From assembly GCF_001306135.1 (NCBI RefSeq), contig NZ_LGKP01000035.1:310001-374000 (forward strand): a stretch of DNA of 64,000 nucleotides, read 5' to 3'. Position numbers and translations under genes: made by a program. The stretch comes from Herpetosiphon geysericola (GTDB lineage: Bacteria > Chloroflexota > Chloroflexia > Chloroflexales > Herpetosiphonaceae). Shown one piece after another: positions 1 to 64,000 of this stretch (position 1 is its first letter; each line of letters begins with the position of its first letter). The notes under the pieces were generated by a model, which was not told the DNA's origin, ran no database searches, and worked only from the letters and a program-made list of their open reading frames with translations.

Positions 1-1
1 A

Positions 2-340
2 GGCAAACGTGGCGATTTGATGTTGGTGGTCAATCTCGTGCCCGATAGCCGCTTCGAGCGTAAAGGCAACGATTTACATACCGATCTCGCAGTCGATTGG
101 CATACCCTCATCCTTGGTGGCAAAATAAAAGTCCCATTGCCTGATGGGAAGCAATTAACATTGACGGTGCCTGAACAGACCCAAAATGCCAAGGTGTTTC
201 GTTTGCGCGGCCAAGGCGTGCCCAACCTGCGCGACCAAAACACTCGCGGCGATTTGCTGGTCAAAGTTCAGGCAGTGCTACCAACTAGCCTGACTCCCAA
301 ACAGCGCGAATTGGTGATGGCTCTACGGGATAGCGAATAA
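2..340 (+). CDS. DnaJ-family chaperone, C-terminal part (5' end outside window)
   Basis: The open frame runs from the window edge, so the J domain and the true start lie upstream. What is visible is the second beta-sandwich of the DnaJ/CbpA C-terminal substrate-binding region: a segment reading VDWHTLILGGKIKVPLPDG, then FRLRGQGVPNLRDQNTRGDL, which is the typical motif before the last strands. Proteins of this family hold unfolded clients and pass them to DnaK. No cysteine-rich zinc region is seen in this part, so canonical DnaJ and CbpA-like forms cannot be told apart. The gene is followed 78 bases later by clpC on the same strand, which fits a protein quality-control operon. Only the identity of the visible domain is firm. 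Confidence 0.85.
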   Translation, partial: GKRGDLMLVVNLVPDSRFERKGNDLHTDLAVDWHTLILGGKIKVPLPDGKQLTLTVPEQTQNAKVFRLRGQGVPNLRDQNTRGDLLVKVQAVLPTSLTPKQRELVMALRDSE

Positions 341-405
341 TGTCAGAGGGCAAAAATCAAAAGGCAAAAAGTTTTGACTTCTGCCTTTTGACTTTTGATT
401 TTGAC
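341..405. repeat. Heptad tract with inverted arms between dnaJ and clpC
   Basis: The tract begins on the base after the dnaJ stop codon. The left arm reads in sevens as tgtcaga, gggcaaa, aatcaaa, aggcaaa. The right arm is the inverted form, ttttgac, ttctgcc, ttttgac, ttttgat. The two arms can fold into an imperfect A/T-rich hairpin that ends just before the clpC ribosome binding site. The same words recur at 8344-8369 and 26440-26542. Confidence 0.75.
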
Positions 406-418
406 AAAGGGTTTTTAT

Positions 419-2887
419 ATGAAGTTAGAACGATTTACCGAAAAAGCGCAAGAAGCGTTTCAACATGCCCAAGAGTTGATGCACGAACAACATCACTCGC
501 AGCTCGATGTTGAACACATTTTCTTGGCTTTGTTGCGCCAATCAGATGGGATTGCCGGGCGGGTTTTGGGTCGCCTTAGTGTCAATGTTGAATCGGTGAT
601 TGCCCGTGTCGAACGCGAGCTTGATAAATCGCCCAAAGTTTATAATTATGGCTATCCGCAGCAAAGCGTCTACGTTACGCCGCGCACTCAACGCTTGGTC
701 AAACGCGCCGAGCAAGAAGCTGAGCGCATGGGCGATCAATATGTCTCAACTGAGCATTTGTTGATTGCAATCGCTGGCGAACGCGAAGGTGCTTCGGCCC
801 GCATTCTTGCGAGCTTTGGCATCGATACTGAGCGCTTGTTGGCAATTCTGATGGAGATTCGTGGCTCGCAACGCGCCGATGATCCAACTGCTGAAAGCCG
901 CTATGAAGTGCTAGAAAAATACAGCACCGATTTGACCGCGCTGGCAGCCCAAGGCTTGCTTGATCCGGTGGTTGGCCGCGATGGCGAAATTACCCGTGTG
1001 ATTCGGATTTTGAGCCGCCGCAGCAAGAATAACCCTGTGCTGGTGGGCGAAACTGGCGTTGGTAAAACTGCCATCGCTGAAGGCCTCGCCCAACGAATTG
1101 CCAATGGCGATGTGCCAGAACTGTTGCGCAATCGCCGCGTCTTGGCGCTCGATTTGGCTGGTATGGTCGCTGGCTCAAAATTCCGTGGCGAGTTTGAAGA
1201 ACGGCTCAAAGCAGTGATGGATGAAGTGCGCTCGGCTAAAGGCAAAGTGATTGTCTTTATCGATGAATTGCATACCGTGGTTGGCGCTGGCTCGGCTGCT
1301 GGCTCAATCGATGCCTCGAATATGCTCAAGCCAGCCTTGGCGCGGGGCGAGATGCAAGCTGTTGGCGCGACGACTACCGATGAATATCGCAAACACATCG
1401 AAAAAGATGCAGCCTTAGAACGACGTTTCTCGCCAGTGTATGTTGAAGAGCCAGATGTTGAAACCACCATCGAGATGTTGCGTGGCTTGCGTCGCCGCTA
1501 CGAAGAACATCACAATTTGACGATTAGCGATGCAGCCTTGAAGGCCGCCGCTAATCTCTCGCACCGCTATATCAACGATCGCTTCTTGCCCGACAAGGCG
1601 ATCGACTTGATTGACGAAGCCTCGGCCAAGCTGCGGATTGATATTTATTCGATGCCTAAAGAGCTGCGCGACAAGCAACAAGCAATTCGCGATTTGCATC
1701 GTGGCGAGGAAGATGCTGGCAATCAGCGCGATTACGAACGCGCCGCGATTCTCAAAGCTGAAGCCTTGGCCTTGGAAAGCGAGTTTCAGCTAGAGCGTCA
1801 GCAATGGCTCGAAACGAACCAACTCGACGATGTGGTTGATGAAGAAGACGTTGCAACTATCGTCGCGACCTGGACGGGAATTCCGGTACAGCGTATGCTC
1901 GAAACCGAAAAACTCAAGTTGGTCGAGATGGAAGAACGGTTGCATGCGCGGGTTGTTGGTCAACACGAGGCCGTGACTGCGGTTTCCGATGCGATTCGCC
2001 GCGCTCGTTCGGGCCTCAAAGATCCCAAGCGCCCAATCGGCTCGTTTATCTTTGTCGGGCCAACTGGGGTTGGTAAAACCGAATTGGCCAAAGCCTTGGC
2101 AGCCTTCCTTTTTGATGATGAAGATGCCATGACCCGCGTCGATATGTCGGAATACCAAGAACGGCATACCGTCTCGCGCTTGGTTGGTGCACCTCCAGGC
2201 TATGTTGGCTATGATGAAGGCGGCCAATTAACCGAATCAATTCGTCGCCGCCCATATCAAGTCATTTTGTTTGATGAGATTGAAAAAGCCCATGGCGATG
2301 TGTTCAACGCCTTGCTGCAAGTGCTTGACGATGGTCGTCTGACCGATGCGCAAGGCCGCACCGTCGATTTCCGCAACACCGTGATCATTATGACCTCGAA
2401 TGTGGGGACTGATGAGATTCGGGCTGGCTCGATTGGCTTCCGCCGCGAGAACAAAATTGACCTTGGTGAAGTGCGTAAACGGGTTGATGATGCTATGAAA
2501 CGCACCTTCCGCCCTGAATTCTTAAACCGGATCGATGAGATCATTCTGTTCAAGCCATTGGAAATGGCCGAATTGACGGGAATTATCGATGTCTTGGCTA
2601 ATGAGGTTGTTGCTCGCTTGAGCGAATTGCAAATTAGCTTGCATTTGACCACAGCCGCCAAGGAATTGTTGGTGCAAGAAGGTTACAACCCAGTGTATGG
2701 GGCACGCCCATTGCGCCGCACCTTGCAACGCTTGGTCGAAACGCCGCTTTCACGGGCGTTGCTCAAAGGCGAATTTAGCGCTGGCGATGTGGTCGAGGTC
2801 GATGTTGAAAATGGCGTGATTATTTTCAACAAAGGTGAACAATTGCAAATGACCAGCAGCAAACCGGTTGAGCCACTTTCGGCCTAA
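419..2887 (+). CDS. clpC: ClpC, AAA+ unfoldase of the Clp protease
   Basis: An 822-residue Hsp100 protein that unfolds substrates and feeds them to the ClpP peptidase in the cytoplasm. It has the N-terminal double Clp repeat (residues 1-145), a first AAA module with Walker A GETGVGKT near residue 210 and Walker [10 protein letters not shown], a short middle domain with a UVR-like helix ([14 protein letters not shown]), and a second AAA module with GPTGVGKTE near residue 547 and [10 protein letters not shown]. An IGF tripeptide at about residue 672 is the known ClpP-docking loop, and together with the short middle domain it separates ClpC from ClpB. The start is the ATG at 419, after AAAGGG; an in-frame ATG eight codons upstream lies inside the repeat tract. 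No CtsR or McsAB partner is in view. Confidence 0.95.
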
Positions 2888-2911
2888 ACCAAACCACCAA
2901 ACCAGCTTCAG

Positions 2912-2952
2912 CCAGCGGTTGAGAAGATGTTTCTCAACCGCTGGTGTTTTTT
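2912..2952 (+). terminator. Rho-independent terminator of clpC
   Basis: A perfect 14-base stem (ccagcggttgagaa at 2912-2925 with its complement at 2931-2944) closes a five-base loop and is followed by tgtttttt. It lies 24 bases after the clpC stop and overlaps the end of the convergent gene. Confidence 0.9.
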
Positions 2953-3802
2953 AGGCCAATAAATGAGCAATAATCGCCGCATTGGAATCGCCTGCTGCGG
3001 CCAAGGCTTGGGCTGCTTCGGCAGTCTGCCACCAACCCCAAGCAGCATGCTGAAACGTGCCCAAGACATCAAACGGCACATCAAGCGGCAAGCAGGCAGC
3101 AATCGATTCGGGATTTTGCATTTGCCAGCGTTGGATGTTCGCCTGTTCAGCAACTGGCTGATAGGCAATACGGGCAAGACACAGTGCAACATCATCAGCA
3201 GTGTAATCGCGATTAAACTCCATAGTTAAGATCGAACCAGAATAGGCTGTGAGATATTGCGAATAGCCACAGCCGCTGGCTGAATCTATGGCCAAGGGAT
3301 GCAAGTCTAGCCACGGATTAAACACCATCGAATTTTCCAAGCCAACAATTCCATCCTCGTCGATCAAGCCCAAGAAAAGCTGAAATTGTTGATACCCAGC
3401 ACCTAAAATGCTGTCAAGCCCAACCGTGTTGAGTTGCGCGCGCAATTGGACCACTTGGGCCAACATCTGCATCCCATTGCTGTTTGGCTGACCATTGAAG
3501 CGCTGAAAATAGCGTTGATAGACTTCGCTCAAGGCGGCAAACGTCGGTTCGCAGTGCAAACGTGGTTGGTCGGGATCGTTACAGAAGTCAAGCCATAGAT
3601 CGTGGGGTTGGCTTGGATCAAAGACGAGGCTGGCACGGCCATGGCGGGTTGTGAGCGACGGACATGTGCCCAAACTGATCAAGCCATCGCTACGGGCTGG
3701 CGTGCGGCTCAAGCGGCGTTGCGAATGCCAGCGAAAACCCCATTGATGCAGAGTTTGGTTGCGGCGCAGTTCGGTGTGCCAGGCTGGCAACTTGTGGCTC
3801 AT
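2951..3802 (-). CDS. Hypothetical protein, 283 residues
   Basis: I do not recognise this family. The protein is soluble in appearance, with no signal peptide or membrane segment, and is rich in Trp and Gln. The middle (residues about 95-215) alternates short hydrophobic strands with segments such as QLFLGLIDEDGIVGLEN, and the C-terminal third is helical and Ala-rich (TAEAAQALAAAGDSNAAI). The start is taken as the ATG at 3802, with GGAGCC five to ten bases upstream; an in-frame GTG directly before it is less likely. A terminator stands between it and the upstream mbtH gene, so it is probably transcribed alone. It converges on clpC and its last codons meet the clpC terminator. Confidence 0.7.
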   Translation of the reverse strand: MSHKLPAWHTELRRNQTLHQWGFRWHSQRRLSRTPARSDGLISLGTCPSLTTRHGRASLVFDPSQPHDLWLDFCNDPDQPRLHCEPTFAALSEVYQRYFQRFNGQPNSNGMQMLAQVVQLRAQLNTVGLDSILGAGYQQFQLFLGLIDEDGIVGLENSMVFNPWLDLHPLAIDSASGCGYSQYLTAYSGSILTMEFNRDYTADDVALCLARIAYQPVAEQANIQRWQMQNPESIAACLPLDVPFDVLGTFQHAAWGWWQTAEAAQALAAAGDSNAAIIAHLLA

Positions 3803-3819
3803 CACAGGCTCCTTGCAGC

Positions 3820-3848
3820 AAAAAACGACTACCCTTGTAGGATAGTCG
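3820..3848 (-). terminator. Rho-independent terminator of the mbtH transcript
   Basis: Read on the minus strand, CGACTATCC and GGGTAGTCG pair (one G:U) around a TACAA loop and are followed by six T. It lies 35 bases after the mbtH stop. Confidence 0.85.
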
Positions 3849-3882
3849 CTTGGTGTGTCAGGGAGTGACTTTATGCAGCGGT

Positions 3883-4107
3883 TTAGCCTTGGCTTGCTTG
3901 CTCATCCATCATTTTGCGCAAACTCAAGGGCCGCATATCAGTCCAGACTTCTTTGATATAGTCCAGACATTCGGCTTTGGTGCCGCTTTTGCCTGCATCA
4001 TTCCAGCCCAATGGGTTTTCGCGATCTGCTGGCCAAATCGAATATTGTTCTTCATGATTGATTACGACTTTGTAAATCGTATGATCTTCTTCGTCATTCC
4101 AACCCAT
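3883..4107 (-). CDS. MbtH-like protein (stand-alone)
   Basis: A 74-residue protein with the full MbtH signature: [26 protein letters not shown] and DMRP, including the conserved tryptophans. MbtH-like proteins are small partners that bind and activate the adenylation domains of nonribosomal peptide synthetases. The length matches the family. GGAGG stands about ten bases before the ATG. No peptide synthetase gene lies within the window; the neighbours are a double thioredoxin upstream and an unknown protein downstream, so the synthetase it serves must be elsewhere. The family call is firm and the partner is unknown. Confidence 0.93.
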
Positions 4108-4192
4108 GGTCGATGATCCTCCACTTAAGCTGGCTTTGCATAGGATTCAATCCATTCTACTAGATGAATTGAGCGGCTCGCAAGAGCCAAAA

Positions 4193-4909
4193 TTAGGCAT
4201 GGCGCGCCAAAACTTGGCGCAAGGCATTCAATGGCTGGGCGCCAGTAACTTGTTCGACAACCTTGCCAGCTTTGAATACGAGCAAGGCTGGGATGCCTTG
4301 GATGTTGAAGCGTTGAGCTGTGCGTGGGTTTTCATCAACATTCAATTTTGCAACCACTGCACGGCCTGCAAACTCTTTGGCCAGCGCTTCGATTGAGGGT
4401 GCAATGGCGCGACACGGCCCACACCAGGCGGCCCAAAAATCGACCAGCACGGTTTGGCCGTTGCGAATCGTCTGCTCAAAATTGGCATCGGTCAAGATCA
4501 CGGGCGTGGAGCTACCAGCCGCCGGAGCGCTAGGCGTTATGGGTGTGCTGGCAGCATTCGGCAAATTGCCTAAGGTTTGACCATTGACCAAGGCCTCAAG
4601 CACTGGTTGCAATTGCTCTTTGCTCACCGCGCCAACACAACGCCCTTGCTCTTCGGTTTGGCGCATAAAAACGATACTTGGTAGCGCCGTAATCTTGTAG
4701 TCTTTGGTTAAGTTGGGATTTTCCTCAGGATTAACTTTGACGATCAGGGCGCGGCCTTCGTATTGGATTGCCAAAAGATTGAGCACTTTATCCAAGGCTT
4801 GGCTGTGCTGGTCGGTTTTGCTGCTCCAGACGACCATCAAGGGATAGCCGGTTTTGAGCACGCGCTCGAAACTTTGATCGTTGGTATGAATTGGGGTTGA
4901 AAATGTCAT
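4193..4909 (-). CDS. Two-domain thioredoxin-like protein
   Basis: A 238-residue cytoplasmic fusion of two thioredoxin folds. The C-terminal half (residues about 130-238) has the active-site motif WCGPC, with the cysteines at about 163 and 166, and the cis-proline segment GIPALLVF. The N-terminal half keeps the fold and the cis-proline region (ALPSIVFM) but carries SSKTDQHS where the CXXC should be, so it cannot do disulfide exchange and probably serves binding. A Pro/Ser/Ala-rich linker joins the halves. No export signal is visible. GGAGCT precedes the ATG. It is read just before mbtH with an 85-base gap; a shared transcript is possible but not shown. Confidence 0.9.
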   Translation of the reverse strand: MTFSTPIHTNDQSFERVLKTGYPLMVVWSSKTDQHSQALDKVLNLLAIQYEGRALIVKVNPEENPNLTKDYKITALPSIVFMRQTEEQGRCVGAVSKEQLQPVLEALVNGQTLGNLPNAASTPITPSAPAAGSSTPVILTDANFEQTIRNGQTVLVDFWAAWCGPCRAIAPSIEALAKEFAGRAVVAKLNVDENPRTAQRFNIQGIPALLVFKAGKVVEQVTGAQPLNALRQVLARHA

Positions 4910-5050
4910 TGCTCAGCTCCTTGCTGTTTCTGCTCTGAGTTTAGCATGCTGCGCTGGTCTGGTGCATTAGCAATCTATCAATGTTCACGCCCTCAGCTCT
5001 AAGGTTTATCTATTAAGATTTGGATCGGTTGTGAACAAGCATTGGTGATC

Positions 5051-5094
5051 ACCACCCTTCCGTCCCGTCTCAAGGCGGGAGACACAGACCCCCT
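5051..5094. repeat. Dispersed repeat with CCACCCTTCCGTCCCG core, copy 1
   Basis: The 16-base core at 5052-5067 is followed after seven bases by GCGGGAGAC and then CAG. The same two blocks, three bases apart, recur at 48323-48358. CCCG and CGGG can form a small stem. It sits in the 240-base gap between the thioredoxin start and the amidohydrolase stop, which otherwise shows nothing recognisable. Confidence 0.6.
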
Positions 5095-5149
5095 AAAGGA
5101 CAATTTGTGAAGTACCGTAGAGCTTCTATGATTAGTCAAGTAGTCAATC

Positions 5150-6049
5150 TTAGCTCAAAATGGTAGCTTGCGTTGCTAATTGCTCGATTAGGGCTGGCTC
5201 GACTTTGTAGGCGTGTAATTGCTGGGCAAAGCTAATTTCATCGCGCATATCCAGCGATTGAGCAGAGGTGAGGCTATCGGTGCCTAAACCAACTCGAATC
5301 CCGCGCGCAAGCATCTGTTCAAGCGGCATGCGCCCACACAGGAGGTTGTGGTTGGAACGTGGGCAATGCACCACAGCGCAATCATATTTGGCAATTAATG
5401 CTAGATCATCGGCATCGACTTGGATAGCATGAATCAAGACTGGTTGGGCTTCCAAAACGCCAAGCTGTTCGAGATAGGCGATTGGCGAGCATTGGGGCGC
5501 TTGCCACTCAATATGCGGCGTAATGCGGCGATTTAGCTCGCGTAATGCGCCAATTCCCTGCTGCAAAAAGGCCACTTCTGCTGGTGATTCAGCAATGTGG
5601 ATGGCTAAAGGCAAGGCTTCATCCTGACACCAACGGGCCGCTGCCTCGAATAGCGACGGCGCACAACTATAGGGCGCGTGAATGCTGAGGCCAATTTTCA
5701 TGGCGGTTTCGCGCTGCCGCCAGCTGTCGATTTCGCGTTGAGCGGCGCTAAACCGCTGGCTTGCTACATCAGGATCAAAGCCAAGCACTTCGAGGTAGAC
5801 CACGCCCGCCAAGCCACTGTTGAGCAAGGGTCCAATGCTTAATCTGGTGGCCGAAATATCGCCAACCGTGGTGGTTTGATTGTGGTGAAGCTGTTCGATT
5901 GCGCTGTGGATGCCGCGTTCGAGGGTGGCATTATCGAGCTGCATGCGCCGTGCCAACATCGTTTGCAGCCATGCGCCAAATTCTTGGCCAGTCGGGCAAA
6001 GCTCGGCCAAGGCGCTAAGTTCTAAGTGGGTATGGGCATTGGTATACAT
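5150..6049 (-). CDS. Amidohydrolase (cytosine deaminase/ATZ-TRZ-like), short form
   Basis: A 299-residue metal-dependent hydrolase of the COG0402 type. It starts almost directly with the metal motif HTH (residues 6 and 8, in NAHTHLE), then has HIAES, LIHA, the substrate-side motif VHCPRSN and the catalytic Asp in GLGTDS, so the active site looks complete. The family is usually 380-450 residues, with a beta-sandwich built from both termini; here both outer parts are missing and the frame stops at ATILS, before the usual NGA segment. This may be a natural barrel-only form or a truncated gene. Members deaminate purine-like or S-adenosyl-derived substrates; the substrate here cannot be read from sequence. 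GGAGTG precedes the ATG. Confidence 0.8.
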   Translation of the reverse strand: MYTNAHTHLELSALAELCPTGQEFGAWLQTMLARRMQLDNATLERGIHSAIEQLHHNQTTTVGDISATRLSIGPLLNSGLAGVVYLEVLGFDPDVASQRFSAAQREIDSWRQRETAMKIGLSIHAPYSCAPSLFEAAARWCQDEALPLAIHIAESPAEVAFLQQGIGALRELNRRITPHIEWQAPQCSPIAYLEQLGVLEAQPVLIHAIQVDADDLALIAKYDCAVVHCPRSNHNLLCGRMPLEQMLARGIRVGLGTDSLTSAQSLDMRDEISFAQQLHAYKVEPALIEQLATQATILS

Positions 6050-6107
6050 TGAGCACTCCAGCTAGTTGCGATTCTGCTCAACATAGTAGCACCAATGCCC
6101 ATACTGC

Positions 6108-8330
6108 CTAGATCATACTGACTAATTGCCAGAGAATAACCAGAAACGTGATTAAAGCAATTGCACCAATCAGCATAAACAACCAGCGGCTGCGTTGCTG
6201 GCGGTTGGTATATAAGCGTGGGGCTGGCGCTTCGCGAATGGTATTATCTGCTGGCGGCATGGGCATGGTTGGCGCGCTAGTTGGTTCTGGCGCTTTGGCC
6301 ACTGCTGCTGGCGTTGGCGGTAAGGGCTGCACCCGCCGTTTGGTTGGCTCCGATGGTGCTTTTTCATACTTATTGCTGGGGGTTGGCGGCGTTGGCAACG
6401 ATTCTGCTGGCAGCACGTTGGCAACTGGCTGGCTGGCAGTTTTGGGCGCAGTTGATTCAGTCGCCACAACCACTGGGGTTGGGGTTGAAATCGCTGGCTG
6501 GCTTGGGCTATTGACTGCTTGGTCAAGCACGGGCGTAATTTTGCTGCGCACATATTCGCCAGTGCCAGTTGATGAAATGCCTAAGGCTGCTTCCAAGGCT
6601 TCTGCCAAATCCAAACCAGTTGGGAAGCGCTCGCTGGGATCTTTGGCCAGCATTTTGAGAATTACGGCCTCTAGTTGAGCCGAAATTGCTGGATTGATCG
6701 AGCGCGGCGCTTTGGGCGGCTCGGCCATATGCAGCATGGCAATCGCCAGCGGATCAGCATCGTCAAACGGTACTTGGCCCGTCCAAAGCTCATACAAAAT
6801 CACGCCCAAGCTGTAGAGGTCGGTTTGGGGCACAACTTTGGCCGAGGAAATTGCTTGCTCTGGCGCGACATAATGTGGCGAGCCGAAAATCTCGCCGCGC
6901 GTGCCAACCTCGGTCAACAAGGCCAAGCCAAAGTCGGCCAAAATCGCCCGCCCATCTTTGTTGATCATAATGTTCGATGGCTTGACATCACGATGGATGA
7001 CGCCTTTGCTATGCGCATAATCCAACGCCGCGCAGACTTCGCGAATCATGCGGCACAGCGTGCGGGGTGTCCATTCTTGGGCGCTGGTTCGCACCTGCTC
7101 AATCACTTTGTGCAGATTTTGGCCTTCGATATACTCCATCACCATATACAGCAAGCCATACGAATCGCCATAGTGATAGAGCCGCACAATGTTGGGATGT
7201 TCGAGCTGGGCGATGGCTTGGGCTTCGCGATTGAAGCGCTCGGCGTAGCTTTGATCGTTGCGGAAGGGCGTGTCGATAACTTTAATCGCAACCGTGCGAT
7301 TGAGCCGTATATCAACCCCACGGAAGATGTTGGCCATGCCGCCGCGTCCAAGCAAGGCCTCAACCCGATAGCCATCGAGATATTGGCCTTCCAACGGTTT
7401 TTCTGGGTCGAAGGTGGCAAAGCCCAAGGCTCCTGGCTGCGATGGTGGGCGCACGCCGGGCGCAACATTTGCTGCCGCCGTAATTTGATGACTGCCTGTG
7501 ATACCCAAGGCTTGTTCTAGGGCCGCAATCAGATCTGCGCCCGTTTGAAAGCGCTCTGCTGGTGCTTTGGCCAAGGCTTTGAGCAAGACCGCCGCCGTTG
7601 CATCGTTGAGCTTGGGGTTTTTTTCTTGCGGCGCTGGCGGAGCTTGGGTAATGTGTTGCAAGGCCACGCTGGTCGCCGATGGATCATCAAACGGCACCGA
7701 GCCAGTCAACAATTCATACAAAATCACGCCCAAGGCATACAAATCCGACTGCGGAATCGCATCGGATGAGCGGCGCGCCTGTTCGGGCGCAATATAGTGA
7801 GCAGTGCCAAAAACTTCGCCTTGCGAGCCAAGCTGGGTATCGAGCGCCAAGCCAAAATCCATCAACACCACTCGTTGGTCGTGGGCAACCATAATGTTTG
7901 AGGGCTTGATGTCGCGGTGAATAACGCCCTTTTTGTGGGCATAATCGAGTGCGCTGGCCACACTACGGGTAATGTGCATCACTGCGCTATGCGGCAACAG
8001 GCTACTGGTGCTGGTATATTGGGCGAGCACTTTGGAAAGATCAACGCCATCGATATACTCCATCACAAAATAATAGAGATTATCGGTATCGTCGGCGTAG
8101 TAGATTTGCACGATATTTTCGTGCCGCCAGGTGGCGATGGCGCGAGCTTCGCGCACAAAACGCTCGGCGTAGCTTGGCACTTGACGATAGCGCCCATCGA
8201 TCACCTTGATCGCCACAGGCCGATCAAGCTTGACATCGTGGCCGACGTAGATCAAGCCCATGCCACCACGGCCTAGAACTCGGTCGATGCGAAAGTTGGC
8301 GAGTTGTTTTCCAAGCAGATCATCAGTCAT
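6108..8330 (-). CDS. Membrane-anchored tandem Ser/Thr protein kinase (two PknB-type domains)
   Basis: A 740-residue protein with two complete Hanks-type kinase domains in a row. Domain 1 (about 12-270) has GRGGMG, the ATP lysine in VAIKVID (about residue 42), HRDIKPSN (catalytic Asp about 140), DFG and GTAHYIAPE. Domain 2 (about 315-585) repeats these as GRGGMA, VAIKVID, HRDVKPSN, DFG and GSPHYVAPE. A Pro/Ala/Thr-rich linker of over 100 residues leads to one C-terminal membrane helix (WLFMLIGAIALITFLVILW) with a very short tail, so nearly all of the protein faces the cytoplasm and no extracellular sensor is present. Both domains keep every catalytic residue I can check. The gene stands alone; no cognate phosphatase is adjacent. 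Confidence 0.93.
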   Translation of the reverse strand: MTDDLLGKQLANFRIDRVLGRGGMGLIYVGHDVKLDRPVAIKVIDGRYRQVPSYAERFVREARAIATWRHENIVQIYYADDTDNLYYFVMEYIDGVDLSKVLAQYTSTSSLLPHSAVMHITRSVASALDYAHKKGVIHRDIKPSNIMVAHDQRVVLMDFGLALDTQLGSQGEVFGTAHYIAPEQARRSSDAIPQSDLYALGVILYELLTGSVPFDDPSATSVALQHITQAPPAPQEKNPKLNDATAAVLLKALAKAPAERFQTGADLIAALEQALGITGSHQITAAANVAPGVRPPSQPGALGFATFDPEKPLEGQYLDGYRVEALLGRGGMANIFRGVDIRLNRTVAIKVIDTPFRNDQSYAERFNREAQAIAQLEHPNIVRLYHYGDSYGLLYMVMEYIEGQNLHKVIEQVRTSAQEWTPRTLCRMIREVCAALDYAHSKGVIHRDVKPSNIMINKDGRAILADFGLALLTEVGTRGEIFGSPHYVAPEQAISSAKVVPQTDLYSLGVILYELWTGQVPFDDADPLAIAMLHMAEPPKAPRSINPAISAQLEAVILKMLAKDPSERFPTGLDLAEALEAALGISSTGTGEYVRSKITPVLDQAVNSPSQPAISTPTPVVVATESTAPKTASQPVANVLPAESLPTPPTPSNKYEKAPSEPTKRRVQPLPPTPAAVAKAPEPTSAPTMPMPPADNTIREAPAPRLYTNRQQRSRWLFMLIGAIALITFLVILWQLVSMI

Positions 8331-8684
8331 AGTGTGCCAAGCTTAAAATCAAAAGTCAAAAGGCAGAACGGCTTGATCGAGTGTGTGATAGAGATATTGC
8401 TAATGTTGTAATGCCATAACGCATTGTAACCGCGAAGTTTTTTTGCCACCGATTGCACAGATTATTGGGATTGGGCTATTGGCTATAGTTTTTAGCCACG
8501 AATGACATGAAACATTGTAACCGCGAAGAACACGAAGAGCGCGAAGCACAGGCTATTGGCTTTGGGTTTTAACTTGATCCTTCGCTTCTCTGCGCCTCTG
8601 CGTTAAAAAGATTGATCCACGAAGGAGATATGGCTCTTGGCTATAGGAGCAATGGTTGGCATTTCAAATCAATTTCATTAGCCT
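8331..8684. other. Intergenic region with short repeat words, no gene
   Basis: No convincing coding frame. It holds isolated pieces of the dispersed repeat families: aaaatcaaaagtcaaaaggc at 8345-8364, gggctattggctatag near 8473-8488, a nine-base-period run of the cgaagaaca type at 8519-8546, ggctattggctttggg at 8551-8566, and ctctgcgcctctgcgtt near 8588-8604. The kinase promoter should lie at the left end but no clear pair of hexamers was found. Confidence 0.6.
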
Positions 8685-8831
8685 AATCCCTGATCCCTAG
8701 CCCCCGACCCCTGATCCCCAAATCCTATGCTCTATGCTATGTGTTCTTCATCCCTCATCCTTCATCCTTCATAATTTTCTCTGTGCACCATATCCCCTAT
8801 GTTCTATGCTCTCTGCTCTATGTTCTTTACT
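8685..8831. repeat. Degenerate heptad tract, 21 units in unbroken phase
   Basis: Counting in sevens from 8685 gives aatccct, gatccct, agccccc, gacccct, gatcccc, aaatcct, atgctct, atgctat, gtgttct, tcatccc, tcatcct, tcatcct, tcataat, and then, after three weaker units, ctatgtt, ctatgct, ctctgct, ctatgtt, ctttact. The word changes twice but the seven-base register does not slip over 147 bases. The tract runs into the stop codon (8827-8829) of the minus-strand gene. Confidence 0.8.
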
Positions 8832-11226
8832 GGCGACTATGGCGGCCTTGGGTGATTTTGGTCAATTCGCTAATAAAGCGATTGAGACCATTGACATAGC
8901 TTTCAAGATAATCGTTGGCAATCCGGCGCGCCAAGTCGCGTCGCCCGGCATTGATAAACAGCCCAACATGCGGGCGGAAGTCGCGTAGCGAAACGTGCAT
9001 CACGCCATTGGCATCGGTAATGACGCCCCAAGCCAAGGTTTTCTTTTCGTTATCGTCTTTGGCGGTAATAAAGCGCGAGAGCGAGCTGGTGTCGGCGACC
9101 GCGCCAACATTTGAAAGCACTTCACGGCCTTTGATCAAATCGTTGAGCACATCGAATTTGCCAGGAATCGCATCGAGCAAGCGTTGCAAGGCCATTGGCA
9201 CATGCGCCAACAAGCGCAACGCTCCCGACGAAGTACTTTCGCCCGATTGGGCAATATCTTTGGCGCGGGCTGAAACCTCGCCAAAACCAGCGATTGTGGC
9301 CAAATAATGCTTTTGGGTGGCCTCGAAGGTATCCCAGACTTCGGCTCGCCACTCTTGGCGCGCCTGATCAAGCAAACTCAACGCTCGTTCGTGCAACTTT
9401 GTAATCTCAAGTTCTTCGAGTGGAACCTCGAAGGTCATGGGATGTAGCCGATCGCTGGGGTTGGGAATGCTGCCATCAACCGGAATTAAAATCGCTGGAT
9501 TGCTGAGCGATTCCTCAAACGCCGTGATTGTTGCTTCAACTGCTGGCTTGAGCTGCGGATCGTTGGCTGCTTCTTGCAACGAGGCCTGCAACTCAGGATT
9601 TGGCTTGTAGGAAACAGCATGGATGGCGCGATAGAGCACCAGAATATCATTAACTGTGATGCGAATTTGGTCGTTGCGTTGCTTGAAGAGCTTGCGCAAA
9701 TCCAATATTTTCTTCAAATCCAGCCCGATTGATTCGGCACTGGCTTCGGCCACGATTTTGGGGCTATCAGCTAAGATCTGCTTTTCTTCCTCATTTAGCT
9801 CGATATTTGGTGCATATGGCCGCACCGTGCCCGCAACTGGAGCTGGTTGACCGCGCAAATAGACCGCCCAAGCCAAGGCTTCGAGGGTCATAATTTCGGC
9901 GACTGCTGAACCCCAAGCGCCATCAAAAAAGATATGCGATTGGTCAAAGACCATACTTGAGCCTGTGTCGATCAAGGTCAAGCCGTGGTCGCCAAGCGCG
10001 CGTTCGGTTAGGCGTACTTCGGCCAAGGGCAAATGGCGTGGGCGGCCATCTGCGTTAAACCAAATTGGCGCACAGCGCAGCGCTTCGAGCTGTTGGCTGG
10101 TTTCAGGCCGCAGCTTGCCCAAAATGCTTGGCAAACTTGCGCGCTTGGTGGTTGCCAAGGGAATCAACGAGGTTGGCGCATGATTGGCGGGGCTGGCAAG
10201 TAGCGCGGCAATCTGGCTGCGCACATTGCTCACATCGTTGGGGCGGGTGCTATTGGGTGCACAGGCAGGAATCAAATAATAATGACCACGCAAGATTAAG
10301 CCAATATGCCAGCTTTGGCGCGGCAAGGCCACCATATTTTCGTTATAGGGCGTGGGTTCAAGGTAGGCTGCCAACGACATTTGGCGTTGATAGGCAGGCA
10401 GCGCAATTTCGCGGGCGCGTTGAAATTGCTTGCCCCAGCGTTCGCGCAGCTCTTTGGGCAAATCGCGGGTCGATTCGGCCATAAATTCATCAAATTTTCG
10501 TTTGCGATAGCTGGCGTAGGTCTCTTGCGATTGCACATCTGGGCCACGGCCATAGGGGCGTTGGCGTTCCCATTGGCTATAGAGGTCGGCAAATTGGCGC
10601 GTTTCAGGATTGACCTTGGTTAAATCGCGCAGCAAAGCCAACGAAACCCGTTCGCGCCATTCATTTTCAAGCAATTCAGGGTAGCTGTGGAGAATATGAA
10701 TTGCCGCCATGACCCAAGCGGTCATGCGGTCGATCGGCGTTAAATTAATGTTATGATCGCTGAGTGTTTCATCGAAGCCGATGGTTTCGTTGGCGTGGCG
10801 GGCGGTATCTTCGCGCAAGGCATAGCCAACATAAAATTGCCATGTGCCTTCGGGAAAGGCATCTTGAGGATCTTTGCCTGCCAATTCGAGCAGCTTTTGA
10901 TAGCCCCAAATAACCGCAGCCGGCCCAGCAAAGAAGGTGCTAAACACTGCTCGATCAAGCGCTTGCTCAACGCCGCGAAACAGCAAATTGACATCGCGTT
11001 TAATCACATTGCCAGCAGGGCGACGGCCTGTGAGCTTGGCCATGCCACTGAGAATAACCCCAGGCACATTGCCAGCTGGCACGACCCGCGAGATTTGGTC
11101 AACAACGGCATCGATCTCCGGCAACGACAACCGCGACACCTGACTGATTGAGATTGAACGTGCAATACTCCGCAAGTTATCAGCAGTCAAATGCGAGGCA
11201 GCGGTAAACTGTTGCTGCGAATCCAT
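8827..11226 (-). CDS. Large conserved-looking hypothetical protein, 799 residues
   Basis: I do not recognise the family. The protein has no signal peptide and only one moderately hydrophobic stretch (around residues 95-115, FFAGPAAVIWGYQKLLELAG). The N-terminal third is helical with a charged, His-bearing segment ALREDTARHANETIGFDE; the central part contains an aromatic segment SWHIGLILRGHYYLIPAC, and the last 300 residues are helical with acidic patches. The start is placed at the ATG at 11226, preceded by GGATGGGG; an in-frame ATG nine codons upstream gives an unlikely Trp/Cys-rich leader. It is a single-gene unit whose stop codon is embedded in a heptad tract. Coding is well supported by the length and by codon use like its neighbours. 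Confidence 0.75.
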   Translation of the reverse strand: MDSQQQFTAASHLTADNLRSIARSISISQVSRLSLPEIDAVVDQISRVVPAGNVPGVILSGMAKLTGRRPAGNVIKRDVNLLFRGVEQALDRAVFSTFFAGPAAVIWGYQKLLELAGKDPQDAFPEGTWQFYVGYALREDTARHANETIGFDETLSDHNINLTPIDRMTAWVMAAIHILHSYPELLENEWRERVSLALLRDLTKVNPETRQFADLYSQWERQRPYGRGPDVQSQETYASYRKRKFDEFMAESTRDLPKELRERWGKQFQRAREIALPAYQRQMSLAAYLEPTPYNENMVALPRQSWHIGLILRGHYYLIPACAPNSTRPNDVSNVRSQIAALLASPANHAPTSLIPLATTKRASLPSILGKLRPETSQQLEALRCAPIWFNADGRPRHLPLAEVRLTERALGDHGLTLIDTGSSMVFDQSHIFFDGAWGSAVAEIMTLEALAWAVYLRGQPAPVAGTVRPYAPNIELNEEEKQILADSPKIVAEASAESIGLDLKKILDLRKLFKQRNDQIRITVNDILVLYRAIHAVSYKPNPELQASLQEAANDPQLKPAVEATITAFEESLSNPAILIPVDGSIPNPSDRLHPMTFEVPLEELEITKLHERALSLLDQARQEWRAEVWDTFEATQKHYLATIAGFGEVSARAKDIAQSGESTSSGALRLLAHVPMALQRLLDAIPGKFDVLNDLIKGREVLSNVGAVADTSSLSRFITAKDDNEKKTLAWGVITDANGVMHVSLRDFRPHVGLFINAGRRDLARRIANDYLESYVNGLNRFISELTKITQGRHSRQ

Positions 11227-11867
11227 GATACCCCATCCACACCACATGCCCAATGGCTAAAAAAATTAATATGCTTATGATAGAGGAGCCTAGGCAGGCT
11301 GTCAAAAGCTTAAAAAGTTGCCCGTTTTGACGCGTTGCGCTGTTATGCTAATCCTACTATATTTTATCGTTTTTTGAAAGCCCACGCTGAAAGGATGAAG
11401 GATGAGGAGCGTTTTATAATTTTTGCTACGAATGGGTGAGTTGGCTATTGGCTTTGGGCTATCGGAAATACGATTGGAAAATCAAAAACCAATAGCCAAC
11501 AGCCTTCAGCAAATAGCTATTACGCAGTTAGCGCCCAACGAATGGCAGATAGCTGCGCTGTTGGCCGTTGGCGGTGTTGCTGATACTCAAGGGTCATCGT
11601 TGATCATTGGTTTGAATGAGCAGAGCATATTGGTTAGATAAGTTTGAGTTGCTGCAAGGCCGTACGATAGGCTGATTCGCTACCATAATTAATAATCTAA
11701 ATTAAGCTGTTATCGTGCTAAAGGTCTACATCCTGCAAGCAAATGCTAGACTGATGCTGAGCGAAGCCAAGCTTAATCGCCCAATACACCTAAGAACTAG
11801 CAGTTGATCAATGGATAGTACTATGCTTAATCGGCGTAATGAATGCTAGAATTGAAAGAGCCAGCCA
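11227..11867. other. Divergent intergenic region with heptad remnants, no gene
   Basis: This 640-base gap separates divergent genes. It contains aaggatg heptads at 11391-11411 and ggctatt-type heptads with inverted arms at 11443-11519. A 72-codon open frame across 11423-11641 follows the repeat words and is not credible as a gene. The remainder shows no tRNA, hairpin or clear promoter to the eye. Confidence 0.55.
11443..11519. repeat. Heptad words ggctatt and inverted atagcca arms
   Basis: The left arm reads ggctatt, ggctttg, ggctatc (11443-11463); the right arm reads aaaacca, atagcca, acagcct, tcagcaa, atagcta (11485-11519). The arms are roughly complementary and could pair across about 20 bases. 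Confidence 0.6.
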
Positions 11868-12395
11868 ATGACAACGCCAACAGCACCCCGACCGAGCCGT
11901 TTGCGCGCAAGCTTAACAATTGGATTGATGATCGCCATCAGCATTGGCTTGTTGCTGGTCGATTTTCGCCATTTTGGCCAATATGGCTATCTGGGCGTTT
12001 TTGTGCTGGTGTTGTTGGGCAATGCGACCGTAGTTGTGCCAGCGCCAGCCTTTATGACCGCCTTGGCTGCTGGGCGCACGCTCAACCCCTGGTTGGTAGG
12101 AGTTATCAGCGGGTTGGGTGCAGGCATCGGCGAATTGACAGGCTATATTGCTGGGCGGGCAGGTCGCAGCGTTTTTGATCAACAACAACGCTTTACCCGT
12201 ATTCAAGGCTACGTTGAACGCTGGGGAGCATTCGCCATTTTTGCGCTAGCAGCCCTCCCCAATCCACTGATGGATTTTGCAGGCATAGCCGCAGGGATCG
12301 CCCGCATGCCAGTGTATAAATTTTTGCTGGCCTGCTGCGCTGGAAAAATCGTGCGCTTTACCATCCTTGCGCTGATCGGTCAATCTACAATGTGA
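11868..12395 (+). CDS. VTT-domain (DedA-like) membrane protein
   Basis: A 175-residue inner-membrane protein of the DedA/VTT (SNARE-associated) superfamily. Hydrophobic segments lie near residues 17-33, 40-62, 75-95 and 120-172. The diagnostic part is the re-entrant region with PAPAFMTALAAGR, followed by GAGIGELTGYIAGR and the later segment RWGAFAIFALAALPNPLMDFAGIAAG, where a conserved Pro and Asp/Asn are expected. Family members act as lipid scramblases or in proton-coupled lipid carrier transport. The start ATG follows GAAAGAG. It is the first gene of a likely three-gene unit with the secreted protein and the histidine phosphatase. Confidence 0.85.
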   Translation: MTTPTAPRPSRLRASLTIGLMIAISIGLLLVDFRHFGQYGYLGVFVLVLLGNATVVVPAPAFMTALAAGRTLNPWLVGVISGLGAGIGELTGYIAGRAGRSVFDQQQRFTRIQGYVERWGAFAIFALAALPNPLMDFAGIAAGIARMPVYKFLLACCAGKIVRFTILALIGQSTM

Positions 12396-12430
12396 TGCCA
12401 GTGTTAGCTTTTTTTGGAAGGGAGGAACAT

Positions 12431-13849
12431 GTGCATCATTTGCTACAGGTTCGTACACTAGGGCTTTTTGGTTTGTTGGCCTTGTTATTAGCTACGGCTG
12501 TGCAGCCCAGCCAAGCGCAACAACCGCTATCGCCAAAAATTAGGCCCGAACCAAGCCTCAGCACGCGCGAACCCTTGCGTAGCCAAGCGCCGCAAGGTGG
12601 CAGCGAATGGCTCGTTCCCTGTGCTGCAAGCGCCGAAAATTGGCAAAGCAGCGTCCGCGATGATACTCCTGCGCTCAATTGTGAAATTTATGTCCCCGAA
12701 GCGGCCATGATTTTTGTGATGGCAACTGGCAGCTTCAGCATGCAAACCAACGTTGTCACCAATACCTACGAAGGCCGGATTGGCCTGACCCTCGATGGCG
12801 TGTTGCGCGAAAGTAGCAATCGTTGGGGCAATGTGTATGCGCTGGGCCAACTCAACACTGGCGAAACCAGCATTTTTGCCAGCACCACCGTGTTTACTGC
12901 CAGCGCTGGCGTGCATACGCTGAGTTTGGTTGGCGGCTTTGTTGGCTATGGCCCTCTGACCTTGAATAACGCGCAATTAACCGTTTTGGCCTTCCCAACC
13001 AACTCGGCCAATATTCAAGTTTGTGCTAGCGACACGGGGCTTGGGGTTTGGCGCGCAACGCCTGCATCAAGTGTGATTCGGGCCTGTAGTTTCAATTTGC
13101 CAAGCAATAGCACCGTCTTTGTCAGCGCCGATGGCTCGGCCTTGCCAATTCCTGGCAACGAGGTGGCGTTGCAATTTCGCTTGGGCGTTGACGAGGCTAC
13201 AACCGGCGATGTACGCACCGATCGCTATGTTGATGTTGATAGTTTAGAGCCAAACAACGAGCAAATCGATGGCAACGATATTTCAACTTCAATTGCTGCA
13301 ACCTTTAATTTGACCGCTGGCAACCATACGATCAATTTTCTCGGCAATGGCAGCGGCAGCGATCAAGCCTATCTTTCGCGCTCAAGTTTGGTGGTTTTGG
13401 CCTTCCCTAGTGGCAGCAACTTCCGCACCTGTACCAGCATGAACGATTCAAGCAGCTTCTTCAGCAATGGCGAATTTAGCTCGTGGGCCAATTGTCTCCT
13501 GACTACGTCTGGGTTCACTCGTGGGATTGTGGTGGGCAATGTGACGGTTGGTCAACAAAATGGCGAGCCACAAGTGCGCACTCGTTTGCGGGCCAACACC
13601 AACGTGCTTTTGGGCAGCACCCGCACCAGCGATCTGACCTTGTTCCGCATGGTTGGCGGCCAAGGCGACGACAAAACCATGACTTCGGTTGGCATGAGCG
13701 AGTTTGCTAGCGGCTTGAACGTCTTTAATTTTGATGGCTATCCAACCAATAGCAGCACCGTGCGCATGATCGATCCCAATATTCATGTACTAGCATTTCC
13801 CGACCCATTCATGTATAAACAATACACGCCATTAACGACTGGCGAATAG
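12431..13849 (+). CDS. Secreted protein with three repeated domains, unknown function
   Basis: The start is a GTG at 12431, five bases after GGGAGG. It opens a classic signal peptide (hydrophobic core LGLFGLLALLLATAV, cleavage near SQA-QQ). The mature part holds three loosely repeated beta-rich units, each closing with a VLAFP segment (LTVLAFP, LVVLAFP, IHVLAFP); the first two are followed by a cysteine. Each unit probably carries one disulfide. The sequence is rich in Asn, Ser and Thr, as in extracellular proteins. No catalytic motif was recognised, and binding or structural roles are the natural guess. The longer in-frame start at 12392 overlaps the VTT stop and lacks a binding site. Confidence 0.75.
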   Translation: MHHLLQVRTLGLFGLLALLLATAVQPSQAQQPLSPKIRPEPSLSTREPLRSQAPQGGSEWLVPCAASAENWQSSVRDDTPALNCEIYVPEAAMIFVMATGSFSMQTNVVTNTYEGRIGLTLDGVLRESSNRWGNVYALGQLNTGETSIFASTTVFTASAGVHTLSLVGGFVGYGPLTLNNAQLTVLAFPTNSANIQVCASDTGLGVWRATPASSVIRACSFNLPSNSTVFVSADGSALPIPGNEVALQFRLGVDEATTGDVRTDRYVDVDSLEPNNEQIDGNDISTSIAATFNLTAGNHTINFLGNGSGSDQAYLSRSSLVVLAFPSGSNFRTCTSMNDSSSFFSNGEFSSWANCLLTTSGFTRGIVVGNVTVGQQNGEPQVRTRLRANTNVLLGSTRTSDLTLFRMVGGQGDDKTMTSVGMSEFASGLNVFNFDGYPTNSSTVRMIDPNIHVLAFPDPFMYKQYTPLTTGE

Positions 13850-13871
13850 TTGCTTAGCCTGTGGGGGAACC

Positions 13872-14465
13872 ATGCGGGTCTATCTGGTGCGCCATGGTCA
13901 ATCGGCAGAAAATGCCGCTGATTTAAAACGCTTAATTGGGCTAGAGGATTTTCGGCAGTTATTGGAGCATGCCCAGCATTCACCATTAACTGCCTTGGGT
14001 CGCGAGCAGGCGGCAAATGTCGCAGAAGAAATAGCCGCATTCAATCCCACCCGTTTGTATAGCAGCCCGTATATTCGGGCCTTCGATACGGCCCAAATTA
14101 TTGCGGCACGGGTTGGGCTGCCAATTCAGACTATCAACGAATTGCACGAGATTAGCGCGATTGTGCCATTTTTGCTGCGCCGCGAGCGCGTGCGACTGTT
14201 GCGCACAATGTATATTCGAGGCTATCTTTCGCAGCTGATTCCGCATCGCCCACTGTGGGGCGAAACGTGGTGGGTGGCGCAGCGCCGCGTGATCAAAGCC
14301 TGGAATACGATGCTTGAACAATGGTCGCCAAGCACCCGCGCGGTCGTGGTTGCCCATCGCGCCTTTATTTGGATGACGCTGCGCTATTTGCAACGCCATG
14401 GCGGCTGGCGAATTGTGCGCCGCAGCACCGAGAATGCAGGTATCTCCGAATTAGAGAGTATTTAA
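13872..14465 (+). CDS. Histidine phosphatase (phosphoglycerate mutase-like)
   Basis: A 197-residue cytoplasmic protein with the phosphohistidine motif RHG at residues 7-9 (YLVRHGQSAEN), the SSPYIRAFDTA segment with the second Arg, and the closing catalytic His in VVVAHRAF. This is the broad-specificity branch of the family; the substrate is not predictable. GGGGGA precedes the ATG. It follows the secreted protein after 22 bases. Its last 15 bases overlap the end of the convergent glycosyltransferase gene. Confidence 0.88.
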   Translation: MRVYLVRHGQSAENAADLKRLIGLEDFRQLLEHAQHSPLTALGREQAANVAEEIAAFNPTRLYSSPYIRAFDTAQIIAARVGLPIQTINELHEISAIVPFLLRRERVRLLRTMYIRGYLSQLIPHRPLWGETWWVAQRRVIKAWNTMLEQWSPSTRAVVVAHRAFIWMTLRYLQRHGGWRIVRRSTENAGISELESI

Positions 14466-15551
14466 CAGCTTCAATAAGCGTTGGGCAACCTGCGACCAGC
14501 TAAATTTGGCGGCTTGAGCGTTGGCTTGAGCCGCCAAATCGTGTTGCCACGCCGGATCATGGCAGATGCGCTCCAAGGCTGCGACCCACGCCGCTTGCTC
14601 GTTTGGCAATAAACAGCCTGCCGCGCCAACTGCTTCTGGCAACGATGAGCTGTTTTGGGCCAACACTGGCGTGCCACAGGCAATTGCTTCGAGTGCTGGT
14701 AAGCCAAAGCCTTCATACAACGAAGGAAAGGCCAGCGCCAACGCGCCACTATACAACGCTGCTAAATCGGCCTCTGGCACATCGGCAATCCGCCAAACTC
14801 GGCCATGCAAGCTGGGATTCGCCAGCAATTGCTCGCTGGCTGGGTTGCGCCAACGCCCACCAAGCACTAAACCAACCTCGCCAGTTTGGGCAACTTGCCA
14901 TGCCTGCAACAAAAAATCGATTTGCTTATGTGGTTTGTCGGAAGCAACATAGACGATATAGCGCTCTGGTAGGCCATATTTGGCGCGTAACGCCGCGATA
15001 TTTGCTGCTGACTGAGGCTGAAATTGCTCGGCAATTCCCACGCCCAAATAGGCCAAACGCTGCGGATTAACGCTATAAAATTGGGCAATATCGCTAGCTG
15101 CTGAATGCGAAATCGTGCCAATCGCTGCTGATTGCTGAATTGCCAGATGATGCAAGGCGGCGATTTGCCAACGCTTGCTGCGGCTAAAACTTGCTGACAC
15201 GCGCCACGAAATCGTATCGTAAATGAACGTGATGCTGGGGCAAGGCTGAAACAACGGGCGAATATAATACGGAAAAATTACCAGCTCGGCATTAATTTCA
15301 CGCAGCAAGCTGCGCCACTCGCCATGTTGGCCCAAACCAAACAAGCCATGCTGCACCCGCGAAATTGCCGAGTGCCGCAAGATTGGTTGCAGATCAAATT
15401 GGGTTTGAGGTTGATGGGTCAAAACCAGATGCAGCTGCTTGGCGAGTGGCGTTTGCAACAACGCCAAGGTCAGATCATAGGTAAAGCGCCCAATCCCAGG
15501 AAAGTGATCATCCAACACCCGTAGATCAAGCGCAATCGTTGCTTGCTTCAT
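14451..15551 (-). CDS. Glycosyltransferase family 4 (GT-B fold)
   Basis: A 366-residue cytoplasmic glycosyltransferase. It has the GT-B N-terminal segment IALDLRVLDDHFPGIGRFTYDL, the hinge region YIVYVASDKPHKQ, and the C-terminal nucleotide-sugar site ALAFPSLYEGFGLPALEAIACG with the E-x7-E glutamates. Such enzymes move hexoses onto lipid or polysaccharide acceptors. The start is the ATG at 15551, which shares bases with the stop of the upstream glycosyltransferase in an ATGA overlap, so translation is probably coupled. Longer starts up to 15632 would extend into the neighbour and are not needed. The pair probably makes an exopolysaccharide or glycolipid; which one cannot be told. Confidence 0.92.
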   Translation of the reverse strand: MKQATIALDLRVLDDHFPGIGRFTYDLTLALLQTPLAKQLHLVLTHQPQTQFDLQPILRHSAISRVQHGLFGLGQHGEWRSLLREINAELVIFPYYIRPLFQPCPSITFIYDTISWRVSASFSRSKRWQIAALHHLAIQQSAAIGTISHSAASDIAQFYSVNPQRLAYLGVGIAEQFQPQSAANIAALRAKYGLPERYIVYVASDKPHKQIDFLLQAWQVAQTGEVGLVLGGRWRNPASEQLLANPSLHGRVWRIADVPEADLAALYSGALALAFPSLYEGFGLPALEAIACGTPVLAQNSSSLPEAVGAAGCLLPNEQAAWVAALERICHDPAWQHDLAAQANAQAAKFSWSQVAQRLLKLLNTL

Positions 15552-16396
15552 GCCCGATACCATCCCCAAATATAGCCCAACGCCCCGACATAGCTGGTTA
15601 ATGCCTTGAGCGGCTTGAAGCTTGGTCGCCACGATGGCGCTGCAAACGAGTAGGGCAAGAAGATATTAATGGGCAAAATCAGTGTGCGCAGCAACCAATA
15701 GGCCAGCGCATGCAACGGTGTTTTGAGCACGCGCCCACGCCCGCGCGCTGGATCGCGCCGCACCTCTTGGGCATGGCCAAGCCCATACAACCAATGTTTG
15801 CGCAATAAAGCCCACAAATTAGCCGGAGCCGGATGCCACGTCCAGGTATTTGGCACCAAAATAAAGCGATAGCCAGCCCGCCGCACCCGGGTAAAAAACT
15901 CAGTATCCACGCCGCGAATTAACTCGTTGTTGAAGCCGCCAACCTCGTCGTACACCGCGCGGCGCATTGCACAGCAGGTTGTGGTTAGTTCGCAATAAAA
16001 TGAAGGCGGATCGGGATTGCTCTCCAGCGGCGTTTGCACGACGGCATGCTCAATGCGGGGCACTTCGCGCGCGACCCAACGCTGAAACGCTGAAGCATCT
16101 GGTGGCAAGAGCTTGGCTGCGCCCGTCACCCCAAGCGTTTGGTCGCTGAGCAACGGCTTGACCAATTGCTCAAGTGCATCGTCATTGGCCAGCACTGCAT
16201 CATCATCAATAAACACCACATAGGGCGCGTTGGTGCGCAGAGTTGCTGTATTGCGCGCCTTGCCGTTGGGCCGCACCCCAACCGCAACCTCGATTTGGCT
16301 TGGCTGCCATGTTTGGCGAGCCAGCGAAGCTCGCAAGGCGCTAATTTCGCCATTCAAGGCCGGAATAACCACCGCAATTTGGGGAATTTCGCTCAC
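15548..16396 (-). CDS. Glycosyltransferase family 2 (GT-A fold)
   Basis: A 282-residue enzyme with IAVVIPALNG at the start, the metal-binding motif FIDDDAVLA and the later segment GGFNNELIRGVDTEFFTRVRRAGY typical of GT2 proteins with an ED-type catalytic region. The C-terminal 60 residues are hydrophobic and amphipathic (AYWLLRTLILPINIFLPYSFA), which suggests membrane association. It is the first gene of the two-gene unit and overlaps the GT4 gene by ATGA. The start ATG lies 150 bases from the divergent cyclase gene. Confidence 0.92.
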   Translation of the reverse strand: MSEIPQIAVVIPALNGEISALRASLARQTWQPSQIEVAVGVRPNGKARNTATLRTNAPYVVFIDDDAVLANDDALEQLVKPLLSDQTLGVTGAAKLLPPDASAFQRWVAREVPRIEHAVVQTPLESNPDPPSFYCELTTTCCAMRRAVYDEVGGFNNELIRGVDTEFFTRVRRAGYRFILVPNTWTWHPAPANLWALLRKHWLYGLGHAQEVRRDPARGRGRVLKTPLHALAYWLLRTLILPINIFLPYSFAAPSWRPSFKPLKALTSYVGALGYIWGWYRA

Positions 16397-16472
16397 AGAT
16401 CATCCATTCAGCTAGCCAATTCAATCTGCGATTAATATACCACGTCGCTCAGAAATCCCTGCTGCTAGGCCG

Positions 16473-16500
16473 TTGTTTTGTTGCCAGAACCCTCTATAAT
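16473..16500 (+). promoter_or_regulatory. Probable sigma-70 promoter of the cyclase gene
   Basis: TTGTTT at 16473-16478 and a perfect TATAAT at 16495-16500 stand 16 bases apart, 47 bases upstream of the cyclase ATG. Confidence 0.55.
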
Positions 16501-16546
16501 GCAGGGTATCGTGATTGATGCTTGCTACTTTACGAAGGTTTAAACC

Positions 16547-19500
16547 ATGTCGATTTCGCCTTCTTCGTCAGAATTTGCCTCATTGTTGCACCAAGTTCAA
16601 CAGGCCGAGGTTTCGCTCACCCAACCACAGCTTGCTGATCTGTATCATCAGCTTGACCAACGGATTCAGCAATTGCAGCGCTATGTGCCCGACCCAATTG
16701 TGCAGCGCTTGAAACAAGGCTCGTTGACGATTCCCTATGGCGAACGTTGGACTGGCTCGTTGCTCTTTGCTGATCTTTCTGGTTTTACGGCGCTTTCCGA
16801 AAACCTGACCCGCTTGGGCAAAGAAGGCGCAGAGCAGGTGACGAGCATTATCAATCGCTTGTTTGATCAGCTGGTAGCTGATATTGAGGCCCATGGCGGG
16901 GCGTTAATTAAATTTGGCGGCGATGCAGTTACGGCTTTTTTTGATCAAACCAAACTTGGTGGGCAGCACGCCCTGTTTGCAGCGCACGCGGCCCAAGCCA
17001 TGCAAACCTCAATGGCCAGTTTGGGTAAGATTCAAATTCGGGCTGGCCAATTTAACCTCACCTTGCGAATTGGCGTGCATAGCGGCGAGGCCTTCGCAGC
17101 CCTACTCGGCGATCAGCAGCATGCAGAGTTGATGCTGACTGGGATTGCGGTTAACTTGGTTGCGCGTGCTCAAGAGCTGGCTCGGCCTGGTGAGGTGGTC
17201 TGCTCGAAAGATACGATGCGCTTGCTTGGCTTACCCGCCGATCCCAATACGCCATTTACTGCATTAACCACGAAACTTGAGCATCCGCCTTATCAAGCAG
17301 CCTCCAATGTTACGGCTATTGCTCAGCCAGTTACTCTGGCCAGTGTACAAGCCTTGGCGACCATCTATCATGGCCTAAAAGGCCTCTTGCCCCAACGCAT
17401 GAGCGAAGCGCAGTTGCTCAGCACCGTGGCCAGCAAAAGCGGCGAAATTCGCCTGGTAACGATTGTTTTTGCCCATATTGCGCCATTTAGCACGATTGTT
17501 GAATTATGCGATGCAGCCAGTGCGACGGTCTTGCTCAATCACTACTACCAGCGCATGCAACAGATCGTCAATCACTACGGCGGCGTGGTTAACAAGCTCG
17601 ATATGGCTGCCGATGGCGATAAACTGTTGGCAATTTTTGGTGCACCACTGGCCAACGAAAATGATACCGAGCTAGCGGTGCGAGCTGGCCTCGATATGCA
17701 ATCGGCTATGAACGAAATTAATGCTTTGATTCAACAGCACAATTTGCGCTTGCCCTTGCTCGACCAACAAATTGGTATCAACCAAGGCCACGTCTTTGCG
17801 GGAATTGTGGGCAGCGAAACCCGCCGCGAATACACGGTGATGGGTGATCCGGTCAATACCGCTGTGCGTTTGATGAGCGTTTGCCGCTATGGCGAGGTTT
17901 TGGCTAGCCCTGCGGTCAAGCGGCTTACCAGCCATGCCTTTGCCTACGAAAGCTTGCCCGCCCTGCCGCTCAAAGGCAAAAGCGAGCCAATCGAGCCAGC
18001 GCGCGTTGATCGCGCCTACAACGTGCGCCGCGAAACAATGCGCGCCGATTTGGTGGGCCGCGTGCAGGAGCTTGATCAATTAGCCACGATTAGTATCCAA
18101 GCCTTGCAAGGCCAAGGCCAAATTATCAATATCTTTGGCGAAGCTGGGATTGGCAAATCGCGCTTGCTCGAAGAATTGCTCAGCCGTTTATCGTTGGCTT
18201 CGTTCGACCCAAACCTGAATGTGCCCGAATTTATGCCGATTACAATCGAATGCCAATTGTATGAGCAAACCACGCCATTTGCATCGGCTAGCGAAATGTT
18301 GCGCCAAGTGCTGCGCCTAAATACAAGCCTAACCAGCGAGCGTTTGGTTAAAGTTATTGGCCAACGGGTCAGCAAACTTGCGCCCGAGTTTGAGCGATTT
18401 TTGCCCTTGCTCAGCGATATTTTGCATGTCAGCTTGGCTGAAAATGAATTAACTCAAGCCCTCGCACCAGAACAACGCCACGATCAAACGATTGAGTTGG
18501 TGGTGGCATTAATTGTGGCTAGCGCTAATGCTACGCCGCTGGTCATTTTATGGGATGATGCCCATTGGATCGATGCTTCATCGCGCCAGTTGCTCGAACG
18601 CTTAGCCAAACATGTCGATCAAGCGCCAATTGCCTTGTTGGTTGGCTCGCGAACCAAAGGCCTGAGCGCCATGAATTGGCCTGAGCAGACGATTACGCTT
18701 GAGCTGAGCGAATTGAGCATGCCCGAAAGCGAAGCCCTCGCCAGTGCGATTATTGGCAACGCTCCCTTGCCTGCTGCTTTGCTCGAACGCTGGCGTCGGA
18801 GCGACGAACGCTTTTTCAATCCTCAGGGCAATCCATTTTTTATCGAAGAAATGATGCGCAGCCTGATTCAGCAAGGCGTAATCGTTGAAACCAGCAACGG
18901 CTGGGATTTACGTGGCGAGCTTGATAGCTTGCCAACCACAATTGAAGGTGTGATTACCGCACGGCTCGATCGGCTTGATACGCGGATTCGCGAAACTGTC
19001 CAAGTTGCCTCGGTGGTTGGCCGCCGCTTCGAATTGACGATTTTGCGTGGCATCACCAACGACGACGATTTGGTTAATCAAATGGATCGCCTAACCAACG
19101 CCGATGTGGTCTTGCCCGACCATATTGCTGCCGATTTGGCCTATTTGTTCAAACATACCCTGACCCGCGATGTGGCCTACGAAGGCATTTTGTATGCACG
19201 GCGGCGTGAGTTGCATCGGCGGGTAGCAGCACGTATTCAAGAAGTCCATCGCCAAAATTTGCTTGATGTGTTGCCGATTTTGGCCCGCCACTATGCCCGC
19301 GCCGAGGATTGGCACGAAGCTGTGCGCTATTATCGCGAAGCTGGAATTACCGCCCAAAAACGCTATTTTAATGCAGAGGCTTGCGCCCATTATCGCGATG
19401 CCTTGGAGTTGCTGCCCAACTTAGGCAAGCATGATCATTCGTTGGAGCAAGAATTGAGCGAGCGCTTGGGCTATGTGCTGCTGCAAGCAGGCGATTATGC

Positions 19501-20629
19501 TGAAGCATTATCAACCTTGGCTCAGGCTCAAAGCCAATTACGCCAAAGTAACGTCTATAGCAACAGCCGCGAAGCCCGCATTTTGCGCCATATCACCACA
19601 ATTTACGAGCGCCAAGGCGAATACGAGCCAGCCTTTGAACAACTACAACAAGCGCTTGGGTTGTTGGGCGAGCAACAATCGGTTGAGCGTGTGCGGGCGC
19701 TGTTGCTTGGCGCTGGTCTGCATCAGCGTCAAGGCCGCTATCACGAAACGATTGCATGGGCCGAGCAGGCCTTGGCGCTGGCCGAAGAGCTAGCATTGCA
19801 AGCGGAGCAGGCTCGGGCCTATTTGCTGATCGGCGGGACCTACCGCGTGCTTGGCTCGCGCGAGCAGGCAGTTGGGGCGCTAGCCAAATCAATCGAGCTG
19901 TATCAAACAGTCAACGATATTTCACGCTTGGCCGATGCCTACAACAACGCCGCAATCAACTTTAGCGATCTTGATCAATGGGATCAATCGATCGCGCTCT
20001 ATCAAGCTGCCTTCAACATCAAAAAGACGATTAACGATAGCTATGGGCAAGCACTCGTGAGCCTCAACCTTGGTGAACTCTATCGCAAGACGCAGCAATA
20101 TGCCCAAGCCTTAGAAACCTTCAACCAAAGCCTTGGGCTGTGGAACAAGCTCAACTCCAAGCTTGGGGTTGCTGTGACCCACATGAATATGGGCAATACG
20201 TTGTTTGCGCAAGGCCAAAGCCACGACGCTGAAGCAATGCTCGATCGGAGCCGCACGCTCTTCGATGAAATTCACGTCGATTCATTTTTACCTGAGCTAT
20301 ATCGCATTTATGCTGAATTGTTTTATAGCCGCCAAAACTACGCCCAAGCCTTAGATTATTGTGATTTTGCGCTGGAGCAGGCTCGTCACCATTCGGCCAA
20401 AGCAGACGAAGGCATGGCCCAATTAACCCAAAGTAAGATTTTGCTCGCCTTAGACCATTATGATCCAGCCTTAAATGCAGCCGAACAGGCACTTAGCCTC
20501 TTGTTAGAATGCGATAACCAAGCAGATATTGAACGCTGCTTGGAGCAATTGATTAGCTTAACCAAAACCAGCGATCCGCACCGCATGGCTCAATATCAGG
20601 AGCAACTGGCTCGATTAACCAAGGCTTAG
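16547..20629 (+). CDS. Class III nucleotide cyclase / AAA-type ATPase / TPR signalling protein
   Basis: A 1360-residue cytoplasmic protein. Cyclase domain 1 (about 68-230) keeps both metal aspartates (FADLSGFT at about 76, and FGGDAVTAF) and the NLVAR motif. Cyclase domain 2 (about 300-480) has His in place of the first Asp (FAHIAPF, residue 310) but keeps GDKLLAIFG and the NTAVR motif. An ATPase of the STAND/predicted-ATPase type follows (P-loop FGEAGIGKSRL near 530, Walker B-like VILWDDAHW), then about ten TPR units (from about 890) to the end. The order matches the known cyclase-ATPase-TPR family. By analogy it makes a cyclic nucleotide under control of the ATPase and TPR part. The start follows AAGG and a good promoter. 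Confidence 0.92.
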   Translation: MSISPSSSEFASLLHQVQQAEVSLTQPQLADLYHQLDQRIQQLQRYVPDPIVQRLKQGSLTIPYGERWTGSLLFADLSGFTALSENLTRLGKEGAEQVTSIINRLFDQLVADIEAHGGALIKFGGDAVTAFFDQTKLGGQHALFAAHAAQAMQTSMASLGKIQIRAGQFNLTLRIGVHSGEAFAALLGDQQHAELMLTGIAVNLVARAQELARPGEVVCSKDTMRLLGLPADPNTPFTALTTKLEHPPYQAASNVTAIAQPVTLASVQALATIYHGLKGLLPQRMSEAQLLSTVASKSGEIRLVTIVFAHIAPFSTIVELCDAASATVLLNHYYQRMQQIVNHYGGVVNKLDMAADGDKLLAIFGAPLANENDTELAVRAGLDMQSAMNEINALIQQHNLRLPLLDQQIGINQGHVFAGIVGSETRREYTVMGDPVNTAVRLMSVCRYGEVLASPAVKRLTSHAFAYESLPALPLKGKSEPIEPARVDRAYNVRRETMRADLVGRVQELDQLATISIQALQGQGQIINIFGEAGIGKSRLLEELLSRLSLASFDPNLNVPEFMPITIECQLYEQTTPFASASEMLRQVLRLNTSLTSERLVKVIGQRVSKLAPEFERFLPLLSDILHVSLAENELTQALAPEQRHDQTIELVVALIVASANATPLVILWDDAHWIDASSRQLLERLAKHVDQAPIALLVGSRTKGLSAMNWPEQTITLELSELSMPESEALASAIIGNAPLPAALLERWRRSDERFFNPQGNPFFIEEMMRSLIQQGVIVETSNGWDLRGELDSLPTTIEGVITARLDRLDTRIRETVQVASVVGRRFELTILRGITNDDDLVNQMDRLTNADVVLPDHIAADLAYLFKHTLTRDVAYEGILYARRRELHRRVAARIQEVHRQNLLDVLPILARHYARAEDWHEAVRYYREAGITAQKRYFNAEACAHYRDALELLPNLGKHDHSLEQELSERLGYVLLQAGDYAEALSTLAQAQSQLRQSNVYSNSREARILRHITTIYERQGEYEPAFEQLQQALGLLGEQQSVERVRALLLGAGLHQRQGRYHETIAWAEQALALAEELALQAEQARAYLLIGGTYRVLGSREQAVGALAKSIELYQTVNDISRLADAYNNAAINFSDLDQWDQSIALYQAAFNIKKTINDSYGQALVSLNLGELYRKTQQYAQALETFNQSLGLWNKLNSKLGVAVTHMNMGNTLFAQGQSHDAEAMLDRSRTLFDEIHVDSFLPELYRIYAELFYSRQNYAQALDYCDFALEQARHHSAKADEGMAQLTQSKILLALDHYDPALNAAEQALSLLLECDNQADIERCLEQLISLTKTSDPHRMAQYQEQLARLTKA

Positions 20630-20654
20630 CCCAAATTTTCACCATGGAGGGTTT

Positions 20655-23600
20655 ATGCGCCGTTTCAGTCACGTCCGTTTATTAGGAGTCGTTGTGTTGC
20701 TCCTAAGTCTGTTGGCCCAGCAGCCGAGCGCCAATAGTTTGGCCAAGCCAGCCCTGCTTCCGGTGCCAGTCCCTGAAGTTGAATGGAACGACGTTTGGCA
20801 AAACGCCCACGATGTATCTGATGATTGTAATTGGTCAAGCATAAGCGTGTGCGAGATTACTGGCGATTTGAGCACTGGCAGCGATCTCGATTGGTATAAA
20901 ATTAGCGTTCGACCAGCCACAACTTTGGCGATTAGCTTAACCGATACCTTTGGCGATTATCAGGTGGCGCTTTTTTATGATTTGGGCCAGCCGATTACCC
21001 AAACTGGCCATGTTTCACTTGGCAACTTGAACGCCATCGGCAACCTGAACGCCATCGGCAACTTGAACGCCATCGGCAACCTGAACGCGATTGGCAATTT
21101 GAACGCCATCGGCAACCTGAACGCGATTGGCAATTTGAACGCCATCGGCAACCTGAACGCGATTGGCGCAAATGGCTATTCCGATGCCAGCATCAACAGC
21201 TTTGTTTGGACACCTGGCTTTTATTATCTGCTCGTCTATCCACTTGACGACGATCAATCAGGCGATTACCAGCTTGCGATTGAAGCGGCCTTCGACCCCA
21301 ACTTGACCAAACCTGCACCGATTCCGTTTAACATTGTGCAAAATGAGCCACCAGCTTGTAAGCGCGCATTGTACATCACCCATAGCGACTATCTTGATAT
21401 TCACCAGACATTTGCGCCCTACAACACTAGTATTTATACCGAACTGCTTGGTTTTTCCGATAATATCAATGATCCTAATACCAATGGCTTGGTGATCGAT
21501 TTGGCCAATATTCCGTGGATTCAGCCGAGTAACGCCTTGAGTGATGCCTCGACCGAGTGGAATGCCCATCGCACAAATCCATTCTATGCTAATCGGTTGG
21601 CAGAGGGTGTGCATCATCTCATTACCCAATATGCGCGGCGTTGCCCGATGCTGCGCTATATCACGATTGTTGGTGGCGACACGGTTGTACCCTTCTATCG
21701 CGTGCCCGATGAAACTGTGATTGCCAATGAAAGCGATTATTTGGCTAGCTCAAAGATCGATCCAAATAGCTTTACCGCCAGCAGCCTGAAATACAAAACC
21801 ATCTTGACCGATAACATTTACGGCGCTATCAAGCCAATTCCTTATCGTGGCCGCCAGTTGTGGGTGCCTGAATTGAGCGTTGGGCGCTTGGTCGAAAGCT
21901 CAGCTGCGATTCATCTTTATTTGAAAAAACTCAATATCTATACTGGTTTCCAAAGCCAAAGTGCCATTATATTAGGGCCTACATTGCAAGATAGTAGTTT
22001 GGTGACGGGCTACGATTTCTTGACCGACCAAGCGCAGATGGTTTCAAACACCTTGACCATGCTGACTGGGTTGCGGCCAATTGGCTTAATTAACGACAGC
22101 TGGAATGCTACCGACCTCTTGCAAACTTGGCTGCCAAATATTGCCAATAACACTTCTAAATCGCCGTATCCAGCCCAATCGATTAACGCACACTTTACCC
22201 ACTATCAGGCAATTCCTGCCAACTTTGCCACCTCAAGCGATGTTGTGAGCGCCTCGATTCTGTATAATCACCCGTTTGCAACGCTTGAAAATGCCTATCA
22301 AATTCGCCGTTTAGGCTACAGCGTTGGTTGTCACTCGGGCTTTAGCGTCGCTGATAGTGATGTAGTGAGCGGCAGTGATGCGGCAATCGATTTTCCTCAA
22401 GCCTATATCAAACAGCATGGCACTTGGGTTGGCAATACTGGCTTTGGCTATGGCGATAGCGATTTGGTGGGCTATAGCGAAAAACTTATGGCCCAATTTA
22501 CCAATGAAATTGGCCGCGAATGGAAAAATCTATCAGGTTTGTATGAAGGCATGCCGGTTGGCTATGGCTTAGTGCGTGCCAAACGAGCTTACTTGCGCGA
22601 AGGCACGCCGGGTACATTCAGCGTTTACGACGAAAAAGTGCTTTTGCAATCGACCTTGTATGGTATGCCGATGGTGCGCGTGAAAGTGCCAAATCCAATT
22701 CCCTTCCCGCCAAACGATCGCCAAGATGATGGCTGTTTGACCTGTTCGCCCAATGTAGCGCAGCGAGCAACCGTAACTGATCAGGCAATTGATCGCGATC
22801 TTAGCTTCAACATTAGCTATACAATCGCCCAAAATACCAGCCGCGGCAAGATTATTTCTGCTCAAGCGACGGTGGTTAATGATACTGAAGGCTTGCTGAC
22901 AGGTCGCACATTTAATAGCACGATGGTCAATGCAGCTGGCTTGCCATCATTGCCCAACTTTAATATTCCGCTTTCGCTGACCGATAGCTTTGGCGAGCAA
23001 CGCTTGCAAGGCGTTCAGCTGCTTGGCGGTACCACTGCAACCACAGCGACCTTTAATCCGCTGGTTACCCGTTTGATTACTGATGAAATTTATCTGACCC
23101 ACGAACCAAGTTTTGATTTTGCTGATCGTTGGTATCCCGACCAGCCATTTAGCTATAGTGTGTTCGAGAGCGATAATCTCGACGATAACGGCCCCTTCAA
23201 CCAAGATCGGCGTTTCTCGCAGCTTTTATTGACCCCAACGCAATTCAAAGGCACGGCCAACGGCGGCGAATTACGCCAATTTAGCAGCATTACGCTACGG
23301 CTTAAATATTTGAGCGATGGTGCTGATGACGATTTGCTCAACGATAGTTTCGAGCCAATCGTGCGCGATACCCAACGCACCAGCGATGGTAAAATCCGCG
23401 CAATGGTGATCGAACGCGATGACGACGGCCCAGGCGATGAAATTGAAGCAGAGATGTTGGTCAAAACCAGCACTGGCGTTTGGCAAAGCATCAGCATGAA
23501 CACCTTCCAAGTTGGCACGACCGAGCGCTGGCAAATTTCAGCCAGCCTGCCAACGACCGCCGCTCAACCACTGCAACTGATGATTCAGGTTGAAGACGAG

Positions 23601-23687
23601 GCCGGCAACGTTGGGGTTGAAACCTATGGGGGACGTTTCGATATTGATTACGAAATGTATCTGCCCAACGTAAATGTCAACCGCTAG
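20655..23687 (+). CDS. Secreted C25 (gingipain-like) cysteine peptidase with PPC domain and hexapeptide repeats
   Basis: A 1010-residue exported protein: signal peptide (LLGVVVLLLSLLAQQ), then a pre-peptidase C-terminal-like beta-sandwich (residues about 40-215) that is interrupted by eight copies of GNLNAI (residues 123-170). A C25-like peptidase region follows (about 235-690), with ITIVGGDTVVPFYRVPDE, WVPELSVGRLVES, a candidate catalytic His at 513 or 516 (HFTHYQ) and a candidate Cys at 559 (VGCHSGF). The last 300 residues form Ig-like beta domains. No LPXTG or por-type sorting tail was seen. GGAGGG precedes the ATG, 25 bases after the cyclase gene, so the two may be co-transcribed. Activity is inferred; the residues should be confirmed by alignment. 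Confidence 0.82.
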   Translation: MRRFSHVRLLGVVVLLLSLLAQQPSANSLAKPALLPVPVPEVEWNDVWQNAHDVSDDCNWSSISVCEITGDLSTGSDLDWYKISVRPATTLAISLTDTFGDYQVALFYDLGQPITQTGHVSLGNLNAIGNLNAIGNLNAIGNLNAIGNLNAIGNLNAIGNLNAIGNLNAIGANGYSDASINSFVWTPGFYYLLVYPLDDDQSGDYQLAIEAAFDPNLTKPAPIPFNIVQNEPPACKRALYITHSDYLDIHQTFAPYNTSIYTELLGFSDNINDPNTNGLVIDLANIPWIQPSNALSDASTEWNAHRTNPFYANRLAEGVHHLITQYARRCPMLRYITIVGGDTVVPFYRVPDETVIANESDYLASSKIDPNSFTASSLKYKTILTDNIYGAIKPIPYRGRQLWVPELSVGRLVESSAAIHLYLKKLNIYTGFQSQSAIILGPTLQDSSLVTGYDFLTDQAQMVSNTLTMLTGLRPIGLINDSWNATDLLQTWLPNIANNTSKSPYPAQSINAHFTHYQAIPANFATSSDVVSASILYNHPFATLENAYQIRRLGYSVGCHSGFSVADSDVVSGSDAAIDFPQAYIKQHGTWVGNTGFGYGDSDLVGYSEKLMAQFTNEIGREWKNLSGLYEGMPVGYGLVRAKRAYLREGTPGTFSVYDEKVLLQSTLYGMPMVRVKVPNPIPFPPNDRQDDGCLTCSPNVAQRATVTDQAIDRDLSFNISYTIAQNTSRGKIISAQATVVNDTEGLLTGRTFNSTMVNAAGLPSLPNFNIPLSLTDSFGEQRLQGVQLLGGTTATTATFNPLVTRLITDEIYLTHEPSFDFADRWYPDQPFSYSVFESDNLDDNGPFNQDRRFSQLLLTPTQFKGTANGGELRQFSSITLRLKYLSDGADDDLLNDSFEPIVRDTQRTSDGKIRAMVIERDDDGPGDEIEAEMLVKTSTGVWQSISMNTFQVGTTERWQISASLPTTAAQPLQLMIQVEDEAGNVGVETYGGRFDIDYEMYLPNVNVNR
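21021..21164 (+). repeat. Eight tandem 18-base repeats encoding GNLNAI
   Basis: Eight perfect-length copies run without gaps. Copies differ only at synonymous positions; copies 5-6 and 7-8 are identical as 36-base pairs, which points to recent duplication of a two-unit block. All changes keep the amino acids. Confidence 0.95.
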
Positions 23688-23708
23688 CTATTACTAATGT
23701 TGGCGGTG

Positions 23709-23737
23709 GTGGGTGCTAGCTGCAAGTTAGCACCCAC
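23709..23737 (+). terminator. Hairpin after the C25 peptidase gene
   Basis: A perfect ten-base stem (gtgggtgcta with tagcacccac) around a nine-base loop lies 21 bases after the stop. There is no immediate T-run, so it is only a possible terminator. Confidence 0.5.
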
Positions 23738-23916
23738 GATTCTCCCATGTACGTTTTGTTATATAAAAAGCTTAATTAAAGATAAAATACTTGCAATATA
23801 TGTTATTCTATATATTGTCAATGATCAAAATTCCCTATTCTAAACAGAAGTTTAAATCAATTAATTAGGATAGGATTTCATATAATTCTTATCTTGTAAA
23901 AACATTAAAATATATA

Positions 23917-25308
23917 ATGAGATATATGAATAAGAATTTACGAAATGTGCCAAAAGGTGCAATTATTACTGGTATTGCTACAATAATTGCTGCAATAATT
24001 ACTGCAATTATTGGTATTACCCCTTTTATAAACATTGATAAATCCAGTATAAATTTTTTAGTCCGCGTCATTAATAGAAGTAATGGAAATACTGTAGATA
24101 ATGCTAAGATAATTATAATCTCAAAAGGAAAAAGTGTATCAGGAATTACAGACAATAATGGTATATCCGATTTTAGCTTGGATTTTATTTCAAACGGAGA
24201 TATTATGGAAATAAATGTAATATATGAAAATATTGAGATTGTGAGGGAAAATGCGGTTATTGTAAATAACCAGACCTATGATATACAAATTGATGTTCCT
24301 GATTCAAATAATATAGATAGAGAATCGAAGAGCGATAAATTCGAAGTGCTGCCCACCGAAATTAGTATAATATCAACAGACATCCCACCAACAGATATTC
24401 CACCAACAGATATTCCACCAACAGATATTCCACCAACAGACATCCCACCAACAGATATTCCACCAACAGATATTCCACCAACAGATATTCCACCAAAAAT
24501 CCCAAGTATTGTATTTGTATCAAATAGAGATGGTAATGATGATATTTATCTAACAGATGAACATGAAACGTTTAGTATGAATTTAACAAATAGCCCAAAT
24601 GATATATATAATGGACATCCTAGTTGGTCTCCTGATGGAAAAAATATAGTCTTTCATTCTAATATGGATGATCCAGGCGGCCATAATTCAGAAATATATA
24701 TAATTTCGGTTGAAGGGAATAATCTTCGTAGATTAACTAATCATTTGGAATGGGATGGTCAACCATCTTGGTCTCCTGATGGAAGGTATATAGCATTTGA
24801 ATCTAAACGAGATGGGAAATTTGAAATATTTTTATATGATCTTAATAATGATACAATAAATAAAATAAATACCAATATGTCTGCTGGTTATCCATCATGG
24901 TCACCTAATGGTAAATATATAGCTTTTCATTCCAAAGATTTTTCTGGAATGAATATATATATGATTAATATGGAAAATAATATAATTACTCCTATAACTA
25001 TGGATGAATTTGATAATTGGATGCCGTCATGGTCTAAAAATAGTGAAAATATTATATTTTCATCTAATAAAGATGGAGTAAGAGATATTTATTCTTTGAA
25101 TCTTGTCGATAAAAATATCAAGAAGGTAATACCTACCAATGAAGACGATTGGTGGCCAGTTACACTATCTCCAGATGGAACAAAAATAATTTTTTGTTCC
25201 TACAACTCTGGATTTTGGAAATTATATATAGCTAATATAGATGGATCTAATATCAGGGTCTTTGCTGAAAGTAATGGAGATACTAAATGGGCTGTATGGA
25301 AAAATTAA
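23917..25308 (+). CDS. AT-rich membrane-anchored beta-propeller (TolB/PD40-like) protein
   Basis: A 463-residue protein in a block of DNA much richer in A and T than its neighbours. The N-terminus has one strong membrane helix (GAIITGIATIIAAIITAIIG), then a beta-sandwich of the carboxypeptidase-regulatory type (about 45-125), eight TDIPP repeats (about 154-193), and a propeller of five or six PD40 blades with motifs such as GHPSWSPDGKNIVFHS, GQPSWSPDGRYIAFES and GYPSWSPNGKYIAFHS. Such propellers bind proteins or ligands outside the membrane; no enzyme motif is seen. The start (23917, or the ATG at 23926) has no clear ribosome binding site. Base composition and codons ending in A or T suggest recent transfer. 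Confidence 0.85.
   Translation: MRYMNKNLRNVPKGAIITGIATIIAAIITAIIGITPFINIDKSSINFLVRVINRSNGNTVDNAKIIIISKGKSVSGITDNNGISDFSLDFISNGDIMEINVIYENIEIVRENAVIVNNQTYDIQIDVPDSNNIDRESKSDKFEVLPTEISIISTDIPPTDIPPTDIPPTDIPPTDIPPTDIPPTDIPPTDIPPKIPSIVFVSNRDGNDDIYLTDEHETFSMNLTNSPNDIYNGHPSWSPDGKNIVFHSNMDDPGGHNSEIYIISVEGNNLRRLTNHLEWDGQPSWSPDGRYIAFESKRDGKFEIFLYDLNNDTINKINTNMSAGYPSWSPNGKYIAFHSKDFSGMNIYMINMENNIITPITMDEFDNWMPSWSKNSENIIFSSNKDGVRDIYSLNLVDKNIKKVIPTNEDDWWPVTLSPDGTKIIFCSYNSGFWKLYIANIDGSNIRVFAESNGDTKWAVWKN
24376..24495 (+). repeat. Eight tandem 15-base repeats encoding TDIPP
   Basis: Eight copies of ACAGATATTCCACCA or its ACAGACATC variant run without gaps. The variant appears in copies 1 and 5, so the array is two identical blocks of four copies, a sign of a 60-base duplication. 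Confidence 0.95.
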
Positions 25309-25506
25309 ATAACAAAAATTCATATATTCAGCCTAGAAATCATACAAAAATTTAGATTTTGCGTAGCACTTTTTGATATCGTGTCTCATATAATTAACGT
25401 TTAATGCATTTGATCAAAAAAGTGCTACACTTAATCTGTGTGACCGTTACCCCTAACTCTCCCTCACCAACCCAAGTTTCCGCCAAGCCTACAGGAGCAG
25501 CATTTT

Positions 25507-26439
25507 ATGGAAGAGCAACCAATTCAGCCTGTTAAGGATGGGCTGATCGCCCAAAATTATATTCCAACCGATCAAATTGCTACGGTTTTATACTTGGCTG
25601 ATCGTTTGGAAAAACCGCTTTTGGCCGAAGGCCCTGCCGGAGTGGGCAAAACCGAGCTTGCTAAGGCTTGGGCCGCAGCAACGGGCCGCGAATTGATTCG
25701 CTTGCAATGCTACGAAGGGCTTGATGAAACCAAGGCGCTCTACGAGTGGGAATACGCCAAACAGATGTTGTATACCCAGCTTTTGCGTGATAAGCTCAAC
25801 AATTTGCTTTCCGATGCAGATTCGTTGCGCTCAGCCGCCGATCGCCTAGCTGCCGAAGAAGAAGTTTTCTTCTCGCAACGCTTTTTATTGCAACGCCCGT
25901 TGCTCAAGGCAATTCTCAACCCCAAACCAACCTTGTTGCTGATCGATGAAATTGATCGCGCTGATGCTGAGTTTGAGGCCTTTTTGCTCGAAGTCTTGTC
26001 GGATTTTCAAATTACGGTGCCTGAGCTTGGCACGCTCAAAGCTGCCCATCGGCCAATTGTGATTTTGACTAGCAATAATACCCGCGAACTTTCCGAAGCG
26101 CTCAAACGGCGTTGTATGTATCTGTTCGTCGGCTATCCATCGCTCGAAGAAGAGTTGCGCATCGTTGAGTTGAAAGTGCCTTCGTTGGGAGCCAAAATGG
26201 CGCGCCAAGTGGTTGAATTTGTGCAACGCCTGCGCAACCTTGATCTCAAAAAATCGCCATCGATCTCCGAAACCCTCGATTGGGCACGCGCCTTGGTGTT
26301 GCTCAACGCCAAGCAACTCGACCAAACAACCCTTGATCAAACTATGACCGTGCTGTTGAAACATGAAAGCGATTTGCAACGCACCCAACGCGCAATGCAA
26401 ACAGGCCGCAACCGCAACGACGAAGGACGCAGAAAGTAA
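25507..26439 (+). CDS. MoxR-family AAA+ ATPase (CoxD-like)
   Basis: A 310-residue cytoplasmic ATPase with Walker A GPAGVGKTE, Walker B LLLIDEIDRAD, sensor 1 ILTSNN and the Arg-rich sensor 2 region typical of the MoxR branch. A helical insert (residues about 90-125, RSAADRLAAEEEVFFS) interrupts the usual motif spacing, as in CoxD-type members. MoxR proteins act with a VWA partner to remodel or insert cofactors into target enzymes; the downstream gene encodes such a partner. AGGAG lies 9 bases before the ATG. No molybdenum hydroxylase gene is near, so the target is unknown. Confidence 0.92.
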   Translation: MEEQPIQPVKDGLIAQNYIPTDQIATVLYLADRLEKPLLAEGPAGVGKTELAKAWAAATGRELIRLQCYEGLDETKALYEWEYAKQMLYTQLLRDKLNNLLSDADSLRSAADRLAAEEEVFFSQRFLLQRPLLKAILNPKPTLLLIDEIDRADAEFEAFLLEVLSDFQITVPELGTLKAAHRPIVILTSNNTRELSEALKRRCMYLFVGYPSLEEELRIVELKVPSLGAKMARQVVEFVQRLRNLDLKKSPSISETLDWARALVLLNAKQLDQTTLDQTMTVLLKHESDLQRTQRAMQTGRNRNDEGRRK

Positions 26440-26542
26440 AATCAAAAGGCAGAAATCAAAAGTCAAAAACTGTAGAAGAGATCAACAAATTATTGACTCT
26501 CCCTTCTATTTTTGACTTTTGACTTTTGCCCTCTGACTTTGC
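26440..26542. repeat. Heptad tract with inverted arms between moxR-like and VWA genes
   Basis: The tract starts on the base after the stop codon. The left arm reads aatcaaa, aggcaga, aatcaaa, agtcaaa (26440-26467); the right arm reads ttttgac, ttttgac, ttttgcc, ctctgac (26510-26537). The arms can pair over about 20 bases, leaving a loop of about 40. The right arm ends four bases before the AAGGGGGG ribosome binding site of the next gene. It has the same architecture as 341-405. Confidence 0.8.
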
Positions 26543-26555
26543 AAGGGGGGTTCCG

Positions 26556-27938
26556 ATGCATGAACGGATTGTGGCATTTGTGAAGGCGTTGCGAGCAGCC
26601 GGAGTTCGTGTGTCGCTCGCCGAAAGCCTTGATAGCTTTAATGCCTTAGAACAGCTTGGCATCACCGATCGCCAGCTGTTTCACGATGCGCTGTTGGCGA
26701 CTTTGGTCAAAGATGCAACCCATCAAGCCCAATTCGAGGAGCTGTTTCCGCTCTTTTTTGGCCATGGCGATGCCCCGATGACCAACGGTGCCAATGGCTT
26801 GAGCGGCCTCGATCCAGAGGAATTGGATCAGCTGCGCCAAGAAATTGCCCAACTCCGCGAACGAATTCGCGAATTGATGCAACGCTTGATGGATGGGCAA
26901 AATCTCACGCCCGAGGAATTGGCGGCGCTAGCTCGTAGCTCAGGCATCAATCACATTCAATCGCTCAACCAACGCCGCTGGGTCGAACGGCGCATGGAAC
27001 AGCAAATGGGCTTGACCGAGTTTAAACAAGCGCTTGAGGATTTGCTCAAACAATTGGAAGCAGATGGTATGGATGCGGCAGCCCTCGCCGAAATTATGCA
27101 GCAAATGCAGGGCAATGCTCAATCGATGCGCGACCAAATTAGCCAATTTGTTGGCTCTGGCTTAGCCGAGCGCATGAGCGACGATTATAATCCGCAGTAT
27201 GGCGACGATCTGCAACATCGACCCTTTGGCTCGCTCTCCGATGCAGATATTCAGCGCATGCGCCAAGAAGTGCGCCGTTTGGCAGCTTTGTTGCGTTCGC
27301 GGGCATCGTTACGCCAAAAGCGCGATAAAGCAGGTCAAATCGATATCAAACGCACCATGCGCAACAATATGCGCTACGATGGCGTGCCGATGAAATTGGA
27401 ACATCGCAAGAAGCAACAAAAGCCCAAGCTCGTGATTATTTGCGATATTTCAACCTCAATGCGGCCTGTAGCTGAGTTTATGCTGCGCATGATTTATGAA
27501 CTGCAAGATCAAGTGAGCAAAACCCATTCATTTGCCTTTATTGCTAACCTGCACGATATTACCGACCAACTCAACGATAGTCGCGCCGACATTAGCGTCA
27601 ATGATGTGCTCGAAAGTATTCCACCTGGCTACTACAACACCGACCTTGGCCGCAGCCTCGACACTTTCTTGCATAGCTATTTGGACACGGTCGATTGGCG
27701 CACGACCGTAATTATCGTGGGCGATGGCCGAAATAATTTCAATAACCCGCGCTTGGAATCGTTGCAAACCATCCGCCGCCATGCCAAACGCTTAATTTGG
27801 TTTACGCCCGAAGATACCTATCAATGGGGCACTGGCGATAGCGATATGCAGCTCTACGCACCGCTCTGCGACAGGGTTCACCTCGTGACGAATCTGGCCG
27901 AACTCACCTCGGCGGTTGATCGTTTATTGGCTAACTAG
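26556..27938 (+). CDS. VWA-domain protein (CoxE-like)
   Basis: A 460-residue cytoplasmic protein whose C-terminal half is a von Willebrand A domain with an intact MIDAS motif (CDISTSM, DxSxS) and the later Thr/Asp positions (YYNTDLGRSLD, VIIVGDGRNN). The N-terminal half is helical, with a highly charged segment rich in Gln and Arg (RQEIAQLRERIRELMQRLMD). CoxE-like proteins bind metal through MIDAS and act with the MoxR ATPase encoded just upstream. The start is the ATG at 26556, six bases after AAGGGGGG; the longer in-frame start lies in the repeat tract. A hairpin at 27947-27975 follows. Confidence 0.92.
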   Translation: MHERIVAFVKALRAAGVRVSLAESLDSFNALEQLGITDRQLFHDALLATLVKDATHQAQFEELFPLFFGHGDAPMTNGANGLSGLDPEELDQLRQEIAQLRERIRELMQRLMDGQNLTPEELAALARSSGINHIQSLNQRRWVERRMEQQMGLTEFKQALEDLLKQLEADGMDAAALAEIMQQMQGNAQSMRDQISQFVGSGLAERMSDDYNPQYGDDLQHRPFGSLSDADIQRMRQEVRRLAALLRSRASLRQKRDKAGQIDIKRTMRNNMRYDGVPMKLEHRKKQQKPKLVIICDISTSMRPVAEFMLRMIYELQDQVSKTHSFAFIANLHDITDQLNDSRADISVNDVLESIPPGYYNTDLGRSLDTFLHSYLDTVDWRTTVIIVGDGRNNFNNPRLESLQTIRRHAKRLIWFTPEDTYQWGTGDSDMQLYAPLCDRVHLVTNLAELTSAVDRLLAN

Positions 27939-27946
27939 CTATTTAT

Positions 27947-27975
27947 TGAGCCACCTATAGGCCATAGGTGGCTCA
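27947..27975 (+). terminator. Hairpin after the VWA gene
   Basis: A perfect 11-base stem (tgagccaccta with taggtggctca) and seven-base loop sit eight bases after the stop codon. No T-run follows; termination is possible but uncertain. The following 160 bases up to the next start contain an extended -10-like TGCTATAGT at 28028-28036. Confidence 0.5.
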
Positions 27976-28138
27976 GAATCCTCACCGATAATCCCCTGTA
28001 TGGTTGCTTTAATCCACAATTAACCTGTGCTATAGTTCGTTGGGCAAGTGTGAGCTAGCTAACAGCCGCTTGTTTACGAATTGGGCATAATAGAACCACG
28101 ATACATCAAACCCACGTCAACCCAGAAGGAGATAGCCA

Positions 28139-29140
28139 ATGACAACCATGACAGTGCGTTTTTGGGGTGTGCGTGGCAGCCACCCAGTTTCCGGCCCAGA
28201 ATATTTGAAATACGGTGGAAATACCCTCTGCGTCGAGGTCGAGGCCAATGGCCACACGATTATCCTCGATGCTGGGACTGGGATTATTAACCTTGGCAAA
28301 AGCTTGAATGCGCGCGCCAAAGCCAGCGGCAAGCCAATTGATGTGACAATTTTGTTCAGCCATATGCACCACGATCATACGCAGGGCTTTCCGTTTTTTA
28401 CCCCTGCCTATCGTGGCGATACCAATATGCATATCTTTGGGCCTGGCATTTTTGAGCGCGATTTAGAAGAAACCTTGGCCAAAACTATGTTGCCGCCAGT
28501 TTTTCCGGTTTCAATGGCCGAATTGCCCGCCCAAAAAATGGTGTCGAGCATTCGCGAAACTGATGTACTATTGCTCTCAGAGGAACGCGGCGAGGCAATG
28601 TTGCGCAATCGTTTTCACGATAATCTCAGCGATATTGACGAGAATATGATCGTGATCAAATCCCTGCGCTCATATGCACACCCCGATGGTGTCTTGGTGT
28701 ATCGTATTGAATGGCAAGGCATGAGCGTTGTCTACGCCACTGACACAGAAGGCTATATTAATGGTGATCAACGGCTCGCTCAATTTGCTCAAGGTGCTGA
28801 TGTGCTGATTCACGATGCTCAATATACCGAGGATCACTACTTGGGCAAAGCGCCTGGCTTTGGCTCAACCCAAGGCTGGGGCCACTCAACCGCCACCATG
28901 GCCTGCGATGTAGCCCGTTCGGCCAAAGTTGGCACTTTGGTGCTGTTCCATCACGAGCCAAATTATGGCGACGATGTGATCGAGGCAATTGAACAGCATG
29001 CCCAGTCGATGTTTGCTGGCACGCTTGCTGCCCGCGAAGGCTTAGAATTGGTGCTCAACAAGCCCCAACCTGAGGTAATCAGCAACGACGATCCAAGCAG
29101 CACCGTGACTGAGCCATTGAGCACCGATGTCATAAGTTGA
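28139..29140 (+). CDS. Metallo-beta-lactamase-fold hydrolase
   Basis: A 333-residue protein with the metal-binding motif HMHHDH (H-x-H-x-D-H), a downstream Asp in YATDTEG and a closing His in LFHHEPNYGDD. The opening MTVRFWGVRGSHPVSG is the hallmark of the subfamily that includes cyclic-nucleotide phosphodiesterase-like and response-regulator-linked MBL proteins. AAGGAG precedes the ATG. It lies 29 bases upstream of a Crp/Fnr regulator, which fits a role in nucleotide signalling, but a nuclease or other esterase role is equally compatible with the motifs. The C-terminal 30 residues are an acidic, Ser/Thr-rich tail. Confidence 0.88.
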   Translation: MTTMTVRFWGVRGSHPVSGPEYLKYGGNTLCVEVEANGHTIILDAGTGIINLGKSLNARAKASGKPIDVTILFSHMHHDHTQGFPFFTPAYRGDTNMHIFGPGIFERDLEETLAKTMLPPVFPVSMAELPAQKMVSSIRETDVLLLSEERGEAMLRNRFHDNLSDIDENMIVIKSLRSYAHPDGVLVYRIEWQGMSVVYATDTEGYINGDQRLAQFAQGADVLIHDAQYTEDHYLGKAPGFGSTQGWGHSTATMACDVARSAKVGTLVLFHHEPNYGDDVIEAIEQHAQSMFAGTLAAREGLELVLNKPQPEVISNDDPSSTVTEPLSTDVIS

Positions 29141-29169
29141 TTAACGGTAGCAGGTGGAGGAAGACGCTC

Positions 29170-29928
29170 ATGAATCCAACCATAACAACGATAAATCAGA
29201 GTTTTGGCTGGCGCATGCTAGGAGATAACCCAATGTTGAGCGATGCAGAACTGGCGTTACTCCGCGATGTTGAGCTATTTGATGGCCTTGCCCCAGAGCA
29301 GGCCGCGCAGATTAGCCGACGCTTGGTGCGACGTACCTTCCCTGCTGGAACTAATTTGATGTCGGTTGAGCAACCTGGCGAGGTTGTGTATATCATTCTG
29401 AGTGGCACGGTCAAAATTCATGTCGAGCAAGCAGATGGCACCGATGTGATCATCGCGATGCTTGGCGCTGGCGATACGGTCGGCGAAATGAGCTTAATCG
29501 ATAGCGCTGGCCGCTCGGCAACTGTGGTCACTCAAGAAGAATCAACCTTGCTTTGGATGAATCGTACAGCTTTTTTGGAAGCCTTGCAAAACGCTCCAGT
29601 GATTACCTTGAACCTTGTGCGCATGCTTTCAAGCCGTTTACGCTTGGCCAATGAGCAAATTCAGGCCTTAGCAACCCTCGATGTGCACGGACGGGTGGCG
29701 CGTCAGCTCTTAGCCTTCGCCCAAAAATATGGCCATCCCGATGAAGCTGGCACGGTGCAAATTCCAATTCGCCTCACCCAGAGCGATTTGGCGGGTTTGG
29801 TTGGCGCATCACGCGAGCGAGTCAACCAAGTGATCGGCTATTTCAAACAACGTCGCTATCTGAGCGTCGATCAGCACTATCACATCAGCTTGCACAACCT
29901 TGAAGCTTTGGCCAAACGCATTAAGTGA
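29170..29928 (+). CDS. Crp/Fnr-family transcriptional regulator
   Basis: A 252-residue DNA-binding protein. The cyclic-nucleotide-binding domain (about 30-150) has the phosphate-binding cassette VGEMSLIDSAGRSATVV, with both the Glu and the Arg that contact the ribose and phosphate in cAMP-binding members. The C-terminal winged helix contains LTQSDLAGLVGASRERVNQVIGYF. No iron-sulfur cysteines are present, so it resembles Crp more than Fnr. The start is the ATG at 29170, nine bases after GGAGGA. Linked to the MBL hydrolase gene upstream and closed by a terminator. A ligand and targets are inferred only. Confidence 0.92.
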   Translation: MNPTITTINQSFGWRMLGDNPMLSDAELALLRDVELFDGLAPEQAAQISRRLVRRTFPAGTNLMSVEQPGEVVYIILSGTVKIHVEQADGTDVIIAMLGAGDTVGEMSLIDSAGRSATVVTQEESTLLWMNRTAFLEALQNAPVITLNLVRMLSSRLRLANEQIQALATLDVHGRVARQLLAFAQKYGHPDEAGTVQIPIRLTQSDLAGLVGASRERVNQVIGYFKQRRYLSVDQHYHISLHNLEALAKRIK

Positions 29929-29941
29929 ATGCTCGGCTGAA

Positions 29942-29977
29942 AAGAGTATTGGTTTGATTCCAATACTCTTGTTATTT
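29942..29977 (+). terminator. Terminator of the MBL hydrolase/Crp unit
   Basis: An 11-base perfect stem (aagagtattgg with ccaatactctt) with a seven-base loop is followed by gttattt, 13 bases after the stop codon. Confidence 0.8.
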
Positions 29978-30007
29978 AAGCTGATAGATTACCAACCGGA
30001 GCCTGTC

Positions 30008-30652
30008 ATGCTTTACTACCCCAAAATGGCTGATAGCCGCAACGCACCCTTGAGCCGTTGCTGGGCCTTTGAAAAATACGATGGCACAAATTTACACTGG
30101 GATTGGGATCGCGAGGCTGGTTGGCATCGCTTTGGCACGCGTCGCGAAGCCTTTGAATTAACCTGCCATGGCAGTGAGCAATTTAGCCAAGCCCATGCCC
30201 ATCTTCAAGCAGCGCCAAGTCTATTTCAGGCAAGTTTGGCCGAGCCATTAGCCGAAATTTTGCTGAACCATGCCAATTATCAAGCCTACAACGAAATTCG
30301 GGTATTTACTGAGTTTTTCGGCCCCAACTCATTTGCTGGCCTGCACAAAACCGCTGACCCCAAACAACTCCGCTTGTTTGACGTTTGGTTCGCAGGCTAT
30401 GGCTTTGTCGGGCCACAGCAATTTATCGCCGATTTTGGCTGCGTCAACAGTGCGCGCGTGGTTTACGAAGGCACATTAACTGGCCAGTTTTTCGAGGATG
30501 TGCGCAATGGCAAATTTAACGTGCACGAAGGCGTGGTTTGCAAAGGCGGCACTGGTGGCGTCGATCTCTGGATGGTCAAAATCAAAACCCGTCAGTATCA
30601 AGCGCGGCTCAAACAAGCTTTTGCCGAGCGTTGGGAAGCTTACTGGGAGTGA
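30008..30652 (+). CDS. Minimal RNA ligase (Rnl2-like nucleotidyltransferase domain)
   Basis: A 214-residue protein consisting of little more than the ligase adenylyltransferase core. Motif I is KYDGTN with the nucleophile Lys at residue 23, motif IV is EGVVCKGG (Glu at about 174) and motif V is VKIK (Lys 191 and 193). RFGTRRE matches the position of motif Ia. No C-terminal Rnl2 domain follows. Ligases of this type seal breaks in RNA using ATP. The start is the ATG at 30008 after CGGAG; a longer frame to 29900 overlaps the crp gene and its terminator. No partner such as an end-healing kinase/phosphatase is adjacent. Confidence 0.85.
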   Translation: MLYYPKMADSRNAPLSRCWAFEKYDGTNLHWDWDREAGWHRFGTRREAFELTCHGSEQFSQAHAHLQAAPSLFQASLAEPLAEILLNHANYQAYNEIRVFTEFFGPNSFAGLHKTADPKQLRLFDVWFAGYGFVGPQQFIADFGCVNSARVVYEGTLTGQFFEDVRNGKFNVHEGVVCKGGTGGVDLWMVKIKTRQYQARLKQAFAERWEAYWE

Positions 30653-30703
30653 GCGGCTATGCTACAATCCAAGATAGCGAATTGCTTTACAAAGGATTTG
30701 AGC

Positions 30704-31123
30704 ATGACGACAAATCAAGAACTTGCCAACACGCCCGACAATTCGGCCCGCGTGATTGGCCTAATTGTTGGTGATGTGGCGATTTTTGCCTTATTTGTAA
30801 TTATTGGGCGGCTTTCGCACGAGGAAGGTGTGAATGCAGATGCAGTGATTAATGTAGCTGCTCCATTCGTAATTGGCTGGGGTATTGCTGCACCACTGAT
30901 GAAGCTTTATACCCCAGCAGTCAGTGAACATACCAAAATCGCCTTGCAACGCACAGCGTTGGCGTGGTGTGTGGCTGCGCCAATTGGCTTGGTGTTACGC
31001 TCGCTGGTTTGGAAGCACGATTTCAAGCCTGGCTTTGCAATTACTACGTTTATTTTCAACATGATTTTGCTGCTGGCATGGCGCGGCTGGTCGGCCTATC
31101 GAGCGGGCAAGCGCAGCGCATAA
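30704..31123 (+). CDS. DUF3054 membrane protein
   Basis: A 139-residue inner-membrane protein with four hydrophobic helices. It has the DUF3054 landmarks GDVAIFALFVIIGRLSHEEG near the N-terminus, the WGIAAP segment, and a C-terminal helix ending in Trp and Arg. The function of the family is unknown. The start is the ATG at 30704 after AAAGGA; a TACAAT hexamer at 30663-30668 may be its -10 box. It is closed by a strong terminator and looks monocistronic. Confidence 0.85.
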   Translation: MTTNQELANTPDNSARVIGLIVGDVAIFALFVIIGRLSHEEGVNADAVINVAAPFVIGWGIAAPLMKLYTPAVSEHTKIALQRTALAWCVAAPIGLVLRSLVWKHDFKPGFAITTFIFNMILLLAWRGWSAYRAGKRSA

Positions 31124-31127
31124 ACCC

Positions 31128-31172
31128 AATTCAGCGCATAAATTGTGGTTTATGCGCTGAATTTTTGTTTTT
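31128..31172 (+). terminator. Strong terminator of the DUF3054 gene
   Basis: A perfect 15-base stem (aattcagcgcataaa with tttatgcgctgaatt), a six-base loop, then tttgttttt, five bases after the stop codon. Confidence 0.92.
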
Positions 31173-31233
31173 AGCGCACAATTCTGTCATCAAGCTGCCA
31201 GATTGGTAACTATCATTGCGGTCAGTGCTAGAG

Positions 31234-31239
31234 TATAAT
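31234..31239 (+). promoter_or_regulatory. Likely -10 box of the STAS/aminotransferase unit
   Basis: A perfect TATAAT lies 47 bases before the STAS-protein start and 60 bases after the previous terminator. No good -35 hexamer was found. Confidence 0.4.
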
Positions 31240-31285
31240 AGGCCCCAACCATCAATCTCCATTGCTAGGGTCTTGGGAGCTTTTT

Positions 31286-32338
31286 ATGGAAGCAGATAAA
31301 ACAATTGGTCAATCGTATCGCCAAATTCAGCAAACCCTGCTTAATCAAATTCTTCGCACCATTCTCATGTCGACAAGCGCGCTCAGTGTTGTGATGCTGA
31401 TTGCCTTGGCCTTTCCCCAAGCCCGAACAATCCCCTTTGTGATTATGACCTTCGTTGCGATCAGCGGAGTTGCGGTGATTTTCACCAGTTTATACTGGAT
31501 TCGCCAAGGCCATCAACAACGTGGAGCATTTTTCTTCATTATGAGTTGTATTTTATTAGGCGCAATCTTGGCAGTTGTGTTTAATGTTCCCTCGTTTATG
31601 GCACTCGTTTCAATTTTATTGATAATTGTTAGTGCCATCTTGATTGGCTTTCGCTATACGATTTACCCTTTATTATTATCAATTTTTGTTTCGATATTTT
31701 TAGCAATTGCCGACTATAATCAATGGTTTAAAGCCTATCAATTTGATAGTAGTGCAACTATCTCATTCATTGTTCAAACTATTGCATCATTGAGTATGTT
31801 AATCGTTACCGCAATTATCATTAATATGGCGGTAAAGCGCTTAGAAGAGAGTGCAGACGAAGCATTTTTACGGGCGCGCGATGCAGAAGATGCTCGCCTT
31901 GACCAAATTGCACTCAATGATCAATTGCACCACGATAACCTTGAAAAACAAAAACTGCTTGACGTAATTGATACGCTTGAAACTCCGGCGATTCCAATTC
32001 TAGCAGATACGGTGGTTATTCCCATTTTGGGCTATGTTGATAATGCACGTTTAACCAAAATTCAAAAACTGGTGCTTGAGCATATTCATCGTGAGCGCAT
32101 CCAAACGGTGTTGGTAGATATTACGGGCGTAACCAGCGTTGACCAGAATTTTGCCCAAGGCTTACAGCGGTTGGTGCAAGCAATTTATGTTTTGGGTGCA
32201 AAGGTGTTTTTAACTGGAATTCAGCCAAAAACTGCCCACATGTTTGTTGATTTCGATTTGCATACCGCCTTGCCCGAAACCTATGCAACCATTGCCGATG
32301 CAATTGAAGATTTAACCACGCTTCAGAGCAAAAAGTAG
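31286..32338 (+). CDS. Membrane protein with C-terminal STAS domain (RsbR-like)
   Basis: A 350-residue protein: about six membrane helices (residues 20-190), a charged helical connector (KRLEESADEAFLRARDAEDA), and a STAS domain with the RsbR-type pattern PAIPILADTVVIPILGYVD and VLVDITGVTSVD. In stressosome proteins the DITGV loop carries the Ser or Thr that a partner kinase modifies; here a Thr is in place. A role in general stress signalling is a reasonable inference, with the membrane part replacing the usual globin-like sensor. GGGAGC lies ahead of the ATG at 31286. The next gene starts one base after its stop, so the two are co-transcribed. Confidence 0.85.
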   Translation: MEADKTIGQSYRQIQQTLLNQILRTILMSTSALSVVMLIALAFPQARTIPFVIMTFVAISGVAVIFTSLYWIRQGHQQRGAFFFIMSCILLGAILAVVFNVPSFMALVSILLIIVSAILIGFRYTIYPLLLSIFVSIFLAIADYNQWFKAYQFDSSATISFIVQTIASLSMLIVTAIIINMAVKRLEESADEAFLRARDAEDARLDQIALNDQLHHDNLEKQKLLDVIDTLETPAIPILADTVVIPILGYVDNARLTKIQKLVLEHIHRERIQTVLVDITGVTSVDQNFAQGLQRLVQAIYVLGAKVFLTGIQPKTAHMFVDFDLHTALPETYATIADAIEDLTTLQSKK

Positions 32339-32339
32339 C

Positions 32340-33449
32340 ATGGCCCAACCACAACCACACTACCTTGAATGGGCCAAACAGCAACCAACAAGCGCAATCT
32401 TGAGCAACAGCAGCGTGTATCTGCCAAGTGTGCGCAACGCAATTCAGCAGCAATTGACCGATCCTGTATCCTTCGAGGCTGCCCAACAGGCTAATCCTTG
32501 GGGCCATCCACGGCTTCAACAGGCTTTGCAAGCGTGGTATAAAAGTAGTTATGCTCCATTAATTGTGGCTGGAGCATCGAGTGCTTTAGCGGTCGTCTGC
32601 CAAGCGTTGTTGCAACCTGGCGATCATGCCGTGATCGAAACTCCGCATTATGAGCCATTTCAGCGTTGCGTTTTGGCTCGCGGTGCGACCTGGAGCGCCT
32701 GCCCGCGTGATTCCAGCTGCGAATTTGAGTTAGGGCAACTCGCAACTAGCATTACGCCCCGCACCAAACTAGTGCTAATCAGTAATTTGCATAATCCTAG
32801 CAGCAGCTTAAGCACTAAAAACCAACTACTGGCGCTGCAACAAACCCTCAATCAAACAACTGATAGACTTGGGCTTACGCCGCTACCAATCGTGGTTGAT
32901 GAAATTTATTGGCATTTGGTAGCGCAGCCTGAATTTGGCAGCGTTGCTGAGCTTGGCGCACAATGGATCAGCATCAATAGCCTCTCTAAGGTCTATGGCT
33001 TAAGTATGTTGCGCTGTGGTTGGATTATGGCAGCGCCACCAATGCTTGCGCAATTGCGCCCCGCCTATCTCGACCTGATTAACATTGGCTCGCCGCTGAC
33101 CGAATATCTGGCCGCAAGCGTGATTGAACACTTGCCAAGCTATCAGATGCAGGCTCAACGCCATGTTGCCGCCAATCGTCAACTGTTGCAGGTTACACTC
33201 CAGCCATTTATTGAGCGCGAAGTACTTTGTGGCGCGCTGCCTACCGTTGGTTGTACCTACTTTCCCAGCCTCAAGCTGCCTGTTTCCCAAATGCAGCAGC
33301 TGGCTGGATTGACTGGCTGTGTGCCTGGAGCATTCTTTGGCCCCGCCTACCACCAGCATGTGCGGCTTGGCTTTGGTGGCGATTCCGCAGCTGTTGCTAT
33401 GGGCTTAGAACTATTTCAGCAAACCCTGTGCAGGTTGATTCAGCATTGA
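32340..33449 (+). CDS. PLP-dependent aminotransferase class I/II-like
   Basis: A 369-residue cytoplasmic fold-type I PLP enzyme. The Schiff-base lysine is at about residue 217 in SINSLSKVYGLSMLRCGW; the Asp that contacts the pyridine nitrogen is in VVDEIYWHL; SNLHNPSSS matches the Asn-Pro segment; and GLGFGG-like residues near the end (RLGFGGD) carry the carboxylate-binding Arg. It resembles the MalY/valine-pyruvate and C-S-lyase-like side of the family as much as true aminotransferases, and the substrate is not assignable. Its ATG follows the STAS gene by one base, with the binding site inside that gene. Confidence 0.88.
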   Translation: MAQPQPHYLEWAKQQPTSAILSNSSVYLPSVRNAIQQQLTDPVSFEAAQQANPWGHPRLQQALQAWYKSSYAPLIVAGASSALAVVCQALLQPGDHAVIETPHYEPFQRCVLARGATWSACPRDSSCEFELGQLATSITPRTKLVLISNLHNPSSSLSTKNQLLALQQTLNQTTDRLGLTPLPIVVDEIYWHLVAQPEFGSVAELGAQWISINSLSKVYGLSMLRCGWIMAAPPMLAQLRPAYLDLINIGSPLTEYLAASVIEHLPSYQMQAQRHVAANRQLLQVTLQPFIEREVLCGALPTVGCTYFPSLKLPVSQMQQLAGLTGCVPGAFFGPAYHQHVRLGFGGDSAAVAMGLELFQQTLCRLIQH

Positions 33450-33487
33450 CCCTACCAAACCCAGTTTTGTGGAGTAAGCCAACAACT

Positions 33488-33517
33488 GATCGTGATGGCA
33501 ATACTCATCACGATCAA
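33488..33517. terminator. Hairpin between convergent genes
   Basis: A perfect 11-base stem (tgatcgtgatg with catcacgatca) around eight bases, lying between the aminotransferase gene and the small minus-strand gene. No clear T-run on either side. Confidence 0.45.
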
Positions 33518-33537
33518 TCTGGGGTTGAAGCATATGT

Positions 33538-33816
33538 TTAGCGTGAAAAATCGAAGCTTTCCGTCCAGCGGGCGGCTGCTTCAGCTTCTTGGCGCAGCCG
33601 ATGTTGAGTGATGGCACGAAACCGAATCATACAACTTCGGTGAGTTTGGCAGGCTACCCGCTGGCAACTTGGGCAAATCTCGGCGAGCCGGACTGATTCT
33701 GCTGCATTGGCAGTGGCGACAACGCGGGCAATACGTTCATCAAGCATTCGCTCGTTGGCAGCAGCATTCTCAGCCAAACGCTGGCTACGAGTATGCAGAT
33801 AGGTTTTCGGGGGCAT
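33538..33816 (-). CDS. Small protein with zinc-finger-like cysteines, 92 residues
   Basis: I do not recognise the family. The protein is charged and helical at both ends and has a central motif CPSCQRVACQTH (CxxC-x4-CxxH) that could bind zinc. The start ATG has GAGG ten bases upstream. A TATACT box on the minus strand at 34015-34020 could drive it. Coding is plausible rather than certain because the frame is short; the clustered cysteines and the binding site support it. Confidence 0.55.
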   Translation of the reverse strand: MPPKTYLHTRSQRLAENAAANERMLDERIARVVATANAAESVRLAEICPSCQRVACQTHRSCMIRFRAITQHRLRQEAEAAARWTESFDFSR

Positions 33817-34160
33817 TGACTGGCCTCATTTCATAGGATTGTGGGGTATCGCTGAAGCAAAAAATCAATTGGCTGTGGCTCATGTGGCTCGGTTTGAGCA
33901 TCCATGAGTTGTTGATTAAGCGAGGAAGCTTGCATTGCTGATCTGCTTGTTGGCAAATAGCACCATCCCAAACATAGGCAACAGGCGCAACATTGATCGA
34001 AGAAACTTAACATAGTATAGCATACAAGCCGTCAGCGCTCGCGTATCTGCTATACAATAGCTATAATGGTTGATTGAATTGACTCGCAGTTCTGCTCGTT
34101 ACTATTCCAGCTACCTGAACGCGCTATTGATCACAGCCTACTCATAGGCGGGGAGGCATT
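33817..34160. other. Divergent intergenic region with promoter-like boxes
   Basis: No convincing gene. A TATAAT at 34062-34067 on the plus strand is a likely -10 box for the lipase gene. On the minus strand TATACT at 34015-34020 may serve the small zinc-finger-like gene. A 60-codon Cys-rich minus frame begins directly at that box and is not counted as a gene. Confidence 0.45.
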
Positions 34161-35390
34161 ATGCCCAAAGCTCATCTGCAACGCAGCGATCTGCAAGGCC
34201 TTAGTCGCTTGGCAATTGAGGCGACAACCCAGATTACCAACATCAGCGAAGGCTTATTTGCCACGATTATGCGCCGCCCAAACCGCCGAATTGGTGGGAT
34301 TCCTGGCTTGGTCTATCGCCAAATTCATACGCTTACGCGCTTGGTTGGCGCAAGCCTTGAGGCACTTTTGGCTGCATTTAGCACAGCGGCCAAGCAAACA
34401 GAATCATCACGCCAACGCGATGACCTGCTAGCAGCCTTAAATGGCGTTTTGGGCGATTATCTTGTGGCCAGCAACAACCCTTTACAAACTAGCATGAGCC
34501 TGCGAGTGGCAGGAAAAGCGCTTGAACCAGAGCAATCTGCGCTCCAAACAGTGTTTGAACAGCCCCAACCACGAATCTTGCTCTACCTGCATGGCGTGTG
34601 TATGCACGAGCAACAACTCAAGCAGCATGGCCATGATCATGGTTTAGTTGCCGCCGCAGCTTTAGGCTATAGCCCAATTCATGGGCGCTATAACACTGGT
34701 TTGCCGATTGCCAGCAATGGCCAGCAACTAAGCCAATTGCTTGAACAACTGCTCGCCAATTGGCCTGTGCCCGTTGAAGAAGTTGTGATCTTGGGCTATA
34801 GCATGGGCGGTTTGGTTGCGCGCAGTGCTTGTTACTATGCTCAGCAACTGGGGCATACCTGGCCTCAGAAGCTGAGCAAACTCATTTTTCTGGCCACGCC
34901 GCACCATGGTTCTGCGGTGGAACGCTATGGCGCTTGGTTGCACTACCTGCTTGAACGCAATCGCTATAGCGCTTTATTTGGTCAGATTGCTCGTTTACGC
35001 AGCGCAGGCATTACCGATTTGCGCTATGGCAAGCTGATTGATCACGATCTGCCAGCCTTTGATCGTTTTGAAAAACCTGGCCAACGCCCTGATCGGGTGG
35101 CGTTGCCTGCGCATGTTGCCTGTTATGCCTTGGCGGCCACGCGCTCGACTAAAAAAGCCGCGCATTCACGCTTGCGTGGTGATGGCTTGGTGGCGGTTGC
35201 TAGTGCGTTGGGTCAGGCCGCGAATCAGCCAGATTTGGATTTACAGATTCCTGCTGATCGCCAGGCAATTGTGTATAGCACCCATCATTTGGGCATTTTA
35301 GCCAACCAAGCTGCCTATCAACAACTTTTGGCATGGTTGCAGCCGCTTGAATCTGGCATGAATGCTGCTAAGATTGCACTCGAGAACTGA
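34161..35390 (+). CDS. Alpha/beta-hydrolase, lipase/PGAP1-like
   Basis: A 409-residue protein. The hydrolase part begins near residue 140 (PRILLYLHGVCM) and has the nucleophile elbow GYSMGGLVAR (Ser about 214) and the ATPHHGS segment common in lipases and PGAP1-like esterases; a C-terminal His in YSTHHLGIL can complete the triad. The first 130 residues are helical and may form a regulatory or membrane-associating cap; no signal peptide is seen. GGGGAGG precedes the ATG. The ADP-ribosylglycohydrolase gene follows after 56 bases and may be on the same transcript. Confidence 0.87.
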   Translation: MPKAHLQRSDLQGLSRLAIEATTQITNISEGLFATIMRRPNRRIGGIPGLVYRQIHTLTRLVGASLEALLAAFSTAAKQTESSRQRDDLLAALNGVLGDYLVASNNPLQTSMSLRVAGKALEPEQSALQTVFEQPQPRILLYLHGVCMHEQQLKQHGHDHGLVAAAALGYSPIHGRYNTGLPIASNGQQLSQLLEQLLANWPVPVEEVVILGYSMGGLVARSACYYAQQLGHTWPQKLSKLIFLATPHHGSAVERYGAWLHYLLERNRYSALFGQIARLRSAGITDLRYGKLIDHDLPAFDRFEKPGQRPDRVALPAHVACYALAATRSTKKAAHSRLRGDGLVAVASALGQAANQPDLDLQIPADRQAIVYSTHHLGILANQAAYQQLLAWLQPLESGMNAAKIALEN

Positions 35391-35446
35391 TAGACAGAAG
35401 CCATTGCAGCACTACAATTGAATCCATCAACGTTGATGAGGTAGCT

Positions 35447-36364
35447 ATGCTTGAGCGTTATCGTGGCTGTTTGTTGGGGTTAGCGGTTGGCGATGCAGTT
35501 GGAACGACGGTCGAATTTAGCCCACCAGGCTCGTTTAAGCCTTTGACCGATATGGTTGGCGGCGGGCCGTTTAATTTGCCGCTTGGGGCATGGACAGACG
35601 ATACATCGATGGCCTTATGCCTTGCTGCAAGCTTGATCGAACGCCAAGGCTTCGATGCAGTTGATCAGATGCAGCGCTATTGTCGTTGGCGCGATTATGG
35701 CTATATGAGCAGCACTGGCTCGTGCTTTGATTGCGGGATTACGGTTGGCAAAGCCCTCAGTAGCTTTCAACGCACTGGCGAACCCTATAGCGGCTCGACC
35801 GACCCTGCAACTGCTGGCAATGGCTCGTTGATGCGTTTGGCTCCGGTGGTTTTGGCCTACGCCAGCCAGCCAGAGCAGGCTATGCAGATGGCAGTCGATA
35901 GCTCGCGCACAACCCATGGCGCGTTGGCGGCGCTTGATGCCTGTCGCTATTTCGCAGGCTTGTTAATTGGCGCACTCAATGGGGTTGATAAGGTGACGTT
36001 GCTAGCCCCGCACTATAGCCCAATTGCCAATTATTGGCAGCAACAACCGTTGCAAGCAGATATTGCCGAGATTGCCGCTGGCTCGTTTTGGCAGCGCCAG
36101 CCGCCAGAAATTCAGGGCACTGGCTATGTGGTGCGTTCGCTTGAAGCTGCTTTGTGGGCTTTTGCCAACAGCGATTCGTTTCGCGAGGGCTGTTTGATGG
36201 CGGCCAATCTTGGTCACGATGCAGATACCACTGCCGCAATTTATGGCCAAATTGCCGGAGCCTACTATGGCGAGGCTGGCATTCCCGCCGAATGGCGCAA
36301 ACCGATTGTGAGCCACGACCTAATTGTCGAATTTGCCGAACGCCTTTATCGCTTGAGCCACTAA
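35447..36364 (+). CDS. ADP-ribosylglycohydrolase (DraG/ARH family)
   Basis: A 305-residue cytoplasmic enzyme. The binuclear metal site is visible as AWTDDTSM near the N-terminus and GHDADTTAA near the C-terminus; the opening RYRGCLLGLAVGDAVG is the family hallmark. Members remove ADP-ribose from Arg, Ser or nucleic acid, or hydrolyse related metabolites. No matching ADP-ribosyltransferase is in the window. GAGG precedes the ATG. The gene ends 12 bases before a bidirectional terminator. Confidence 0.94.
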   Translation: MLERYRGCLLGLAVGDAVGTTVEFSPPGSFKPLTDMVGGGPFNLPLGAWTDDTSMALCLAASLIERQGFDAVDQMQRYCRWRDYGYMSSTGSCFDCGITVGKALSSFQRTGEPYSGSTDPATAGNGSLMRLAPVVLAYASQPEQAMQMAVDSSRTTHGALAALDACRYFAGLLIGALNGVDKVTLLAPHYSPIANYWQQQPLQADIAEIAAGSFWQRQPPEIQGTGYVVRSLEAALWAFANSDSFREGCLMAANLGHDADTTAAIYGQIAGAYYGEAGIPAEWRKPIVSHDLIVEFAERLYRLSH

Positions 36365-36376
36365 AGCCAGCAAACA

Positions 36377-36413
36377 CAAAGCCCCTCGTCCGTTCAACGG
36401 ACGAGGGGCTTTG
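36377..36413. terminator. Bidirectional terminator
   Basis: A perfect 16-base stem (caaagcccctcgtccg and complement) with a five-base loop sits between two convergent genes. The AAA/TTT ends of the stem give a short T-run in both directions. Confidence 0.88.
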
Positions 36414-36424
36414 ATGAGAGAAGT

Positions 36425-39400
36425 TTAGCCTTTGGCAACCTGTTGCTGATCGAGCATGCGTTGGGCCGCGCTTTGCAAGGCTTCGACCCGCTCGTCATCG
36501 GGCAACAATTTGGCTAGTTGTTTGTAGGTTCGCACTGCTTGGCCATACTCTTGCACGCGCATCAGCACATCAGCCAACTGCTCGTAGGCATCTGCATCTT
36601 TTTGGTCAAGCGCAATTACTTGGTGAAAGGAAGCGATTGCCTCTTCGTAATTACGTTGCTGAATCGAGAGCCGCGCAATTTCGCGCAATTGCACCACCGC
36701 ATCTTTGGTGCGCAACGAGAGAATGTTAAAGCTGACCAAGTGTTGGCGGGCTTCGGTGTCGTTGGGCGCAATCTGCACAATTCTGTTGTACATTTCGGCA
36801 GCCTTATCAACTTTGCCCAAAGTCCAATAGACATCGGCCACTTGCTGAATACTGGCGACTGCATCCTTGACCAAGCCTTGCTTGCGTTGGAGTTCGGCCA
36901 GTTCATCCAAGCCAGCCAAGCCCTCATCAAGATAGCCTCGGCGCATCAACATTTGAGCGTGGCGCGATTTGATTGGGATATTCTTGGGTGCGAGTTGCAA
37001 GCCAGTTGCCAAAATCTCCAAGGCCCGATCAAGCTGGCTTTGGCTTTCGTAGTAGCTTGCCAACTCGTCAAGTTGGGTTAAGGCTTCGGGCAAACGGCCT
37101 TGGCGGAAGTAGATGTCGGCCAATTTGGTGTAGGCTTGACGATCGTAGGGCAGCAATTGCTTGACCCGCTGCAAGGCCTGAATCGCGCCATCGAAGTTCT
37201 CGTTGGCGGCGTAGGCTTCGGCCAAGCGGCGTTGTAACTCACCCTCGTTAAAGGGCTGAGCAAAGGCGTGTTTCGTGCTCAGCGCTGGCACCGTGCCAGT
37301 AATTAGAATTGCCTCAATTTTGCGCAACTGCTCAATCGAGCCAGCAGCGTTGCCTTCGGCGATATAGCTATCGGCGATTGCTTGATAGACCAACACTGGC
37401 GGTACCAACGGATCGGCGTCAATTTCCAGCAATTCGAGCACTTGATTGAACGAGTGCATTGCCGACTGATGTTGCTTGGCTGATTGTTGAATCAAGCCCA
37501 AGAGAAACTGAATAATTGCCCGATCTGTAATCAAGGTGACCGAGCGATATTCTGCTTGCACATCGTTCAGCTGTTGCGGATTGCTGGCTAACTTTTGCAT
37601 CAAGCTCGCCACTGAATCCCAAATTGCATCGGGAAACTCGCCCATCATCGCTAAGGCAATATTTGCTTGGGCCATCACCACCAAATCATCGGGTTTTTGC
37701 ACGATGACGCGGCGGAATTCTTCCAAGGCTGCTTCCCAGCGTTCGAGCTTGAGCAGCACTTGGCCATATTGAGCGCGCAAATTAACGCTATCAGGTGCCC
37801 ATTCAAGCAACTTGCGAAATTGCTCAAGCGCCTTGACGGTTTGACCTTGGCGGAATTGTTGGTTGGCAACGTAGGCCAATTGTTCGGCGGCTTCATCGCT
37901 GCGGCCTTGTTTGCGCAGCACTTCGGCCAATTCAGCCCGAATAATCGTGCTATCAGCAGAAAGATCAATTAATTTGTGATAGACCCCAATTGCTTTGTGA
38001 GTTTCGCCGCGGGCTTTGTAGGTTTCGATCAACAAATTAAGCTTGGAGAGCGCTTGATCCATGCGGCCAAAGCGTTCGAGAATTTCGGCCATACGCAAGT
38101 GAATGGCATAAAATTCAAGATCGTAGCGAATAATTTCATGGCAAGCATCGAGTGCTGCATACAATAAATTTTGCTCGGTAAACGATTCGCTAGCCTCGAC
38201 CAAGCGCTGAATCCGCTCGCTGCGGCCTTCGGTATCAATTGGGGTGAGCGGCGCAAAATGGACTTCGCTGGCTGGTGGCAAATTGGCAGCCAGCACATCA
38301 AGCGGGTCGATGTCGGTCAGCAAGCTTTGCGGCGAGTGAGCTAGATGGTTGGTGTTGCTGTTAATCAAGGCCTCAAGGCTGGCCATATCATCCATCGGGC
38401 TGGCTTCGACGCGACTTTTGGGGCTAAGGAAATCGGTGATCGACGGCATCTTGCCCCAAGTTTCGGTCTGTGGTTCGGGCACAGCCTCTTCTGGTGGCGG
38501 CGCGTTCAAAATACCCGTGCCAAGCATGCGCAATTTCGACATCATGCTGCGGTCGGTCAATTCTTTGGCTTTGGCATTGTATTGGGCTGCTTGCTCTGTG
38601 CCCCAACGCTTACCCTGCAAAAAGCCCGCCAAGGTTGAATACAACGAGGCGGCCCGCGCTACGTCGCCAAGCTCAAGATAAATTGCCGAGGTCGCTTCGT
38701 ACATATCAATCAAATCAGTGGCTTCTTCTTTGCCAATTGATTGCAAATCAACGTAGCGAATTGCTTGCTCAAACTCTTGGGCCGCGCGTTCCATTTGGCC
38801 AATTTTTTGGTAGATTGTACCAATTGCAAAGTGGGCCGAGAGCGCATATTCATCGTTGTGGCTGGCAATCTCAAGCACGCGCAAGGCATCTTGGTGGCGC
38901 TCAAGCTCATCGTAGATCAAGCCCAAGCTATATTGCATGTCGGCGCGTTCGGGTAGCACGTCGACCACCCGTTCATACATTTGGGCTGCTTGCTCCAACA
39001 AGCCATTATTTTGATATTCAATTGCCTCGTTGACCGCGCGTTCGATCTGCTCTTTGGTTTGCAAGCGGCCTTGGTCGGGCAATTGATCGCCGGTTGCGGC
39101 GGTAATTAATGCTTGGCGAGCCAGATCAACTTTCTTTTTGAATTCTTGGGCCGAGAGGCTGGCAGGGTCGACATTAAGCGCTTCGACCGCCGCTTCATCA
39201 GCGGCATCGTATTGCTCAGCATCGTAAAACTGCTGGCCCAAATGCAAATATTCGCGAATTGCGCCAGGTTTATCGCCTGATTCAGCCAGCACCATGGCCA
39301 AGCGCACTCGGGCCTCTTCGTGGCTGGGATGAATCTCCAAAATATCGCGGTAGGCGCGCACGGCCTTGAGTGGCAATTTTTGGTCGATCAAGCGCTCGGC

Positions 39401-39706
39401 CAACTGCATAAACAGATCAATCGCTTGATCGGTGTCGCCTTGAGCGCGATAAATTTTGGCGATATATTCGGTAAAAATTGGATTATCAGGATTGCGTTTG
39501 AGCAATTCCTGCCACAATTGCAGCGATTGTGGCAACTTGTTGGTATGAAACAAGGCTGTGGCGACAGCAATCCGTGCCTGCTCGTGAGTTGAAAATTCGG
39601 TCATGGCGCGAGCGGCTTCAGTTAAGGCCTTGTTCCAATCGCCAGCACGTGATGCAAGCTGATATTGTTCTAACGCACGGTCAAAAATTGCTTGGTTCCC
39701 TGCCAT
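36425..39706 (-). CDS. Large TPR-repeat protein, 1093 residues
   Basis: The protein is built almost wholly of tetratricopeptide repeats. Typical units include PDNPIFTEYIAKIYRAQGDTD, PERADMQYSLGLIYDELERH and PNDTEARQHLVSFNI, in an N-terminal array (about 5-400) and a C-terminal array (about 480-1085), joined by an acidic, Pro/Ser-rich linker (about 405-480). No signal peptide, membrane helix or enzyme domain is visible, so it is a cytoplasmic scaffold. The start is the ATG at 39706 after GGGGGTTCGG. It is downstream of the dnaD/dnaI pair on the same strand with a 100-base gap. Partners are unknown. Confidence 0.92.
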   Translation of the reverse strand: MAGNQAIFDRALEQYQLASRAGDWNKALTEAARAMTEFSTHEQARIAVATALFHTNKLPQSLQLWQELLKRNPDNPIFTEYIAKIYRAQGDTDQAIDLFMQLAERLIDQKLPLKAVRAYRDILEIHPSHEEARVRLAMVLAESGDKPGAIREYLHLGQQFYDAEQYDAADEAAVEALNVDPASLSAQEFKKKVDLARQALITAATGDQLPDQGRLQTKEQIERAVNEAIEYQNNGLLEQAAQMYERVVDVLPERADMQYSLGLIYDELERHQDALRVLEIASHNDEYALSAHFAIGTIYQKIGQMERAAQEFEQAIRYVDLQSIGKEEATDLIDMYEATSAIYLELGDVARAASLYSTLAGFLQGKRWGTEQAAQYNAKAKELTDRSMMSKLRMLGTGILNAPPPEEAVPEPQTETWGKMPSITDFLSPKSRVEASPMDDMASLEALINSNTNHLAHSPQSLLTDIDPLDVLAANLPPASEVHFAPLTPIDTEGRSERIQRLVEASESFTEQNLLYAALDACHEIIRYDLEFYAIHLRMAEILERFGRMDQALSKLNLLIETYKARGETHKAIGVYHKLIDLSADSTIIRAELAEVLRKQGRSDEAAEQLAYVANQQFRQGQTVKALEQFRKLLEWAPDSVNLRAQYGQVLLKLERWEAALEEFRRVIVQKPDDLVVMAQANIALAMMGEFPDAIWDSVASLMQKLASNPQQLNDVQAEYRSVTLITDRAIIQFLLGLIQQSAKQHQSAMHSFNQVLELLEIDADPLVPPVLVYQAIADSYIAEGNAAGSIEQLRKIEAILITGTVPALSTKHAFAQPFNEGELQRRLAEAYAANENFDGAIQALQRVKQLLPYDRQAYTKLADIYFRQGRLPEALTQLDELASYYESQSQLDRALEILATGLQLAPKNIPIKSRHAQMLMRRGYLDEGLAGLDELAELQRKQGLVKDAVASIQQVADVYWTLGKVDKAAEMYNRIVQIAPNDTEARQHLVSFNILSLRTKDAVVQLREIARLSIQQRNYEEAIASFHQVIALDQKDADAYEQLADVLMRVQEYGQAVRTYKQLAKLLPDDERVEALQSAAQRMLDQQQVAKG

Positions 39707-39808
39707 CCGAACCCCCACAGACACAAGGATGAAGAACTTCGTTGGATGAGGAGCAGCGTTGCAACCAGTTGCCTGGATTAATGCTGCGCACTCGGCCCGT
39801 TGGCGATC

Positions 39809-40609
39809 TTACTTGTATCGAATGTTATTGTTACGTGTTGTTTGTCGATAGTCTTTCGCTTGGATTACGGTTTGTCTACAGAGTTCGACATCTAATAAAC
39901 GCGAGGTAATCCGTGGATCAAGCTTATCCAAATCGACGTTAGTTGTGAAAACCGTTGGTAAGTGATGATTATAACGGTGATTGATAATTTGGAACAACTT
40001 TTCACGTGCCCAAGCAGTGGAACTTTCTGCGCCCAAATCATCGAGTACCAAAAGCTTAATATTGCGTATCTTGTCGAAACGCTCGTCGTATGCCACTTCG
40101 GAGCTTGGGCCAAAGGTTGAGCGCAAATAATCGAGCAAATCTGGTACGACCATAAAGATCGTCTGATACTCGCGGCGCACTGCTTCGTTGGCGATAGCGG
40201 CTGCAAGATGGGTTTTGCCACAGCCATACATCCCAAATAAAAGCAACCAACCTTTCGGTGCTTGGGCAAATGCCATCGCACGGTTATAAGCTTCACTGAC
40301 CCCTTCTATTTGTGGCTTAAAGGTTTCAAAGGTTTTGTTTTCAAAGGCCAGCAAATTACTTTGTTGCCATAGTTTATCACGTTGGCGAACTTCTTTTTCT
40401 GCTTGTTTACACTGACAAGTGTTTAATATTCCAAAGTTTGGGTCGCTGATCGGCACATCCATGCAGAAATAGCCAGCGCCTTTACAAATCGGACAAATCT
40501 CCTCCATCGGAGTCGCCGCTTCTTCCGAAGAGGGCGGCATATTTGCCCGTGGTATATTTGCTGAGATCGAAAAGCTGCTCGGATCGATGCGACGTAGATT
40601 CTTTTCCAT
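39809..40609 (-). CDS. DnaI/DnaC-like helicase loader ATPase
   Basis: A 266-residue AAA+ protein. An N-terminal zinc-binding segment (CPICKGAGYFC, then CQC) precedes an ATPase core with Walker A GMYGCGKTH, Walker B LLVLDDLG and sensor 1 VFTTN, as in DnaI/DnaC and the related IstB. No transposase is adjacent, and the upstream gene is DnaD-like, so helicase loading at replication forks is favoured over an IS accessory role. The start at 40609 follows GGTGGG but lies 128 bases inside the upstream gene; later ATGs at 40540 and 40507 would shorten the overlap, though their binding sites are weaker. Confidence 0.88.
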   Translation of the reverse strand: MEKNLRRIDPSSFSISANIPRANMPPSSEEAATPMEEICPICKGAGYFCMDVPISDPNFGILNTCQCKQAEKEVRQRDKLWQQSNLLAFENKTFETFKPQIEGVSEAYNRAMAFAQAPKGWLLLFGMYGCGKTHLAAAIANEAVRREYQTIFMVVPDLLDYLRSTFGPSSEVAYDERFDKIRNIKLLVLDDLGAESSTAWAREKLFQIINHRYNHHLPTVFTTNVDLDKLDPRITSRLLDVELCRQTVIQAKDYRQTTRNNNIRYK

Positions 40610-41309
40610 CGGTTTCCCACCGTTCTAAGATGCGCCGAATGTAGCGCCAATTGCGCACATTGGCTTCAACCGCTTTGGTGATGGCTTCTGCGAGCCATTC
40701 AGCGGGATATTTGGCGCTGGCCTCGTGCAATTGCTCAATGAGCAGCGGCGTGAGCAGGCCAATATTTTTTTCGTATAGGCCAAAAATAGTTGGTTGGGCG
40801 GCGGGGCTAGCGTCGGGGGCAAGCACCCGTTGGCCTGCTTGACGCTCGACCCAATGGCGGTTGGCTTGGGTATTGACCAAATACCAACTGACCACGCGGC
40901 CAGGCTCTGGGCTGATTAAGTGCAGCAATGTGCTACGTTCAACGGCCAAGCCCAAGGCCTCTTCTAAAACGTCGCTGGTTGGGCGCAATTGCGAAACGCT
41001 GCGTAACGCTTGGGCCAACACAGGATCGTTGCATAAAGCATCCCATGAAACCCGTTTGGCGCGCCCGCGCTGCTGGCTGACCAACCAAAAGATATGCAGG
41101 GTTACTTTAAGCTCAGCCAAATTGCTGATCGAGGGTAGAACATCGCTAAAGAATTCTGCCGGTAGCGGCACGAGATTCTCAGTTGAGAAGCCATGAAACG
41201 CCGCCACGGGTTGCCTCCAAAAGTAGCACTGCGCTGATTCGTCTGCACTCAATGATACCACATGCCGCAACGCTTGCGACCAACTATCCACGGTGGAATT
41301 CACCTCCAT
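40482..41309 (-). CDS. DnaD-domain primosomal protein
   Basis: A 275-residue protein. Its C-terminal part (about 165-235) has the DnaD motif, GLLTPLLIEQLHEA followed by EWLAEAITKAVEANVRNWRY and IRRILERW. The N-terminal 130 residues resemble the winged-helix oligomerisation half of DnaD/DnaB-type proteins. DnaD remodels DNA and helps recruit the DnaI loader during replication restart; the DnaI-like gene is directly downstream and overlaps it. The start is uncertain: the ATG at 41309 has a poor binding site, while a GTG six codons later (41291) lies 11 bases after GGAGG. The last 35 residues are Ser/Gly/Asp-rich and fall in the overlap. Confidence 0.85.
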   Translation of the reverse strand: MEVNSTVDSWSQALRHVVSLSADESAQCYFWRQPVAAFHGFSTENLVPLPAEFFSDVLPSISNLAELKVTLHIFWLVSQQRGRAKRVSWDALCNDPVLAQALRSVSQLRPTSDVLEEALGLAVERSTLLHLISPEPGRVVSWYLVNTQANRHWVERQAGQRVLAPDASPAAQPTIFGLYEKNIGLLTPLLIEQLHEASAKYPAEWLAEAITKAVEANVRNWRYIRRILERWETDGKESTSHRSEQLFDLSKYTTGKYAALFGRSGDSDGGDLSDL

Positions 41310-41408
41310 CCAGCCTAGCGCCGCGCGGAAGCAGGGAACTTCTCAGGGCCAGCAAGCGTTATGCTTTAATCTAATCCTTACTTCTATTTAGCAAGATGGA
41401 GTTTCCTA

Positions 41409-42140
41409 ATGCGCCGAATTTTAGGCCTTGTGGCAGTTTGTGTCGCGCTGTGGCAAGTTTCGCCAGTTGCCGCCTGTAAAATGCTGGAACCAACGATCGA
41501 TAGTGTGACCCAACAAGCTGAACTTGTAGTGGTCGCGACTGTTACCAAGGTTGAAGGCAGCCAAGCGACCTTTAGCGTTGAAACGCCAATCAAAGGCAGC
41601 CTACCCCAAAACGATCTTGATGTGTTGAACCATCAAATTAACAATGGAGCCGATTGCCAACCAACCTTAGGCGATGGTAATCGTTTTATTGAAGGCAGTC
41701 GCTGGGTCTTGTTTCTTGTTCCAACCACACTCGACCCCGATATTACTTGGCAAACTGCCAGCTTTGGCGATTATGGCGCATTGAAAGTTGAACAAGATCA
41801 AGTAAGCTATAGCGAGCAAGGCACTCCCCAGCAAGTGCCATTGCCTGATATGATCGCAACCTTGACCAATTTTAGTGGGGTTAATCCGAATCAGTTGGTT
41901 GATCCGGTGCCTGGGAAGCCTGCGGTCGAGCCAGCAATTATGCCAACTCCAGACCCAGCCTTGGTCGAACCATTGCCCAATAGCAATGCTAACCCTGCTG
42001 CTCCAGTTGATGCTGCTGCTCCAGCTGCGGCCAATCCCAGCAGCGCCCCAAGTTGGTTGCCATGGCTGCTGGTGGGCGTAGCCGTCGTTGCTGCAATTGG
42101 GGCCTTGCTTGGTTGGCGCCGCAGCCGCAACGCCCAGTAA
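41409..42140 (+). CDS. Secreted TIMP-like protein with C-terminal membrane anchor, paralogue 1
   Basis: A 243-residue exported protein: signal peptide (ILGLVAVCVALW, cleavage near VAA-CKM), a mature N-terminal Cys and a segment QQAELVVVATVTKVEG then IKGS, the pattern of bacterial domains related to tissue inhibitors of metalloproteases (OB fold). A Pro/Ala-rich stalk leads to one membrane helix (WLPWLLVGVAVVAAIGALLGW) and an Arg-rich tail, so the domain is displayed outside and anchored. Binding partners are unknown; the TIMP comparison is from the pattern only. GGAG precedes the ATG. It forms a tandem pair with the next gene. Confidence 0.78.
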   Translation: MRRILGLVAVCVALWQVSPVAACKMLEPTIDSVTQQAELVVVATVTKVEGSQATFSVETPIKGSLPQNDLDVLNHQINNGADCQPTLGDGNRFIEGSRWVLFLVPTTLDPDITWQTASFGDYGALKVEQDQVSYSEQGTPQQVPLPDMIATLTNFSGVNPNQLVDPVPGKPAVEPAIMPTPDPALVEPLPNSNANPAAPVDAAAPAAANPSSAPSWLPWLLVGVAVVAAIGALLGWRRSRNAQ

Positions 42141-42182
42141 TAATTGAATATGTTGAGAGCTGTTGCTTGTAAGGAGGTAGTT

Positions 42183-42872
42183 ATGCGTTGGATGTTGGGA
42201 TGTTTGCTTGGCTTGGTCGTCGTTTTGTGGTCTGCAACTCCAGCTGCTGCCTGCTCGCTGGCCGTGCCAACCCTTGATGGCCTAGCCCAACAAGCCGATC
42301 TGATTGTGGTGGCGACCGTCACGCAAAGTGAAGGTAATCATGCCTTATTCACGGTTGATACCCTGATCAAAGGCAATGTTGCCAGCGAGCCATTCAGCGT
42401 GCTCGATCATACAATCGATTATGACGCAATGTGTAAGCCCATTTTAGGCCTTGGCAATCGTTTTGCAGAGGGTAGCACGTGGGTTTTGTTTCTTGGGCCA
42501 AATCAATTCGATGGCCCAGCGGTTTGGCAACCAATTAGTTTTGGTAACTATAGTTCACTTGATGTTGATGAGGATGAGGTGCGCTACTTCGAGCAAAACC
42601 AAGAAATCCGCCAACCACTGGCTGATCTGGTGAGCACGCTGACGAATTATAGTTTGGCAGGTGCGCCCACCGCCACTGTGCTGCCAGTCGATCAAACTGC
42701 TGAACCAAAAGTACAGCCGAATATCAGTATGCCAACTGCAACCCCAGAGCCTGTGCTTCCAGCTACCGAAACCACAGCCGAGCAAGCAAGCGTTTTGCCG
42801 TGGGTTTTGGTTGGCATCGGCGTCTTGGCTGGCGTGGGCGCATTGGTCGGTTGGCGGCGCAGTCAACGATAA
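42183..42872 (+). CDS. Secreted TIMP-like protein with C-terminal membrane anchor, paralogue 2
   Basis: A 229-residue paralogue of the preceding gene with the same plan: signal peptide (MLGCLLGLVVVLW, cleavage near AAA-CSL), QQADLIVVATVTQSEG then IKGN, a shared RFAEGSTWVLFLGP segment (RFIEGSRWVLFLVP in the first copy), a Pro/Thr-rich stalk, one helix (VLPWVLVGIGVLAGVGALVGW) and an RRSQR end. Divergence is substantial, so the duplication is old. The start is the ATG at 42183 after AAGGAGG, 42 bases behind paralogue 1. A perfect 20-base inverted repeat follows the stop. Confidence 0.78.
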   Translation: MRWMLGCLLGLVVVLWSATPAAACSLAVPTLDGLAQQADLIVVATVTQSEGNHALFTVDTLIKGNVASEPFSVLDHTIDYDAMCKPILGLGNRFAEGSTWVLFLGPNQFDGPAVWQPISFGNYSSLDVDEDEVRYFEQNQEIRQPLADLVSTLTNYSLAGAPTATVLPVDQTAEPKVQPNISMPTATPEPVLPATETTAEQASVLPWVLVGIGVLAGVGALVGWRRSQR

Positions 42873-42886
42873 ATCCAATTAGGTAA

Positions 42887-42938
42887 TTTAACGCAGAGGC
42901 GCAGAGTAAATTAATGTGCTCTGCGCCTCTGCGTTAAA
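42887..42938. repeat. Perfect 20-base inverted repeat built from ctctgcgc words
   Basis: The left arm at 42887-42906 (tttaacgcagaggcgcagag) is exactly complementary to the right arm at 42919-42938, with a 12-base A/T-rich loop. Half of the same sequence stands alone near 8588-8606. It lies 14 bases after a stop codon and could act as a terminator, though no long T-run follows. Confidence 0.85.
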
Positions 42939-43012
42939 ACCTATTTCTATGCGATGACACAGCGTGCTACAATGGTTGCTATGACAGAATTCAAGCAACG
43001 GTGCTTCGCCTT

Positions 43013-43621
43013 ATGCCATCAGCCAAGTATTACAACCAGCTCCAAATTTTTCAGGCCAAACGCTTAGAACGCGATTACAAACATCTCCTCGCCGAGCCAC
43101 AATACCATGGGCTAGCTCAGTTTTTTCTTGAAGATATGTATGGGCCATATGATTTTCATGCCCGCGATACCCAAGCCCGCCGTTTACACCAATTTATTCA
43201 TTTGGCGCCGGGCTTGAGCATCGAAGATATTGAGGTAACGCTTGATTTGCTCAATCTTACGGTTCGGCTCGATCAGCAGGTTGCCGATTGGCTTGAGCAC
43301 AATGGCGTAACGCTACCATTTACAGAAGCTCAATATGAAGAGGCCTATTATCGGGTCAATAGTTTTGAGCCACGGGTACGCCAAATCGAGCTGATCAACG
43401 AATCGCTGCGGCGGGTGCATCGCTTATCGCGCATTAGCCTGCTTGGCACGGCGCTCAACAATACCAAAACCTTTGCCAAATTGATGGGCATGGGCGAATT
43501 GCATCGCTTTTTGCGCCGTGGCTATCAGGCCCTGCAACCAGTTCACGATCTCAAGCCCTTTCTGACCCAAGTGACCCATACCGAGCTTGATCGGCTCAAA
43601 CGGATTTATCGTTTGGTATAG
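43013..43621 (+). CDS. Conserved small helical protein (FFLEDMYGP motif)
   Basis: A protein of about 202 residues, helical and without membrane segments. The motif AQFFLEDMYGPYDFHARD near residue 40 matches a conserved protein family of unknown function found in many bacteria; I recall it as a DUF but cannot name it with certainty. The start is uncertain: ATG at 43013 or GTG at 43001, neither with a good binding site; a TACAAT at 42968-42973 may be the -10 box. The last 16 bases overlap the end of the convergent murE gene. Confidence 0.75.
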   Translation: MPSAKYYNQLQIFQAKRLERDYKHLLAEPQYHGLAQFFLEDMYGPYDFHARDTQARRLHQFIHLAPGLSIEDIEVTLDLLNLTVRLDQQVADWLEHNGVTLPFTEAQYEEAYYRVNSFEPRVRQIELINESLRRVHRLSRISLLGTALNNTKTFAKLMGMGELHRFLRRGYQALQPVHDLKPFLTQVTHTELDRLKRIYRLV

Positions 43622-45150
43622 CCCAATCCTTGTAAGGCCCGTTCTGCCTCGTGATGTTCGTTCCAATCGATGTCGCCGCTGGCGTAAATGATATTGCCTT
43701 CGTGGCCTTTACCCAGCAAAAGCACCACATCGCCAGCTTTGGCGTTGGCCAGCGCTTGCTCAATCGCTGTCCGGCGATCGGGAATTAGCCAGCAGTTTTG
43801 GTCGATAATTTTGCCCTCTGCTTGTGCTCCCGCCGCAATTTCCTGCAAAATCTGCATTGAATCTTCGGCGCGGGGATCTTCATCGGTCAGATACAGCAGA
43901 TCGCACCATTTGGCGGCAATTTGGCCTTGAATTGGGCGTTTGGCCCGATCGCGCTCGCCTGCCGAGCCAAAGACCGCAATCAAATTGCCTTGGGTCAAGG
44001 GGCGGAGCATGCTCATCACTTGCTCGAACGAATCGGGGTTGTGAGCATAATCGACCAGCACGCTAAATGGCTGACCAAGCTCAACTTGCTCCATCCGTCC
44101 GTTGATGCCAGCAATCGCTTCGAGCCGCTGAATCGCCGCCGCCAAATCAACCCCGCGAGCCACACACACGCTCAGCGCCGCCAGCACATTGTAGACATAA
44201 AATGTGCCGACTAATTGCAAATTCAGCTTGAACGTGCCTTGGGGAGTTTGGGCCGTGAAGCGCAGGCCTTTGCTGGTTGAAACAATCTCGGTTGCGCGCA
44301 AATCGGCTTCAGCATGAATTGCATAGCTTAATTGACGCACCTGGTTGCCAGCCGCCAGCCGATATTGCTCAGCATGCGGATCATCTGCATTGACGATTGC
44401 CACTTTTTCGACCGTCGTAGTTTGGCCAAGAATTGCTTTTTGGCTGGGGCTGGTTGCCAGTAAATGAAATAATTGGGCTTTATCGGCGCGATATTGCTCG
44501 ACCGTGCCATGGTAATCGAGGTGTTCGTGGGTCACATTGGTAATTAATGCCACATCGTAGGCACAATCGCCAAGCCGATTCCAACGCTGCGATAAGCCAT
44601 GCGAAGTGCTTTCAACCACTGCATAGCGACAGCCAGCAGCCACCATCTCGCGCAGCATGGCCTGAATCTCCAAGGCTTCGGGGGTCGATTGGCGGGTTTT
44701 GTTGGCCCATTGACGTGGGCCAATTTTAAAATCGACGGTGCTCATAAAGCCAACCAACTCGCCGCTGGCTTCCAAGGCTGCCGCCGTTAAAAAGGTAGTC
44801 GTGGTCTTGCCCTTTGAGCCAGTAATCCCAATCACTTCTAATTGGTTGGCAGGGTAATCGTAAAAGGCAGCGGCAATTGGCGAAAGCGCCACTTTGGCAT
44901 CGGCAACCAAGGCCGAGGGAATGCTGGCTGGTGGTGCTTGATTGGGATCATCATAGACCACCGCCACCGCGCCTTGCTCCAAGGCCGCCGCAATATAGCG
45001 ATGGCCATCGACGTGCACACCGTTGATCGCCACAAACAGCGCGCCTGGCGTAACCTTGCGTGAATCATAGGCCACGTTGCTAATGCTCGTGCTGTGATCT
45101 CCAGCGGCTTGATGGGCAACATGCAATAAAAGTTCAGCCAACGATTTCAT
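43606..45150 (-). CDS. murE: UDP-N-acetylmuramoyl-tripeptide ligase MurE
   Basis: A 514-residue Mur ligase that adds the third, diamino residue to UDP-MurNAc-L-Ala-D-Glu. It has the UMP-substrate domain (AYDSRKVTPGALFVA), the ATP loop GITGSKGKTTTT, the central ESTSHGL and NVTHEHLDYH motifs, and the C-terminal VDYAHNPDS. The substrate-recognition site reads DEDPR (Asp at about 423) where DAP-adding enzymes have DNPR. The start is the ATG at 45150, seven bases after AGGA. It is the third gene of a unit with PIG-L and FemABX, nine bases behind FemABX. Confidence 0.95.
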   Translation of the reverse strand: MKSLAELLLHVAHQAAGDHSTSISNVAYDSRKVTPGALFVAINGVHVDGHRYIAAALEQGAVAVVYDDPNQAPPASIPSALVADAKVALSPIAAAFYDYPANQLEVIGITGSKGKTTTTFLTAAALEASGELVGFMSTVDFKIGPRQWANKTRQSTPEALEIQAMLREMVAAGCRYAVVESTSHGLSQRWNRLGDCAYDVALITNVTHEHLDYHGTVEQYRADKAQLFHLLATSPSQKAILGQTTTVEKVAIVNADDPHAEQYRLAAGNQVRQLSYAIHAEADLRATEIVSTSKGLRFTAQTPQGTFKLNLQLVGTFYVYNVLAALSVCVARGVDLAAAIQRLEAIAGINGRMEQVELGQPFSVLVDYAHNPDSFEQVMSMLRPLTQGNLIAVFGSAGERDRAKRPIQGQIAAKWCDLLYLTDEDPRAEDSMQILQEIAAGAQAEGKIIDQNCWLIPDRRTAIEQALANAKAGDVVLLLGKGHEGNIIYASGDIDWNEHHEAERALQGLGYTKR

Positions 45151-45159
45151 CAATTATTC

Positions 45160-46224
45160 CTATTCAGAACGACGGCGCTGCCAAAGCCAATACGCCGGAC
45201 GCAAGAAAACACGGTCATAGGCTGGCAGATAGCGGACTGGTTGGCCGCCCCAGCCTTTTTTGAAGCGATAGACCCCGGCCATGCCCGTTGCTTGTGCCGC
45301 TTGTTCTAAGCGTTCGCGCTCAGCAGGGTCAGTCGTGGTTTCAAGGGCTAAGAATGCTTCGGGAATGCCCCAAAAATCGTAGAGCGTGCACCCACGTTGT
45401 TTGGCCCAAGTGATTGCAGCCCATTGCAAGGCATGGCTGGCGGCAAATTTCAGGCCTTCTTCGTTGGTGCCGCTATACATATATTGGGCTTCAGCGCCTT
45501 GGGCAAAGACCAAAAAGCTACCAATCACCCGACCTTCGCGCTCAGCAATCAGCAAGCGGGCTGCACCATCGGGCTGATCGCCGCCAAACAAACGCCAAGC
45601 TTGCGCATAATACTCGCGGCTATGAATGCCAAACTTAGCGCGTTGGCTGGTAGCTTGCATAATTGCATAAAACTGGTCGAGATCGGCCTCGGTTGTGCCA
45701 ACCCGAATTGTTACGCCTTGGCGCTCGGCGCGGCGTACATCGGCGCGATGGCCTTTGCTTGCTTGGGCTTGCAAGGCTGCTAACTCTGGCTCCAGCTGAA
45801 GGTGAATCGAGGCGCTAGGCTGCATACTGCTGCTTGGCTCGTAGCCCGCCAACAATAGCTCAGAATGGAGTTGATCAGGCGTTCCTGCATCAAGCAGATT
45901 TGGCTCTAGGCGCAAAAATGCCGCCCAACGCTTGCGGGCCAAGCGCTCCAAACTTTGCAACAACAAGCGATTTGCTGCTTGATCAGCTGACCAAATTGGG
46001 CCTCGCGGCACATAAGCCACCCGCAAGCCATATTGCGAGCGCCACAACACCTGTGCTCCGGCGCAAAACCCATGCTGATTGTAGATGGCGATGCGTTGGG
46101 GTTGCCAGCCAAATTGGGCTTTGAGCTGGCCCCATTCTGCTTGTTGTAAGAGATGGGCTGTGGGCTGAGCTGCCAACTCAGCCGACCACTGAGCGGCATC
46201 AAGCTCGCGTAGCGCAAAACTCAC
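45160..46224 (-). CDS. FemABX peptidyltransferase
   Basis: A protein of about 354 residues with two GNAT-like halves: VLWRSQYGLRVAYVPRGP in the first and GRVIGSFLVFAQGAEAQYMYSGTNEEG and YDFWGIPE in the second, the pattern of Fem enzymes. These transfer amino acids from aminoacyl-tRNA to the side chain of the diamino residue in peptidoglycan precursors. The start is taken as the GTG at 46224, six bases after AGGAGG; it overlaps the PIG-L stop as GTGA, which implies coupled translation. A longer ATG start at 46242 contains the binding site within its codons. Position next to murE supports a role in the peptide bridge. Confidence 0.92.
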   Translation of the reverse strand: MSFALRELDAAQWSAELAAQPTAHLLQQAEWGQLKAQFGWQPQRIAIYNQHGFCAGAQVLWRSQYGLRVAYVPRGPIWSADQAANRLLLQSLERLARKRWAAFLRLEPNLLDAGTPDQLHSELLLAGYEPSSSMQPSASIHLQLEPELAALQAQASKGHRADVRRAERQGVTIRVGTTEADLDQFYAIMQATSQRAKFGIHSREYYAQAWRLFGGDQPDGAARLLIAEREGRVIGSFLVFAQGAEAQYMYSGTNEEGLKFAASHALQWAAITWAKQRGCTLYDFWGIPEAFLALETTTDPAERERLEQAAQATGMAGVYRFKKGWGGQPVRYLPAYDRVFLRPAYWLWQRRRSE

Positions 46225-46955
46225 GCTTGGCCTCCTCGCCATAACCGTTCAGCAAAACCGTGTTCGGCCACGCTGGCTGCATAAGCGCGTAGCTCTTGCT
46301 GCATTGATTCGACGGTGCCAAACAACTCAACCATTTGGCTGGCATAATCGGCAACCGCAGCAAGTTTGGTGGCTAAGGTTTGCTCGATTTGAATGACTTG
46401 ATCAAGCGTTGGTTGAACTTGGGCCAAGCGGTGCTCGCGGGCATTGTTGCGGGCAGAATAGGGCAAATCTTCATACCAACCCACGTTTGATAATACCTTT
46501 GCTGCCACGCCATGGGTAATTTGATGATCAACGTGATTACCAACCGCCAAAGGTGCATACCACTGCGCAGCAGGATATTGCTTAGCGAGATCCTGAAGTT
46601 GGCTGGTTAAACTTTCCCACAGCAAATCGTTGGGCATTGGCGTGCCAAAAATCGCCTCGACAGAATCATAGGCAGCGTGGCGATAAATCGCATCGTGTTG
46701 CTCAAGGAAGAGCAAATCTGCTCCAAGCCGATCGGCAGCAGCTTGATCTTCTGCTCGACGAATGGCAATCGGATCGCTGGCTGCACCCCAACGTTCGTGC
46801 AGATAGGCAGCAAAACTGTTGAGTTCGCCGCTCGGTGGTGCACTGCAAATCGTAACGATCAAACAACGCTCGCCAGCAGCATGCCAACCAGCCAGCGCAC
46901 CGCCAAGCGAGAGCGCCGCATCATCGAAATGCGGTGATAAACAAATGTGTTGATA
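46221..46955 (-). CDS. PIG-L/LmbE-family deacetylase
   Basis: A protein of about 244 residues with the zinc motif SPHFDDAALSLGG near the N-terminus and the later NHVDHQ. Family members remove acetyl groups from N-acetylglucosamine-type substrates. The PHFDD variant differs from the AHPDD of bacillithiol- and mycothiol-pathway enzymes. The start is the ATG at 46955; no ribosome binding site is evident because the upstream sequence is heptad repeat (words agagcat and agaacat when read on the plus strand). First gene of the PIG-L/FemABX/MurE unit, so a cell-wall sugar is a plausible substrate. Confidence 0.88.
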   Translation of the reverse strand, partial: YQHICLSPHFDDAALSLGGALAGWHAAGERCLIVTICSAPPSGELNSFAAYLHERWGAASDPIAIRRAEDQAAADRLGADLLFLEQHDAIYRHAAYDSVEAIFGTPMPNDLLWESLTSQLQDLAKQYPAAQWYAPLAVGNHVDHQITHGVAAKVLSNVGWYEDLPYSARNNAREHRLAQVQPTLDQVIQIEQTLATKLAAVADYASQMVELFGTVESMQQELRAYAASVAEHGFAERLWRGGQA

Positions 46956-46959
46956 CATA

Positions 46960-47172
46960 AGCACACAGAACATAGAGCATAGAGCATAGCTGCCTTATGC
47001 GTATGTTCGGCTCCTTGTTACTAACTAGATGGGGATCGGGGATCGGTTGTTGGGGATCGGCAATTAAGCTAACGCAATCCTTCGTGTTCTTCGTGGCTAA
47101 GAAGCCCAAATCTTGGCCCAACCACCGATCCCAATTTCATCCTTCATCCCTCATCCTTCATCCTTTGTGCTA
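46960..47172. repeat. Heptad tract between the HEAT-protein stop and the PIG-L start
   Basis: From 46960 the plus strand reads agcacac, agaacat, agagcat, agagcat, then after weaker units tggggat, cggggat, cggttgt, tggggat (47030-47057). At 47136-47163 it reads ttcatcc, ttcatcc, ctcatcc, ttcatcc. It fills the whole gap: one end touches the PIG-L start region and the other the stop codon of the HEAT-repeat gene (47170-47172). A piece ccttcgtgttcttcgtgg near 47079-47096 belongs to the cgaagaaca family. Confidence 0.75.
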
Positions 47173-48177
47173 TTCTTCGTCGTCCTCGCCATACCAATAA
47201 TCGTCTTCGTCCTCATCGTCGTCGTCGATTGGCAGCGATTGCATGGGGTCGTCGAAGAATTGGAGTTCTTTGAGTGCCTCGACTGCTGCTTCGCGGCGCA
47301 CGCCCTCGACTTCTTTAATTAGTTGTTCAAGAAAGCGGCGGGCAGCTGAACCACCAATTTGGCCAAGCGCCCACATAGCGGTGGTTGCGACTTCGATGTC
47401 GCCATCGGCGGTAGCGCGAGCCACGTGATTAACGATCGATTCGGCCAAATCGCCAAGCTCGCCTGCTGCCCGCACAGCTTCGAAACGCAACAATGGCTCG
47501 TTGGAACGCAACCCGTTCGTCACCGTTGGCAACCATTGATCTAAGCCAGTGCGGCCCATGGCACACAGCGCGGCAGCTTGCCAACCATCATCATAGCGTT
47601 GGTAGGCTGCACCAATTTCTTGATTGACGCGGGGATCGCTATCGGCCAAATAGCCTAAGGTTTCCAAGAGCCGTTGGCGCACCAAGGTCGAAGTTTGCTG
47701 ATCGTCGTAGGCGGCCCAGAGGTGCTGCGCCAATTCGTTGCTGGTGCGCTGATCTAAACTGCCTTCGCCAGCGCGCAAAGCCCATGCACCAAGCGTGATT
47801 GCTGCATTAGCCCGCACACCATCGTCTGCATCGTTAACCAACAATTCGCTTAAACGCCGCAAACTAGAGCGGCGGGTATCCTCGGCCATTCCTTTGACGG
47901 CGGCAATTCGAATCGCTGGATCTTGGTCGGTGAGCAAAATGCTAAACACTTCGCGAAAATCAAGCTCTAGGCTAGCCTCGGCTACTTCTTGCATTGCTTG
48001 GGCCAAGTTGCGGCGATGGCTTGGCTCGATGCGAGTCCATTCAAATTCAAAAGTATCAGCTTCATCTTGGTCAAGGTCGTTAAAAACTTTGAGTTCGCTC
48101 AGCACGATTGGGCGATTATGATCGCCAATTTCGATGATTGCTGCTTCAATATCGCGTTCATTTTGTTCTTCGGTCAT
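47170..48177 (-). CDS. HEAT-repeat protein with acidic tail
   Basis: A 335-residue cytoplasmic alpha-solenoid. Helix pairs of HEAT type are clear, for example DPAIRIAAVKGMAEDTR, DGVRANAAITLGAWALR and IEVATTAMWALGQIGGSAARR. The last 25 residues are almost all Asp and Glu with a few Tyr and Trp. Such proteins are binding platforms, and no catalytic residues are seen. AAGGTGAG precedes the ATG. It is read toward the PIG-L unit across a heptad tract. Confidence 0.9.
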   Translation of the reverse strand: MTEEQNERDIEAAIIEIGDHNRPIVLSELKVFNDLDQDEADTFEFEWTRIEPSHRRNLAQAMQEVAEASLELDFREVFSILLTDQDPAIRIAAVKGMAEDTRRSSLRRLSELLVNDADDGVRANAAITLGAWALRAGEGSLDQRTSNELAQHLWAAYDDQQTSTLVRQRLLETLGYLADSDPRVNQEIGAAYQRYDDGWQAAALCAMGRTGLDQWLPTVTNGLRSNEPLLRFEAVRAAGELGDLAESIVNHVARATADGDIEVATTAMWALGQIGGSAARRFLEQLIKEVEGVRREAAVEALKELQFFDDPMQSLPIDDDDEDEDDYWYGEDDEE

Positions 48178-48366
48178 ATCTCACCTTCGTGATAGCATTG
48201 CATTTTAGTCTACCACGGATAGATCACCGACAGCTACTAATGATTTCGTAGTAGATTGGGTTGCTTGCTACCCAATTTAATGTACTGGGATTCACTATCA
48301 TTTGTTGTGATCCCTTGGTTTTCCACCCTTCCGTCCCGCCAGCGGGAGACGCAGGGGGTTTTGCAC
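48178..48366. other. Intergenic left part with dispersed repeat, no gene
   Basis: Upstream region of the HEAT-protein gene. It contains copy 2 of the CCACCCTTCCGTCCCG repeat at 48323-48358. No coding frame is credible and no clear promoter hexamers were picked out. Confidence 0.5.
48323..48358. repeat. Dispersed repeat with CCACCCTTCCGTCCCG core, copy 2
   Basis: The core at 48323-48338 is identical to copy 1 at 5052-5067. After a three-base spacer comes GCGGGAGAC (48342-48350) and then GCAGGGGG. The cores are 43 kb apart in the same orientation. Confidence 0.65.
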
Positions 48367-48548
48367 GAGGGGTCGGGGGTCAGGGGCTGGGGATCAGTAT
48401 CCCGTGCTGTGCCACCCTCTGTTGCCAACCCCAATGATTTTCCGATAGCCAACATCCTATGTCCCATAGCCTGTGCTTCGTGGTTTCCGTAACCTGCTCC
48501 CGAACTGCTGGCCCCTGATCCCCGACCCCCGAATCCTGATCCCTACTT
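48367..48548. repeat. Degenerate heptad tract of 26 units with inverted G-rich and C-rich arms
   Basis: Counting in sevens from 48367: gaggggt, cgggggt, caggggc, tggggat; then, in the same register, gatagcc, aacatcc, tatgtcc, catagcc (48444-48471) and cctgatc, cccgacc, cccgaat, cctgatc, cctactt (48514-48548). The G-rich start and C-rich end are roughly complementary. The end runs into the stop codon of the deacetylase gene. Confidence 0.78.
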
Positions 48549-49682
48549 CCGTTCGTAGCGCCGAACTTCGAGATCTGGTTGCAAGCGGCCTTGTTGCTCT
48601 TCGCCAAGGGTTTCTTCGCTGGGCACGGTAATCGTGTCGGGGTCGCCATCGGAAATAAATTTAAGGTCAGGCCGTTCTTCAAACAGCTGATACCAATATT
48701 CCAATTGCGAATCGATAGCTTGGGTGCGGCGAATGTGGTAGGGATCGAAGGTTTGCGAATAGGGCGAAGGGCTGGCTCCACCAGTTACATCGACGGCGGC
48801 GCTCAAGGTGTAGCTTTCGCCTTCCGATTCGCCTTCGCGGACTAAGCCCTCGTTGGCTGGAAACATACCCAAGGGATAGCTGAGGCTAGTGACTTGATAG
48901 CCATCGCCGATGCGCTCTTCAAGCTCTTTGATTGAGAAGGCCAATTGCCATTGAATCTGTTCTTCATCTGCTTCGTCGAGGCGTTGGTGGGTATAGGTAT
49001 GGGTGCCAACCTCGCCGCCCAAGGCCACAATTTCTTGCAGCTTTTTGGTTGCCAACTCTGGCTGACCAAACAACACTCGTTCCTTAACATCAACATCGAT
49101 CAACGGGAAGAACACACCAATCGCTGGAAAATCTGGGTGTTCGGCGGCAAATGCCTGCAAAATGCCCATGGCCGACGTTGGGTCGATTGTGCCATCTTCG
49201 AGATAGCGGAACTGGCCGTCTGATGAATCATCGAAGGTCAGCACGACTGGCGATTTGCCCAAGGGCACGGTGATATTGTTGTTAACCAAATCGCGCAAGG
49301 TCATTGGGTAAAAATTATTAGCATACAACCACTCTAAATCCTCGCGCAGCTTCTCGGGCGAGCGGCTATACTCTGCATCGGGCGATTCAATTAAGTGATA
49401 TTCTAAGACCAACACCCAGCCAATCTCGTTGGGCGCATATTTAGCGAGATCCGCATCGCTCAAGCCAGCAGGAGTTGGCGAGGCAGCGGGGGTTGCTGTT
49501 GCGGCGGGCGTTGGCGAAGCAGCCGTCGTTGGCGAGGCGGCAGTGGTTGGGCTAGCAGCAACAGTTGTGGTTGCTGTTGGAGCTTGAGTTTGGGGCGCTT
49601 CAGTGGCAGTACCTTGACCGCAGCTAAGCAACACCCCACAAACCGTCAAACCCCACAGTCCACGAATCCAACGTCGAATCAT
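48543..49682 (-). CDS. Lipoprotein polysaccharide deacetylase (NodB domain)
   Basis: A protein of about 379 residues. The N-terminus is a lipoprotein signal with lipobox LLSC, then an Ala/Ser/Pro/Thr linker of about 60 residues (repeats of the AASPT type), then a NodB-type domain with the metal and catalytic motif TFDDSSD, the HTYTH zinc motif and the SYPLG segment. It should act on acetylated glycans at the cell surface. The start is the ATG at 49682, 10 bases after AAGGAG; upstream in-frame starts would give a poor signal. It is read toward the HEAT-protein gene across a heptad tract. Confidence 0.9.
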   Translation of the reverse strand: MIRRWIRGLWGLTVCGVLLSCGQGTATEAPQTQAPTATTTVAASPTTAASPTTAASPTPAATATPAASPTPAGLSDADLAKYAPNEIGWVLVLEYHLIESPDAEYSRSPEKLREDLEWLYANNFYPMTLRDLVNNNITVPLGKSPVVLTFDDSSDGQFRYLEDGTIDPTSAMGILQAFAAEHPDFPAIGVFFPLIDVDVKERVLFGQPELATKKLQEIVALGGEVGTHTYTHQRLDEADEEQIQWQLAFSIKELEERIGDGYQVTSLSYPLGMFPANEGLVREGESEGESYTLSAAVDVTGGASPSPYSQTFDPYHIRRTQAIDSQLEYWYQLFEERPDLKFISDGDPDTITVPSEETLGEEQQGRLQPDLEVRRYERK

Positions 49683-49864
49683 GCCTACAGTACTCCTTAT
49701 CTTTGCGATCAGCACCACGATCTTGTGCTATTATCGTGCGCGATTCTATGTTAATCATCATACTCGATCTTGCCGACCCACCGTAGCGCGAGAGAAGCGT
49801 GAGAAGCTGACAAATTCCTGAGACAGTTCCGCTAAGGCGCGGTTTGTTAACTGGAGGACTGCCC

Positions 49865-51769
49865 ATGGCCTTCGCCACACCCGAACAGGTGCACCGTTAC
49901 CCTCGTCGGTTCAAATGGATTTTTGAGGTGCTTTGTACCGTCCTCGTCGTCGTTGCTGTGGTGCGCTGGGGACGTGCCGTTTTGCAGTATCTCTGGGATA
50001 GCCGCAACATCAACGCCGCCTTTATCGCTCGCGACACCTTTTACGAACCAGTGGTTAACTGGTTCAATCAAACTGGCCAATCGCGCCCGCGCATCCGCGA
50101 CTTGCTCGATCTTGCGCCCTCGTTTGGCTGGTTGGGCTTAGCCTTGCTCGTGGTTGTGTTTGTTCGTAATTTCTTCCCCACAATTCGCACGAGTAGCCGT
50201 GGTATTTTAATTGAATGGGGCAATGGTTGGTTGCCCGTTGGTTGGGAGCAAGTGAGTGGCTTGCGGGTTACCGAGGATCTCTCAGGCGAACGCTTTGTGC
50301 TGTTGTTGCAAACCAACAATAAAGCCTTGACCAGTTGGCATCGTTTTTATAGCTTGCTTTATCGGTTTAGTTTGCGCCGTGGGGTGCTGATTACCTCGGG
50401 CATATCCGATTTTCTGCCGTTGGTGCGCATGCTCACCAGCGAGCTTGAACAGGTGGCGCGCCAAACCAAACAACCTGCGGTTAAGCTTGATGAAAAGGCT
50501 TCCTCGCCGTTGTTTCAACTGTTGCTCAGTCCGGCTGGCTTTTTCAGCCGCCGCTCCAAGAGCGACAAAGACTATGTGGAATACGCCACCCAAGCAGGCC
50601 TGACCGCCCAACCTGGCCGCGTCGCCAGCATTATGGCTACCTACCCTAAGCGCATTAGCACCTTATTGGTTGGGGGCACTGCAATCATGGCGGTGCTCGG
50701 GCTACTACGTGTGCTCGATATGCTGCGTCAATGGATTGGCCTGAGCTTTGGCTTAGGCGGTATTTTTAGCAGCGCTCCCTTGCCGCTTGATCAAAGTGTT
50801 TGGTGGCTGCCAGTTGCCGCAGTGCTCTTGCTGATCGTTTTAATTCCTATGTTGGTCGTGGTGCGCAACATTCTGCCCGATATTGAATCGCGCCAAGAAG
50901 GCTTGATGGTGCGCTATTTCAACCGCTGGCTGCTGGTGCGTTGGGAAGAAATTATTGCGGTTAAAACGGCCAGCCTCTCGGAAGATAACCATGTGGTGCT
51001 GATCCAAACCACCAACCAAAGTTTGAAGTTGATGCATCATCTTTCGTCATTGCTGTTCGATGGCTCGAATGCCCGTGGGGTCTTATTAACCTCAGCCTTG
51101 AGCGTCTACGATCCCTTGGTGCAGCAAATTGTGCTCGAAGTTTCGCGCCGCCAACGACCGAACGACCAAGATGAAGGTATCTTGACCGAAGACGCGCCAG
51201 CCTGGTTGTTGCGCTTGATGTTCAAGCCTAGCGAGGCGATCGATCGCATGGTTTCCAACATTTTGCGCCGCGAAGATAGCGACAAAATTAAGTTTGAGAC
51301 GATGCTCACGCTTGGTCGGCCAATGCTTTGGCTGGCTGCAATCCCCACATTAATGCTTTTAGTTGAGCGCCATATCAACGGCGTGCACTATCCAACCGTT
51401 GGTTCAATTATCAATGTTTTGATTTTTGCTGGCTTCTGTTTGTTGGAATACCCAATTGCCGCCGCTGTTGCCCGCTTCAGCGAACGCAATATGGATGGCG
51501 ATGCCCACTTGGCCCGCCCATTCTACCTTTACCCAACCGCCCAATTGCCGCGCATTGTCGTGATGTTGGGCGCATTGTTGCTGCTGGTCTTAAATGTACC
51601 CTTGTTGCCAATTTTGCTCTGGATTGGCGCAGCAATTTGGTCATTCCTGCTGACTTCTGGTTTGTGGGAAGGGCTGTATGGCTGGAGTGGTGGTAAATTA
51701 TTAGGGATTGGCGCAATTCCTGCAATTATTCAGGTGATCGCGCTGATGATGTGGGCTTCGATGAGTTAA
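49865..51769 (+). CDS. Membrane protein with two repeated PH-like halves, unknown function
   Basis: A 634-residue protein with hydrophobic segments near residues 22-40, 85-105, 265-290, 310-335, 475-500 and 540-630. Two cytoplasmic modules are clearly repeats of each other: one with GILIEWGNGWLPVGWEQVSG and VLLLQTNNKALTSWHRFYSL, the other with GLMVRYFNRWLLVRWEEIIA and VVLIQTTNQSLKLMHHLSSL. Their strand pattern is like bacterial PH-type domains, which is an inference. The start ATG follows GGAGG by seven bases. The family is otherwise unknown to me. Confidence 0.8.
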   Translation: MAFATPEQVHRYPRRFKWIFEVLCTVLVVVAVVRWGRAVLQYLWDSRNINAAFIARDTFYEPVVNWFNQTGQSRPRIRDLLDLAPSFGWLGLALLVVVFVRNFFPTIRTSSRGILIEWGNGWLPVGWEQVSGLRVTEDLSGERFVLLLQTNNKALTSWHRFYSLLYRFSLRRGVLITSGISDFLPLVRMLTSELEQVARQTKQPAVKLDEKASSPLFQLLLSPAGFFSRRSKSDKDYVEYATQAGLTAQPGRVASIMATYPKRISTLLVGGTAIMAVLGLLRVLDMLRQWIGLSFGLGGIFSSAPLPLDQSVWWLPVAAVLLLIVLIPMLVVVRNILPDIESRQEGLMVRYFNRWLLVRWEEIIAVKTASLSEDNHVVLIQTTNQSLKLMHHLSSLLFDGSNARGVLLTSALSVYDPLVQQIVLEVSRRQRPNDQDEGILTEDAPAWLLRLMFKPSEAIDRMVSNILRREDSDKIKFETMLTLGRPMLWLAAIPTLMLLVERHINGVHYPTVGSIINVLIFAGFCLLEYPIAAAVARFSERNMDGDAHLARPFYLYPTAQLPRIVVMLGALLLLVLNVPLLPILLWIGAAIWSFLLTSGLWEGLYGWSGGKLLGIGAIPAIIQVIALMMWASMS

Positions 51770-51782
51770 TCTATTGTGTAGC

Positions 51783-51826
51783 ACCGCAGAGGGCGCTTAA
51801 GCTTGGCGCTCTCTGCGGTTTTTTTA
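51783..51826 (+). terminator. Terminator before the ypdA-like gene
   Basis: A 14-base stem (accgcagagggcgc with gcgctctctgcggt, one G:U) and a nine-base loop are followed by a run of T, 13 bases after the membrane-protein stop. Confidence 0.9.
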
Positions 51827-51840
51827 TTGCGAGGAGCAGT

Positions 51841-52833
51841 ATGCAATCCTACGATCTGATTATTATTGGGGCTGGGCCAAGCGGCCTGAGTGCCGCAATT
51901 GCTGCCCAACAGGCAGGCTTCAGCTATCTGGTGCTTGAACGTGGCGCAATCACCAACACGATTATCAATTATCCATTGCAAACAGCGTTTTTTAGCACAG
52001 CACCCAATTTAACCATTGGCAATGTGCCATGGAGTAGTATTCATCCGCATCCAACCCGCAGCGAAGCTTTGGCCTATTATCGCGGCGTGGTTGAGCATTT
52101 TGGCTTAAATATTCATATGTATGAGCTAGTTCAAGCCTTGGAGCGTTTAGCAGATGGCAGATTTCAATTGCAAACCACCCGCCATGATCAAACCAGCACC
52201 AGTTATCAATGCCAAGCGTTGATTGTGGCGAGTGGCTCGTATGATACGCCGAATCAGTTGGAGATTGCTGGCGCTGAATTAAGCAAAGTGCTGCATTATT
52301 ATCGTGAGGGCCACCCCTACTATCGCCAAAATGTCGCGGTGATTGGCGGAGGCAATTCTGCTGCCGAGGCTGCGCTCGATTTGTATTATCACGGCGCAAA
52401 CGTCTCGATCATTCATCAATTTGCCAGTTTAGATCAACGGATCAAGCCGTGGATCGCTGCCGATTTGCAGGCATGGATCGATGCAGGCAAGATTCAGCCC
52501 TTTTGGGAAGCCAATGTGACGGCGATTAGCCCAACCAGCATTCAAATAACCAAGGCCGACGGCTCGCAACACGAACAGCCCAACGATTGGGTTTTTGCCT
52601 TGATTGGCTATCGCCCAAATACCAGCATGCTTGAATCGGCTGGAGTTCAGGTTGATGCTGATGCTGTGCCAAGCCATGATCCAGCGACCTTTGAAACCAA
52701 CGTGCCGAATTTGTTTATTGCTGGAGTGTTGGCGGCTGGTGCGCATCCGAGCAAAATCTTCATCGAAAATGGCCGCGAGCATGGCCCAGCGATTATTGCG
52801 GCTTTGCGCCAACGCTGGGCGGGCAAAGCCTAA
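51841..52833 (+). CDS. ypdA: YpdA-family FAD/NAD(P) oxidoreductase (bacillithiol disulfide reductase-like)
   Basis: A 330-residue flavoprotein with the FAD loop IIGAGPSGLSAA, the NADPH loop VIGGGNSAAEAAL, and the YpdA-specific stretch INYPLQTAFFSTAPNL then PTRSEALAYYR. There is no CXXC pair as in thioredoxin reductase. In other phyla YpdA reduces oxidised bacillithiol. Whether this organism makes that thiol is not shown. The start is the ATG at 51841 after GAGGAG; an in-frame start 30 codons earlier lies across the terminator. The methyltransferase gene overlaps its stop by one base. Confidence 0.88.
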   Translation: MQSYDLIIIGAGPSGLSAAIAAQQAGFSYLVLERGAITNTIINYPLQTAFFSTAPNLTIGNVPWSSIHPHPTRSEALAYYRGVVEHFGLNIHMYELVQALERLADGRFQLQTTRHDQTSTSYQCQALIVASGSYDTPNQLEIAGAELSKVLHYYREGHPYYRQNVAVIGGGNSAAEAALDLYYHGANVSIIHQFASLDQRIKPWIAADLQAWIDAGKIQPFWEANVTAISPTSIQITKADGSQHEQPNDWVFALIGYRPNTSMLESAGVQVDADAVPSHDPATFETNVPNLFIAGVLAAGAHPSKIFIENGREHGPAIIAALRQRWAGKA

Positions 52834-54011
52834 TGGAGATTGAAGGTTTTCGTTGGTTGTTGAGCGTTGCTGGCCAACAATTGCTGGCCGAGTTGAACGC
52901 CGATGCTGAGCTGAACGAAGCAAATTTTTTGCGCTATACCACCAAGTTGCGCAAACACTATCCAGCAGCGGCGGTTACGGCGGCGTTGGAAACGAGCTTG
53001 TTGCGGCGCGCCTCCCAAGCCAAATTTCCCCAGGCCAGCCAACTGTATTTTACGCGTGAGGCCTTGGAGCAAGCTACGCCTTGGCTGGTAGCCAACTATC
53101 GCCAACGCCATTTTGCTGCTGGCTCGCACTTGGCCGATTTGGGTTGCTCGATTGGTGGCGATGCCTTGGCGCTAGCCCAAAGTTGCCACGTTTTGGCGCT
53201 CGATCGCGATCCGTTGCGCTTGGCAATGCTGGCGGCCAATGCCCAGGCACTTGGCTTGAGCAACAACATTGCTATCCAAGAGGCCGATTTTACAAGCTTG
53301 GAATTTGCTGGCTACGATGGCTTGTTTATCGATCCGGCGCGGCGCAGCAATGGCAAACGAATTTGGGATGTTGAGCACTATCAGCCGCCGCTTTCGACGC
53401 TTGAGCGTTGGCGCAGCCAAGTGCCAATTCATGGAGCTAAGGTTGCGCCTGGCATTCCCGACGATGCCGTGCCTGCTGGCTACGATCTCGAATTTATTTC
53501 GCTTGATGGCGATTTGCGCGAGGCGAGTTTGTGGTGGCACGCTGGCCAAAGCGGCGGCCAACGTAAAGCGGTGGTGCTGACCAGTGCTGGCAGCGAACAC
53601 AGCATCATTGCCAATCCTGAGCAAGCAGCGGCGGCGTTAAGCGAGCCATGTCGCTATTTGTACGAGCCTGATCCGGCGGTGATTCGGGCGCATGCGGTGG
53701 CTGATCTGGCGGCGCAACATAATTTGGCCCAATTTGATGCCAGCATTGCCTACCTCACTAGCGACAGCATGGTGCAATCGCCATTGCTCAGAGTGTGGCA
53801 GATTGAGCAATGGCTGCCATTTAATCTCAAGGCTTTGCGCCATGTGCTGCATGAGCGCGAGATTGGCCGCGTGACGGTTAAAAAACGTGGCTCGCCAATT
53901 ACGCCAGAGGAGCTGAGCAAACAACTGCGCTTGAAAGGCCGCAATGAGCAAACCGTGGTGCTGACCAAATTGCAAGGCCAGCCGATTGTGTTGCTGGTTA
54001 AACTACGCTGA
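52833..54011 (+). CDS. THUMP-like class I SAM-dependent methyltransferase
   Basis: A 392-residue protein. The SAM site is ADLGCSIGGDALALA, with the acidic ribose contact LALDRD and the motif IV-like IDPARR. The C-terminal 90 residues (LKALRHVLHEREIGRVTVKKRG to the end) match the THUMP-like domain that accompanies these enzymes. Combination with such a domain suggests an RNA substrate, but no target is established that I know of. Its ATG overlaps the ypdA stop (TAATG), so translation is coupled. Confidence 0.85.
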   Translation: MEIEGFRWLLSVAGQQLLAELNADAELNEANFLRYTTKLRKHYPAAAVTAALETSLLRRASQAKFPQASQLYFTREALEQATPWLVANYRQRHFAAGSHLADLGCSIGGDALALAQSCHVLALDRDPLRLAMLAANAQALGLSNNIAIQEADFTSLEFAGYDGLFIDPARRSNGKRIWDVEHYQPPLSTLERWRSQVPIHGAKVAPGIPDDAVPAGYDLEFISLDGDLREASLWWHAGQSGGQRKAVVLTSAGSEHSIIANPEQAAAALSEPCRYLYEPDPAVIRAHAVADLAAQHNLAQFDASIAYLTSDSMVQSPLLRVWQIEQWLPFNLKALRHVLHEREIGRVTVKKRGSPITPEELSKQLRLKGRNEQTVVLTKLQGQPIVLLVKLR

Positions 54012-54112
54012 GTTGCACGTTATCTGCTGCATATCAGCCGCATATCAGCTACATTTGTTGCCAAAACCGCTATAAACTACGTCGTAGAATTAAACAGAAG
54101 TAGGAGGTTTGC

Positions 54113-55006
54113 ATGGCAGCAGCACTTTCACGCCGCAGTTTTCTGAAAATAATGGCCTATTCGAGCTTGGCCACCACCGCTGGCACGCTTGGCGCAGCCG
54201 CCTATGGCTTCAATGTCGAAGCTGAATGGCTGAGTATTCACGAAGAAACGATCGTTTTGCCGCGCTTGGCTAGCGCCTACGATGGCTATCGAATTGCCCA
54301 TTTGAGCGATATTCACATTGACGATGTGCTGATGACCCGTGAGCATTGGCTGACCACGGTGCGCATGGTCAATGCCCAAAAACCAGATTTGATTGCGATC
54401 TCAGGTGATTTTATTACTGCTGATGCTAGCCGCTATGCCGAGGATTTGGCGGTTGGCCTAGCGATGCTCGAAGCACCCGACGGGGTTGTAGGCGTTTTGG
54501 GCAACCACGATTATTGGAGCGATGGCAATGGCGAAACCGTGCGCCAAGTCTTGCGCGCAACTGGCATTCACGATCTGACCAATCGGGCAATCAGCCTCAA
54601 CCGTGGCAGCAGCAAATTGCATCTGGCGGGCCACGATGATCTTTGGCCCAACCCAATTGGCCCCAACGACCCAAGCACCATGAAGCCAGTGCTTGACCGC
54701 TTGGTAAGCGAGTTGCCAAGCAACGATGCAGCAATTATTTTGGTGCACGAGCCTGATACTGCCGACTTCACCGCCAGCTACAATCGCTTCGATTTGCAGC
54801 TCTCTGGCCATGCCCATGGTGGCCAAGTGCGGGTGCCAGTCAAGGGTGCGTTGCTGCTGCCCTATTTGGGCATGCGCTACCCCGACCACCGCTATAATGT
54901 TGGTTCGCTGGTGCAATTTACCTCGTGGGGCTTGGGCTGTAGCTGGCCACAAGTGCGCTTTGGCTGTCGGCCAGAGATTGTGATGCTCAGCTTAGCATGT
55001 GCTTAA
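54113..55006 (+). CDS. Tat-exported metallophosphoesterase (YkuE/YaeI-like)
   Basis: A 297-residue protein. The N-terminus has a twin-arginine motif SRRSFLK and a hydrophobic stretch, so it is exported folded and may stay anchored. The calcineurin-type metal motifs are all present: SDIHIDD, SGDF, GNHDYW, and GHAHGGQ near the end. Relatives hydrolyse UDP-diacylglucosamine-type or other membrane phosphodiesters. AGGAGG precedes the ATG. The gene stands alone apart from a tiny membrane-peptide gene 92 bases downstream. Confidence 0.92.
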   Translation: MAAALSRRSFLKIMAYSSLATTAGTLGAAAYGFNVEAEWLSIHEETIVLPRLASAYDGYRIAHLSDIHIDDVLMTREHWLTTVRMVNAQKPDLIAISGDFITADASRYAEDLAVGLAMLEAPDGVVGVLGNHDYWSDGNGETVRQVLRATGIHDLTNRAISLNRGSSKLHLAGHDDLWPNPIGPNDPSTMKPVLDRLVSELPSNDAAIILVHEPDTADFTASYNRFDLQLSGHAHGGQVRVPVKGALLLPYLGMRYPDHRYNVGSLVQFTSWGLGCSWPQVRFGCRPEIVMLSLACA

Positions 55007-55098
55007 CTTCAGATGAGTATCAGCCGATCTTGAGCAAGCTAGCGAGCAAACTGTGGTATCCTAGGGCCATAGGGCATAACCAATTAGGAGGATTGCAG

Positions 55099-55215
55099 GT
55101 GAAAGCCACAACCACACCACTACGCCGTGTCATGAGTATTGCAGCAGGCATCGCGCTCGGGATTGCCCTCGGAGGCGTCATCAGCATGTTTATTTTGGTG
55201 CTGATTCTGATCTAA
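55099..55215 (+). CDS. Small single-helix membrane protein, 38 residues
   Basis: A GTG start at 55099 follows AGGAGG by seven bases. The peptide has a short basic N-terminus (KATTTPLRR) and one strong membrane helix, GIALGIALGGVISMFILVLI. A longer in-frame start at 54997 overlaps the phosphoesterase end and is unnecessary. I do not recognise a family. The clear binding site and helix make it a credible small gene. Confidence 0.6.
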   Translation: MKATTTPLRRVMSIAAGIALGIALGGVISMFILVLILI

Positions 55216-55231
55216 AATAATAAACATAAAC

Positions 55232-55257
55232 ATCACGGGGCAAAGTAGCCCCGTGAT
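55232..55257. terminator. Terminator between convergent genes
   Basis: A perfect ten-base stem (atcacggggc with gccccgtgat) and six-base loop. On the minus strand it is followed by T-rich gtttatgtttatta, so it mainly ends the DUF58 operon. Confidence 0.8.
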
Positions 55258-55263
55258 TGGCGG

Positions 55264-56574
55264 TTAAATTAATCCCCGACCTTTGAACTCCAGATATTTA
55301 TTAATCACCGAAACTGTGAGTTTATTGGCTGGTACATCAATGGTATGTACGCCAGCTTGGTTCAGCGTGTCGAGCACCACGCGGCGCTCATCGAGCACCA
55401 TTTCGGCCACCGCTCGCTCATAGACATCGGTCGAGCTTTGGGTTGATTTGCCAGCGTAGCCGACGAGGTTGGGGTCGCTCATCACCACGCACAACGCCAA
55501 GTGGGTTTTGGCCAAGCGCGCCATATGCTGAATCAAGGGCTTGGCGGTATCCATCGTGCTGAGGTCGGTAAAAATCACCACCAGCGAACGCCGCTTGTTC
55601 TTCAAGCCCAAGTAGGAGATTGCGCGGCCATAATCGGCCTCGACTGGCTGTGATGGCAAGTTATACAGCATCTCCAACATTTGATAAAACTGGGCCTTGC
55701 CCCGTCGCGGCTGCAAAAAACGTCCCACATGGTCGGCAAACGACAGCATGCCAATATGATCGCCCTTGAGCATCGCCACATAGCCGAGCATCAAAGCGGC
55801 GTTAATCGCATAATCCAGCTTAGCGATATCGTTAATTGTCGGGCGCATCAAGCGGCCAGTATCGATGACCGAAACCACATATTGCGAGCGCTCAGTTTCG
55901 TATTCGGCGGCAATCAGCTTATTGCGACGGGCGCTGGCCTTCCAGTTAATCGAGCGAAACTCATCATCGGGCGTGTATTCGCGCAAGCGCTCAAACTCAG
56001 TGCCCGAGCCAAAAACCCGCGCTGTGCGCAAGCCAAGCTCAAACAACATACCTTTGCGGGCCAGCATATCGTATTTGCGCACATCAAGCACATTGGGGTA
56101 AACCTTAACCAATTCGTCGAAGGCGATTTTTGATTGGCGCAAAAACGTGCCAAGGGTGCTGGTGTAGCGCAGGTTGATATTGCCAAAGCGATAATCGCCG
56201 CGCCGCAGTGGCCGCACATGGTAGCTCACTTCTTGCACGCTCTCTGGCTCAACCTTGGTCTTGAGAATCAGCGCATCGCTAGGAAACTCCACCGGAAATT
56301 CGTCGCGAATTTGCAAATCGAGGGTGCGTTGGCTTTGATTATGCACAGCGAGCGTAATCAGGTTTTGTTCGCCAATCGAGAGCTTTGGTTCGTTAATCCG
56401 CGCCACTTCCAATAATGCTGGCTTGGGCGTGATAAACCAATCGACGGCCACAAAGCCAATCAGCAACAGCACATAGACCCAGATTGTCCAGCGAAAATCG
56501 GGGTTTTCGGCCCCGATTACCACCGGAACTAGGCCTGCGAGCAGAATTCCTAATAAACGGCGCGATGGAATCAT
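55264..56574 (-). CDS. DUF58 protein (VWA-like)
   Basis: A 436-residue protein with two N-terminal membrane helices (LLGILLAGLVPVVIG and TIWVYVLLLIGFVAVDW), an Ig-like part, then the DUF58 core with FERLREYTPDDEFRSINWKASAR and a VWA-like C-terminal part (VVSVIDTGRLM; VVIFTDLST). DUF58 proteins work with a MoxR ATPase, which is encoded directly upstream with stop and start sharing one base (TGATG). It is the last gene of a five-gene operon. Confidence 0.93.
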   Translation of the reverse strand: MIPSRRLLGILLAGLVPVVIGAENPDFRWTIWVYVLLLIGFVAVDWFITPKPALLEVARINEPKLSIGEQNLITLAVHNQSQRTLDLQIRDEFPVEFPSDALILKTKVEPESVQEVSYHVRPLRRGDYRFGNINLRYTSTLGTFLRQSKIAFDELVKVYPNVLDVRKYDMLARKGMLFELGLRTARVFGSGTEFERLREYTPDDEFRSINWKASARRNKLIAAEYETERSQYVVSVIDTGRLMRPTINDIAKLDYAINAALMLGYVAMLKGDHIGMLSFADHVGRFLQPRRGKAQFYQMLEMLYNLPSQPVEADYGRAISYLGLKNKRRSLVVIFTDLSTMDTAKPLIQHMARLAKTHLALCVVMSDPNLVGYAGKSTQSSTDVYERAVAEMVLDERRVVLDTLNQAGVHTIDVPANKLTVSVINKYLEFKGRGLI

Positions 56575-57521
56575 CAGCGAGGAACCTCAATACGCCCCAA
56601 AATCCGGGTCATGGCGGTATCTGGGGTTAAACCTTCAATCTCTGCCTCTGGTTTGAGAATAATCCGATGGCGATAGACTGGGCGGGCCAAGAATTTGACA
56701 TCATCGGGCACAACATACTCGCGGCCTTGCATTGCTGCATAGGTTTTGGCGGTTAGGAGCAAGGCAATCGAGGCGCGGGGCGAGCCGCCCAGCACCAAAT
56801 CTGGCGAGCGCCGTGATTCTTGGGCAATTGCATTAATATAGTTGATCACGCCATCTTCAACCCGCAAGCGCCCAATTTCATCGCGACAGCGCATAATCGT
56901 TTCTGGGGTGACAGTTTGTTGCAAATTGACGTTGCTCAAATTGCGTGCGTTAAAGCCTTGGTTATAGCGGCGCAGCACCTCAAACTCAACTTCTGGTGGG
57001 CTATAGCCAACCAAAACCTTGAACAAGAAGCGGTCGAGTTGAGCTTCGGGCAACGGGTAGGTGCCTTCGTATTCCATTGGGTTTTGGGTCGCAATCACGA
57101 AAAACGGTTGGGGCAAGGGCATCGTCTCGCCATCGATCGTAACTTGTTGCTCTTCCATGGCTTCGAGCAGAGCAGCTTGAGTTTTGGCAGGAGCGCGGTT
57201 AATTTCGTCGCCCAGCAAAATTTGGGTAAAAATTGGGCCTTTGCGCAAGCGAAACTGGCTGGTTTGCATCTCATAAACGCTTGTGCCCATCACATCCGAG
57301 GGCATCAAGTCGGGGGTAAATTGCACCCGCTTAAACTCAGCTTGCACCAAATGCGCCAAGGTTTTGGCCATCAAGGTTTTGGCGGTGCCAGGCACACCTT
57401 CGAGCAAGACATGGCCGCCGCTCAGCAAAGCAACCACCAGTTGCGTCCAGGTTTCCTCTTGGCCAACAATAACTTTTGTCGCCTCTTGGCGCATATATTC
57501 GGCAACTTGTTTAACCAGCAT
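56574..57521 (-). CDS. MoxR-family AAA+ ATPase
   Basis: A 315-residue ATPase with Walker [10 protein letters not shown], the [11 protein letters not shown] segment, Walker [24 protein letters not shown] and [25 protein letters not shown], all hallmarks of the MoxR branch. Together with the DUF58 protein it forms a common chaperone module. The start is the ATG at 57521, four bases after GGAGG; the longer frame to 57611 overlaps the upstream gene. Confidence 0.95.
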
Positions 57522-57586
57522 TGATCCTCCAATATCATTCTCACGAGCACCGCACGATGCCCGTAGCCTCGGCAAAAAGAGCGTGT

Positions 57587-58753
57587 TTAAACCCGACCTT
57601 GTTGTTCCCATATTTGAATAAAGCGATCAATATCGCTGACCAAGGCCAAGATAGTGGCTTCGCTCGGGTTCGGTTGGCTTAACTGATTGAGCAAATGGGC
57701 AAGGTGATTGCGGTCAATTGTCTCGGAATAGCGTTGAACTTCGTAGATAAATTGTTGATCATCAAGCTTTGGATTAATGCCATAGGGCTTGGCAATGCGG
57801 CGTTTGAGGTAGGTTTTATAGTGGGTCTGCATATGTTCAGCTTGGCGGCCCCGTTGAAACAGATTTGCCATCGATTGAACATATTCGCTGCTATTGCGTT
57901 GCATCAAATCGATTTTGCTGGGCACAACTTGACCAAAGCGGCGGCCTGAGAATAAGGCCCACAGCCCAACCACAATCGCACTATACAGCATTGCTGCAAC
58001 TAATGGTGAGTAGGGCTTGGCGGGCACTGGCGCAGCTTTTGGTGGCAAGGCACGGCCATGATGCACTTCATCGAAGGCAATCGTGCCACCTGCTGGTGTC
58101 CGATTGACCAGATTCAAAATGAGGCGGGCATTGCTTTCGCTAAACAAGCCGATGTTTGTAAATAGCATACCATTCGTTGAAGCGTAAATCATGCCGCTAC
58201 CACGGCTAATCCCAAGCAAGGTTGGTTGTTGCTCAGTGCCGACAATCACTTGGCTATTTGGGCTTTTGCGCTCAAAATAGGCCAAGGTTTGATACTGGTC
58301 GAAGCTGGTAACCTCAGGATTTATCAAGCCATGGCTTGGTTTTTGGGTGCTAACCGGATCAAAGCCCTCAACGGCTTTAACCGTCAGATCAAGCCTAGTA
58401 AAGATCCCGTTTTGTTGATCGTCGACGATAATCAGCGTCGCGCCAGTTTCTTCGACCCAGCGCAAAACTGCATCAACCTCAGCAACTTGCCAACCATCGA
58501 AGCGTTCCGAAGGCAACGAGATCATGACATTAATCTCTTGATCAAGGTCGTCAAAACGGCGATATTCGTAGGATTCGGTTTGATAGCCAATTTTGTCGAA
58601 CCAGAGTGGCAGGGCCGCTGCGCCAAGGGCACTTTCATTGTAAATCGAGCCAGCTTCGCTATTGTTGATTTGCAAATCGAGCGAGTTGAACAAAAAAAGT
58701 ACCAGCGCGATAATGCCCACGACAATAACAGTGGTTTTAATTTTACTACTCAT
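57587..58753 (-). CDS. DUF4350-type membrane protein
   Basis: A 388-residue protein with an N-terminal helix ([18 protein letters not shown]), a Rossmann-like extracellular domain with [10 protein letters not shown] and [12 protein letters not shown], a second membrane helix ([18 protein letters not shown]) and a helical cytoplasmic tail of about 110 residues. This layout, and the position between DUF4129 and MoxR genes, identify the DUF4350 partner of this operon type. Function is unknown. Confidence 0.85.
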
Positions 58754-58754
58754 C

Positions 58755-59654
58755 TTAGCGTACCTCGCGCAGGCTGGTCACTTGTTGGCGATACTGATCA
58801 AAGGTTGTTTGATCAACCTCGGCAATCCCATACCAGACCCGATCAAAGGTCTGAATAACAGGTGCGAGGCGCTGATGCAATGGCGTGTTGCTGGGGACTG
58901 CTGCCAAAACTTCGCGGTTGGTCAAAGTCCGGTCGTAGCGCAGCATGCCACGTTCCTCCAGCCATAACAAGGTTGAAAGATACAAATAGCGCACTGCATC
59001 GCGAAAATTGGCTTCTTCGGCGGCGACTTTATCGGCGCGTTCAATTGCCTGCACACTGGTTAATTTTTGCTCTTCAGCAGGGGCTTTGCGGCGGGCAACC
59101 TTAACATTACTGCGCTGCACAGTTCTGGCAATATACAGAATCAGCCCCAACACAAACACCACCGCAATAACTGTAAAGCACGAGCTTAAGCCTTCGCCAA
59201 ACAGCCAGCGCAGAAAGCTAAAATCCGGCGCTGCTGCGTCTTGGGGCTTGAGTTTATTAAATGGGTCGGTATTCAAAATAACTGTTAAGGTTTCGAGGTC
59301 TTGGGGGCCAGATTCACGCCCAGCGGTCAGGGCTTCGAGCATCGCTGCCAAACGATCGCGGATAGGTGGCAAATTTGGGGTTGTGCTAGCCAAAGCATCT
59401 TTGAGCCATTGATGATTAACTTCAATCAGATCTTCGCTTCGGGTGCGAATATGCTTCAGCGCAACGATTTTGTCGCTGGCCTCGCGCAGGCCAATTTCAT
59501 CAGTTCGTTGGGCTGCGGTAAAGGCTTCGCGCAGCAATTGGGTATATTCGCTGACGCTGACAACCTCAGGCGCTTGGGCCTTGGCAACCAAGGGTTGGGC
59601 CAAGACCCCACTCACGAGCAACAAACCTGCTAGCATTCGCCAAATTCGATACAT
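58755..59654 (-). CDS. DUF4129-type membrane protein
   Basis: A 299-residue protein: signal peptide (MLAGLLLVSGVLAQ), an extracellular helical part, one membrane helix (CFTVIAVVFVLGLILYIAR) and a cytoplasmic C-terminal domain containing AVRYLYLSTLLWLEERGML and LTNREVL, the DUF4129 signature. The DUF4350 gene starts one base after its stop, so the genes are co-translated. Confidence 0.87.
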   Translation of the reverse strand: MYRIWRMLAGLLLVSGVLAQPLVAKAQAPEVVSVSEYTQLLREAFTAAQRTDEIGLREASDKIVALKHIRTRSEDLIEVNHQWLKDALASTTPNLPPIRDRLAAMLEALTAGRESGPQDLETLTVILNTDPFNKLKPQDAAAPDFSFLRWLFGEGLSSCFTVIAVVFVLGLILYIARTVQRSNVKVARRKAPAEEQKLTSVQAIERADKVAAEEANFRDAVRYLYLSTLLWLEERGMLRYDRTLTNREVLAAVPSNTPLHQRLAPVIQTFDRVWYGIAEVDQTTFDQYRQQVTSLREVR

Positions 59655-59676
59655 CTCAACCTCTCAATTAGGCTAT

Positions 59677-60615
59677 TTATTGTTGCACATTCAGGCTTGG
59701 GTTGTTCGGCACCCCAGCATACGCTAAGCGAATTTGATCATAGTACAGTAAGGTAAAGCCAATATAGGCCATCGGTAGAGTCATAATCGAGGTAACTGTT
59801 GATAAGCCTTGGGTCAGCGCAATCGTTAGGGCACTGGTTTCGCCAAAGAGCGCCATGGCAATCGCGCTGATAATCGTGGTTACATAGCTGGCGAGAACAC
59901 CTAAAAGTACCACCAACGTGATCCAAATATTGCTAATGCGACCAAACGCGCCTTTGGTTAAGACCCACGAGTGATGGATGGCTCGGAAAACATTAATCCG
60001 CTCGGCCACAATAATTTGTGGCACAAGGCTCAGCCGAACTCCAAAAAACCACAGCAAGCCCAAGCCTAAAACGAGGCCAGGCAGCTGAGCTAGGGCAAAA
60101 AACAGCGCTATAAAGAGGGCTAAAACGCACAAGCAGCCCCATGCAAATAGCGAGGGCAAATGGCGTAAACTGCTTAACACGACGTTGAGCCAACGGGGCT
60201 TGGCTTGGCGATAATGTTCGCCAACTGCGATCACACTTGCCGCCATCGCCACGTTGCGCATAATGAAAATCGAAAAAAAGCCAACCCCCAACAAACCCCA
60301 AATGTAGGGTGCAATATCAGCCCGTGGATACTCTAAGACCCACATGCCATCGCCCATTTGGTTATTTTCAACCCGCCGCGTCATTTCGGCCATAATGACG
60401 TTTAACTGTGATGTAGCCCGTGCTTGCACCCCGTTGGCTTGCATCCAGAGCGTGCCAATCAGTAAGGGCACGACTTGGAGCGCCGCCAAGCCCATAAATA
60501 AGCTCGAATAGCGCCGAAGCAGGTTGAGTGCTCCGCGAATTAACGTAAATAATGGCATTGGTGTGGGAGTTGATGATGGAGACTGCTGCACAAGAACCCT
60601 CTGCTTAAACACCAT
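59677..60615 (-). CDS. Multi-helix membrane protein, first gene of the MoxR/DUF58 operon
   Basis: A protein of about 312 residues with six or more hydrophobic segments (for example SLFMGLAALQVVPLLIGTLW, LLGVGFFSIFIMRNVAMAA and WITLVVLLGVLASYVTTIIS). The motif FFGVRLSLVPQIIVAE then AIHHSWVLTKG is like glycerophosphoryl-diester-phosphodiesterase-type and DUF7847-like membrane domains. The start is uncertain: ATG at 60615 or 60558, neither with a good binding site; a minus-strand TATAAT at 60647-60652 suggests transcription begins near 60640. Confidence 0.75.
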   Translation of the reverse strand: MVFKQRVLVQQSPSSTPTPMPLFTLIRGALNLLRRYSSLFMGLAALQVVPLLIGTLWMQANGVQARATSQLNVIMAEMTRRVENNQMGDGMWVLEYPRADIAPYIWGLLGVGFFSIFIMRNVAMAASVIAVGEHYRQAKPRWLNVVLSSLRHLPSLFAWGCLCVLALFIALFFALAQLPGLVLGLGLLWFFGVRLSLVPQIIVAERINVFRAIHHSWVLTKGAFGRISNIWITLVVLLGVLASYVTTIISAIAMALFGETSALTIALTQGLSTVTSIMTLPMAYIGFTLLYYDQIRLAYAGVPNNPSLNVQQ

Positions 60616-60646
60616 GGGAGCGGCAAGAATGCTACCGCTAACGTGT

Positions 60647-60652
60647 ATTATA
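60647..60652 (-). promoter_or_regulatory. Likely -10 box of the MoxR/DUF58 operon
   Basis: A perfect TATAAT on the minus strand, 32 bases before the most likely start of the first gene. No convincing -35 hexamer was found. Confidence 0.4.
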
Positions 60653-60693
60653 CCGCAGCCCCCAAGGTTCTGATAGTGCAAAATGATCTTAAG

Positions 60694-62802
60694 TTAGGCC
60701 AAATTCATGGCTTCGCTTGGCAAGAGTGGAAACTGAAGCAGGGCCGTGACTCCAGGCTCAGGGTCATTTGGAATCAGGCTGATCGAGCCAGAAGCGCGCC
60801 ACATCACTGCTGCACAAATTGGCAAGCCCAGGCCCAAGCGTTGCGAGCCATGGGTCGTCCAGAAGGGCTGCCAAATATCGCCAAAGGCATCAGCAGGAAT
60901 CCCTTGGCCAGCATCACGGAAGGCCAAAACCGTGGCATGCTCAGTTTGATAGGCCTTGATCACAATCCCTGCGTGGCTTGAACCAGATTCCAAAGCATTG
61001 TTGAGCAGCTCAATGCAGAGGGTCAGCAATTCCCGTTCTTGCAACAGAATATACAAGTTGGGCTGAATTTCTAGCCGCAAATCTTCGACCGATTGATGAA
61101 CTTGCAAGGCTTGATCGATCAGGCTTGGCAGCGCTTCGCTCAGATCAATTGGAAAGGGCGCGGGATTGCTGCGGCTGGCACCTTTGAGCAGATGAATGCG
61201 CTGAACCATATCTTTGCCGCCACGTACATGCTTGACCACTTCCGATAATAATTCGCGTTGGGCTTCATCAACTGCATCAAGCTCGGCCAATTGGGTATTG
61301 CCCAAAATCACTGCCAAAAGATTATTGAAGTGATGCGCCATTTGGCCTGCTAGCTGGGCCATATTGCGCAAATAGCCCAATTCTGCTTGCTCGGTTTGGC
61401 GGGCTGCTTGGTCGGCGACGGTTTGAGCATTGGCCAAGGCTACCGCAAAATGCGGGCGCGCCATTTCCAATAAGGCTACTTCTTCATTGCTAATCTGGCG
61501 ATCTTTGATTGCAATTAGCAGCACGCCCAACAAGCGGGCCTGATGATGCAGCGGCACAGCGGCACAGCCTTGATAGCCAGAATCAAGCAATTGCTGGGTG
61601 ATTGGCACCAAGCTATCGTTGCCCAAAACACAGGCATAAGCTTTGGTAATTGTGCCAAGTTCGGTGAGCAAATGCAGGCTTGGTTGATCGTTGGGCATGC
61701 AGAAGGCATCGCGTTGCGAGGTATAGGCCAAATCAATCACTGCATTGCGATATGAATACCAAGCGATGGCAACTGGCCCCATAATTTGCTGCAATTCTTG
61801 CTCGATACTGCGATATAGCGAATCGAGATCCAAATTGGCGCTCAGCGATTGAGCCAAATTATTGACCAATTGTAATTGCCGAGTTTGACGCGCCAGTTGT
61901 TCACGCATTTGAGCTTGGCGAATCGGCCCAATAATTTGATGCGCAATCAATTCAAGCAACACCTGATCATCGGCACTAAAATGGTCAATAATGCTGTGAT
62001 AGACCGCCAAAACGCCTAACGGCCCACTGGCATCACCAATTGGCACAATTAAGGCCGAGCGCACGTTGGCCGCCGATTGCTCAAGCGCCAGCCAACGTGA
62101 ATCCTCGCGCACATCTGCAATCCGTACTGTTTCACGGCTGCGCAAGGCATAGCCCGCTGCTCCTTCTTTAACCACGCGCTTGACTCGCTCAAGATTGTGC
62201 GCAACCCCATCATCGGTCGTCAGAATCTCAACATCAGCAACATCGTGCAACAAAAAAAGATTGCCATGGTCGGCGTGCAAGGCTTTGGTACTCACCTCGA
62301 CCACATGAGCCAACATGCCCGAAATCGACTCGATCTGAGTAATATCGCGAGTTATATCGGCAATCAGGGCAAAGCGTTCGCGCTCGGCCTCGACCCGCGA
62401 AAGCACATGTTTAAGCCGAATTGCCGCCCGCAAACGGGCGCGCAAGGTTGCCGAATCAACTGGTTTGAGCAGAAAATCGTCGGCGCCCTCGAAATAGGCT
62501 TGTTGGCGCACCGCCAATTCTGCTGCTGCCGTCACCACAATCACCGGAATATAATGATGGTCACGTTGGGCACGAATCGTCTTCAGCACTTCAATGCCAT
62601 CAATGCCGGGCATAAAAATATCGAGCAAAATGGCATCGGGCGGCGTTTGGCGCACAAACTCCAACGCCGCCATGCCATGCTCAGCCTCAGCGGCGAGGTA
62701 GCCCGCCGCTTCAACATAGCGCCGCACAATTGAACGATTTGAAGATTGATCATCGACGATCAAGACTAATGGCTGTTGACTAAATTCGTGCATTTCAGTC
62801 AT
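60694..62802 (-). CDS. Response regulator / GAF / histidine kinase hybrid
   Basis: A 702-residue cytoplasmic signalling protein. It opens with a receiver domain (IVDDQ acidic pair, phospho-Asp in LLDIFMPG, Thr in VVTAAAE, Lys in LLKPVD), followed by two GAF domains (about 165-300 and 330-460), a dimerisation helix with the phospho-His in AGQMAHHFNNLLAVILGN, and an ATPase domain with LLNNALE, FRDAGQGIP and GLGLPIC. The receiver comes first, an order typical of hybrids that take a signal from another kinase. No membrane helices are present. The gene follows polA after 17 bases on the same strand. Confidence 0.93.
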   Translation of the reverse strand: MTEMHEFSQQPLVLIVDDQSSNRSIVRRYVEAAGYLAAEAEHGMAALEFVRQTPPDAILLDIFMPGIDGIEVLKTIRAQRDHHYIPVIVVTAAAELAVRQQAYFEGADDFLLKPVDSATLRARLRAAIRLKHVLSRVEAERERFALIADITRDITQIESISGMLAHVVEVSTKALHADHGNLFLLHDVADVEILTTDDGVAHNLERVKRVVKEGAAGYALRSRETVRIADVREDSRWLALEQSAANVRSALIVPIGDASGPLGVLAVYHSIIDHFSADDQVLLELIAHQIIGPIRQAQMREQLARQTRQLQLVNNLAQSLSANLDLDSLYRSIEQELQQIMGPVAIAWYSYRNAVIDLAYTSQRDAFCMPNDQPSLHLLTELGTITKAYACVLGNDSLVPITQQLLDSGYQGCAAVPLHHQARLLGVLLIAIKDRQISNEEVALLEMARPHFAVALANAQTVADQAARQTEQAELGYLRNMAQLAGQMAHHFNNLLAVILGNTQLAELDAVDEAQRELLSEVVKHVRGGKDMVQRIHLLKGASRSNPAPFPIDLSEALPSLIDQALQVHQSVEDLRLEIQPNLYILLQERELLTLCIELLNNALESGSSHAGIVIKAYQTEHATVLAFRDAGQGIPADAFGDIWQPFWTTHGSQRLGLGLPICAAVMWRASGSISLIPNDPEPGVTALLQFPLLPSEAMNLA

Positions 62803-62819
62803 GCAGGGTTCCTAAATTA

Positions 62820-64000
62820 CTAAGCTGGGGCGTGCCAGCGCTGAAGTTGGTCCCAATTCAGCCCTGTTTCAACGTTGACTTCCAAGGGCACGGCCAAATC
62901 AGGATAGACTTGGGTCATCGTATCACAAACTAATTGAGCGACTGCATCACGCTCAGCTTCAGGCACTTCCAACACCAATTCGTCATGCACTTGGAGCAGC
63001 ATTTTGGCCTGATAGCCACCTTCAATCAAGGCTTTTTCCAAGCGAATCATGGCTAGTTTGATCAGATCGGCAGCTGTGCCCTGAATGCCTGCATTGGTTG
63101 CTTCGCGCTCGAAAGCGCTACGGCGTGGCCCAGTTACTCCGCCATCTTGCAACTCGCGGAAGTAGCGGCGGCGACCAAACAGGGTTTCGACATAGCCTAC
63201 CGCCTTGACCCGCTCCAAGGTGCGGTCGATATAGCTTTTCAGGCCAGGATATTGAGCAAACAAGCCGCTAATCATTTGTTGGGCTTCGCCACGTGAAAGT
63301 GCTGTGCGCGCAGCCAGACCAAAACTACTAATGCCGTAAATAATGCCGAAAACTGTCATTTTGGCAATCCGGCGTTGGTTTTTGCTAACTTCATCCATCG
63401 GAATATCGAACAAGCGTGCTGCCGTGGCGGCGTGAATGTCTTGGCCAGTTTGAAAAACTTCGACCAAAGCTGGGTCGGCGGTGATATGGGCCAATACCCG
63501 CAATTCAATCTGCGAATAGTCGGCGGTCATCAGCACATGGCCTGGGCGGGCAACAAAGGCGCGGCGAATTTCGCGGCCTTCTTCGCTACGCACCGGAATA
63601 TTTTGCAAGTTGGGCGAATCGGAGCTAAGCCGCCCAGTTTCTGCGCCAATTTGGCGATATTGGGTATGCACGCGACCAGTTTTTTGGTTAATTAATTCAA
63701 TCAAGGCATCAACGTAGGTCGATTTGAGCTTCGACAAACGGCGATAGCGCAAAATCATGGCGACAATCCCGCTTTGATCGTGGTTTTGCAAATCTTCCAA
63801 GGTTTCGGCGTTGACCGAGTAGACCGCGCCGCCGCTGCGGGTGGTGCCAGCCAAGCGCTTGAGATTGGCGGTTGGCAGTTTGAGCCGAATAAACAGCAGA
63901 TCATTTAAATCGAAGCGCGAATTGATATTTAATGGTTCGCCCACAAAATCGGCAATGTGCTGCTCGATTTCGCGCAAACTTTGGCCCAACACTTGACCTT
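62820..64000 (-). CDS. polA: DNA polymerase I, C-terminal polymerase part (5' end outside window)
   Basis: The frame continues past the right edge, so only the polymerase (palm, fingers) domain is seen, about 393 residues. Motif A is ADYSQIELRVLAHIT, motif C is QVHDELVLEVP, and the fingers helix reads RRIAKMTVFGIIYG. Family A enzymes normally have Asn before FG in that helix (NFG); here it is Val. The TGRLSSDSPNLQNIP segment is typical. It fills gaps in repair and lagging-strand synthesis. The exonuclease domains lie outside the window. Confidence 0.95.
   Translation of the reverse strand, partial: GQVLGQSLREIEQHIADFVGEPLNINSRFDLNDLLFIRLKLPTANLKRLAGTTRSGGAVYSVNAETLEDLQNHDQSGIVAMILRYRRLSKLKSTYVDALIELINQKTGRVHTQYRQIGAETGRLSSDSPNLQNIPVRSEEGREIRRAFVARPGHVLMTADYSQIELRVLAHITADPALVEVFQTGQDIHAATAARLFDIPMDEVSKNQRRIAKMTVFGIIYGISSFGLAARTALSRGEAQQMISGLFAQYPGLKSYIDRTLERVKAVGYVETLFGRRRYFRELQDGGVTGPRRSAFEREATNAGIQGTAADLIKLAMIRLEKALIEGGYQAKMLLQVHDELVLEVPEAERDAVAQLVCDTMTQVYPDLAVPLEVNVETGLNWDQLQRWHAPA

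Follow-up and report, generated by a model that had tools for sequence, protein, structure and literature searches.

How does a bacterial spacer come to hold several different seven-base words set one behind the other, and what do such strings represent? The question is raised by the tract at 8685-8831 of the window, a stretch of 64,000 nucleotides (G000:C12:310001-374000) from the 6.14 Mb genome of Herpetosiphon geysericola. The first-pass annotation had read the tract as a single heptad-based element, in which the unit drifts from word to word while the register is kept exactly. Its seven-base periodicity was confirmed: at lag 7, 86 of 140 positions match (61%), whereas 2000 dinucleotide shuffles gave 42.7 (30%) on average and never more than 65, and among the lags tested only 7 and its multiples stand out. 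The exact register did not hold. The class A word CTATGYT starts at phase 5 (8725 and 8732) but at phase 0 further on (8797-8818), which amounts to a shift of 2 bases; at the joins between words, adjacent units agree at just 2-3 of 7 bases, and around 8762-8783 the lag-7 signal is almost absent. Counting 21 seven-base units says nothing about register, because any 147 bases divide into 21 sevens, and the first unit, reported as gatccct, is AATCCCT. Rather than drifting, the words belong to discrete classes that are reused throughout the genome, and the tract is a mosaic of these separate classes. It does end in a stop codon, as had been noted: TTA at 8827-8829 is the reverse complement of TAA and belongs to a minus-strand gene (8827-11253). 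Folding revealed no structure of the tract on either strand.

For the wider analysis we sampled 854 kb (14%) of the window genome, referred to as G000, and less of other genomes, and called genes with our own hexamer model. We distinguished five heptad classes by regular expressions that were picked after inspecting the data. As read on the purine strand, these are:

Class A, purine strand: AGARCAK
Class B, purine strand: RGGATGA (with ATTATGA)
Class C, purine strand: ARAA(GT/GG/AT)C
Class D, purine strand: RGGGRTY
Class E, purine strand: GGCTWTN

Beside the heptads stand nonamer words, for example CGAAGAACA, GCCACAGAT and CGCAGAGGC, which recur in many islands. Successive words of the same class are mostly in register (A 121/122, B 100/102, C 88/93, D 58/60 and E 94/105 in the 854 kb of G000). 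For joins between classes, 54 of 170 distinct cases fall into the best single register, with 40 expected and a control maximum of 45; a phase common to different classes is weak, but not nil. Of the view that several words are strung in one register, the mixture of words thus stands, while the exact common register gives way to this weak shared phase. The phase shift within the tract and the between-class join counts together rule out a single drifting element in one register. That the words recur elsewhere was borne out: TTCATCCTTCATCC, taken from the tract, has 197 copies genome-wide and its reversed control none, and a profile scan returned hundreds of further matching loci. Heptads also proved to be almost confined to intergenic DNA, which holds 265 of the 276 arrays; this location, and 7 not being a multiple of 3, rule out a coding role. 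Intergenic tracts in G000 have a period of 7 (n=70) or 9 (n=17), with none at periods 4, 5, 6, 8, 10 or 11, and 7, 9 and the multiple 14 are the sole periods that rise above the rest in intergenic DNA.

The tract is one half of a larger island, which fills the spacer between a kinase gene and a gene for an 808-aa protein. The features of this region, together with two further repeat loci of the window, are as follows:

6108-8330, minus strand: kinase gene
8331-8826, unstranded: complete repeat island, which occupies the spacer from the kinase gene to the 808-aa gene
8345-8364, plus strand: class C purine array (AAAATCAAAAGTCAAAAGGC), left outer arm
8445-8463, unstranded: nonamer G (GCCACCGATTGCACAGATT)
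8470-8488, plus strand: class E heptads (TTGGGCTATTGGCTATAG)
8521-8548, plus strand: nonamer F (CCGCGAAGAACACGAAGAGCGCGAAGC), period 9
8551-8567, plus strand: class E heptads
8585-8604, minus strand: nonamer H (CTTCTCTGCGCCTCTGCGTT)
8630-8648, plus strand: class E heptads
8682-8719, minus strand: class D array in pyrimidine reading (CCTGATC...)
8725-8747, minus strand: class A array, first block, phase 5
8746-8772, minus strand: class B array (TTCATCC)
8797-8826, minus strand: class A array, second block, phase 0, touching the stop codon of the gene at 8827-11253
8827-11253, minus strand: 808-aa gene
11432-11542, unstranded: class E foldback (GGCTATTGGCTTTGGG ... CCAATAGCCAACAGCC)
46967-47169, unstranded: second composite island of the window, A, D followed by b

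The island thus has the composition C E E E followed by d b a. The tract corresponds to the 'd b a' half, which is the pyrimidine half, and its final word abuts the stop codon of the 808-aa gene. The protein encoded by this gene is conserved in Herpetosiphonaceae and had no Pfam match, and an Rfam search of the window gave no match to a known RNA family. Orthologous spacers in six Herpetosiphon genomes measure 142-499 nt and contain variable heptads and nonamers. The class C array at 8345-8364 keeps its place beside the gene in all congeners except G002, where the spacer (L056 1359-1500) carries a class E foldback (GGCTATAGGCTATAGG ... CCTGTAGTCTATAGCC) in place of the mixed island. In G005, an ~80-nt block of the right half is duplicated. 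In G007 and G008, each from a further genus of the family, 31-41 nt separate this gene pair, and repeats are absent.

The partner half across the spacer, as well as the polarity, class order and hairpins of the islands, had been absent from the first-pass annotation. Arrays of purine words (on the plus strand) lie to the left and pyrimidine arrays to the right, regardless of gene directions. Exactly one switch, always from purine to pyrimidine, is seen in 39 of 42 two-strand islands, and the reverse switch alone in none of the 42; a table of half (left, right) by strand reads 98, 37 / 30, 99 (Fisher p=4e-16). The polarity holds in ++, --, +- and -+ spacers taken separately and was replicated in G003 (22/25), in G005 (6/6) and also in G001. 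From the outer to the inner side, the classes follow the order {A,B,C}, D, E (AD 18:1, AE 25:0, BE 22:5, CE 22:1, DE 7:0), with no fixed order among A, B and C, and this order was replicated in G003. Median distances of the outermost arrays are 8.5-10 nt to stop codons, as against 104-130 nt to start codons, and an array of the opposite orientation is hardly ever found near a gene. The period-9 repeats are separate intergenic repeats, seen at 8521-8604 of the window and genome-wide, and CGAAG has the same polarity as the heptads.

A tail-to-tail arrangement of this kind recalls mobile DNA. Drosophila foldback (FB) transposons carry inverted arms of short tandem repeats around a variable loop, and their arm and loop layout is similar; here, no transposase, copies or target duplications were found. 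Each island could be one or more nested foldback or MITE-like elements with terminal inverted repeats made of tandem heptads, which a transposase acting in trans put into the spacers. Such elements would bring the polarity in whole tail-to-tail units, two of which follow each other in one long G003 spacer, and are consistent with the island-free spacers of 31-41 nt in the other genera and with the innermost class being the same on both sides beyond chance (15/39 versus 9.5 expected, p=0.02). The tail-to-tail arrays also supply inverted terminal repeats, and 23 of 38 two-strand islands fold better than arm-composition-preserving shuffles (z < -2; median over all -2.85). The remaining 15 have z > -2; because the arms of many composite islands do not pair, pairing is unable to explain the polarity everywhere. 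Against mobile elements, the loops are site-unique and single-copy, so that no copies of one element are visible, and neither an interior shared by several copies nor clean empty sites or target duplications were found in the orthologue pairs compared. G003, G005 and G063 lack the Y1/RAYT family of hairpin-binding transposases, and in G000 and G001 it is interrupted. Replacement at nearly identical edges, as described below, is not transposition-like. We consider an origin of the islands from mobile elements unlikely. Two narrower versions were rejected outright: mobilisation by RAYT/REP, since presence of the Y1 transposase is uncorrelated with carriers, and hairpins as copies of one mobile cassette, which is ruled out by the unique loops.

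Comparison with the sister species G003 revealed that the positions of islands outlast their words. Each of the 24 spacers that hold an island in G000 also holds one in G003, compared with 6 of 88 other spacers (p=3e-19), and the words at shared slots are often unlike, for example BADG versus CHEefHef. Addresses are kept and words are replaced. The same is seen in a subset of short islands between co-transcribed genes, which form a stable hairpin with the same word on both arms. Three of these, in spacers between co-directional genes, could be followed across the genus (the names dnaJ, rplK and rplA are our reading of the translations; clpB is from Pfam):

341-418, plus strand: dnaJ-clpB spacer hairpin, class C arms; class B arms in G002-G005
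26440-26555, plus strand: MoxR-VWA spacer hairpin, class C arms; class B arms in G002-G005
G000:C12:417425-417630 (L225-L228): rplK-rplA spacer hairpin, C-arm or B-arm by species

At all three, the arms are of class C in G000 and G001 and of class B in G002, G003 and G005; G004 has class B arms at both sites sampled there. The two arms of each hairpin switch class together. This partition contradicts the species tree, ((G000,G003),G005),((G001,G002),G004), because the G000/G003 sister pair is fully supported, as is the clade split. At dnaJ-clpB, the flanks are 98% identical between G000 and G003 and 94-95% between G000 and G001, whereas the hairpin is 58% identical in the first pair and 96% in the second; MoxR-VWA and rplK-rplA show the same pattern of flank versus hairpin. 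Clade-specific flank bases reach to ~3-15 nt from the hairpin edges. Each form of the dnaJ-clpB hairpin is 96-100% conserved between species, in spacers that are otherwise variable, and B and C forms both fold strongly (z -3.4 to -6.6). B-form loops are homologous to one another at every site, and so are the C-form loops at rplK-rplA, where loops are ~85-95 nt long, while for the two C loops at MoxR-VWA homology was not demonstrable. Between B and C forms, the loops are not homologous at MoxR-VWA and of doubtful homology at rplK-rplA, where one sister pair gave a local z=4; rewriting of the arms around a retained loop was rejected on these grounds. No second copy of the searched simple-hairpin loops was found in the genus.

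Same-class tail-to-tail hairpins follow this division beyond the three sites, with Cc:Bb counts in the sampled sequence of 7:0 in G000, 3:0 in G001, 0:7 or more in G003 and 0:3 in G005. One might conclude that each genome possesses a trans-acting, word-specific system with a seven-base ruler for writing or maintaining the heptads, that at least two dialects (B and C) exist, and that dialects change genome-wide and in concert. All simple intercistronic hairpin arms of one genome would then agree, and changes would be concerted because a hairpin has to fit whichever writer or binding protein is in use. The case for dialects is built on three loci sharing the partition {G000,G001} versus {G002,G003,G005, and G004 where tested} against the species tree, and on Cc:Bb counts of 10:0 in G000 and G001 versus 0:10 in G003 and G005. 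With three shared sites and ~20 hairpins as its basis, we regard this extension as rather improbable.

How the islands change over shorter distances bears on a simpler proposal. The tract had been expected to evolve by substitution inside units and by gain or loss of whole units, and both occur: substitutions amount to 14% in tracts versus 7% in other intergenic DNA (~2x), and among well-aligned indels of at least 3 bases, whole units (multiples of 7) account for 5/8 in tracts versus 4/27 elsewhere. Islands grow and shrink by whole units and by whole blocks. Between sister species, however, most of the change consists of whole blocks or hairpins giving way to others at the same address, rather than of drift by single units. 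Ordinary simple-sequence slippage, meaning local expansion and mutation aided by a polymerase footprint of ~7 bases, without a dedicated system or a function, would produce the whole-unit indels and the raised substitution rate, and heptamers are over-represented in many bacteria, for which the footprint idea has been published (PMC4692102). Yet slippage predicts private words for each tract, not a common word list. Already strained by the polarity, which it does not explain, it likewise leaves the class order, the concordant change of two arms and the absence of tracts from 273 kb of G007 without explanation. As a sufficient cause, slippage has in our view little probability.

An equally low probability attaches to the notion that the arrays are selected RNA elements, namely terminators, attenuators or stabilisers in 3'-UTRs and leaders, or protein-binding heptads, which would owe their polarity to gene ends. 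Arrays do begin ~10 nt past stop codons, the intercistronic hairpins are strongly folded, and the two dnaJ-clpB forms are each conserved across species to the degree given above. However, divergent spacers, in which no terminator is expected, are as array-dense per kilobase as the others, sister species differ through replacement of words and of whole islands, and the tract at 8685-8831 is unstructured and missing in G002. Read as RNA elements, the hairpins make sense, whereas the composite islands of divergent spacers do not. Intrinsic terminators as a general explanation are ruled out by the equal array density in divergent spacers and by the tract having no hairpin.

We are left with a repeat-writing process, to which we give about an even chance: the tract would be the pyrimidine half of a composite tail-to-tail (foldback-like) island, lying in a non-functional part of the spacer. 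The islands draw on a small word list of five heptad classes and nonamers, with fixed polarity and outer-to-inner order. These strict rules, combined with different words at the same addresses, point to a specific repeat-writing process. The process would be lineage-specific and proceed in steps of 7 bases, with a second step of 9. Its writer may add or replace words at the facing ends of a foldback or a broken spacer, and a new word would thereby appear on both sides of the spacer, on opposite strands; one-unit slippage and recombination between islands would then edit the result. In most spacers, including 8331-8826, the repeats would be tolerated filler that reaches stop codons and stays ~100 nt from start codons. 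In intercistronic spacers, selection on the hairpin itself is probable, with a role in processing, stability or attenuation of the operon mRNA. The unique loops weigh against a writer, as no donor copy or mobile cassette is visible; simple addition of arms at a break would not be expected to leave unique loops in between, and this counts against the explanation that we prefer. A telomere-fusion-like healing of breaks, with purine words placed on both facing 3' ends before joining, gives the right polarity and does not predict unique loops; we mention it as an idea only.

Cyanobacteria, Xanthomonas and Beggiatoaceae are known to carry heptad repeats. The GGGNATC heptads of Xanthomonas and Nostoc share with the islands an intergenic location, period 7, many loci and the polarity, their purine strand being nearer the 5' neighbour 'irrespective of the ORFs orientation' (Rehm et al., 2015; PMC4692102), as we found here independently of gene direction. 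They resemble class D; however, GGGNATC is one word family, whereas Herpetosiphon combines five classes with nonamers in ordered composite islands and, unlike GGGNATC heptads, does not avoid divergent spacers. Runs of at least 3 G, which every GGGNATC unit contains, are found throughout class D and in some class B words, and are missing from A, C and E, so that quadruplex-level G-richness is limited to class D. STRR of cyanobacteria (Calothrix, Anabaena), with three different words in one genome as cited in PMC4692102, are likewise dispersed, degenerate tandem heptads in spacers; their words differ from those of Herpetosiphon, and the composite islands depart from the single consensus word per array that is typical of tandem heptanucleotide repeats. 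In the STRR literature searched, we found no account of joining, order or polarity for different words. The TAACTGA direct repeats (MacGregor, 2015; PMC4679880) are also intergenic heptamer arrays with a patchy distribution across phyla, but they consist of one word and lie mostly just upstream of start codons, which the Herpetosiphon arrays avoid. Closest to the hairpins is the P6b stem of the Nostoc trnL intron, built of Class I or Class II heptads and exchanged as a whole stem against the species tree (PMC4476775, PMC3488679). Both systems have paired arms of degenerate heptads in two alternative classes and wholesale replacement, seen here at the three sites and not at 8685-8831; P6b is one locus inside a ribozyme, whereas in Herpetosiphon at least three protein-operon spacers agree on the class per genome. 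An intrastrand triplex motif, a short dispersed intergenic repeat (Holder et al., 2015; PMC4666352), resembles a G/C-rich hairpin (CCCTCACCCC...GGGGTGAGGG) that lies inside or beside some heptad islands (the L055 spacer; the G003 orthologue of G000:C12:267456-268075); it is without period 7, and so a neighbour of the heptads rather than the same thing.

Already known, therefore, are heptad repeats as such, their polarity in Xanthomonas and Nostoc, and the replacement of one class by another at a single Nostoc hairpin, while mixed ordered islands and concordance between loci appear to be new: we found no report of Herpetosiphon repeats, ordered mixed-word islands or between-locus agreement in the literature searched, which left most subscription journals outside. 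There is no agreed account of why heptads, among all unit lengths, are over-represented in several bacterial phyla, and each paper found deals with a single word at a time. Herpetosiphon offers several words in one genome under common rules of polarity, order, kept addresses and paired arm replacement. Together with an apparently repeat-free relative in the same family, this opens the question to tests by comparative genomics and genetics, namely what writers have that G007 lacks, and what sets the word; at the dnaJ-clpB and rplK-rplA spacers, the hairpins also provide natural variants with two states.

Between the genera sampled, occurrence is all-or-none. G007, of another genus in the family of Herpetosiphon, has no tracts at any period in 273 kb. 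G063, from a sister family, has 71 period-7 intergenic tracts in 400 kb, mostly of other words (ACAGGGT, AGATTGC, GGGGGTT, AAAAGGT) and with the same polarity as Herpetosiphon (p=0.001; 5/5 switches). Among 91 genomes of the class, class A triplets occur in Herpetosiphon only, those of class B also in several genera of the family to which G063 belongs, and those of class C also in a few genomes. The reversed control word, in the form of AAGTAGG heptads, is abundant in G029, G037 and G079 (family f3) and in G068; other lineages therefore use other heptad words. Outside the phylum, a short MAG contig of Pyrinomonadaceae (Acidobacteriota; L088:2823-3000) carries a mixed B/A foldback of the same polarity, its words resembling those of Herpetosiphon, just upstream of a start codon, a lead only, which may reflect a word list shared across phyla or contamination. 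The window also contains strong longer tandem repeats, with 36/18-nt units at 21019-21167 and 15-nt units at 24374-24496, which are unrelated to the heptads.
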